Shown here one piece after another: positions 1-34,527 of a stretch of DNA of 34,527 nucleotides (its first letter is position 1; every line of letters starts with the position of its first letter). The notes under the pieces are model-generated. The model was given only the letters and a program-made list of their open reading frames with translations, had not been told where the DNA came from and did no database searches. The position numbers and the translations under genes were made by a program. The stretch is from the IMG/VR virus record IMGVR_UViG_3300041403_000175, positions 1 through 34,527 of that record, one strand, 5' to 3'. This stretch comes from a virus.

Positions 1-1
1 G

Positions 2-2032
2 GAAGTAGGCTCAACATCCTGCGACAAGATGGACGACGTTATCGGGTGCAAGGCCGACTGCCCGTTTGCCGACAAATGTAAATACCCGGTGCAGCTTGGG
101 TACACCGAGGAAGCAGAGTCGGTCTCTACAGAAACACAACCCTCCAAGTCTCCGTTCGGTGGCGGTGACGACGCTGAAGATGATACAGCAGCAAGCAACG
201 GACCGCCGAAGCATAAGTCTGTAACCATCGAAGGTCAGGTAATACCGTACTGGCCAGCCACAGGCTACCGCTGGAACGGCGTTAACCTATCCAAAGCCTT
301 TGTCGATGAAGAAGGTCTAATCCACTGGACACCGTTCTGTAAGGCGTTCGCCTACCCTGTCAATCGCATCAGGGACAGCGAGGGCAAGTGGGTCATTCAC
401 TGGCGTGCCAAGGAAAGGAACGGTGACTGGCGCGAGTTCTTCATGCCGACAGCCGAGCTGGCTTCAACAGACATGATGGCAAAAACCCTAGCCGCCAACG
501 AGGTCTTTCTTGCCCGCACAAAAAACGCGAGAGGTGCCATGGCTGAGTTCACTGAAACACTTATCCAAACGCTGCAAGAGTGGCGCGTCGAAACCAAGAC
601 ATACAAACAACTTGGTTGGACCGAAGACAAAACCGGCTTCGTTCTAGGCAACACGATCATCACGGAAAAGGGCGAAGAACCCGTGTTGTGCGACGACAAC
701 ATGCCGCCTGATATAGCCGGGGACTTTGGAACGTCTGGGACATTGGACGAGTGGATCGACAACATCGACGTGCTCTACAACCGACCCGGAGCCGAGCCGT
801 TTCAGTTTGCGCTGTGCCACTCCATGGGATCGGCACTGGTAGACTTTTTCGAGTCATCTAACTGGCACGGCATACCGCTGGCGTTCACAGGGCACGGCGG
901 TACAGGTAAGTCTACCGCATCCAAGATCGCCTGCGGCTTCTATGGCAGACCGAAACTCATGGAGCGTCAGACAGGAGAACAGGGTTCGACACTTGGTGCA
1001 GCAATCAAGCGGCTCTCTGTTATGGGTTCTATACCCATGCTGTTGGACGAGTTCTCGGGCCGATCAGCGGACGAGCTGACGCGCACAGGCTACGCACTGG
1101 CCAACGGTAGAGACAAAGAGCGTCTGAAAAACACGGGCGGCTTCTCCACCATGGGTGACGAGTGGTACAAAAACAGCTTCATTACCTCCAACGATGGTAT
1201 CCACGAGACGATCTCCAAACTACCGGCAGGGTACAAGGTGGAAGCTACCCAGCTTCGCTTCTTCGAAGTTCAGTTGCCGAAGGACTACCGGACCAGTGTT
1301 TTCCCGGACATCTCCCAGAGTTTCATCGAACACCACATGGATCATGTGTACGGCCATGCCTGCCGCCCGTTCATTCGGTTCCTGATTAAAAACCAGAAGT
1401 GGGTGAAGCGGCAGATCGTGGCTGCACGGGACAAGTTCAACCCGAAGTCTGCGGACGACAACAAGGAACGCTTCTACCGTGACGCCATCGTGACAGCCCT
1501 CGTGGCTGGTAAAATCGCGGAACGTCTTGGCCTCATAAAGTTTGATGTGAACGCCATGAAGAAGTGGGCGCTGAACCACGTGGTGTCGATGCGAGACAGC
1601 CGCAAAGAGAACAACATAAGCACCGCTGAGCACCTGTCCAAAATGATCTCGTCGCTCAACGGACGACTCATCGTCACCAAGCACGTGAATGACGGTCGCA
1701 GCAGCGTGCAGGAAATGCCGCTTGCCCAGATCAGAGGGCCGGTAGTCGGGCGCGTCTGCACCGAAGATAAGGTCGTCTACTTGGCATCGGCAGCGATCAC
1801 AGAATACTGCAAGGATAACGGCATACAGCCGTCTGCCATCCGAGAAGAAATGGATCGCGCCAACCTGCTGGTGCCTTTCCCTAACGGTAAGCTACACCAC
1901 ACGGTCAGACTTGGTGCCGGAACGACAGAAGCCAGCACAGTATGCCGCGCCTACCAGCTCAACTACGACCTGCTCTACTACGGCAAGTCTCTCAAGCTAG
2001 CGGTCAACAACCAACAAACCAAAACAAACTAG
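2..2032 (+). CDS. DUF927-family helicase/primase-associated protein, 5' partial
   Basis: The reading frame is open to the left edge. The first ATG is at 29 with no good ribosome site, so the true start probably lies upstream. The part from residue 29 on is a DUF927 protein, a superfamily-3-like P-loop ATPase usually attached to or next to a primase in phages and mobile elements. Seen directly: Walker A GHGGTGKST at about residues 288-296 (counted from the ATG at 29) and a Walker B-like PMLLDEFSG at about 336-344. A Cys-rich stretch near the N-terminus (GCKADCPFADKCKYP) looks like the end of a metal or Fe-S binding primase segment, so the full protein may be a primase-helicase fusion. It heads a plus-strand operon with an exonuclease and a dCMP deaminase, which fits a role in phage DNA replication. 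Family call is solid; the primase fusion is inference. Confidence 0.85.
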   Translation, partial: EVGSTSCDKMDDVIGCKADCPFADKCKYPVQLGYTEEAESVSTETQPSKSPFGGGDDAEDDTAASNGPPKHKSVTIEGQVIPYWPATGYRWNGVNLSKAFVDEEGLIHWTPFCKAFAYPVNRIRDSEGKWVIHWRAKERNGDWREFFMPTAELASTDMMAKTLAANEVFLARTKNARGAMAEFTETLIQTLQEWRVETKTYKQLGWTEDKTGFVLGNTIITEKGEEPVLCDDNMPPDIAGDFGTSGTLDEWIDNIDVLYNRPGAEPFQFALCHSMGSALVDFFESSNWHGIPLAFTGHGGTGKSTASKIACGFYGRPKLMERQTGEQGSTLGAAIKRLSVMGSIPMLLDEFSGRSADELTRTGYALANGRDKERLKNTGGFSTMGDEWYKNSFITSNDGIHETISKLPAGYKVEATQLRFFEVQLPKDYRTSVFPDISQSFIEHHMDHVYGHACRPFIRFLIKNQKWVKRQIVAARDKFNPKSADDNKERFYRDAIVTALVAGKIAERLGLIKFDVNAMKKWALNHVVSMRDSRKENNISTAEHLSKMISSLNGRLIVTKHVNDGRSSVQEMPLAQIRGPVVGRVCTEDKVVYLASAAITEYCKDNGIQPSAIREEMDRANLLVPFPNGKLHHTVRLGAGTTEASTVCRAYQLNYDLLYYGKSLKLAVNNQQTKTN

Positions 2033-2041
2033 GAGAACTAA

Positions 2042-2560
2042 ATGCACGTTATGGTGGACTTAGAGACTATGGGTAATCGACCCAACGCGCCGATTGTTGC
2101 TATCGGCGCGGTCTCCTTTGACAAGAACGGCGTGGTGGATGGGTTCTACGAAACCACACCACTCCAAGAAGCGATAGACGCCGGTGCGGTGATGGACCCA
2201 GACACAGTGTTGTGGTGGCTCAAACAAGACGAAGCCGCTCGCATGGAGTTGACCAAACCCGCTAGCTCATCGCTGTCTGCTGCACTGGATCGGTTCGCCG
2301 TGTTCGTTGCGGACTTTGGAACAGACGGAGTTTGGGGCAACGGTGCCAGCTTCGACAACGTGATCCTACACGAAACCTACCGCCGTATGGGTCGGCAGTC
2401 CCCTTGGCCCTTCTGGAAAGACCGCTGTTATCGCACCGTCAAAAATATGTTTCCTGAAATCGAAATGAAGCGCGAGGGAACACACCACAACGCACTCGAC
2501 GATGCCAAATCTCAGGCCACCCACCTTTTGGAAATCGACGACACTTGGGGGTTCCTGTGA
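2042..2560 (+). CDS. DnaQ-fold 3'-5' exonuclease (Rv2179c-like/DUF5051)
   Basis: A 172-residue RNase H-fold exonuclease. Exo I is VDLETM with Asp6 and Glu8; the Exo II acidic residue is probably Asp105 in GASFDN; Exo III is HHNALDDA with His149 and Asp154. The segment DPDTVLWWLKQDEAAR is typical of the Rv2179c-like subgroup seen in many phages. The enzyme would remove nucleotides from 3' ends, for replication proofreading, end processing or nucleotide recycling. The start at 2042 is preceded by AGGAG six to seven bases upstream and lies 9 bases after the DUF927 stop, so the genes are co-transcribed. Its stop overlaps the next start by 4 bases (GTGA). Whether DNA or RNA is the natural substrate cannot be told from sequence. 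Confidence 0.87.
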   Translation: MHVMVDLETMGNRPNAPIVAIGAVSFDKNGVVDGFYETTPLQEAIDAGAVMDPDTVLWWLKQDEAARMELTKPASSSLSAALDRFAVFVADFGTDGVWGNGASFDNVILHETYRRMGRQSPWPFWKDRCYRTVKNMFPEIEMKREGTHHNALDDAKSQATHLLEIDDTWGFL

Positions 2561-3006
2561 CAAACCCTCTGGACACAACCCGACTAAAAGACTGGGCTAT
2601 GGGCATGGCTGAGCACGTTTCTCTGTTGAGCAAAGACCCGAGCACCAAAGTTGGCGCGGTGATCTTTGATGAGCGCCGCCGCCTAGTATCCGCAGGGTAC
2701 AACGGGTTCGCCAGAGGCGTGGCTGACAGCCAAACAAGATTGCACGACCGTGAGACCAAGTACAAACTGACGCTTCACGCGGAGAAGAACGCAATCATGT
2801 TCGCTACGGCACCGCTCCACGGTTGCACACTCGTTGTCACCCACCCATGCTGTTCGCAGTGCGCCGCTCTGGTCATCCAGTCTGGCATCAGCCACGTTGT
2901 CTGGAAAGCGCCCGTATCCTCATTCCGCGAGCGTTGGGCTGCTGACCTCAAGCTAACGCGTGAGCAGTTCAAGGAAGCCTGCGTGGCAGTTGAGGAGCTT
3001 GGATGA
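2557..3006 (+). CDS. dCMP deaminase (zinc-dependent)
   Basis: This 149-residue protein belongs to the cytidine/deoxycytidylate deaminase family and would convert dCMP to dUMP, feeding dTMP synthesis. The zinc site is visible: HAE at about residues 74-76 (His ligand and catalytic Glu) and THPCCSQCA at about 95-103, where Cys99 and Cys102 are the expected ligands. I chose the GTG at 2557 because it overlaps the exonuclease stop as GTGA, a coupling repeated at the next gene (ATGA); a TTG at 2545 would add four residues. No thymidylate synthase or other nucleotide-modification enzyme is visible in the window, so its product must feed host enzymes or genes outside. The family is clear; dCMP rather than another deaminase substrate is the usual phage assignment. 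Confidence 0.88.
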   Translation: MTNPLDTTRLKDWAMGMAEHVSLLSKDPSTKVGAVIFDERRRLVSAGYNGFARGVADSQTRLHDRETKYKLTLHAEKNAIMFATAPLHGCTLVVTHPCCSQCAALVIQSGISHVVWKAPVSSFRERWAADLKLTREQFKEACVAVEELG

Positions 3007-3182
3007 CCCCAAACCACAAAAAGCCGATGCACATTAAACGAAATCGGCTCAACCCGTTCAGCAAGAAAACCAGACTAGGACTAGCTGTAAAATCCTACGA
3101 AGCCCAGAACGACAAGAAGTCTGTGACGCTTGCAAACCCACCTTGGGTGTCAAAGACGAAGGCCGGAGACAGCATCCATTAG
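3003..3182 (+). CDS. small basic hypothetical protein
   Basis: A 59-residue reading frame starts with ATG overlapping the dCMP deaminase stop (ATGA), which suggests translational coupling and supports it as a real gene. The protein is rich in Lys, Arg and Asn (starts MTPNHKKPMHIKRNRLNPFS) with no membrane segment or Cys/His cluster. I do not recognise a family. Its last 33 bases overlap the 3' end of the integrase gene on the opposite strand (3150-3182), so the early operon and the integrase converge and overlap. The high positive charge would suit nucleic-acid binding, but that is speculation. Confidence 0.55.
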   Translation: MTPNHKKPMHIKRNRLNPFSKKTRLGLAVKSYEAQNDKKSVTLANPPWVSKTKAGDSIH

Positions 3183-4160
3183 GTGTCCCGGTGCAAGATG
3201 GGCGTACTGCTCTGTTACAGCTATTGAACTGTGGCCCGCCAGAGTTTGAACTGTTCGCAGCGGTACGCCCTGCATTACTAAATGACTTATGAATGTGTGG
3301 CGAAGCTCGTGTATTGTACCGTCTACACCAGCGCCCTCACAAGCTGCTTTGAAACGCACGTGCATAGTAGAAGCAGACATCTTGGGTAAGACACTACCGG
3401 TCTGCCCAAAAGCCCGCAGAGACACCAAGGCTCTCTCACATCCGGGCGAAATCGGTACATCCCTCCACTTTCTGTTTTTAGTACTGTGCTGCGCTGTCGA
3501 TAACACTCGAACGGCGTTCGGGAGCACGTTGCTCCACTGCAAAGCTCGGGCTTCGCCGGACCTGAGACCCGTGTTCGCCAAGAACCTCCAGACCGCTGCG
3601 TACTTCGGATCGGCTGCGTAAATCTGTTCTAGCTGCTCAGATGTGAAGAACTTGCGCGGGTTGGCCTCCATGATCTGAAGTGGCTTTACTCCACGTATTG
3701 GACTGACCGGAATAACACCCCAGTCTACGGCCTTGTTCACGGCTGCTTTCAGTATTTTCAATTCTAAATTCACAGTGGTTCGTCGCCGCTGCCGCCCAGT
3801 CCTCTCGGATATTTCTTTGGCTCTGCCGTGCTTCCAGCGATCCACCAAGTGTGGGTCCAAGCTGGCCAAGCGGTGCTTGCCAAACTCCGGAATGAAAACC
3901 CTGTCGAACAGGCTGCGGCGCTTTTTGAACAAGCTGGGGTTCTCCCCCTCGTACCACGACAGGTAATCCTCCACGAACTCCCCAAACGTACAGTTGGCTC
4001 TGGCCACAGTCACGCCGCCGGTGTGCAACTCCAGCTCTTTGGCTGCCTTAGCCGTTAGGGCTGTCTTCTTGTTCGAGGTGCGCAACGACTCATACTTCGG
4101 CACACCTTCTTCGTACCACTTGATCCAGTAGGTTTTCCCGCGCTTGTAGATGGTCGCCAC
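3150..4160 (-). CDS. int: tyrosine recombinase integrase
   Basis: A complete 336-residue phage integrase that would catalyse site-specific recombination between attP and the host attB. The catalytic set is present: Arg200 in TGLRSGEA, a Lys near 230, HELRH with His284 and Arg287, His310 in LAGHSS, and the nucleophile Tyr319 in TEQYAHL. The N-terminal residues 1-60 form a short arm-binding-like beta region (YKRGKTYWIKWYEEG), followed by a SAM-like core-binding domain at about 60-155. The start is GTG at 4160 with GGAGAA just upstream. The gene is transcribed leftwards out of a repeat-rich gap, probably attP, and runs tail to tail into the early operon with a 33-base overlap. No excisionase is recognised in the window. 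Confidence 0.95.
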   Translation of the reverse strand: MATIYKRGKTYWIKWYEEGVPKYESLRTSNKKTALTAKAAKELELHTGGVTVARANCTFGEFVEDYLSWYEGENPSLFKKRRSLFDRVFIPEFGKHRLASLDPHLVDRWKHGRAKEISERTGRQRRRTTVNLELKILKAAVNKAVDWGVIPVSPIRGVKPLQIMEANPRKFFTSEQLEQIYAADPKYAAVWRFLANTGLRSGEARALQWSNVLPNAVRVLSTAQHSTKNRKWRDVPISPGCERALVSLRAFGQTGSVLPKMSASTMHVRFKAACEGAGVDGTIHELRHTFISHLVMQGVPLRTVQTLAGHSSIAVTEQYAHLAPGHLMDAVSGLRL

Positions 4161-4187
4161 AACATTCTCCGACTGTCACTAATTGTA

Positions 4188-4216
4188 ACTGTACGCAGAT
4201 GTTCAGGTTCGTTCAA
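4188..4216 (-). promoter_or_regulatory. candidate sigma70-like promoter for integrase
   Basis: On the minus strand TTGAAC (4211-4216) is followed after 17 bases by TACAGT (4188-4193), with an overlapping alternative -10 TACAAT (4182-4187). It would start transcription about 20 bases upstream of the integrase GTG. The -35 lies inside three GTTCA direct repeats spaced exactly 10 bp (4201, 4211, 4221), so a bound protein there would occlude the promoter. Each hexamer matches the consensus at four of six positions, so this is a reasonable but unproven call. Confidence 0.45.
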
Positions 4217-4225
4217 GTCCGTTCA

Positions 4226-4241
4226 TACAAACACGTAAGCA
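4226..4241. promoter_or_regulatory. dyad operator-like site E (integrase/attP gap)
   Basis: Reverse complement TGCTTACGTGTTTGTA matches the late-region dyad consensus TGCTTAC-GT-GTTAGCA perfectly in the left half and spacer and weakly in the right half. It lies 66 bp upstream of the integrase start and just upstream of the candidate -35. A further exact half-site TGCTTAC lies at 4302-4308. Confidence 0.5.
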
Positions 4242-4377
4242 CATGAAGCGAGTCTAAGTTATTGTTTTTGTTAGATTTGCAGTGACACTACATTTTGCAC
4301 ATGCTTACTCACGGTATCCTCTTTACCCGTTACAAATCAATAACTTACGATGTCGCTGTAACTGTTTTTGTAACCGT

Positions 4378-4416
4378 AAAAAAGCCCGACACAGAGGGGA
4401 GGACTCCATGTCGGGC
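4378..4416 (-). terminator. rho-independent terminator of the late operon
   Basis: Read on the minus strand, an 8-bp stem GCCCGACA/TGTCGGGC (4409-4416 with 4384-4391) encloses a 17-base loop and is followed by six T (plus-strand A run 4378-4383). It lies about 55 bases after the stop of the giant gene and would end the long leftward late transcript before the attP/integrase region. Confidence 0.82.
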
Positions 4417-4439
4417 CAGTGCGGGGTGCCAGCCCCCTT

Positions 4440-4473
4440 CGGCGGGTCGGGAGAACAACAACCGCCGTTTTTT
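4440..4473 (+). terminator. candidate plus-strand terminator, opposing the late terminator
   Basis: On the plus strand CGGCGG (4440-4445) can pair with CCGCCG (4462-4467) across a 16-base loop, followed directly by six T (4468-4473). The T run touches the stop codon of the giant gene. It would stop rightward transcripts from the attP gap from running antisense into the late region. The loop is longer than usual, so confidence is moderate. Confidence 0.45.
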
Positions 4474-7400
4474 AATACCCCATCATATCCTGAACGCGGC
4501 GCTCGCTCGTCGCTTGGCGGCGTGGCGCTCGCAAAAGGTTGGTCACTGGCTGCCTACGCAACGCGGACGGAGCGTTGTTGAAGAACGGGCGAACCCGGTC
4601 TTTGGCTTTCTGAAGGTCTCTCCACTCCTGCCGCAACTCAGCCATCTTTTCGCGGTCGCGGCTTCTGTTGGCTTGGACGTACTCACGGTTAAGCCTGCCG
4701 GTCTCTTTGGAGAACCACTGCTCCAACTCGTACTGCTGCCCACGCGTCCACTTGATCTTGTTGATCTCGGTGGATGGTAGATTGATGGCGTTGCTCAGAA
4801 GGTCGAACATATCGAACTCCCGTGGGTCTGCTACGACGTCGCCGTTGCGCAGCGTGTACCCGTCTTGAGAGTAGCGGTACGACTCCATAACAGAGCGTAT
4901 GCCTCGCGGTGCCGCATACTCTGCTGCGCGGAACGGCTCACCCTTGGACAAAAACTCCAGCATATTGCCAAAGTTCCTGACTGTGGACGCGGTGGGGCCG
5001 AGGCCAACGCTCGCCACAAAATTCAACATCCCATCGGGTGTAGCTTCGGGGCGCACGAAGTTGGAGTTGTACGGTTGAAAGATGTCCGACTGAGAGAGTT
5101 TGGTGGACATGTCCACACCAAAGAACGCCGGGACGCCACGGGCGATGAGATCGGCCATACCCTCATTGTCTGGGAACAGTTCTTCTCGCACCCAACGCTC
5201 TAGGTTCTCCGGTTCTTCTTCGTCGCCCGTCATGGACAGGAACGCCCACATCAAAAAGTTAGCGGCTGGGATACCGACAGCACCGGCCATGGCACCAGTG
5301 TAACCGAGCAGGAACGCCGAGGTTCTAGCCCCAGCGATTTTTGCTTCTCTGGACTCGCCACGGAACGCTTGCTTGAACGCCGAAGCGTGCAACCACGCCA
5401 TCATAAGCTGGTACTTGCGGAACTGCGTAGTGACCCTTGGGAGATTGTCGATTAGGAGCGGAGCGTCCATCTTGGAAAAGTTACCCTGCGTGTCCTCGAC
5501 CACCGAGATCGCGTATTCCTCCGGCGACATGTTGTACAGGCGTCGAGCTTTCTGTGGGTTAGCCAGCGCAGCGTCATAGGCCGCTACCGCAGAAGAAATA
5601 CGGTTGTTGGCTTCGACAAACCGAGCGATCTGATACAGGCGGTGCGTCATGTTACGGAACGCGCCGGTAAAGTTGTTCAGAGACTCGTAGCCTGTGTCGA
5701 ACCGGTTTTCGATGTTGAGGTCTTCCTCCATACCCACATCCAGAAGCTGGCGCAGCTGAAGCGTTTTAAGAAGCTGACGGTACTTGGGCGGTGCCTTGTC
5801 CGTGTCGATGGTGATCTTGTTGTTCATGTCAACAAACCCCATGGTGGCTGCTGTACCCAGCTGGCGCATGAAGCTCGTGTCGATGACGCTGCTACCGACT
5901 TTGTACCCTCGGATCAGGCTGCCCCAGACTTTGTTGTGGTTGCCCATCTCGCCAGCGATCTTGCCCACCGAAATGATAGGCTGTGTGGCGTTCGTGATGT
6001 GGTAGCCGAGACTCGTGGTGAGCATGTAGACCGTGTTGAACGCCAGAATGTTATCGGCCAGTTTGGACAGCATACCCGTGCGGGAAGCCATCACGTTTTG
6101 GTACTTAGCCACGATGGTATTGTAGACCGGCGACAGAGCGGAGGGGCGCTTGCCTGCTTCTTTTCTCGCGTTAATCAACGCCTCGTTGATCTCAGCGCCG
6201 TGTTTCATCTGGGAAATCAGACGCGCTTGGGAGCGACCGTGCGACACGAACGACCGGATCATGTCTTTGTCGAAGCCAGCGCGGTTCATACGGCGGGCAC
6301 CGGACAGTCGAGCGTTGCTTTCTTCGAGTGACTGAAAGTAGAGGTCTTTGATGAGGGTGTCCAGCGAAGCCTTGGCGCGGGCATCCAGTCCGGCTTTTTC
6401 GTCAGCCTTCAGCGCAGCCATGACTTTCTGATAGACTTTCGGGCTGGCTTCTCGCGGCCCTGTCTGATCCTCAAACTTCTCGGACGCTTCTGCGTAGGCG
6501 TACTTTTTCCCGTTCTCCTTTGCGAACTTGTTTGCTGCACCCTGCGTGTCAAAGAAGCTGACGACGTAGTGCTGCGCGTCGGACTTCAGTTTCTCAACCT
6601 TGGCTTCATTGAGCTTGTTGTTCTGCGCACGGAAGTCGGCCTCGGCGTCCAGCAAGTCTTGTGATTTGAGGACAGCCACATAATCCCCGAAGCGTTTGAG
6701 CGGCGCGTATGGACCTTCCAGCTTGCTGTCGAAGGCGAACAGTTTGGACACGCCAAGTTGCTTGGCAATGTCGGACATCATCTGGCGAACATCCTCACCG
6801 TGCTGGAAGATGTCTTTGACGACCTGCTGTTCTTCCGGTGTGAGCCGGTCAAACTTCTGTTTCATAATCGGGTCGATCTTGACCTTCTTGCCCTTAATCT
6901 GCGGGTCGTAGCCCCACTTCTGGAAGAACGTGGATGTGGCCAAGAAGTCGTTAATCAGAGTTACGCGCTCTGGCGCAAACTCTCTGGCTCGGATAGCCAG
7001 TCCTTCGACCTTGCCGATGATCTCGTTGTAGGTCTGCTCGGCCTCCAGCATTTTGTCGTACCAAGTTTTGGCCGAAGGCATTTCATCCCGAACGTCGCGG
7101 ATGTAGCGAGATAGGAACTTTGTGGAGTCCAACGGTCGCTGGAAGATGGTTCGCGCATTACCCATGAATTGGGCTGTCTTGGGTCCACCGAAGTTCTGCT
7201 CCACCCAGTTCTGCTGGGCTTGAGCGTTTTGGCTTGAGCCTACGCCGAAGTTCGTGTCTCCACCCACTACGCGCGGGTTTTCCATGTAGCTGTGAGCTGC
7301 CCCTCGTGCGAGATCGAGAAAGTCTCTTGTGGTGAGAGACACCGTGCCACCGTTGTAGCGTTTCACGAATTTCGTCATGGCTGCTTTGGCCAAATCATAA

Positions 7401-10400
7401 ATTCGCTTGATGAACCGAAACGCCGGAGTTTTTGAATCTACTGTCGGATCAACGCCAGCGGAGACTGCTTCTTCTAGGAAGTAAGCAATATACTCAGCTC
7501 GCAAATCGCGGGCGTTATTGGGGTCTAGGGCGTCTTTGCTGATTGCGTAATTAACACGTTCACGGACTTCATCCGCGATCATGTGATGTAGTTCTGTTTG
7601 CCCCGCGTCACGTTCATCCCGCCACTTGATGATTTGCTCAAAGGCCGAAGTCTGAACATCCTCTGGGAGAATGTCGAAACCCATGTGACCGCCGAGTTCG
7701 TGCATCACGTTGGCGCGTTCCCTGCCGGGAATAATGTTGTCGGTGAAAAAGAACGCATAGAGTTTGCCATCTGTGCCGCGCTGCACAAGACCATACGGGT
7801 TTTGTGCACGGAGAACTCTGCCCAGCTGATCGGTGCTGAGAGGTACTTGAGAACCAAGAACCAAACCTATAAGGTCTCTAGGGCTTTTTACGATATGCAC
7901 GTTGGCGTCAGAGGCGTCTTTGACAAGCCACTTCATAGCGGCGCGTACACCATCCGCTTTGGCACCAGCGGCTTCGGCCTCAGCGTCTCCTATGGAGAAC
8001 CTTGGTTCTGCGTCACGTAGAACTTCGGGAAACTGAACGTAGTTCGTAACACCGTTCTCGGTGTAGTACGTCCCTTGGATACCCTGATCCAGAAGCGCCT
8101 TGACGTCGTTGATGTCGTTGAGATCGTACTCGTTGTATCCAGCCTTGTCGGTCTGCTCCACGAAGTTGGCTGTGTCGATCTCTGCGGAAATTGTTTCCGC
8201 ACCGCCGATCTCCACCGATGCACCTTCCGGAAGTGCAACATCCGTCTCACCGCCAATATAGCGGACAATCGCTGGACGGTCGTCAGCAGACAAGCCCGCC
8301 TCTCTGAGCTTACCTGTTAGCATGTTGCGGTCGTTGAGCGCGTCTCGGCGGTTAATCTCGACAGTGCCGTTTGGTCCGGTGATCGTGACCGGAGCAACAA
8401 TGCCTTCGTAGCCGCGAGCCGTTCCTTCGTCAGCAGACCAGTATTTACCGATGCCGTATGCGGCCTCACCTACCCCGTCACCTGTCCCTGTGGTGCGCTG
8501 CGCCCGAAACACTCGGGTCTTACCCCCCGGAGCAGCCTCATTCAGCTTAGCTTCCAGCTTCGCTTTATCCGCCTCGAAGTCGATGCTCGCTGGGTTTTTG
8601 AACGGGTTGAGGTTGTTGGTGAACGCCGGGTTGATCTTGTCCCACTGCTCTTGAGTCAGTGAACCAAGCCAGTCAGCCAGTTGAGCGGCTTCTGTGAGGT
8701 CGGGGTTACTCCACAGAGCGCTGTTGATACCTTCCTTTTCAGCGTAGCTTTCCTTGAACGACTTTTGGTTCCGCAACTCTTTGGGGGTTGGGTCCGCGTC
8801 ACTCATGGCCTTGGCGTCAGCCACCGCAGCGTCACGCATTTGACGCTGGGTCTGCGGCGCTACAATTTGTTTCTTTTTACGCGTCTCGACGACCGGAGTC
8901 TTCTTCGGCGTCTGGGTTACTTCTGTTTCTTGTCCCCTGACCGAGCTAGGCGCTCCATCGCTGGCGACAGCTTGTCCCCCAGCTCCAGTCTCTTTTTCAC
9001 TATTGGGCGCAGAGTCTCGTTTACTTGCTTCATCAGTTTGATCTCTTGCGCCCGAGTCATTCCCTTGCTTGGTTTCTTGTCCACTGGCTTTTTCCTTTGC
9101 TGGTGCGAAATCTCGCACAATCTCGTCGAACGCGCGTTCGATGTTGGTAAACCTGTCACTCCGACCGCGATCCTGCAAGAAGTCGATAACAGCCTCAGCC
9201 CAAGCCCGCTGTTCTGCCGGTGTCAGTTCGTTGAAGTCAGGGTCGTCCGTGGTTGAGAACCTGCGCCATTGGGCGGCAAAAGCCTCTCTCTGATCGTTTA
9301 CAACACGGTCAACGAAATCGACCTGAGCTGTATCACGTTGTTCTACCGCCGGAGACATAATCTCACTGTCGGTATCTGCGGCGGACGTGTCTTCTGTATA
9401 GAACGCCTCCAGCTGGGCGTCGGTCATGCCAGCTTTAACGAACTGCTTGATCTCGTTCTTCTGCGCAGAAGTTAGCGAGTCGCTGGGGCGAACTTCACTC
9501 TTTTTCTGGCCTTCCTTGACCTTCGGCAGTGGCTTACCGGTGCGCAAATGTTCAGCGTACTGTCGGACGCCAGCTATGTTTCGCGTAGAAGTAAGTTCAG
9601 ACTCGTTGGCGATGGTGCTCTTGTTGGCAGAGTCCACGATTGTCATGTTCGCCGCGTCACCAGCAACATCAGCGTTATCCAGAGCATCAAACATGTTGGC
9701 TTCATCGAGGTCAGCGGCTGCGGCTGCGGCGTCTGCCGCGTTATCTACAGCGTCGATGTCACCTAGTAGTCCTGCGGCGTCTGTGTCTGCGGCTTCGGAA
9801 ACCACCAGATCGGCGCGGTCACGGCGGACCGTGTTAATAGCACCGAGTGCCCCTACCATCTGCTCGGGGGTTACTCCTTGGACTTCTGCGATTTTCTTGA
9901 TCGCGCGAGAAATATAGCCGTTTACCGCCTTGGTTGCGTTCTCACCCTTGAGTCCGGCGACCTTGGCGATCTCGCTGTTGATGTAGTTGCCGGACTGATC
10001 CACCACCGTGCTGTCTGTGCCAGCAGTGTAGTTATCCCGCAGAACTCTCCATACTTTGGCTTCGTTGCCTTTCAGTTTCGCTTTGGCCTCAACAACCGGA
10101 GAGAACAGCTGACTCACTAGACGTGCTGACGCGCTTTCGGCTTTGTTGGCTGTCTCGGCGTCACGGATTTCGGTCAGCGCCTTGGTGAGTTCATCCTTTT
10201 TTGGCGCTTCCTGTTGAGGCTCGCTGTTCGGCTTCTTCGCGTCGATGATGGCTTTGACATCCGCCAGCTTCATCTTGGTGTTGTTGAGTGCATCCTTGAC
10301 GTCTTTGTATTCCGTGTCGTTTTCCAGAGCGTCTTTGCCGAACGCAGCTTCGGCGTCAGCTCGTAACTCAGAGCGTTTGAGTATAGTCTTTTTAGCCTTA

Positions 10401-12925
10401 ATCTCAGCCTCTGGGATTGCCTTGACATCCAGAGCGACACGATTTGCCTTGGCTTCTTCCGCCTCAGCCTTAGCAATGATTTCCTCACGCACCGCTTCCT
10501 CAAGCAGCGTTTCGATGCGAGGTTTCTTGCCTTCGCCGCGAGAATACAGGTTTGCGGATTTCTCCACGCCCTGAGACAGCGACGGGTGGTTGATCTCCCA
10601 ATCTGGGCCGAGCTGTTCTTCAATCGTCTGACGCCACTGCTCTTTCTTGGTGAGCTTTTTGGGTTTCGCCGGAGCCTCTTTGGTCGGGGCTGCTTCGGTC
10701 GCAGTCTCTTGTGCTGGGGCTGCTTCCGGCTGCACGTTGTTTTGTGCCGCTTTAGGCGTCGGTGCGGGCTTCTTGGCTTTAGGTGCAGCGTTGGGCTTTT
10801 TGGTTTGCTTCGGTGTAGTGTATTTCGCAACCAGTGTGCTCAGCGCAGCAGAGCGGGCTTCTGGCTCCATGGCGGCAGCAACAGTAATCTCGTTGGCCAG
10901 ATTTTCACGAGCGGCCTGATCCAGTGTGACGCCACGGGCTTCGATGATTTCGACGGCAATATCCACAGGTGTGCGCGGCGCAGCCGGTACTGTTTCGGTT
11001 GCGGTGCTTTCGGCAGCGGAAGTGTCAGTTTCAGATTTGGCAGCCTCGGCAGCGGTAGCTTCAGCCAAACCTGCTGATGTGTTAGCAGGTTGTGCCTCTG
11101 CTTCGGGTGTGGGTGTGGCTTCTGCTGTGAACGGAGGTGGCGGTGGTGGTGGGGCTAGACCGACCTCGTTCAAGTACCTCAGTTTTTCTTCGCGAGGTAG
11201 TGCGTTGTACTCGGCATACGACAATTCGCCGGTGAACGGCGCACCGACTTGCGTGTCAGCTGCCGCTTCGGGTGCGGGTGCTGCTTCGGGTGCGGGTGCT
11301 GCTTCGGGTGCGGGTGCTGCTTCGGGTGCGGGTGTTGGCGTCGGGTTAAGGGACTGCTCCAACTCTTGCATTTTGGCTGCGTGAGCATCCAGTGTAGCGA
11401 TGTATTCCGCACGCGCAGCGTCCCGGTCGCTGGCAGGAATAAACGCCTTCAAGAAGTCATTGGCGGCTTTCTTCTGCTCCGCATCGTTGGCAGGGTAGAT
11501 GTCGTTCTCCAGACGCCACTCACGGAACTCGGCTCCGATTTCGGTGTTAGGGTCGAGAACCTGCTGCGCCCGCGTGGCGGTGCGCTGCTTGATGAAGTCA
11601 GCCTCCGGCATGAAGGTCCGGGCATACTTGTCTCGGTTCTCTTTGGCGGCCCGAACTTCGGCGTCCACCTTAGCTTTTTCGGCCTGAGCGGCTGCATCCG
11701 CCTGCCTCCCCAGAGCAGCGTTTTCTCGGGCCACCTCGTCCGCTGTTTCTGCATCCAAGTCTGTGCCTGACTCAGAGGGTTTGTTTCCGACTACGGCCCC
11801 AGCGATTTCTGTAGACCCACGCATACCGGCACCAACAAGGCCACCCGTGGCACCAGCTTCAAGCAGCCGTCCTACCACCTCGCCGGGTGTGTATTTTGCT
11901 CCGGCTGCCCCGGCGGCACCCATGATAACGCCTTCTTGCGCCAGCTCTGTCCCGAACTCGACGACGGCTGTTTCGGCTACGTTGGCAACCGTTTGCGGCA
12001 CACCTTTGCTGACAAGCAGCTTTGATAGTCCTTTGCTGGCAGCAAGCTCCGCAAGTTCCCGGCGTCCCAACCCCTCAAGAGCTGAAGTAATACCCAACTG
12101 GTCGAGCGCACCCATGAGGCTGCCGCCACCCAGAGACAGGAGTACGCGTGTGGAGTCGGACACGTTTTCCGCGCCGACCTTGTTCAGAATTTCCTCGTTG
12201 ATCTCGCCGCCGTAAATGCTTGGGTTCAGAAGCGTTCTTAGTGGTCCGGCGGCGATGTTAGCTGCCATCTGGGGGCCGGAGGCAACCAAGTTCTCGCCCA
12301 TGACCTGAAGACCGCTGGCAAGACCGCGAATTTCAGTTACGCGTTTGGGTGCAAAGCCTTCGCGTTCATACTCGTCGGCTCTACGTCGAGCGGAAGTTTC
12401 AGCCTCTCCGGGGCCGAGTGCGGCCATCGCTGCTGCACGGTCTTCGCTGGAGACATCAGGTCCGCCAACAAGCCCCCTCGGCACACCGTCGCGTTCTGTA
12501 GCACGCTGCCGCGCCCAGTTTGCTGCCTTACCCAAAAGGTTGGCTTCGCCTTTGGAGTTGGTCAGAAACGTGGAGTCGAAAACATCCCCCGCCCGCTCCA
12601 ATGTTTGCCCCAAACCGCCACGCTCGGCGGCGATACCGGCTTCCCGTGTAAGCTGTTGGGAGTTCGCGATTGTTCTAGCTTCGGCCTGATCCCAGATTTT
12701 GGACATCCGGCCACGGTCGTTTGTGGGTGTCGGTGTTCTCGGCGTGTCGGTGTAGACGTTACCATAGGCGTCGGTGTATGTCTGCGCAGCCGTTGCACGG
12801 GCCTTGGCGCGATCAAGAGCCGCTTGCTGTTCCGGCGTAAAGCCTGAACCCTGTTCTTCTTCGTCTTGGTCGAAGTTGTAACCAACTCGGGCCAGTGCAG
12901 CTCTCTGAGCCTCAGTCCATGCCAT
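4472..12925 (-). CDS. giant polyvalent virion protein (PLxRFG family) with ADP-ribosyltransferase-like and zincin segments
   Basis: A 2817-residue protein encoded last in the late operon, expected to be packaged and injected with the DNA. Start: ATG 12925 with AAGGAAA upstream. Visible parts in order: a charged N-terminus; a Gly/Ala-rich hydrophobic segment at about 205-375; Ala/Pro/Glu low-complexity sequence with four PAPEA-type repeats at about 527-555; a long helical Ala/Lys/Glu region to about 1450; an ADP-ribosyltransferase-like segment (VFRAQR, YGIGKYWSADEG, then a YYTENGVTNYVQF end) at about 1470-1640; a zincin motif HELGGHMG starting at His1742 (HExxGH form); PLKRFG at 2075-2080; and a C-terminal helical, partly hydrophobic region. 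The PLxRFG motif and zincin are known in polyvalent proteins of podoviruses and conjugative elements, thought to protect incoming DNA or disarm the host. Comparable giant proteins occur in Bcep22-like phages. Existence and family are firm; the ADP-ribosyltransferase call is tentative. Confidence 0.88.
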   Translation of the reverse strand: MAWTEAQRAALARVGYNFDQDEEEQGSGFTPEQQAALDRAKARATAAQTYTDAYGNVYTDTPRTPTPTNDRGRMSKIWDQAEARTIANSQQLTREAGIAAERGGLGQTLERAGDVFDSTFLTNSKGEANLLGKAANWARQRATERDGVPRGLVGGPDVSSEDRAAAMAALGPGEAETSARRRADEYEREGFAPKRVTEIRGLASGLQVMGENLVASGPQMAANIAAGPLRTLLNPSIYGGEINEEILNKVGAENVSDSTRVLLSLGGGSLMGALDQLGITSALEGLGRRELAELAASKGLSKLLVSKGVPQTVANVAETAVVEFGTELAQEGVIMGAAGAAGAKYTPGEVVGRLLEAGATGGLVGAGMRGSTEIAGAVVGNKPSESGTDLDAETADEVARENAALGRQADAAAQAEKAKVDAEVRAAKENRDKYARTFMPEADFIKQRTATRAQQVLDPNTEIGAEFREWRLENDIYPANDAEQKKAANDFLKAFIPASDRDAARAEYIATLDAHAAKMQELEQSLNPTPTPAPEAAPAPEAAPAPEAAPAPEAAADTQVGAPFTGELSYAEYNALPREEKLRYLNEVGLAPPPPPPPFTAEATPTPEAEAQPANTSAGLAEATAAEAAKSETDTSAAESTATETVPAAPRTPVDIAVEIIEARGVTLDQAARENLANEITVAAAMEPEARSAALSTLVAKYTTPKQTKKPNAAPKAKKPAPTPKAAQNNVQPEAAPAQETATEAAPTKEAPAKPKKLTKKEQWRQTIEEQLGPDWEINHPSLSQGVEKSANLYSRGEGKKPRIETLLEEAVREEIIAKAEAEEAKANRVALDVKAIPEAEIKAKKTILKRSELRADAEAAFGKDALENDTEYKDVKDALNNTKMKLADVKAIIDAKKPNSEPQQEAPKKDELTKALTEIRDAETANKAESASARLVSQLFSPVVEAKAKLKGNEAKVWRVLRDNYTAGTDSTVVDQSGNYINSEIAKVAGLKGENATKAVNGYISRAIKKIAEVQGVTPEQMVGALGAINTVRRDRADLVVSEAADTDAAGLLGDIDAVDNAADAAAAAADLDEANMFDALDNADVAGDAANMTIVDSANKSTIANESELTSTRNIAGVRQYAEHLRTGKPLPKVKEGQKKSEVRPSDSLTSAQKNEIKQFVKAGMTDAQLEAFYTEDTSAADTDSEIMSPAVEQRDTAQVDFVDRVVNDQREAFAAQWRRFSTTDDPDFNELTPAEQRAWAEAVIDFLQDRGRSDRFTNIERAFDEIVRDFAPAKEKASGQETKQGNDSGARDQTDEASKRDSAPNSEKETGAGGQAVASDGAPSSVRGQETEVTQTPKKTPVVETRKKKQIVAPQTQRQMRDAAVADAKAMSDADPTPKELRNQKSFKESYAEKEGINSALWSNPDLTEAAQLADWLGSLTQEQWDKINPAFTNNLNPFKNPASIDFEADKAKLEAKLNEAAPGGKTRVFRAQRTTGTGDGVGEAAYGIGKYWSADEGTARGYEGIVAPVTITGPNGTVEINRRDALNDRNMLTGKLREAGLSADDRPAIVRYIGGETDVALPEGASVEIGGAETISAEIDTANFVEQTDKAGYNEYDLNDINDVKALLDQGIQGTYYTENGVTNYVQFPEVLRDAEPRFSIGDAEAEAAGAKADGVRAAMKWLVKDASDANVHIVKSPRDLIGLVLGSQVPLSTDQLGRVLRAQNPYGLVQRGTDGKLYAFFFTDNIIPGRERANVMHELGGHMGFDILPEDVQTSAFEQIIKWRDERDAGQTELHHMIADEVRERVNYAISKDALDPNNARDLRAEYIAYFLEEAVSAGVDPTVDSKTPAFRFIKRIYDLAKAAMTKFVKRYNGGTVSLTTRDFLDLARGAAHSYMENPRVVGGDTNFGVGSSQNAQAQQNWVEQNFGGPKTAQFMGNARTIFQRPLDSTKFLSRYIRDVRDEMPSAKTWYDKMLEAEQTYNEIIGKVEGLAIRAREFAPERVTLINDFLATSTFFQKWGYDPQIKGKKVKIDPIMKQKFDRLTPEEQQVVKDIFQHGEDVRQMMSDIAKQLGVSKLFAFDSKLEGPYAPLKRFGDYVAVLKSQDLLDAEADFRAQNNKLNEAKVEKLKSDAQHYVVSFFDTQGAANKFAKENGKKYAYAEASEKFEDQTGPREASPKVYQKVMAALKADEKAGLDARAKASLDTLIKDLYFQSLEESNARLSGARRMNRAGFDKDMIRSFVSHGRSQARLISQMKHGAEINEALINARKEAGKRPSALSPVYNTIVAKYQNVMASRTGMLSKLADNILAFNTVYMLTTSLGYHITNATQPIISVGKIAGEMGNHNKVWGSLIRGYKVGSSVIDTSFMRQLGTAATMGFVDMNNKITIDTDKAPPKYRQLLKTLQLRQLLDVGMEEDLNIENRFDTGYESLNNFTGAFRNMTHRLYQIARFVEANNRISSAVAAYDAALANPQKARRLYNMSPEEYAISVVEDTQGNFSKMDAPLLIDNLPRVTTQFRKYQLMMAWLHASAFKQAFRGESREAKIAGARTSAFLLGYTGAMAGAVGIPAANFLMWAFLSMTGDEEEPENLERWVREELFPDNEGMADLIARGVPAFFGVDMSTKLSQSDIFQPYNSNFVRPEATPDGMLNFVASVGLGPTASTVRNFGNMLEFLSKGEPFRAAEYAAPRGIRSVMESYRYSQDGYTLRNGDVVADPREFDMFDLLSNAINLPSTEINKIKWTRGQQYELEQWFSKETGRLNREYVQANRSRDREKMAELRQEWRDLQKAKDRVRPFFNNAPSALRRQPVTNLLRAPRRQATSERRVQDMMGY
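11265..11336. repeat. four 18-bp tandem repeats inside the giant gene
   Basis: The unit GCTTCGGGTGCGGGTGCT begins at 11265, 11283, 11301 and 11319, with one change in the last copy. It encodes the Ala-Pro-Glu linker of the giant protein at about residues 530-553. The near identity of the copies suggests recent slippage and a flexible spacer whose length may vary among relatives. Confidence 0.85.
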
Positions 12926-12936
12926 AGTTGTTTCCT

Positions 12937-14628
12937 TTACCTAAAGAGGTCTTTGTCTTCTTCCGGCATACGATCCCACGTACTCTGGTCCACAATAGGT
13001 TTTCCGTTTGAATCCAACGGAACAGGGTCCGCCGAAGGTTTGTTGCTGGGGGGCTGTTGGGTCTGTGTTGGCTGCACCAGCCCGAACGTCTTCATAAACT
13101 CAAACTGCATCGCCCTTGCGGCCTCTGGGTCATCTTCTTGCAAGAGTAGATAGCCGTCACTGGACATTAACGAAGCCAAGCCGCGCAGCGCGATTTCTCT
13201 GTCCTTCGAAATACTGCCACCGGAAGTCTCAATTTCTTTCCACGTCTCTTCAGTCTGAGCTGTCAGTAGTCCGGTTCTGGCCTCTGTTTCCAACGTCTGA
13301 GTTTCTAGCAGTTCGGTTCTGGCTTCAGTCTGCTGGTTTTCGAGCTGCGCGGCGGCAATCTCCATGGCTTTGAACGGGTCACTGACCTGCGCCATGAGGC
13401 GCTGTTCGATACGTTTTTCCGCACCCTCACCGGTGTCTTGGTCGATGACAAACTCAGCACCGTCAGCGCGACGACCCATAACAACAACGGACCCACCGTC
13501 TCTCACGATGTAGGCGTCTACGCCATCCAAAACATTTTCGTATTCGTCAGCCATGGCGTCGAGACCGCCGTTCATGGCTGCGTCTTTCATTTTTGTTGTG
13601 AGGAGTGCCGCCTCTGTGCCGAGGCGAATGATCCCCTGTTTGTTTACGGTATCCATAACTCCAAGGGCGTATGGGTTCCCTCGGGTGGCTTTGCCGAACT
13701 CGCTGATAAAATACGCGTCTGCGTCGGCGTCTGTGCCAAAATCCATGTTCGCCATTTCAGAGATGATCTCAGACGCAATAAAATTAGCATCGCGCTGCTG
13801 CCCCGCAGTAACTGCGGTGTTGCCAGACTCTTCTATGGCAGCCCGCGACTCGGCCAAAATCTGATCTATGCGAGCTTGAGCAGTTTCCTCTGCGACAGTC
13901 CGTTGGCTCTCCGTCAAACCGACATTGGCTTCTTGGAGCCGAACCTGAAGGTCCGCAAGCTGGCTGGCAACAGAAGCGTTAGCCTCTGCGGTTTCAGCAT
14001 TGGCTTCGTTAATGTCTGCACCGGCCTCGGAGCTTCTAATACGGGAGTCTACAGTGCCCTCATCTACATCAGCTTGTGCGCTAGTGCTGCGGTACTGGTT
14101 GTTCGCAGTGCCTACTCGCGAGTCCATCGTTTCTCTGGCGTAATCAATGTTCAGCTGCTGCCCAATGTTTGCCAGTGCCTGCCCCTCGTTGCCCAGCCCT
14201 TGGCCTACAACTTCACCCGGAAGAAGAACCTCGCGCCGGTTCATAATCGAACCGGTGTTCGCGGTGCTCATGTTTGTGTTGCTGATGTTTGCGTTCAACA
14301 AACCAGTGGCCCCAGCGCCCTGCTGGTAAATCTGGTCTACCTTAGTCGCCTCGCCAATGTCGTTGTCCCGCGACATAGCTCCGAGTCCTTCAGCGCTGGA
14401 GCGCATCCTAATTGCCCCTTCGGGGTCGCCATATTTGGTGTAAATGTCTCCAAGAGCTTTTGTGCGAGCACGATCTAGGGCCAGACCCTCAAGTGGGTTG
14501 CCAGAGTCATCTTTGAACTCTTGGCGGTTTACTTTGGCGACCTCTATCCTTTTCGCGGCATCTGTGAACGTGTCGTAGACCGCGTTAAAACTGTCAGTAA
14601 ACTGTTGCCAACGGGATTTGCGGGCCAT
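12937..14628 (-). CDS. internal/ejection-type virion protein, coiled-coil rich
   Basis: A 563-residue protein of unrecognised family. It begins MARKSRWQQFTDSFNAVYDT and is almost entirely helical in character. Ala/Glu/Gln-rich stretches at about 180-260 and again at about 400-470 (repeated QTEARTELLETQTLETEART-like heptads) suggest long coiled coils; there is no signal peptide or membrane helix. It lies between the S74-domain protein and the giant protein, the place where podoviruses encode internal core proteins that are ejected into the cell, so an ejection or core role is inferred from position. Start: the ATG shares one base with the upstream stop (TAATG), with AAGGAGG upstream, so the three genes are translated as a coupled set. 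Confidence 0.7.
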   Translation of the reverse strand: MARKSRWQQFTDSFNAVYDTFTDAAKRIEVAKVNRQEFKDDSGNPLEGLALDRARTKALGDIYTKYGDPEGAIRMRSSAEGLGAMSRDNDIGEATKVDQIYQQGAGATGLLNANISNTNMSTANTGSIMNRREVLLPGEVVGQGLGNEGQALANIGQQLNIDYARETMDSRVGTANNQYRSTSAQADVDEGTVDSRIRSSEAGADINEANAETAEANASVASQLADLQVRLQEANVGLTESQRTVAEETAQARIDQILAESRAAIEESGNTAVTAGQQRDANFIASEIISEMANMDFGTDADADAYFISEFGKATRGNPYALGVMDTVNKQGIIRLGTEAALLTTKMKDAAMNGGLDAMADEYENVLDGVDAYIVRDGGSVVVMGRRADGAEFVIDQDTGEGAEKRIEQRLMAQVSDPFKAMEIAAAQLENQQTEARTELLETQTLETEARTGLLTAQTEETWKEIETSGGSISKDREIALRGLASLMSSDGYLLLQEDDPEAARAMQFEFMKTFGLVQPTQTQQPPSNKPSADPVPLDSNGKPIVDQSTWDRMPEEDKDLFR

Positions 14629-15653
14629 TATGCGACCTCCTTAAACTCGATGCCGAGCATCGCATAGTAAACGCTCTTGTATCCGTTATCGGATGTGACC
14701 ACAGCATCTGGGTAAACCAGCTCAACTTCGTCAGCCATGACGCCGATATACTTCTTCTGCGACGGGTCACTGATATAATTGAACTCGTACAGGCTGAGAC
14801 CGGTGCGTTGGTCAACGCCCACCTCTCGGATATTTTCCTTGAGGCGTCGATCCGATCCGAAAGCAGTATAGAGTGAAGCCGCGCCGCCGAGGGCACCACC
14901 AAGATCGCCCAAGAAACTGTCGTTAGAGTTAATGTATGCAGTCGTCTGCGCGTTGAGAACATTACCCAACCCTTGCAGTTTCATCTGTTGGCCAGAAGCG
15001 ATGGTGCCGGAGCCGATAGCCATGTTGCCCATGTAATTCTGACCAGCCGACTGGATGTTTTGGCCTGCGGCAGACCCGGCATTGACCGCGCCACCATAAG
15101 CGCCGAGTGATGTACCTGCCAAGTTTCGACCAATGCCAGCAGCATCCAGAGATCGAGCGTAGCCGAGTTGTTCTGCCTGTCGGCGTGTTCCAGTCATAGC
15201 CCCCGCTCGCTGGGCGGCCAGACCTAATTCGCTTGCGGCATTGATACCGGCGAAACGTCCCGAGTTCGGGTTTACGCCCATAGAAGCTGAGGCCCGCTCG
15301 TTGGCAGATCGCGTTCGGCTGAACGCCAGTCCCGCGTCAGCGGCTGCTTGGCTTGCAAGCTGCTCTCGATACCCGTCGGTGTTGAACTCTGTTGCCGACT
15401 CTACGATACTTTTTTCAAGAGGGCGGTAGGTGTCCCTCATGTAGCTGTAGTAGTCCTGTGCCTGATCCATCTGCTGCCGCTGGGCTTCAGCTTGGAGTCC
15501 CGCAACGTCTTCTAGGAAAGGCTTAACGTCGTTATATTGCTGCTTAGCAAAATCCAACTGCTCACGGCCCAGACCGGCCATAATGCGTGCGGATTCCTCG
15601 CTCGCCTGAGCTAACTGGCTGTAGTCTGGGGCTTCTGAACGCTTACCGCCCAT
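14628..15653 (-). CDS. virion protein with C-terminal peptidase S74 intramolecular chaperone domain
   Basis: A 341-residue protein. Residues 1-90 are helical and Gln-rich (REQLDFAKQQYNDVKPFLED). The middle, about 90-260, is Ala/Gly/Ser-rich. The last 75 residues or so are an S74 (endosialidase-type) chaperone: SDRRLKENI, with the Ser near residue 267 at the usual self-cleavage junction, then LYEFNYISDP and KKYIGVMADEVELVYPDAV. S74 domains normally help fibres or spikes to trimerise and then cut themselves off. Here the domain sits on a helical protein next to presumed internal proteins, so the mature virion form may lack it. The start overlaps the acetyltransferase stop by 11 bases. Domain call is strong; the role of the body is unknown. 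Confidence 0.8.
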   Translation of the reverse strand: MGGKRSEAPDYSQLAQASEESARIMAGLGREQLDFAKQQYNDVKPFLEDVAGLQAEAQRQQMDQAQDYYSYMRDTYRPLEKSIVESATEFNTDGYREQLASQAAADAGLAFSRTRSANERASASMGVNPNSGRFAGINAASELGLAAQRAGAMTGTRRQAEQLGYARSLDAAGIGRNLAGTSLGAYGGAVNAGSAAGQNIQSAGQNYMGNMAIGSGTIASGQQMKLQGLGNVLNAQTTAYINSNDSFLGDLGGALGGAASLYTAFGSDRRLKENIREVGVDQRTGLSLYEFNYISDPSQKKYIGVMADEVELVYPDAVVTSDNGYKSVYYAMLGIEFKEVA

Positions 15654-16074
15654 GACGCTTTCCTCTCATCGCATTTTCAGGCCAAAGCACCAAGACGATA
15701 ACATCTTCGCCATGTTGACCTGCGCCTTTCAGTCGGGCTTCCTCAACGAAACCCAAGTGTTTATCGAACTTCAGAGCTTTCCGGTTGGTTTCTTCAACAA
15801 GCCCCGTGAGCCGCTTCAGTTTGCAGTGCTCAAACGCGTACTTCCGACCGTGCTCAACCAGCTCAAACAACGCCCTGTGTGGGGTGGTAATCGCCACGTG
15901 AACCATAGCGTTCACCCCGTTAAAGTTCTCGAACACAAGACCCGCCGTAAGCTCTCCGTCCACCTCTAGCCCCATCGCGTAACACCCGTTCCAGAGCGTC
16001 TGCTGCCCAACCTGCTTCGCAACCCAAGCAGCGACCCTATCTTTCTGGTCGAAGATGAGGCGGTGTTGTGCCAT
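15643..16074 (-). CDS. GNAT-family N-acetyltransferase
   Basis: A 143-residue GNAT-like enzyme. The core is visible as a beta strand with LEVDGELTAGLVFENF, the VHVAITTPHRALFELVEHGRKYAF stretch where acetyl-CoA would bind, and the family-typical C-terminus GLVEETNRKALKFDKHLGFVEEARL followed by a final strand VIVLVLWPE. Similar small acetyltransferases are common in the tail/late regions of phages, and their targets are mostly unknown. Start: ATG 16074 rather than the TTG three bases earlier; no clear Shine-Dalgarno is seen. A pair of dyad sites and an AT-rich promoter-like stretch lie directly upstream, making it the first gene of a likely subunit with the S74, coiled-coil and giant genes. Target molecule not predictable. 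Confidence 0.78.
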   Translation of the reverse strand: MAQHRLIFDQKDRVAAWVAKQVGQQTLWNGCYAMGLEVDGELTAGLVFENFNGVNAMVHVAITTPHRALFELVEHGRKYAFEHCKLKRLTGLVEETNRKALKFDKHLGFVEEARLKGAGQHGEDVIVLVLWPENAMRGKRHGR

Positions 16075-16080
16075 CAAATG

Positions 16081-16096
16081 TGCTCACGCGTGTCCA
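16081..16096. promoter_or_regulatory. dyad operator-like site G
   Basis: TGCTCAC-GC-GTGTCCA fits the 7-2-7 dyad layout (symmetric core CACGCGTG, TG and CA ends). It ends 7 bp upstream of the acetyltransferase ATG, close to where a transcript from the upstream AT-rich stretch would start. Confidence 0.45.
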
Positions 16097-16141
16097 TTGT
16101 AGATGTGCATACCACAATATATGGTTTTTTGACCAGAACAA
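16096..16141 (-). promoter_or_regulatory. weak AT-rich promoter candidate for acetyltransferase/S74/giant genes
   Basis: The minus strand carries TTGTTC (16136-16141), a 16-base spacer and TATTGT (16114-16119), with TATATT and TACAAT as alternative -10 elements. It lies between dyad sites C and G, the normal arrangement for a repressor-controlled promoter. Hexamer matches are modest, so the promoter is tentative. Confidence 0.35.
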
Positions 16142-16157
16142 TGCTTACATGTTAGCT
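16142..16157. promoter_or_regulatory. dyad operator-like site C
   Basis: TGCTTAC-AT-GTTAGCT matches the dyad consensus at 14 of 16 positions. It lies in the gap between the 92-residue gene and the acetyltransferase gene, abutting the candidate -35, and touches the stop codon of the upstream gene. Confidence 0.6.
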
Positions 16158-16435
16158 TATCTCCTGCGTTCCTCAGCTACTTGGTGTTGGTGCAGTAAGT
16201 TTCTTGCCCGCTCAATGTCCTTGTAGTGCGCCCCTGCACAGTGTCCTTTTCCGAACACAGCGTCGATAAATCGTTCTAACTTCCACCCGCAGCGGTGTGA
16301 TCGCCCGGATGTGCTTTCGTTGGGGTTTGTGTCCGTGTGATCCCAAAATGGGTTGGACACGTTCAAGAGTTGAGACAGGGCGTCACCTATCTTGTGCCAC
16401 CGGGGGCTTGGGTCATGTGGCATGTCAAACCTCAC
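16157..16435 (-). CDS. small hypothetical late protein with Cys/His residues
   Basis: A 92-residue protein of unknown family, starting at a GTG that overlaps the preceding stop as GTGA, which supports coupling. An internal ATG at residue 5 (MPHDPSPRW) is an alternative start. Visible features are an acidic/Asn-rich middle (DHTDTNPNE), HRCGWKLERFIDAVFGKGHCAGAHY with two Cys and three His that could bind a metal, and a charged C-terminus. No signal or membrane helix. Position after the tail-tip accessory protein suggests a late function, not further defined. Confidence 0.6.
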   Translation of the reverse strand: MRFDMPHDPSPRWHKIGDALSQLLNVSNPFWDHTDTNPNESTSGRSHRCGWKLERFIDAVFGKGHCAGAHYKDIERARNLLHQHQVAEERRR

Positions 16436-17034
16436 GGTTGGGGCAGCCCTGCGAGGGCGGTATCGAGTGCTGCTAAAGCAGCTTCAATCTCCGCTGCGGT
16501 CGTCGCGCCAGAGATAGCGCCGCTAGCGGTCATTCGTGCGGCCTCGATGAGTGCAGCAACAGAGCGCCATTGATTGCCCATTGTGAGCCAGAGGTTTGCA
16601 AGCTCTGTTGGGTTTGCAGCCGTAATTCCGGTTTCTGCGCCCAAGAGCGGGTAATCAGCAAGGACCGGTGCTGCCTCTGCCAGATAGGCTTTGGCCTCGG
16701 CTTCTTTGGCTTGGTAGATCGCGTCCTGCCCCGGCAGGTCGGTGATGTAGGCTTCGCGGGCGTGCGTAACCTTCCGGCGCACAAGGTTTGCAGCAACAAC
16801 CTTCGCCTGTTCTAAGGTTTCCCCAGCGAAAAATGATACCCAAGTGCCTTGAGCGTGGTCAAACAAGTACCCGTCGCCGGGTTTTGGTGGTTGTTCGACA
16901 ATCACGCCGCTGTCGATGTAGTGCGTGTCTGGCGATACCGTGTCGTCACACTGGATCGGAGGTGCGCCGTTGACCAGACCGGGGCTGTATTTTGCAACCA
17001 CCATGCTACCGTCTTGGAGCCATGCGTACTTCAT
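16432..17034 (-). CDS. tail fibre/tip accessory (assembly-like) protein
   Basis: A 200-residue protein with a beta-rich N-terminus (MKYAWLQDGSMVVAKYSPGL, typical of phage fibre-assembly proteins) and a helical C-terminal half: REAYITDLPGQDAIYQAKEAEAKAYL, then PTELANLWLTMGNQWRSVAALIEAARM. The helical half resembles C-terminal regions of phage fibre-assembly/DUF4376-like proteins. It follows the J-like tip/fibre gene with a 4-base ATGA overlap, the normal place of a fibre chaperone. Function is inferred from this neighbourhood and the general resemblance; it could instead be a structural tip component. Confidence 0.6.
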   Translation of the reverse strand: MKYAWLQDGSMVVAKYSPGLVNGAPPIQCDDTVSPDTHYIDSGVIVEQPPKPGDGYLFDHAQGTWVSFFAGETLEQAKVVAANLVRRKVTHAREAYITDLPGQDAIYQAKEAEAKAYLAEAAPVLADYPLLGAETGITAANPTELANLWLTMGNQWRSVAALIEAARMTASGAISGATTAAEIEAALAALDTALAGLPQP

Positions 17035-20000
17035 CGTTTTGTCCCCATTATGCGCAGCGTTGGGTTAATGATGTCGAAGGCGTTGTTGGTGCCGTTGTCG
17101 TTGTCCCATCTACTGTTAAAGCATTTCACCTTCACGTTTGTCGTGCCTGCACTGTTGGGTTTTACGATGGTAGTCAGGGTCACAGGCATAGAAAACACGG
17201 TGTTGCCGCCGCTTGATCTGATACCGGCCTTCTGGCGCAGTACCTCGGTGTCGTTTATTTCGATGGTGAACATGCCGAAGCTGTCTACTGTGAACGTGTT
17301 GTCCATGTAACACTCAAAAGTGACAATGAACCCGCCTCGCGCAAACAGGTTTACGCCGTCAATTTGAATGTTCTGGCTGAACACGGTTTTAGGGTTCAAG
17401 TAGTTGTCGCCGGTGGTGACGCGCTTCGTACCGGTGGTAAACTCCAAGTCGCCAAAGATTGCCCGCTCTTTGATAAAATCCGCGACTATACCACCCTCAA
17501 CGATCAGCGGTGTTTGCGCGACAGGTTGAAGCTCCACGTCTTCGATACAGGCATCGTAAACCCCGCCTTCGAAGGCAACCCTAACACCGTAGGTGTTATC
17601 CACTGTGCTAAGGCTTGGCAGCTTCAAGTTGCCTGATAGGCGGCGTTTGCTCGGGCCTGCAAACGTGGTCGAAAACCGCCCGTCGCCCACATAATTCCCC
17701 TCCGCGTCCTTGCAGAGTGCCCACACTTCGACGGTAGTGGCGTAATACTCCTTGATGATAACCCGATCATTTGCCGTTGCGCCAAAGCCGATAGAGACCG
17801 CACTATTTCCGGTTTCGTGGATTTCAGTATATTCGTTGGGTTCAAGGATGCGCCCGCCAACACACACCTCCAAAGTGTTTGGGTCAAAGTCACCAACAGA
17901 GAAACGGGACTGGTCAGCGGTCGCTGTGAAGGTCCAAGTGTTTTTTACGCTGGCACCGCCGATGCTGAACGCCGTAAAGGCAACAGACAACTGCTCGCTA
18001 GATGTGACTTTGTAAGGGCTAATGTGTGTGTCAGACGACTTAGAGCCTGTGCGCAGGCCGAAGAAGTAATCTCCGACGGGCGCAAGGAGCGTCATACGAG
18101 CGCCTTCATACCACCGCGCCGAAGACGTGGTGGAAACGCCGCTTGCCGCAGTCAGCGCTTCGCCAGTTGCAGTGTTCGTGCTGGTCGTAAGGTAAGTGTA
18201 GTTATCCGTTCCGGTGAACCTGTTGCCGTTCGAAAACACGCCATCAGACGTATACCTTTGGGCGACAACGGTGCCATCCACGTAAACGGAGACACCGGCG
18301 CTGGCTCCATCTACAGCAATAGCGTAGTCGTGGGCTGCGCCGTCTTTGAAAAAATCCGCCGTTGTGAGGTCAATGCAAAGTCCACCGTTGTAGGACGTGT
18401 TCCCAGCCATCGAAATGGAGCCGTCACCGACCCGGATGCGCAGGGTGTTGCCGCTGTCCCGAAGGCCGATCCATATGCCAGACGCATTTGCGCCTGCCTC
18501 AAAGATAAGACCGTTCCCCGCACCAGAGGTGATAACCAGATCGCGCAAACGAAGAATACCGCTGAACTTAACAGCCGTGATGTCTGCCATGGTGTGGGCA
18601 CCGGTTGTGCCCGAAATAAAACTCTCAGAAGCAGTCACATCAGGGTGGATATACACCCCGTCATAGGCTGTCTTGCTGGTAAGTGGTAACTCCCCGCCCG
18701 TGTTGAATGTAAGCCCATCCCACAACGTGTTGTCAGTCACCAAACCGTCAGGGATTAGGTTGGTCAGATCGCGCGGCTTTACAGTTAATTTTTCAGCCGT
18801 GATTGAGCCAGCAGCTAGACGGGCAACGTCGAGAAAACCTGTTGTGATCTTAACCGCATCTAGGCTTTCGATGTATGCGTTTTTGATAGCCGCAGAGGCT
18901 ATGTATGTTCCTACGTTCGCGGGAGTGATTTGGTCCAAAGTGGCAAACCCACCTTGGTTGGCTATCGCCAATGCAACATTGTCGCCAGTGACGTCGGCGT
19001 TATCTGCTGGTTTTCCGGTGCCTCCAACATTTGACCAGTTGAGGGCGGTTCCAGCAGCCAGAATAATGTTTCCAGCTAGGTCTTTGATACTCAACCCGCG
19101 AGTATCAATCTTTCCAGCCGCAATGCTTCCAGCCTCAATTCTGTCGGCGCTCAAAAAGCCGGATGTGATTACGTTCGCGTCCAAGTTTTGGATGTAGGCA
19201 TCCAAGATGGTGGCGTCGGCGATGTGCGCCTCGTCGATCACGCCCACCCCGATCATCGCGTTGTTGATCGTACCGTTGCCGATGAACGCGTCGGAGATAT
19301 AAGTGCCTGCCGGAACCGTGCGCCCGTTTATGGTGGTCGGAGTGGTCCGGACGATAAAAGGAGTTGAAGGCGCTGGGTCTGTCCCGCCGGGTGTTCCTAT
19401 AGCGAAGCTGTCAGATCGAACAATGAATGAACTGCTCGGCACGCCATCAACTTCGGTGCTGGCCAAACCAAAACCAGAAACGTATCCGTTGACATCTACT
19501 TTGACAGTGTATTGGGCGAATAAGTCTCCGGTTTCCGCAGCTCGCGTAGACGCCTCAGTGACAACGGCGGCGTGGGCAGCCGCAAGACCGGTGGTGGGGT
19601 CGTTAATAGAAGATTGTATGCCTGAAATCGCGGTAGCTTGAGTCGAAAGTTCTCCCTCGTTATTGTTAGCGATGAGTTGAACCGCATCCAGCTCAACAGA
19701 GATGGCTGAGAGGCCGGTAGTTGGATCGTTGACGCTTGTTTCCAGCGTACTGACACGACTGGTGATAGCGGTAATATCACCTTCTGCGTCTGAAACACTT
19801 GTTTCCAGTGCGCTTATCGCGCTGGCGTTTGCCACAACCCCGGTGGTTGGATTGTTGACTGTGTTTTGGAGCGATGTGACGGCTGAAGATGTTGAAGTAA
19901 TCGTTCCCTCAGCCGTAGTGACGCGGGTATCCAACGCTGTAAGAGCATCCGCTGTGGCTGAAAGGCCGGTCAGTGGGTCTTCTACTACGTTCTGCAAAGC

Positions 20001-20837
20001 GGTGAGGTCAGACGCAATGGAAGCATCCGCCGTCGCGCGGGCTGTTTGTTCGTTCACGATAGCAGAAGTGTTTGAGTCCACTACGGCTGTAAGCGTCGTA
20101 ATGTCCGAGGCCAGTGCATCGTCTGCCGCCTTTCGGAGAGTCTGTTCGTTGCTGATCGCGGTGCCTCGTGCCAGCGCTTCGGCAGCTATAGCGTCAGCAC
20201 GAGCTTGCGCTTCGGCGGCCAATCGCTGTGCCACCGACCCTAGCATACCCTCTGGACCGTCAATCAGGTCTATGCGTGCGCCCAGATCAATAAACAACTG
20301 ACTTTCGGTAATCTGTCCTTCCAGAAGATCAAGCAAAATGGTCGGGTCTGGGCTGGTGCTGCCCTGTGTCCCTTCTACAGCGTTGTATGGGCCTTTCTCG
20401 TCGGCAATGTTGACGAACCGCGCCCAGTACCAACGTGTGGCTTCTTCCCCCAAATTGTGCGCGAAAACAGCGCCGGGAGACATGCCGATCATTACGGCAT
20501 CACCCAGTACGGGCACACCGCCACCCTCTGGTTCTTGTGCGGCCCAGATTTCTGTATACGCGTGGCCAAGGTAGTTCGGCGCATCCCAAGACACGATAAT
20601 GTTCGCAAGTGCTCCGAGAGCTTGAAGTCCTGTCGGTGCAGGTGGAGTCACGTAGTTTCCGGTGCTGCCGTCCGGCAAATTATCCAGAGCGTCGGATACT
20701 TGCCCGATTGATCGAAGCAGGCGCTGCTCAGCTGCCGAGAGCGCAGTTTCTTGGCTGTCTAAGGCTTCCCGTACCCGATCAGTAAAGGTTCTGAGGTCTC
20801 GTGGGATGTTGCTGGTGACGGTAGGAAGTTTACTCAT
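17031..20837 (-). CDS. lambda J-like tail tip/fibre protein (FN3 plus DUF1983 regions)
   Basis: A 1268-residue receptor-binding candidate. Residues 1-60 are helical; about 64-155 look like a fibronectin type III domain (PPAPTGLQALG, IIVSWDAP, WYWARFVNIADEKGPY). About 190-430 is coiled coil with four spaced copies of a DPTTGLSA-like element. About 440-580 matches the DUF1983 region of lambda J-type proteins: YTVKVDVNGYVSGFGLAS, SSSFIVRSDSFAIGTPG, then repeated IADATILDAYIQNLDANVI and FLSADRIEAGSIAAGKID turns. The last 650 residues or so are beta-rich, probably the host-contacting part. N-terminal J domains are missing, so this is only the distal half of a J protein used as a fibre. Start ATG overlaps the upstream stop (ATGA); its own stop overlaps the accessory protein in the same way. 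Confidence 0.83.
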   Translation of the reverse strand: MSKLPTVTSNIPRDLRTFTDRVREALDSQETALSAAEQRLLRSIGQVSDALDNLPDGSTGNYVTPPAPTGLQALGALANIIVSWDAPNYLGHAYTEIWAAQEPEGGGVPVLGDAVMIGMSPGAVFAHNLGEEATRWYWARFVNIADEKGPYNAVEGTQGSTSPDPTILLDLLEGQITESQLFIDLGARIDLIDGPEGMLGSVAQRLAAEAQARADAIAAEALARGTAISNEQTLRKAADDALASDITTLTAVVDSNTSAIVNEQTARATADASIASDLTALQNVVEDPLTGLSATADALTALDTRVTTAEGTITSTSSAVTSLQNTVNNPTTGVVANASAISALETSVSDAEGDITAITSRVSTLETSVNDPTTGLSAISVELDAVQLIANNNEGELSTQATAISGIQSSINDPTTGLAAAHAAVVTEASTRAAETGDLFAQYTVKVDVNGYVSGFGLASTEVDGVPSSSFIVRSDSFAIGTPGGTDPAPSTPFIVRTTPTTINGRTVPAGTYISDAFIGNGTINNAMIGVGVIDEAHIADATILDAYIQNLDANVITSGFLSADRIEAGSIAAGKIDTRGLSIKDLAGNIILAAGTALNWSNVGGTGKPADNADVTGDNVALAIANQGGFATLDQITPANVGTYIASAAIKNAYIESLDAVKITTGFLDVARLAAGSITAEKLTVKPRDLTNLIPDGLVTDNTLWDGLTFNTGGELPLTSKTAYDGVYIHPDVTASESFISGTTGAHTMADITAVKFSGILRLRDLVITSGAGNGLIFEAGANASGIWIGLRDSGNTLRIRVGDGSISMAGNTSYNGGLCIDLTTADFFKDGAAHDYAIAVDGASAGVSVYVDGTVVAQRYTSDGVFSNGNRFTGTDNYTYLTTSTNTATGEALTAASGVSTTSSARWYEGARMTLLAPVGDYFFGLRTGSKSSDTHISPYKVTSSEQLSVAFTAFSIGGASVKNTWTFTATADQSRFSVGDFDPNTLEVCVGGRILEPNEYTEIHETGNSAVSIGFGATANDRVIIKEYYATTVEVWALCKDAEGNYVGDGRFSTTFAGPSKRRLSGNLKLPSLSTVDNTYGVRVAFEGGVYDACIEDVELQPVAQTPLIVEGGIVADFIKERAIFGDLEFTTGTKRVTTGDNYLNPKTVFSQNIQIDGVNLFARGGFIVTFECYMDNTFTVDSFGMFTIEINDTEVLRQKAGIRSSGGNTVFSMPVTLTTIVKPNSAGTTNVKVKCFNSRWDNDNGTNNAFDIINPTLRIMGTKR

Positions 20838-22450
20838 TGGCCGAGTTCCGTCATGGAGTTAGCCATGCTGACAGAGAAAACCTGAGCACCGCCTTCGAGT
20901 TCGAGTTCCCAGTCCCGACCGACCTTGGCGGGCAGACGAAATGGGTTTCTGGAAGTCACTGTTTGCGTGTGTATAGTCACACCATCCGAAATCACGCGGA
21001 GTGTCATTGGGTACGTCTCGGCCTCTACCTGCGCACAGGAAAAACCCTTGATCTCAGGCTGAGTGAAGACCTTTGACCGCCAGACGTAGTTTTTGAAACT
21101 TCCGACGTTCCAGACTTTCACTGTGCGGTCGGCAAACGCCAAAAATAGCTTATCCCGCTGAAGGTCTCGGAAACCGGCAGTCGCATAAATGTCGTGCAGA
21201 ATAAACTGCCCGGTTCGCATGTCGTACACGAACCCGCCTTGGGTCACACCGTTATCGTAGAAAGCAATGTATTGGTTGTCATGTTGGTAGGCGTGGATGC
21301 TTTCGGGCGCAAAATAAGACTGCCACTGGACGTAGCTGAACAACTCTTGGGTTATGATCCTAGAGCCGCCGGGGGACAGCATCATAAGACCGTCCGGTGC
21401 TGCGTAGACCACAGTACCGCCGAAGCTGACGATGCTGCGTTTCGACACGCAGGCTTGTTCGAGGTCTGACTTAACTACCGCCACAGCGTCTGGGCTGGTG
21501 CCTTGTATGAGATAAGGTACGCCGGTGGTCATAACCGCGAGGGTTGTGTCCATGCGACCAAGGCCGACAACTGGGTAGTCAAGCGTTTGAATATACACCT
21601 CGGGCCAAGCGAACGGCCTATATGGTTCGCAAAAATACACGTCCCGCCCACGGAAAGCCGCCATCATACCGTTCGGCATGTTAACCAGACCTTCAAGATC
21701 ATCCGGAGGCTGGTTCCACAAAAGGGACGGAAGCTCCTCGCCCAGAGAGTCCGATGCCACGTTGTCCAAAAATGTCGAGGCGGCGGCTGTCGTCTCACCG
21801 ACATACAGATAGACCCCGCTCACCGAGCGGTACACTCGCTTGTGCGTTATGTTGTACAAGCCGGTTGGGAGCGTTGCGAAGTTGGACAACGTAACAGCTT
21901 CGGTTGAAGTTACTGACACGTTAGCAGATGCGGGCGCAGGCGCGGACTCGAACTCAAAGCCCGACTCTTTGCTTACCCAAGTGTACGTGTAGACGCGCGT
22001 TTCTGCGACCTCGCCTTCTGCTGGTGTTCCCCCAGCGGTAACGGTAGCAGCCCCAGTGGGTGCTGGAAGGCCCAGCCGCCGCGCCGCAGCGGGGTAGTTT
22101 GAGCCTGACAGTGCGAGTGCAGAATAAGTCGCTTTCGGTACACCGTCGCCAGTGTAGAACGTCCACTCCGAGGTGTCGCCAGCGATCTGGCTGCGAGCAA
22201 CGTCTACGTCTGACGTAAAATGGAACCAATACTGTGTGTCGGAAACCGTGTCTTGGCCGTAGCGGTATATGGTCTGTGGCGTTCCTGCCTTTGGCAAGGT
22301 CAGCAGCGACGATCCAACATCTTTCAGAGGCTCAATGCTGCCTGAAAACACAGGGCAGTTTAGCGCAATCTGCGCCTGACCTTCGCCTAGATACCGAGGC
22401 GGTATTCTAGGAGCGATGCCCTTAAAATCCTGTATTCTTATCACCGCCAC
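20834..22450 (-). CDS. beta-propeller tail/nozzle-like virion protein
   Basis: A 538-residue beta-rich protein. It begins RIQDFKGIAPRIPPRYLGEGQAQIALNCPVF, a style of N-terminus seen in podoviral tail proteins in which a conserved Asn/Cys and a Pro loop start a propeller. Repeated strand-turn blocks follow (for example GVPYLIQGTSPDAV, SIVSFGGTVVYAAPDGLMML, QYIAFYDNGVTQGGFVYDMRTGQF), matching the architecture of T7 gp12-like nozzle or P22 gp10-like proteins. There is an FN3-like insert at about 140-220. It lies just upstream of the tip/fibre gene and after the lysis genes. Homology to a named nozzle family cannot be confirmed by eye. Confidence 0.62.
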   Translation of the reverse strand: MAVIRIQDFKGIAPRIPPRYLGEGQAQIALNCPVFSGSIEPLKDVGSSLLTLPKAGTPQTIYRYGQDTVSDTQYWFHFTSDVDVARSQIAGDTSEWTFYTGDGVPKATYSALALSGSNYPAAARRLGLPAPTGAATVTAGGTPAEGEVAETRVYTYTWVSKESGFEFESAPAPASANVSVTSTEAVTLSNFATLPTGLYNITHKRVYRSVSGVYLYVGETTAAASTFLDNVASDSLGEELPSLLWNQPPDDLEGLVNMPNGMMAAFRGRDVYFCEPYRPFAWPEVYIQTLDYPVVGLGRMDTTLAVMTTGVPYLIQGTSPDAVAVVKSDLEQACVSKRSIVSFGGTVVYAAPDGLMMLSPGGSRIITQELFSYVQWQSYFAPESIHAYQHDNQYIAFYDNGVTQGGFVYDMRTGQFILHDIYATAGFRDLQRDKLFLAFADRTVKVWNVGSFKNYVWRSKVFTQPEIKGFSCAQVEAETYPMTLRVISDGVTIHTQTVTSRNPFRLPAKVGRDWELELEGGAQVFSVSMANSMTELGQ

Positions 22451-22465
22451 GTCGTAATTCCTCGC

Positions 22466-22675
22466 TTAGTCCCACTGACCGAGTATCGCCAACAAACGCA
22501 CACCAGTTCGCCTTGCCTCAGTCATGTCGTCACCAGTCAGGCTAATTGCATGTGCGCGGGCTTCTGGTTTGGCCGCATCAAGCAAAGCCGCCGCTCTACC
22601 TTCCGAGGTATTCGCGCAGCCACTTAATGCTGCCGCTGTCATCGTCAGGCAAACCACTCGTAGCATCTTGCGCAT
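22466..22675 (-). CDS. o-spanin-like outer-membrane lipoprotein (Rz1-like)
   Basis: A 69-residue lipoprotein beginning MRKMLRVVCLTMTAAALSGC: positively charged N-region, hydrophobic core and lipobox LSGC, so the mature protein starts at Cys20 or so. I chose the ATG at 22675 because it gives a normal signal length and has GGAGG upstream; an upstream ATG at 22702 would add nine residues. The 5' third is embedded in another frame of the i-spanin-like gene (overlap 22596-22675), the classic Rz/Rz1 nested layout. Its role would be to join the i-spanin and fuse inner and outer membranes at lysis. The mature part is not proline-rich as in lambda Rz1, so the assignment rests on lipobox and position. 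Confidence 0.72.
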   Translation of the reverse strand: MRKMLRVVCLTMTAAALSGCANTSEGRAAALLDAAKPEARAHAISLTGDDMTEARRTGVRLLAILGQWD

Positions 22676-22814
22676 CTTCGGCTCCCTCCTTGTAGTCCTC
22701 AAGGTGACGGACTGCTTGGTTTTGGCTTTCCCACCAGATACCCGCCAAGAACGCGCCTCCGACGACTGTAGCGAACACTGCTGCGAAAACTGCGGCGAAA
22801 TACAGGTTGCTCAC
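22596..22814 (-). CDS. i-spanin-like inner-membrane protein (Rz-like)
   Basis: A 72-residue protein starting at the GTG that overlaps the endolysin stop (GTGA). It has one N-terminal membrane helix (about residues 5-30, LYFAAVFAAVFATVVGGAFL) followed by a charged periplasmic segment (WESQNQAVRHLEDYKEGAEDA). Size and topology fit a short i-spanin, although the periplasmic helix is shorter than in lambda Rz. The lipoprotein gene nests in its 3' end in another frame, and the endolysin is directly upstream. An in-frame ATG at 22859 would place the start inside the endolysin gene and spoil the membrane-start topology, so I reject it. Confidence 0.72.
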   Translation of the reverse strand: MSNLYFAAVFAAVFATVVGGAFLAGIWWESQNQAVRHLEDYKEGAEDAQDATSGLPDDDSGSIKWLREYLGR

Positions 22815-23428
22815 CGGTCCCCGGCCCCCCACTTTCGCAATCTCTCGCGGACGATCCACAGCAAAAACAGCGCGGAGACCGCCGCAGTCCCGAGCAGGAT
22901 ATACTGCGTTATCGGATCGAGTTGGCTAAACGCTTGGAAGTAGCCGACACCGCTCGCAGCCGCTGTCCCTGCGACAGCACGGATGGTTGTGGACTGCGTT
23001 TTGCTGGTCCGCTCCATTCGGCGGATGGAGAGCAACTTGTTCGCTGGATAGGCGCTGATGTTGACTTGATTGCGCTGGTTGCCTCCAAGCGTGTAAATCA
23101 TGCCGTCTGCGTGGCGGTCGAAAAACCCGACATGCCCCTGCCAGCTATCCGGCGACCCGCGCCAGAACACCACCACATCTCCCGGCTGCGCATCTTTCAG
23201 GTCAACGGGCTTACCCCAGTCAATGTAAGACCGAGCCGTGAGTTTGCCTGTGTGCGAATAGCCGCACCGCTTGAGCATCGAGCCGACAAAAGCCGCGCAC
23301 CACGCGGTGTCGTCATTCATCGCGGGAAAGCCTACATCATCGAAATAGGCATCAACGCGCGGGTTCGACCCCTCGGCCCATTCCCATGTGCCGATCTCCA
23401 TTTTGGCTAGGTCGTAGACGTTTCGCAT
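22811..23428 (-). CDS. NlpC/P60-like (TIGR02594-type) endolysin with C-terminal membrane segment
   Basis: A 205-residue peptidoglycan hydrolase. Residues 1-140 form a cysteine peptidase/amidase fold of the TIGR02594 type: nucleophile Cys44 in DTAWCAAF, then ARSYIDWG, GDVVVFWRG, the catalytic His99 in WQGHVGFF and Asn117 in TLGGNQRN. After a Ser/Thr linker, a Gly/Ala segment (150-165) and a strong hydrophobic helix (about 174-194, ITQYILLGTAAVSALFLLWIV) end in a basic tail, so the enzyme is probably membrane-tethered. The start ATG 23428 lies right after the upstream stop with an AGGGG-type site; a TTG at 23446 is less likely. Spanin genes follow. Cleavage specificity (amide versus peptide bond) cannot be set from sequence alone. 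Confidence 0.86.
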   Translation of the reverse strand: MRNVYDLAKMEIGTWEWAEGSNPRVDAYFDDVGFPAMNDDTAWCAAFVGSMLKRCGYSHTGKLTARSYIDWGKPVDLKDAQPGDVVVFWRGSPDSWQGHVGFFDRHADGMIYTLGGNQRNQVNISAYPANKLLSIRRMERTSKTQSTTIRAVAGTAAASGVGYFQAFSQLDPITQYILLGTAAVSALFLLWIVRERLRKWGAGDR

Positions 23429-23429
23429 A

Positions 23430-23735
23430 CTACTGCCCCTGCTCAATCCGCTCTAACCGTGCCTCAATTCGGCCCAGCACTTGCAGCACGGCGTTGTTGC
23501 GTTCTTCGGCGCGAGCAAGACTGCTTTCAACAACCCTAACTCGGCTCTCCAAGGCAGTCGCTTGGGTGCGCCTGTTCTCACTTTCCTGATCTAGACTTTT
23601 ACTTAAAGCTGAGATGTCTTTACTTGTTGCTGCGCTGCGTTCCGACAGGACACCCCACGCAACTGCAATAGTCGTCAGGAGAGCCGCCAAATTGATAATG
23701 CTCCCGAGGGATATGCTCTGGTCAACTCTCGGCAT
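23430..23735 (-). CDS. membrane-anchored coiled-coil protein, holin candidate
   Basis: A 101-residue protein with one membrane helix at about residues 10-30 (GSIINLAALLTTIAVAWGVL) and a cytoplasmic or periplasmic coiled coil to the end (SKSLDQESENRR, RVVESSLARAEERN, LGRIEARLERIEQ). It precedes the endolysin and spanins, so it is the best holin or lysis-regulator candidate. The single helix plus coiled coil is not a canonical class I or II holin, so the function is inferred from position. ATG overlaps the upstream stop as TGATG. Confidence 0.65.
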   Translation of the reverse strand: MPRVDQSISLGSIINLAALLTTIAVAWGVLSERSAATSKDISALSKSLDQESENRRTQATALESRVRVVESSLARAEERNNAVLQVLGRIEARLERIEQGQ

Positions 23736-24058
23736 CAGGCGATCTCACCGTCGATAGAGACGTCCAAGTACCCCTCGTTCGGGTACGTCTCAATTTTCCC
23801 GTCTGCGAATGTAACTTCGAACTCCACCTCATAGTCTCCGGTAGACGCTGTGTCGGAAGCCGCCCACTCGTATTTTACCGTGCCTGTCAGATCGTTCACG
23901 ATGGAGGCATTTCCGACAACTGGGGTTGATCCACGGCGCGAGCTTCGCATGTGGAACTTGACGGTTGCCCCCGTCAGAACAACTACAGACTTATCTGGGT
24001 GCTTCAGGTCGGCCACGAAGTCCGGCGACGTGTCACCCTGTTTGATTACAAACGCCAT
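23735..24058 (-). CDS. Ig-like (BppU N-terminal-like) virion protein
   Basis: A 107-residue all-beta protein: MAFVIKQGDTSPDFVADL, VVVLTGATVKFHMRS, then VKYEWAASDTASTGDYEVEFEVTF. This pattern (QGDTxP, GATVKFHM, GxYxVEFEVTFADG) is that of the Ig-like N-terminal domain of phage upper-baseplate (BppU) or fibre proteins. Start: ATG 24058 is preceded by CAGGAG at the right distance; an ATG at 24100 would add an unlikely basic peptide. The gene follows a 73-base gap with a dyad site, so it probably begins a transcript that includes the lysis genes. Confidence 0.7.
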   Translation of the reverse strand: MAFVIKQGDTSPDFVADLKHPDKSVVVLTGATVKFHMRSSRRGSTPVVGNASIVNDLTGTVKYEWAASDTASTGDYEVEFEVTFADGKIETYPNEGYLDVSIDGEIA

Positions 24059-24113
24059 GGCGTGCTCCTGAATGTTGCGCCATCCTCGCAAAAAGCGCAT
24101 GAGTTTTCAAGTG

Positions 24114-24129
24114 TGCTCACGTGTTAACA
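24114..24129. promoter_or_regulatory. dyad operator-like site B
   Basis: TGCTCAC-GT-GTTAACA matches the 16-bp dyad consensus at 14 of 16 positions. It lies in the gap before the Ig-like protein gene, abutting the end of the repeat-protein gene, and would control the Ig-like/lysis segment. Confidence 0.6.
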
Positions 24130-24131
24130 CA

Positions 24132-25241
24132 TTAAGCTGCGTTTTCCGACTTCACCACCTCAACCAAGTTCTCGGTCTCCCAGACAATAGCATAGTTTTT
24201 GCCCCCCGAACGGACCTCCACAGAGTTTGTTGTGTCGCGCACAGATACGCTATTCTTCGACCTGTTTGTTGTTATCGAGTTTTTGGATTGGCGGACTGTG
24301 GCAGTAGAAACACCATCCGAGACATCGTAAACCGCCTCTCTGCCAAACGCCGGGTTTATGTACGGGTTCCCTAGGTGTGGCGGGCCGTACAACACGTCAT
24401 CCGTGTAGAGTGGGACAAAAACCGTAATGTTGGTCCCGGAGACCTCTACCGGCAAAGTGTTTATGTTTGCCGCAACAAGAACATGTTTCTGGGCAAAAGG
24501 CGGGCTGCCCACCGTTGGTATCCCAAGAGCAACGGCAGCAGCGTCAAAGCGTACAGTAATGGTAGCTGTCGCCGCCGGTACGGACGGTGCTGCTGTCTGG
24601 ATCGACTGGGCAGTTAGGTTGTGCTCTTGAGCGAGGGCACCAGACCCGACGGATGGTGCTGCTGTCTGGATCGACTGGGCAGTTAGGTTGTGCTCTTGAG
24701 CGAGAGCACCGGACCCGATGGGTGGTGCTGCTGTCTGGATCGACTGGGCAGTTAGGTTATGCTCTTGAGCGAGAGTAGCGGACCCAAGGGATGGTGCCGC
24801 AGTCTGGATCGACTGGGCAGTTAGGTTATGTTCTTGAGCGAGAGTAGCGGACCCAAGGGATGGTGCTGCTGTCTGGATCGACTGTGCAGTAAGGCTGTGC
24901 TCTTGAGCGAGAGCAGCGGACCCAAGGGATGGTGCCGCAGTCTGGATCGACTGTGCAGTTAGGGTTTCATCCTCATAAGCTGTCGCCGCCGGTACGGACG
25001 GTGCTGCTGTCTGGATCGACTGGGCAGTAAGGCTGTGCTCTTGAGTGAGAGTAGCGGACCCAAGGGATGGTGCCGCAGTCTGGATCGACTGTGCAGTAAG
25101 GCTGTGCTCTTGAGCGAGAGCAGCGGACCCAAGGGATGGTGCCGCAGTCTGGATCGACTGTGCAGTAAGAGTGAGAACACCCGAGTCAACAACACCATCA
25201 TCCGCAAGCGGAGCGGCGGCTAATGGTGAAAATCCGAGCAT
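24132..25241 (-). CDS. tandem-repeat virion protein (nine 23-residue repeats)
   Basis: A 369-residue protein. After a short N-terminus (MLGFSPLAAAPLADDG, a start common among phage structural proteins) come nine copies of a 23-residue unit built on LTAQSIQTAAPSLGSA with an ALAQEH end (about residues 25-231); a degenerate tenth copy (VLVAANINTLPVEVSG) may follow near residue 250. The remainder to 369 is beta-rich with short NSI/NSV repeats (RQSKNSITTNRSKNSVSVRDTTNSVEV) that look like a beta-helix or stacked-strand rod. No membrane helix. Position among fibre proteins suggests a fibre or adhesin shaft. I do not recognise a family, and the function is inferred from repeats and context. Confidence 0.78.
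   Translation of the reverse strand: MLGFSPLAAAPLADDGVVDSGVLTLTAQSIQTAAPSLGSAALAQEHSLTAQSIQTAAPSLGSATLTQEHSLTAQSIQTAAPSVPAATAYEDETLTAQSIQTAAPSLGSAALAQEHSLTAQSIQTAAPSLGSATLAQEHNLTAQSIQTAAPSLGSATLAQEHNLTAQSIQTAAPPIGSGALAQEHNLTAQSIQTAAPSVGSGALAQEHNLTAQSIQTAAPSVPAATATITVRFDAAAVALGIPTVGSPPFAQKHVLVAANINTLPVEVSGTNITVFVPLYTDDVLYGPPHLGNPYINPAFGREAVYDVSDGVSTATVRQSKNSITTNRSKNSVSVRDTTNSVEVRSGGKNYAIVWETENLVEVVKSENAA
24549..25169. repeat. nine 69-bp tandem repeats within the virion repeat gene
   Basis: The marker GTCTGGATCGACTG recurs at 24595, 24664, 24733, 24802, 24871, 24940, 25009, 25078 and 25147, exactly 69 bp apart. Units are nearly identical except that copies 3 and 9 (counted from the protein N-terminus) share a distinct end (SVPAATA), which suggests that blocks, not just single units, were duplicated. 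Reading frame is kept since 69 is divisible by three. Confidence 0.95.
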
Positions 25242-25252
25242 GGCTTAGGCTC

Positions 25253-26020
25253 CTACGGCCAGTATTGATCGTCAGTGTAGTCAGCCGGTATTGGGTCCAT
25301 TTCACGCAACGCTTTAGCCGCGAAAATGATGGTCGTCTCTACTGCCGCCGCTGCTTGGCCGAAGGCAAAGGTGGTCGGCGCGTCCATTTGGATCAAAGAG
25401 TTGTCAGAGGCGATCCATGTAAATGGATTGGCACCACCATGCCAAAAGTAGTTTCCAGCAACCGCTCCTTGCCCCATTGCAAATCCCGCCAGTGCCGCAG
25501 CGCCAGTAATGCGCGACATTGACTTTGGATCACGTTGAAACATTACTCCCTGAAACTCAAAATCCATGACAAGCCGACGATCACGTTCTTCGTTTACTGC
25601 ATCGGCTGTTGGAAGGTTCTCTGCCGTAAACTCCATTTCGTATGGAGCATCTGGTGCGTTTGGCAATGTCAACCCAAACGGACTTGGCTGGTTTTCAATC
25701 TCCTTGAGTGCTGTGCGATACTCTTTAATCGCCAGAGGGACAGCTTGTCCCTTTCCAACAAAATCAACCACCCACTGATCAGATTGGGCCAGAAGACGAT
25801 CACGTTGGTTCTTTACAGCCTGCCACTTGATAGCCAATTCCGAAGGTGTAGGGTCTTCAACAGTCCATGCGTTATTGACCCAGATAGCTTTTTGGCCGGG
25901 AGCCAGTGTGGGTTTTTCAGGACAGATCACAAAGCCAAGAGTATTCAACTCAGCCTCTGACTTGCCCTTGTGTTCTTGGGGTAGCTTCTGAGGCTGTGCG
26001 CCCATGTATGAGACCAGCAT
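25253..26020 (-). CDS. DUF4376-containing tail/fibre-associated protein
   Basis: A 255-residue protein. Residues 60-130 resemble phage tail assembly chaperones (KNQRDRLLAQSDQWV, IKEYRTALKEIENQPSPF, TLPNAPDAPYE). Residues 140-250 match DUF4376: NEERDRRLVMDFEFQGVMFQRDPKSM, ITGAAALAGFAMGQ, NPFTWIASDNSLIQMDAPT, FAFGQAAAAVETTIIFAAKALRE. DUF4376 proteins occur with fibres in many phages and are thought to act in fibre assembly or attachment. The ATG shares a base with the upstream glycine-rich fibre stop (TAATG), so the pair is probably a fibre and its partner. Confidence 0.75.
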   Translation of the reverse strand: MLVSYMGAQPQKLPQEHKGKSEAELNTLGFVICPEKPTLAPGQKAIWVNNAWTVEDPTPSELAIKWQAVKNQRDRLLAQSDQWVVDFVGKGQAVPLAIKEYRTALKEIENQPSPFGLTLPNAPDAPYEMEFTAENLPTADAVNEERDRRLVMDFEFQGVMFQRDPKSMSRITGAAALAGFAMGQGAVAGNYFWHGGANPFTWIASDNSLIQMDAPTTFAFGQAAAAVETTIIFAAKALREMDPIPADYTDDQYWP

Positions 26021-27102
26021 TATACGTCTCCTGTGTTAGTAGATGGGAAAGCGCGTTCCGGACCCCAGATAATGCGGACTGCGCCGTGTGCGCCATTTAT
26101 GGATGCGTTAACACCGTCTGAGCCACCGGAGCCAGCGCCGTAAACTCCCGGAGAACCAGAATTAAATCCACCAGAGCCGTTGCTCCCGCTTGAACCTCCA
26201 CCACCACCAGAGCCATGGCTTGTTGTGCTACCGCCGCCGCCACCGCCGGAAACTCCCTCCCCTAAAAGGCCAACTCCGCCACCGCCACCAGCGCAATAAG
26301 AGTTATCTGAGCCGCCGCCACCGCCTCCTGCGCCACCAGTTCCAGCTAGTCCTGAATTCTTACCAGCCCCGCCTTTTCCGCCTGATCCGCTGTACCCTCC
26401 AGCGCCACCGCCCCCGCCGCCAGCTCCACCCCCGTCTCCTCCATTACCACCATTGCCGCCAAGTGGGTAGTAAGACCCGCCCGGACCTCCGGGGTCTGAG
26501 CCGGCAGTAGAGCCGCCACCCCCGCCGCCTCCATAAACAGTACCGGTGTTTATGAAATAGCTATCAGTTCCGTTTGATGTGGGCGGTTCTCCTGATGTGT
26601 CGCCGCCCTCTCCTACGACTACCGCATAACTTTGACCGGGAGTGACAGGAATTGAGTTGACGTAACCCAGACCGCCGCCGCCGCCGCCACCGCCGCCAGC
26701 GCTGTAATAACGGCCTGCACCGCCACCACCTACGCATACCACGTCAACTTGATAGACGTTGGCAGGACAAACCCATGTATGTGTGCCGGGTGCAGTGTAA
26801 AGTGCCTGCCCGCTATCGCTTGTCGGGTCCACTTGGCTCGTGAACGTCGAGATTACTTCCCAAGTGTCAATCTCTGGATAGTAAAGTTCCAAGCCATCCA
26901 ATGTGGTGTTGTAGAACAGCATTGGAGCCAGAGGAGATGCAGGACGCTCCGCAGACGTACCGCTCTCAATGTATTTGATCGCATCCAGCGTGTAAGTAAT
27001 CTCGCTGTCGATTGCCCACTTGGTTCCGTCCCACCTAAACGTAAAACCGTTTTCCGTGTGGGTGTCGTTGAGAGCCGGAGCGTTGGGGAAGTTGATAGCC
27101 AT
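26020..27102 (-). CDS. glycine-rich tail fibre/adhesin
   Basis: A 360-residue protein. Residues 1-90 carry a common phage fibre N-terminus (NGFTFRWDGTKWAI, LFYNTTLDGLELYYPEIDTWEVI). From about 95 there is a GTHTWVCPANVYQVDVVCVGGGGAG strand of the glycine-rich adhesin type, then long runs of Gly with Ser, Ala and Asn from about 125 to 335, and finally the conserved end GAVRIIWGPERAFPSTNT. Such glycine-rich tips in other phages fold as polyglycine-II bundles and bind receptors. The Gly blocks are interrupted by Tyr/Cys-bearing loops (SDNSYCAGG), likely the variable binding surface. It is followed directly by the DUF4376 protein. Strong family call; receptor unknown. Confidence 0.85.
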   Translation of the reverse strand: MAINFPNAPALNDTHTENGFTFRWDGTKWAIDSEITYTLDAIKYIESGTSAERPASPLAPMLFYNTTLDGLELYYPEIDTWEVISTFTSQVDPTSDSGQALYTAPGTHTWVCPANVYQVDVVCVGGGGAGRYYSAGGGGGGGGGLGYVNSIPVTPGQSYAVVVGEGGDTSGEPPTSNGTDSYFINTGTVYGGGGGGGSTAGSDPGGPGGSYYPLGGNGGNGGDGGGAGGGGGGAGGYSGSGGKGGAGKNSGLAGTGGAGGGGGGSDNSYCAGGGGGVGLLGEGVSGGGGGGSTTSHGSGGGGGSSGSNGSGGFNSGSPGVYGAGSGGSDGVNASINGAHGAVRIIWGPERAFPSTNTGDV

Positions 27103-27104
27103 GC

Positions 27105-27908
27105 TTACACCAAGTTTGAGAAATACTGATTTGCAGGAACCATTTTGTCCTGAGATACAGGTGTAACGGTGCCTTCAATCACAATGCCCGCCATAACCAT
27201 AGCTGCCGTGCCGGGATAGTTATATGTTGCTGTCTGGCTTAATCGGCTGGCGCTTTGCGGATCACATCGAGCCATTGCAAAAGAGCTGTATTCGTTGACA
27301 GCTTTATCCATTTCAGTGTCGATACCGGACCATGTAGTGCTTAGGTTATTATCGTTGCTTCCTACCAAAAACAGCGCCAAAGCATTTGCGGGAATATCCA
27401 TAGTCACGCTTATCGAGGCTGAAGCCGTACTGGACTCACGTCCTGCTGTCGCACTCGCTACTTTACCGAAGTCAGTCACGGTGTATTGGTAAGCCGCCGC
27501 TCGATACTGATTGGCACCTGTCGTCACAACCAATGTAGAAGATGCGCTACCGTCAGAGACTGCCGTGCCAAAAGCAGCAATGCTTTCCTGCCCCGTTGCA
27601 ACAGTGGTGACTTCTAGATCAACAGGATTGCCGTTGTAGGTCATACTGATAACTTGGTTATTGCCAGCATAACCTTCAGAGACAAAAGCAAATAGGAGCG
27701 TTTCCCCCGCAGCAGGCGCACCCCCTGCTGGTGTCAAAGTGAAGGTATAAACACTTGTATTTGTTCCTATAAGATGGTTGGCAGGATTATCTAAGTTGGG
27801 AATGTCCCGAATAGGGGCAGCATATTTAGGCAGCATTGAATACATACCGCCATCCAATGGATCGCGAGCAATCCCCCGAAACCCACCATTTCGGTAAACG
27901 CTATCCAT
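27105..27908 (-). CDS. beta-rich structural protein of unknown family
   Basis: A 267-residue protein with no membrane helix or signal. The N-terminus (MDSVYRNGGFRGIARDPLDGGMYSM) looks like a virion-anchoring tail. The rest alternates short strands and Ser/Thr/Ala loops (TFTLTPAGGAPAAGETLLFAFVSEG, STLVVTTGANQYRAAAYQYTV, PGTAAMVMAGIVIEGTV), the look of a jelly-roll carbohydrate- or surface-binding domain. It shares a base with the upstream stop (TAATG) and lies between small decoration-like proteins and the glycine-rich fibre, so a fibre or capsid-surface role is plausible. I do not recognise the family. Confidence 0.65.
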   Translation of the reverse strand: MDSVYRNGGFRGIARDPLDGGMYSMLPKYAAPIRDIPNLDNPANHLIGTNTSVYTFTLTPAGGAPAAGETLLFAFVSEGYAGNNQVISMTYNGNPVDLEVTTVATGQESIAAFGTAVSDGSASSTLVVTTGANQYRAAAYQYTVTDFGKVASATAGRESSTASASISVTMDIPANALALFLVGSNDNNLSTTWSGIDTEMDKAVNEYSSFAMARCDPQSASRLSQTATYNYPGTAAMVMAGIVIEGTVTPVSQDKMVPANQYFSNLV

Positions 27909-28267
27909 TAACTGATGTCCTCATACGAGGCGACAGCTTCAAGATCACCATCGACACTTGCGGTCAGACGAATATGTTCATCCTCTTTGACGTAGATCGT
28001 GGTCTCTTTGGAGACTGCAATAAAGGACGAACCAGCGGGGATGGATACACCTTTGGCAATGTGAAAACCTGTTCCCCCGATCACATGCTCGATGTTAACA
28101 GTCGCTGAAGCTGCACCGTCTACATTGGCGACGATCAGAGTGTTCAGCTTAAAGACTTTGCCAGATGCCGCAGCGTTAGATACGAGGTTTGTCGGAACAG
28201 TTGTGACTGCCATCCCAGCGCTTTCACCTCGGATCGCTGTCAGCGTTGCAATATCTGGATTTGCCAT
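27908..28267 (-). CDS. small beta-sandwich virion protein
   Basis: A 119-residue all-beta protein: VFKLNTLIVANVDGAASATVNIEHV, AKGVSIPAGSSFIAVSKETTIYVKEDEHIRLTAS, LEAVASYEDIS. The pattern (strand, Asn/Ala turn, PAGSS, ETTIYVKED) is common in small proteins of marine phages and resembles decoration or fibre-base proteins. No signal or membrane helix. AAGGAC precedes the start by a usual distance, and the gene is packed between the collagen-like and beta-rich proteins. The exact role, capsid decoration or fibre collar, is not resolved. Confidence 0.65.
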   Translation of the reverse strand: MANPDIATLTAIRGESAGMAVTTVPTNLVSNAAASGKVFKLNTLIVANVDGAASATVNIEHVIGGTGFHIAKGVSIPAGSSFIAVSKETTIYVKEDEHIRLTASVDGDLEAVASYEDIS

Positions 28268-28276
28268 GTTTTGTCC

Positions 28277-28936
28277 TTATCCGAAAATGATTGCCATGGC
28301 GGTCGCATGAGCCGTGTTGCCCACAGCACCAGCCGGACCTTGAGCACCCTGTATGCCCTGTATGCCTTGGATACCTCGCAGCCCAATCGGGCCAGACAGA
28401 CTTACCCACTGAGAGCCATCAACGTCCGTGTAGTATCCGTAGAGAACCATCTGAGTGCTATCGACCCATAGATCACCTGCGCTTGGGGATACCGGAGCCG
28501 TGTCAGAGATAGCTATTGAAGCTCCTCCTCCTCCCCCTCCAGCACCAAGAGCTGCAATAGCCTGTGCTACTCTCTGAGCCGTCCAAATGCGTTCTGTTGT
28601 GGCTGTCCCGGCTTCGGCTTCCGCTTGGGGAACCACAGTAGGAAAGTCCGCCGCCAGCGCCGACACATAAATGACCGCATCGCCAGACAGGTTAATGGCT
28701 GCGCCTGCATTGCTACTTTCAGACGGTGTTCGACTAAGCGTTGTGCCGGTCGCCGTGTATACGCCCGTTCCGATTTCCCACGCGGTCCCGTCTTCGATCA
28801 CATACCGAACGGTATCGCCGTCCGCGACACCAGCGGCGGCGAAAGTCTGAAACCCGTCAGCCGCCGCGCCGAGCGTGATGGTCCCGGTGCCAGTGGTCGC
28901 GGTCGAGACCTTTGCGCGATTAACGAGTTTAGGCAT
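28277..28936 (-). CDS. collagen-like tail fibre protein
   Basis: A 219-residue fibre. Residues 1-100 form a conserved phage fibre domain (MPKLVNRAKVSTATTGTGTI, FAAAGVADGDTVRYVIEDGTAWEIGTGVYTA, TLSRTPSESS). About 100-135 is a helical linker ending in six Gly. About 140-180 is a small beta domain (SAGDLWVDSTQMVLYGYYTDVDGSQWVSLS). Then collagen-like Gly-X-Y triplets (GPIGLRGIQGIQGIQGAQG) run to residue 205 and a short end follows. The parts are typical of trimeric phage fibres or head fibres. The collagen block is short (about seven triplets) and its DNA shows short direct repeats, hinting at length variation. Confidence 0.82.
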   Translation of the reverse strand: MPKLVNRAKVSTATTGTGTITLGAAADGFQTFAAAGVADGDTVRYVIEDGTAWEIGTGVYTATGTTLSRTPSESSNAGAAINLSGDAVIYVSALAADFPTVVPQAEAEAGTATTERIWTAQRVAQAIAALGAGGGGGGASIAISDTAPVSPSAGDLWVDSTQMVLYGYYTDVDGSQWVSLSGPIGLRGIQGIQGIQGAQGPAGAVGNTAHATAMAIIFG

Positions 28937-28947
28937 GTGTTACCTCA

Positions 28948-29319
28948 TTAGGCAGGGTCCGGAATACCGATTGTAAACGCCCCGAGGGTAAACGAGTTTC
29001 CGGTGCTGACACTTTGCGAAGCAGTCAAAGCGCCGGTGGCGAGTAGGCGGCTATTCACTGTATCCACGATGGCATAGTGTGTTGCGGTTCCGGTGCCTGT
29101 AACCGAGCCGTCCGTGATCGCAGCCACAGTCACTTCTCGACCGCCGCCAGTCCGGTCAGCTGGTGCCCCAACGGACAAAGACGTACTGTTTCCCAACGTG
29201 TGTGTTGTAGTAGCACCGGCGTAATCAACCGCCTCTTGCGATGTGATGTGGATCGCGTTTGCTTCGGTGTCCAACACGGTAAGGCCGTTGTCGAAAACCC
29301 GATCTCCGAGGAAAGCCAT
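28948..29319 (-). CDS. small virion protein, decoration or fibre-base candidate
   Basis: A 123-residue beta-rich protein beginning MAFLGDRVFDNGLTVLDTEA and continuing GGREVTVAAITDGSVTGTGTATHYAIVDTVNSRLLATGAL to a Gly/Thr-rich C-terminus (GNSFTLGAFTIGIPDPA). I have seen this style of protein among head- or fibre-associated proteins of phages of alphaproteobacteria, but I cannot name a family. It sits between the connector genes and the collagen-like fibre. No membrane helix, no enzymatic motif. Confidence 0.62.
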   Translation of the reverse strand: MAFLGDRVFDNGLTVLDTEANAIHITSQEAVDYAGATTTHTLGNSTSLSVGAPADRTGGGREVTVAAITDGSVTGTGTATHYAIVDTVNSRLLATGALTASQSVSTGNSFTLGAFTIGIPDPA

Positions 29320-29342
29320 ATCTAACTCCTGCTATTATGGTC

Positions 29343-29957
29343 TCAGGCTAGTGGCCTCATTGCCACCGTAAGGTTTGATCGTCTTGTGTCACGTCCCTTG
29401 GCATCGTCTACACATCTCCAAAACTTGGAGTGGTAGTAGTCCGCCCTCTCGGCATCGCTCCATTCTTTGTGTGGGACTGCCATGAGAGTGGCCAAAGCGC
29501 CGTAAGTCACGGTCTGCTGATGATCTTCGTAAACGAAGTCCGGAACACCGGACGCACCGGCACTTGGTGCCAGAACCATCGTGCCTTGGAACGTGTATTC
29601 TGCGTCTGGTGTCGGGAAGAACTTAACCGTCTCGTCACCATAGACCGAAAAACGCAGGGGCTTTCCCTGCGGATGGTCTGGTGACTCTGTGTGGTACAGA
29701 TCAGTTACCCTGTGGAGTTTGGCACCGTCCAAGTACAGTGCCGGTATGCTCTCCAGACGTGATTGGCCGAACGTGGAAACCTTGTACTCGTTAATCCCGG
29801 CCACAGTAACTTCTGGGCCTAAAACATCACGCCAAATTTCAGCACGCTTGCACAGGTTTTCCGCAGCCGTCTGGAGGTGATAGTCTATCGTCACCTCCGG
29901 ACAGCCGGGAACGTGCGGTTGCACGTGCGGATAAAAGGTTTTCCACGGCTCAGCCAT
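29343..29957 (-). CDS. head-tail connector / tail-adaptor-like virion protein
   Basis: A 204-residue protein: an N-terminal helix pair (CPEVTIDYHLQTAAENLCKRAEIWRD), a central beta domain (VTVAGINEYKVS, ESIPALYLDGAKLHRVTDLY, LRFSVYGDETVKFFPTPDAEYTFQGTMVLAP) and a C-terminal helix (EWSDAERADYYHSKFWRCVDDAKG). This helix-beta-helix plan, with a Trp/Cys helix near the N-terminus, is the one found in short-tail tube-A/adaptor proteins (T7 gp11-like). It lies one base after the DUF6682 adaptor gene, so a role at the portal-tail junction is likely but inferred. Confidence 0.66.
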   Translation of the reverse strand: MAEPWKTFYPHVQPHVPGCPEVTIDYHLQTAAENLCKRAEIWRDVLGPEVTVAGINEYKVSTFGQSRLESIPALYLDGAKLHRVTDLYHTESPDHPQGKPLRFSVYGDETVKFFPTPDAEYTFQGTMVLAPSAGASGVPDFVYEDHQQTVTYGALATLMAVPHKEWSDAERADYYHSKFWRCVDDAKGRDTRRSNLTVAMRPLA

Positions 29958-29958
29958 C

Positions 29959-30654
29959 TTAGACGCCGCTCACCGCGCTGTCGTCAACAGGGTTACTAGC
30001 CGAGTCTGCCTGCGCTTTCACCCCGAGTGCGGAGTTAAACGCTTGGTACGCGGCAGTAGCGCGAGCCTCGTTAGCACCGTACTCAGCGTCCTTGGAGTAC
30101 GCACGGTACAGAACCCAGTCGATGATCGGAGACATGTAGATGTCGTCAAGCAAAATGACATCGGCCTGAGAGCCGCTAGGGTCCAGCTCGGACTCAGTGA
30201 GTGAGTGGATACCGGGCGTGTCCGCGAACACAACTTCGAGTTCTGTGGACGCCAGAGCTGGCGGATACACAAAAAACTCTTTCGGTTGTCGGGCGTCGAA
30301 CATCCAGTGCTGGATGTCTACTGTTCCGGTTTCCGAGTGCCATGCGGGTCGCTGGTCGTCTAGGACGCTACGCTGGATGAGGCGCACAGCTTGTTTGTTA
30401 GAGCCTGCGGCCAAGTTTCGAGTGACGTCTAAAAGGCGCAACGCCGACGGGTGCTGGGCAGTAAGAACCTGCCGGGTACCTGCCGCACAAGTAAAACTTT
30501 CAGCCTTCGCCGTGGCGTCCGGGCGGACAAGAGTGATGGCGTGATACGCTTCGTTGAGCCAGTTCTGAAGCTCAACCCGGGGCCAGCGCACGTTGCTGTC
30601 CTGAAGGACGTCCTCAACGCGGCGGATGATGTCAATGACGCGGACAACAGACAT
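29959..30654 (-). CDS. phage adaptor protein (DUF6682-like)
   Basis: A 231-residue protein with the layout of the DUF6682/P22 gp4-like adaptor group: IIRRVEDVLQD, RWPRVELQNWLNEAYHAITLVRPDA, then GTRQVLTAQHPSALRLLDVTRNL, WMFDARQPKEFFVYPPALASTELEVVFADTP, and a C-terminal helical part (LLDDIYMSPIIDWVLYRAYSKDAEYG). These proteins bind the portal ring after packaging and link it to the tail. The gene follows the coat region and precedes the connector-like gene by one base. The family is recognisable by motif order, and the position fits. Confidence 0.75.
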   Translation of the reverse strand: MSVVRVIDIIRRVEDVLQDSNVRWPRVELQNWLNEAYHAITLVRPDATAKAESFTCAAGTRQVLTAQHPSALRLLDVTRNLAAGSNKQAVRLIQRSVLDDQRPAWHSETGTVDIQHWMFDARQPKEFFVYPPALASTELEVVFADTPGIHSLTESELDPSGSQADVILLDDIYMSPIIDWVLYRAYSKDAEYGANEARATAAYQAFNSALGVKAQADSASNPVDDSAVSGV

Positions 30655-30668
30655 TTCACGTCCCTCTA

Positions 30669-30878
30669 TTATGCGTCAGAAGCAGGCGCTTTTGCCTTTT
30701 TCTGTTTGGTGGAGCTTTGCTCATTAAGAGCAGCTGCAATCTGCTCGCCTTCTTCGGTCAGCTGCATCTGTGACTCACCCATGCGAGCGATGATGACGAG
30801 CTTTCCGTCGATGCGGGCTGTGGCGCGGTTACAGGCGATCTCAGCCTGCGTGAGTTCGATCAATTTCCACGGGTCCAT
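30669..30878 (-). CDS. small head-region protein
   Basis: A 69-residue protein (MDPWKLIELTQAEIACNRATARIDG) with helix-strand segments and a Lys/Ala-rich tail (SSTKQKKAKAPASDA). I chose the ATG at 30878, which has AGAGGA upstream; a start at 30920 would run through the stem-loop downstream of the coat gene. Its size and place between coat and adaptor are typical of small joining or head-completion proteins, but no family is recognised. Confidence 0.6.
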   Translation of the reverse strand: MDPWKLIELTQAEIACNRATARIDGKLVIIARMGESQMQLTEEGEQIAAALNEQSSTKQKKAKAPASDA

Positions 30879-30900
30879 GGGTGTATCCTCTGTGTAGTTA

Positions 30901-30918
30901 GGGGGGCCGAAGCCCCCC
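30901..30918 (-). promoter_or_regulatory. very stable UUCG stem-loop after the coat gene
   Basis: On the minus strand GGGGGGC-TTCG-GCCCCCC forms a 7-bp all-GC stem with a C(UUCG)G tetraloop ten bases after the coat stop. No T run follows, so it is more likely an mRNA 3' stabiliser or partial attenuator that sets coat above downstream genes than a full terminator. Confidence 0.6.
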
Positions 30919-30928
30919 AAGTTCAGGT

Positions 30929-31930
30929 TTACGCAGCAGCGCCAACCAGAGCAGTCACCATGGCTTCAGGCTTCAGAACCTTGCGACCGTAGACAGCCAG
31001 ACCGCGAACGATGTCGCCGAAGTCTGTCTGGTTGCGGAGCGGTTCAGTCTTGCTGATCTGCGAAGCAAACGAGCAAGCGTGCTTGGTGCCAGCAACCATT
31101 AGGCGGCGAGCCTTGGCACTGGCAACAGCGCCACCAGTGGACGTCGCGGACAGACCCGGAACCAGAGCCTTACCGGCTTCGCCGCGCGGCAGCAGGTTCG
31201 ACACGTAGACCGAGAAACGGTCCAGCATACCGATCTTGCCGGTACGGATAGTCGAGGACGCATCACCGGTGAAGTACGCTTGCGCGATGTCCGTCTGCAT
31301 CAGCAGCTGACGGTCGTATGGGGTGATAATCAGCCAGCGGCCATCTTCCGGCACGTTCTGTTCGTCGAGCGCCGCAGACATGCGGAGGATCGCGTCGAGA
31401 ACATTTTTCGGAGTCGCTTGGTCAATCGGGGCTACATCCGTACCGAGGTTGTAGTTAGCCGACAGAGCACCTGCGGTGGCACCGGCGTTCGCAGCCGCAG
31501 CACCTTCCGTCACGAACCACTGGAAGAACACTTCGTTTTCGATGGCGATCTTCAGCTGCTTCGCCGCGTCATCGGTAAACATGTTCATCAAGTCCATGTC
31601 GGCCTGATGCGCGAGCACGTCGTTGACCTGCACGCTGAAATACTTGCCCTTGTTGATCTGCATGTCGGTGTAGATCGGGGCCGGTACTTCACTCGTCAGG
31701 CTGGAACCAGCGCCGCCGTAATCACGGATGGTGATCGACGGTGCGGTGCGGATGCGGATCGTATCGCCTTGGTTCTTGATTTCGCCTTCCCAGTCGGTGT
31801 TGGCGATTTCAGTCATCATGGTGCTCACGTAGAACTTCGCGTTCAGCTTGTTCGACCAGAGTTGCGGGATAAAACCGCCGGAGTATTCGGGGCTGGTGGT
31901 AAAATCACCAGTGGTGGGAAAAACAGCCAT
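30929..31930 (-). CDS. major capsid protein
   Basis: A 333-residue coat protein of the HK97-fold type used by many podoviruses. Recognisable elements are the N-arm with GFIPQLWSNKLNAKFY, the KNQGDTIRIRTAPSITIRDYGG strand pair (E-loop region), KYFSVQVNDVLAHQADMD, DDAAKQLKIAIENEVF (spine-helix region), then DAILRMSAALDEQNVPEDGRWLIITPYDRQLLM and the P/A-domain strands to the end (KVLKPEAMVTALVG). AGGAGG lies 7 bases before the ATG, the strongest ribosome site in the window, fitting high expression. It follows the scaffold gene after a 48-base gap with dyad site A, and a stable stem-loop lies just downstream. Confidence 0.92.
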   Translation of the reverse strand: MAVFPTTGDFTTSPEYSGGFIPQLWSNKLNAKFYVSTMMTEIANTDWEGEIKNQGDTIRIRTAPSITIRDYGGAGSSLTSEVPAPIYTDMQINKGKYFSVQVNDVLAHQADMDLMNMFTDDAAKQLKIAIENEVFFQWFVTEGAAAANAGATAGALSANYNLGTDVAPIDQATPKNVLDAILRMSAALDEQNVPEDGRWLIITPYDRQLLMQTDIAQAYFTGDASSTIRTGKIGMLDRFSVYVSNLLPRGEAGKALVPGLSATSTGGAVASAKARRLMVAGTKHACSFASQISKTEPLRNQTDFGDIVRGLAVYGRKVLKPEAMVTALVGAAA

Positions 31931-31961
31931 TTTGGCCTCCTACATAGTTGGGTCCAACGAC

Positions 31962-31977
31962 TGCTTACGTGTTAGCA
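31962..31977. promoter_or_regulatory. dyad operator-like site A (consensus member)
   Basis: TGCTTAC-GT-GTTAGCA is the best dyad of the family: its two 7-base arms, TGCTTAC and (reverse complement) TGCTAAC, differ at one base. It fills the short gap between scaffold and coat genes, about 32 bp upstream of the coat start. Confidence 0.7.
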
Positions 31978-31978
31978 C

Positions 31979-32953
31979 TTATGCTCGCACGCGACCTTCG
32001 AGGTACGCAGTCGTCAATTCAGCTTCAAGTTTGGCCGCCTCGTCCACTTTTCCTCGCGTGTTCAAAACCCTGATCTTGTCCCAAGCTGCCTTCACTTCAC
32101 CGGCAGAATAAATCTTGGAGTCTCGACCTGCGCTCTGAGTCCGCGATGAATTAGCGGAACGGTTCGGCGCAACCTGCTTTTCGAGTTCAGACTGACGTTT
32201 CGTGCTCTCAGGCTTCGGTGTATCGGCAATGGTCTGCTTGAACAGGCTCACATAGTGAGCCACGGCTTCCGCATCACCGGCGTTGTATGCCTGTGCAGCT
32301 TGAACCCTGCGCGGCCCCCGCAAAATTGGATCATGCTCGTCGAGCCATGCGATCCACCGGGGGTCGTTATCGACTTGCTCAAAGTCAGGAACTAGGTGCG
32401 CTAGTTTCTGAGCAAACGTCATGTGGCCGATTTTTCCGTCAGTCTCCCCGAGGCGCTTTTTCAAGTCCTCGATGACAGCTTCCTGCGCTTGCAGGCGTTT
32501 GTCATACTCGCGGGCAACTTCCTTAGCCACACGGCGCTGAACGTCGATGAGTTCTTCGCCAAATTCTTCCCGATCAGCATCGGTTACATAACTGACTTCC
32601 TCCTCCACCTTCGTCGAAGTCTCTTGCTTACTCTGCTCGACGAGCTTGGTGCTCAATTCGTCCAGCTTTTCAGTCAGTTCCTTGACTCGCTGGTGCAAGC
32701 GCGGAACCTCAGCGTCGTACTTTCCCTGCAAGGTCCGGTACTTGTGCTCAAAAGTCTCCTCTACATCTGGAGCAGACGTGCCAGCTGGCTTCACTTCAAC
32801 GGGTTTAGCCGCTTTTTCAGTCGTAGCCTCTTGCTTTTCGGTCTCGGTATCCGGCTCGTCAGAGGCAACAACCTCCTTGAGCGGGGTCTTCATCCGCTTT
32901 TCAAGTTCTTCGACTTCATCAAGCTGTGCTTGAACCTGTTTCGGCAACGCCAT
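31979..32953 (-). CDS. scaffolding protein
   Basis: A 324-residue protein rich in Glu, Lys and Gln with no membrane helix. It has acidic low-complexity sequence at about 30-65, long coiled coils at about 70-170 (HKYRTLQGKYDAEVPRLHQRVKELTEKLDEL; QRRVAKEVAREYDKRLQAQEAVIEDLKKRL), a compact segment (FAQKLAHLVPDFEQVDNDPRWIAWLDEHDPI) and a basic C-terminal helix (VLNTRGKVDEAAKLEAELTTAYLEGRVRA). This composition and the position between portal and coat are typical of podoviral scaffolds, which shape the procapsid and leave before DNA enters. Start ATG 32953 has GGAG seven bases upstream. No protease motif is seen. Confidence 0.85.
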   Translation of the reverse strand: MALPKQVQAQLDEVEELEKRMKTPLKEVVASDEPDTETEKQEATTEKAAKPVEVKPAGTSAPDVEETFEHKYRTLQGKYDAEVPRLHQRVKELTEKLDELSTKLVEQSKQETSTKVEEEVSYVTDADREEFGEELIDVQRRVAKEVAREYDKRLQAQEAVIEDLKKRLGETDGKIGHMTFAQKLAHLVPDFEQVDNDPRWIAWLDEHDPILRGPRRVQAAQAYNAGDAEAVAHYVSLFKQTIADTPKPESTKRQSELEKQVAPNRSANSSRTQSAGRDSKIYSAGEVKAAWDKIRVLNTRGKVDEAAKLEAELTTAYLEGRVRA

Positions 32954-33034
32954 TTTTATCTCCTCAAAGCACCAACTCTGTTGCGCAGCGCGTGTCGTAT
33001 GCTGCTCCCATCATGGTGTGCTTCTCGTATGCGC

Positions 33035-33268
33035 TTACGCGCGGTTTAGTACCTTGGGCGAGTCCTCGACTGCCCTCAGCAAATCTTCAAATGCTTCCAC
33101 TCGGCCCTGCAAGCGGTGGATCGTCACCATGTCGCCTGCCTTCACCAGTTTTCGCTGCGCCTCGTTCGCTTCCGAACTCAGCAACCTCAACACCGCTTCC
33201 ATCTCCGGCTCCCTGAGTCTGCTCAGGGCTTGAACCGACTGTCTGTCGGCGGTGTTAAGGTCAATCAT
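33035..33268 (-). CDS. small helical protein between portal and scaffold
   Basis: A 77-residue, almost wholly helical protein (ADRQSVQALSRLREPEMEAVLRLLSSEANEAQRKL, VTIHRLQGRVEAFEDLLRAVEDS). Similar small helical proteins often lie beside the portal in tailed phages and have no assigned function. There is no Shine-Dalgarno; the -10 of the candidate promoter in the gap ends 8 bases before the ATG, so the message may be leaderless or nearly so. Family unknown. Confidence 0.65.
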   Translation of the reverse strand: MIDLNTADRQSVQALSRLREPEMEAVLRLLSSEANEAQRKLVKAGDMVTIHRLQGRVEAFEDLLRAVEDSPKVLNRA

Positions 33269-33276
33269 GTGAGTAA

Positions 33277-33305
33277 GCTACATTTCATGTGTTAACGTGT
33301 CAACA
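33277..33305 (-). promoter_or_regulatory. sigma70-like promoter between portal and scaffold genes
   Basis: Minus strand TTGACA (33300-33305), spacer 17, TAGCTT (33277-33282). The -35 is a perfect match and is covered by dyad site D. Predicted start of transcription falls within a few bases of the ATG at 33268, so the transcript would have almost no leader, in keeping with the missing ribosome site. Confidence 0.6.
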
Positions 33306-33307
33306 TA
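33292..33307. promoter_or_regulatory. dyad operator-like site D
   Basis: TGTTAAC-GT-GTCAACA is a near-perfect 7-2-7 dyad with altered half-sites (TGTTAAC/TGTTGAC) relative to the consensus TGCTTAC/TGCTAAC. It overlaps the -35 TTGACA of the candidate promoter. A second half-site-like element, GCTTACTCAC on the minus strand (33271-33280), lies downstream of it and is identical to ten bases at 4303-4312. Confidence 0.6.
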
Positions 33308-33315
33308 TAGTGGCA

Positions 33316-34527
33316 CTAGCGACCGTTTGGGCGTGCACTTATCATGTTAGACTCTCGCCCGCCCACCTGAGACCCGTCTTCCTGCAACATCGCAGCTTCC
33401 TGCATGGCTTGCTGTTGAGCCATCATGGCCATCTGCTGAGCTTGCTGCTGCTTAATCATCTGATCTCGTGTTGGGACCAGTTTATCTACGTTCATGTTCA
33501 GGTTTCCTGCCATGTCACGCATGAGTTCAGCAGTACCCGGCATACCCACGATCTGCTGTGCAACAGGGCTTTCCAGAACAAGTCGGAGAAACTCGCTTTT
33601 GCGAACCGCCTCAGCCTCTTTGACCACCAGCGACATCGCACCTTTAGCGACGATCTGCACGTCGCCTACCAACTCCGGATCATCAGAATAGCGCAGGTTG
33701 CGCTGGTACTGCCGCTCCAGCATCGGGGTAATCACGTCGTGGTCGATATTCCCGATCACCTGCTTGATACTCTTGCCAGCGTTCGAGATCAGCATCGACA
33801 GGCCGGACGACGTTCGCCCTGCCCCCGGCACGTGCTCACCGGTCATGTAGCGCGGAATACCCGACACTTCGTCAGCGATAGCCATGAAACGGTCAAACAC
33901 CGCCATAAGCTCCTGCGCGTTAGACTGTGGCTGGAAAAACGTCATGGGTGGCGAAGCGTCGTTGTAATCTGACTGACGGAACTGCCAGATTTTCCACGGG
34001 TGCATCTGTGTGATGTCCTCGCCAGCGGGCAAGCGACTGATGTTGACTCCTACCTGCGGACCGGAGGAAATACCCATGTTGTTAGCCAGCGCACGCGCAG
34101 CCGCGTTACACATGTTCTGGGCGTCCATACACAGGTCGGCAACGCCATTACCGTCAAGCCGCCCCGGAACTTTCTCGTATGATGTAACGTAGTACGGCTT
34201 CCGGTTCAGCGGGTCGTAGTTCAACACCGCCTTGATGACGACGTTGTTAACCATCCACACCTCACAGGGGTACGACAACTGCGGGTCTTCGATCTCGGCC
34301 TCGTCCAGACCCCACTCAAGCAGCAGTTTGCCCGGTATCGAGTCCCAGAGCTGGATCGCAGTTACTACGTCCGACGTGGCGTCGTCGAAATCTTTACCTG
34401 TGGCACTCTCGATCTCAGAGTCATCATGGTCCAACCACTCGAACGACCCAATACCGAAGTTAATCAGTATGTCCCTAACCGCCGCCTCATCATACCCTTC
34501 GACGCCGATCATCGCTTCGATGTCCTC
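33316..34527 (-). CDS. portal protein, N-terminal part outside the window
   Basis: The visible 403 residues run off the right edge without a convincing start (an in-frame ATG at 34512 lies mid-domain). They show the portal core: a beta wing (KLLLEWGLDEAEIEDPQLSYPCEVWMVNNVVIKAVLNYDPLNRKPYYVTSYEKVPGR is one continuous block at about 70-125), then the helical stem region NGVADLCMDAQNMCNAAARALANNMGISS, and helices with VSGIPRYMTGEHVPGAGRTSSGLSMLISNAGKSIKQVIGNI. The C-terminus is Gln/Met-rich (residues about 335-375), as in many podoviral portals. The dodecameric portal forms the packaging and ejection channel. Next to small helical protein and scaffold, as expected. Confidence 0.88.
   Translation of the reverse strand, partial: EDIEAMIGVEGYDEAAVRDILINFGIGSFEWLDHDDSEIESATGKDFDDATSDVVTAIQLWDSIPGKLLLEWGLDEAEIEDPQLSYPCEVWMVNNVVIKAVLNYDPLNRKPYYVTSYEKVPGRLDGNGVADLCMDAQNMCNAAARALANNMGISSGPQVGVNISRLPAGEDITQMHPWKIWQFRQSDYNDASPPMTFFQPQSNAQELMAVFDRFMAIADEVSGIPRYMTGEHVPGAGRTSSGLSMLISNAGKSIKQVIGNIDHDVITPMLERQYQRNLRYSDDPELVGDVQIVAKGAMSLVVKEAEAVRKSEFLRLVLESPVAQQIVGMPGTAELMRDMAGNLNMNVDKLVPTRDQMIKQQQAQQMAMMAQQQAMQEAAMLQEDGSQVGGRESNMISARPNGR

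Follow-up and report, generated by a model that had tools for sequence, protein, structure and literature searches.

Tandem 69-bp units in a phage gene and the family of 23-residue repeat proteins around it: candidates for a length-variable rod in virion adhesion

The window, as we call the whole 34,527-nucleotide stretch of viral DNA analyzed here, contains a gene largely built of tandem 69-bp units (Table 1), which raises the questions of what such a protein might do and whether its number of units changes among related phages. Nine repeats of exact period had been reported by an earlier note at positions 24549 to 25169; the array is real and lies at 24552 to 25172 in the register of the protein, with every unit-to-unit step across the nine units being exactly 69 bp. 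TRF places an array with a period of 69, 8.5 copies, 85% matches, and a score of 786 at 24582-25166, and it also calls a period of 207 with a score of 867. The ordinary units have 57 to 67 of their 69 bases in common; as the 23-residue period also recurs in related proteins, a chance origin of the array can be dismissed. The count of nine stands for the near-identical units; two diverged units, recognized with the family profile, had gone uncounted and bring the array to 11 units in all. As the profile register begins one residue earlier, their span and unit 9 have 3 bases in common. A separate tandem repeat with a period of 18 (4.7 copies; consensus TGCTGCTTCGGGTGCGGG) is found at 11261-11346, within a 2,817-aa ORF (4472-12925).

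Table 1. Features of the repeat gene and of its neighborhood in the window
Feature	Positions	Strand	Details
Repeat-protein ORF (P0001)	24132..25241	(-)	369 aa
N-terminal leader	25173..25241	(-)	Residues 1-23; window form MLGFSPLAAAPLADD...; family form MLGFSPLASAPLADDG
Nine near-identical 69-bp units	24552..25172	(-)	Residues 24-230; TRF and unit alignment
Unit 1	25104-25172	(-)	
Unit 3	24966..25034	(-)	Odd end SVPAATAYEDE, EDE-type; unit alignment
Unit 9	24552-24620	(-)	
Two diverged units	24417..24554	(-)	Residues 230-275; same 23-aa period; family profile
C-terminal region	24135..24416	(-)	Residues 276-369; Asn-rich, short NSVxVR-type repeats
BppU_N-like gene, next after the repeat gene	23735..24058	(-)	107 aa from MAFVIK; ORF opens at 24100
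Tail assembly chaperone-like gene, preceding the repeat gene	25253..26020	(-)	Phage_tail_APC and DUF4376
Glycine-rich protein, same cassette	26020-27102		Pfam Gly_rich_2; PHROG 4474
Protein with collagen-like GIQGIQGIQG run	28277-28936		Fibre-type PHROG match

With the window protein as the sole query, a search of IMG/VR recovered one relative, L002. Searches with the neighboring genes yielded 79 and 5 loci, among which L005, L020, and L021 carry a related gene at the same place, and L087 stops just within a third close copy, whose start reads MFGFSPLAAAPLADDGVV. An alignment of six members, in turn, retrieved at least 279 relatives from IMG/VR, of which 80 were retained for analysis. Of the 91 BLAST-matched ORFs of the fetched loci among the matches listed, 88 have the leader motif in a relaxed form. 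In a set of 72 leader sequences, M1, G3, P6, and A8 of MLGFSPLASAPLADDG are invariant, and L2, F4, S5, L7, P11, L12, D14, and G16 are each conserved in at least 90%. This conservation is partly by construction, since one of the two search patterns consisted of the first nine leader residues and most of the leader sequences came through such a pattern; D14 and G16 fall outside it, and the leader is also seen in L002, L005, L020, L021, L087, and phage CRP-6, which were found through neighboring genes or tblastn. An iterated profile detected 979 units with the consensus HxLxAxxITTGxPxVGxxxIxQx among the matches listed, where 869 of about 905 spacings are exactly 23 residues and complete proteins possess 8 to 24 units. 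The window protein itself combines the leader and 11 exact 23-residue tandem units with a BppU_N-like gene downstream.

Outside environmental contigs, the sole credible match among 50,697 isolate phage records is gp57 of Roseobacter phage CRP-6. The best match in the bacterial genome collection is a 446-aa protein from a prophage-like region of Thalassovita litoralis with the same gene order, and this genome is the single match among the 394 of its family. No family in Pfam or PHROG covers the members tested, NCBIfam has none for the window protein, the sole protein run there, and in the literature searched we recognized no description of an MLGFSP-leader family with 23-aa repeats. The family is large, hitherto unnamed, and known near-exclusively from uncultivated phages. 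Its members show further variation in architecture: long forms of 851 aa (L142, 853-3408) have a long nonrepeat stretch, free of Pfam matches, inside the array, and in L149 (1978-2904), and likewise in L108, an alternative C terminus with WTEQ repeats replaces the Asn-rich end.

In the window, the gene order runs from a fibre cassette through the tail-chaperone-like gene, the repeat gene, and the BppU_N-like gene to lysis genes, with a CHAP-domain gene and a match to PHROG 511 (internal virion protein) lying further downstream. Among the matches listed, 47 of 58 relatives have a BppU_N-like gene next after the repeat gene, and the same neighbor is present in CRP-6 and in the Thalassovita prophage-like region. 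On the other side, the adjacent gene is not constant: a broad regular expression, which may miss members or catch chance matches, detected a tail-chaperone motif upstream in 31 of 69 of the matches listed, and a narrower pattern did so in 9 of 69. Comparison of the window with L002 shows a stretch of replaced genes, running from the end of the gene at 28277 to 25253; the repeat and BppU_N-like genes have been retained. Of the product encoded at 28277-28936, about 85 residues are conserved in L085, L086, and L088, with the remainder being different. BppU_N-like genes are also found in archaeal viruses; two nearby Methanoculleus virus genes were read and do not belong to the MLGFSP family, and the neighbor of the BppU_N-like gene in HRTV-25 is, judged from its annotation, a laminin G protein. 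At 3150-4160, the window has an ORF whose translation resembles tyrosine-type phage integrases, suggesting that the phage might be temperate.

The earlier suggestion that units are gained or lost whole, without loss of frame, is borne out by assembled contigs of relatives with similar flanks, whose genes differ by exactly 69, 138, or 483 bp. The genes of L020 and L021 are identical over 1,047 aligned bases and 138 bp apart in length; the difference is 69 bp in L133/L163 (97.2%), a pair in which the additional unit exactly duplicates its tandem neighbor, and likewise 69 bp in L110/L136 (91.3%) and L121/L152 (83.5%), 138 bp in L126/L155 (93.5%), and 483 bp in L142/L164 (84.6%). Collapse of identical units during assembly may account for the differences in L020/L021 and L133/L163. 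In several pairs, the extra units are merely 61 to 70% like any other unit of the same gene, which makes such a collapse improbable there. The length differences of other pairs are not multiples of 23 residues, as the leader and the C terminus vary too.

The description of the array as young, in contrast, is not upheld. The seven ordinary units of the window differ from each other with a pS of 0.231 and a pN of 0.058; this pS is close to that between the units of the window and those of L002 (0.242) and exceeds that of the gap-free C-terminal stretch of the window gene and L002, its closest relative (0.113). Hence, as a set, the units diverged before the window and L002 genes did, with some pairs, e.g., units 1 and 4 (67 of 69 bases), being closer than the set as a whole. 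The pS of the flanking genes between the window and L002 ranges from 0.07 to 0.50, which points to a mosaic ancestry, so that the age comparison holds locally, within the gene. At the level of sequence, the pN/pS of about 0.25 among the ordinary units shows the unit to be under purifying selection.

Units 3 and 9 do have the special common end that had been noted: they agree at every one of 51 successive bases, with ACTGCCCAG and ACAGCT at the two ends of this run; their last 12 bases differ (TATGAGGATGAA against ACCATTACTGTA). The accompanying idea of a single clean duplication of a multiunit block fares poorly, because units 1 and 7 (59/69) and units 2 and 8 (57/69) are too unlike to fit the copying of units 1-3 into 7-9 or the reverse. 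The terminal unit of L002 has the ending of unit 9 as well, and the EDE (EDET) ending of unit 3 represents a unit type occurring across the family. The match between the two copies therefore looks more like the outcome of patchwork recombination than of one block duplication.

Structure prediction yielded strands only, in a pattern repeating with each unit, for both the full-length protein (AlphaFold mean pLDDT of 48.9) and residues 1-253 with 72 sequences (mean pLDDT of 43.7). Searches of the PDB by Foldseek with these low-pLDDT models gave no significant match (best E value, 0.28), and the weak ones include many beta-helical proteins; given pLDDT values of 49 and 44, we set the fold searches aside as evidence for the fold. 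A profile match to an engineered OspA with 23-residue repeats in the PDB (E value, 0.001) may be explained by composition. No fibre or receptor-binding domain was found for the window protein in Pfam, PHROG, or NCBIfam. Other candidates were rejected: a leucine-rich repeat match (Pfam LRR_5; E value, 0.0021) is under its cutoff and, like the tblastn match OR338544, which reads as a BspA-type LRR protein, is an artifact of composition or repeats; a Prevotella record matched in the plasmid collection (23% identity, with 46% of the query aligned) is probably likewise artifactual.

What, then, could the protein do? The succession of fibre cassette, chaperone-like, repeat, BppU_N-like, and lysis genes favors a role in the virion adhesion apparatus as the most likely one; judged from gene order alone, the earlier reading of it as a virion protein, and perhaps a fibre shaft, is plausible. 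Taking these findings together, we lean, with somewhat better than even confidence, toward the proposal that the repeat protein is a length-variable accessory rod of the phage adhesion apparatus that changes by recombination of whole units. The conserved N-terminal leader would probably dock the protein on the particle, and the stacked 23-residue units might form a beta-rich rod, followed by a C-terminal end region that differs from relative to relative. Through unequal recombination among units of similar sequence, whole 69-bp units would be added or removed in frame, such that rod length would differ among relatives while purifying selection holds the unit sequence and the exact 23-residue period. 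On this proposal, the protein would be part of the virion, and its length might influence its reach or the host range.

A less probable but still appreciable alternative places the protein at or close to the virion as a decoration or an adaptor, compact or sheet-like in form and paired with the BppU_N-like neighbor, with the number of units being of minor functional importance. The linkage to the BppU_N-like gene (the 47 of 58 among the matches listed) is tighter than that to any fibre gene tested, the two genes stayed together between the window and L002 when the intervening ones were replaced, and the OspA profile match, if not due to composition, suggests that a flat sheet is possible; against this, 8 to 24 units with a strict period better suit an elongated, extensible part. 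The length variation could also be neutral recombination noise, with any number of units tolerated and no adaptive role. The same length recurs in many near relatives (L138, L140, L146, and L129 are all 286 aa), as might be the case under such neutrality, which we consider unlikely; the balance of silent and replacement differences shows the unit sequence itself to be constrained, though it does not bear on the number of units. A nonstructural gene whose product works inside the infected cell, and which lies next to tail and lysis genes by coincidence, would agree with the lack of a known virion domain in any of the members tested, but its placement in the late structural block is conserved across diverse contigs, and we regard such a role as highly improbable.

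Environmental viral contigs carry the family commonly and isolate phage records hardly at all, and none of the family libraries tested includes it. Its members form a natural series in which the proteins differ by whole units, and one of the carriers, CRP-6, is a cultured phage. More speculatively, and with considerable doubt, these proteins might be virion rods of tunable length that make up a widespread class not described so far; the phages bearing them would infect uncultivated hosts, probably for the most part Alphaproteobacteria, and phage populations would keep altering rod length, and hence reach or receptor access, by whole-unit recombination.

Several parallels are suggested by known proteins. 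The closest complete-gene relative, on IMG/VR contig 3300038701_000036 (L002/L088), encodes a 267-aa protein with the same unit core and terminal unit; it differs from the window protein in having six rather than nine near-identical units, a shorter C terminus, and another gene set upstream. CRP-6 gp57 (QBQ72781.1, a hypothetical protein) has a related N terminus (MFGTSPFAAATFA) and 23-residue units, but it is only 23% identical, and its own units are mutually diverged, often with two types alternating; the paper on CRP-6 contains no mention of mass spectrometry. A comparable plan, without obvious sequence similarity, is seen in EVB41_008 of Rhizobium phage RHph_TM3_14A (L179, 16420-16968), in which the N terminus FQSDAFQNDAFQ is followed by repeats of about 21 residues (LLSFSIVEGPDVPDFDVTSTT). 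Engineered Borrelia OspA with extra repeats (PDB 2fkj) has the 23-residue period in common with the window protein and differs in composition; the likeness is likely one of analogy rather than homology. In repeat-built fibre shafts such as the triple beta-spiral of adenovirus, strand-turn-strand units recur with a conserved Pro/Gly turn, and the number of units sets the length; any resemblance would lie in these features. The adenovirus unit has about 15 residues, as against 23 here.
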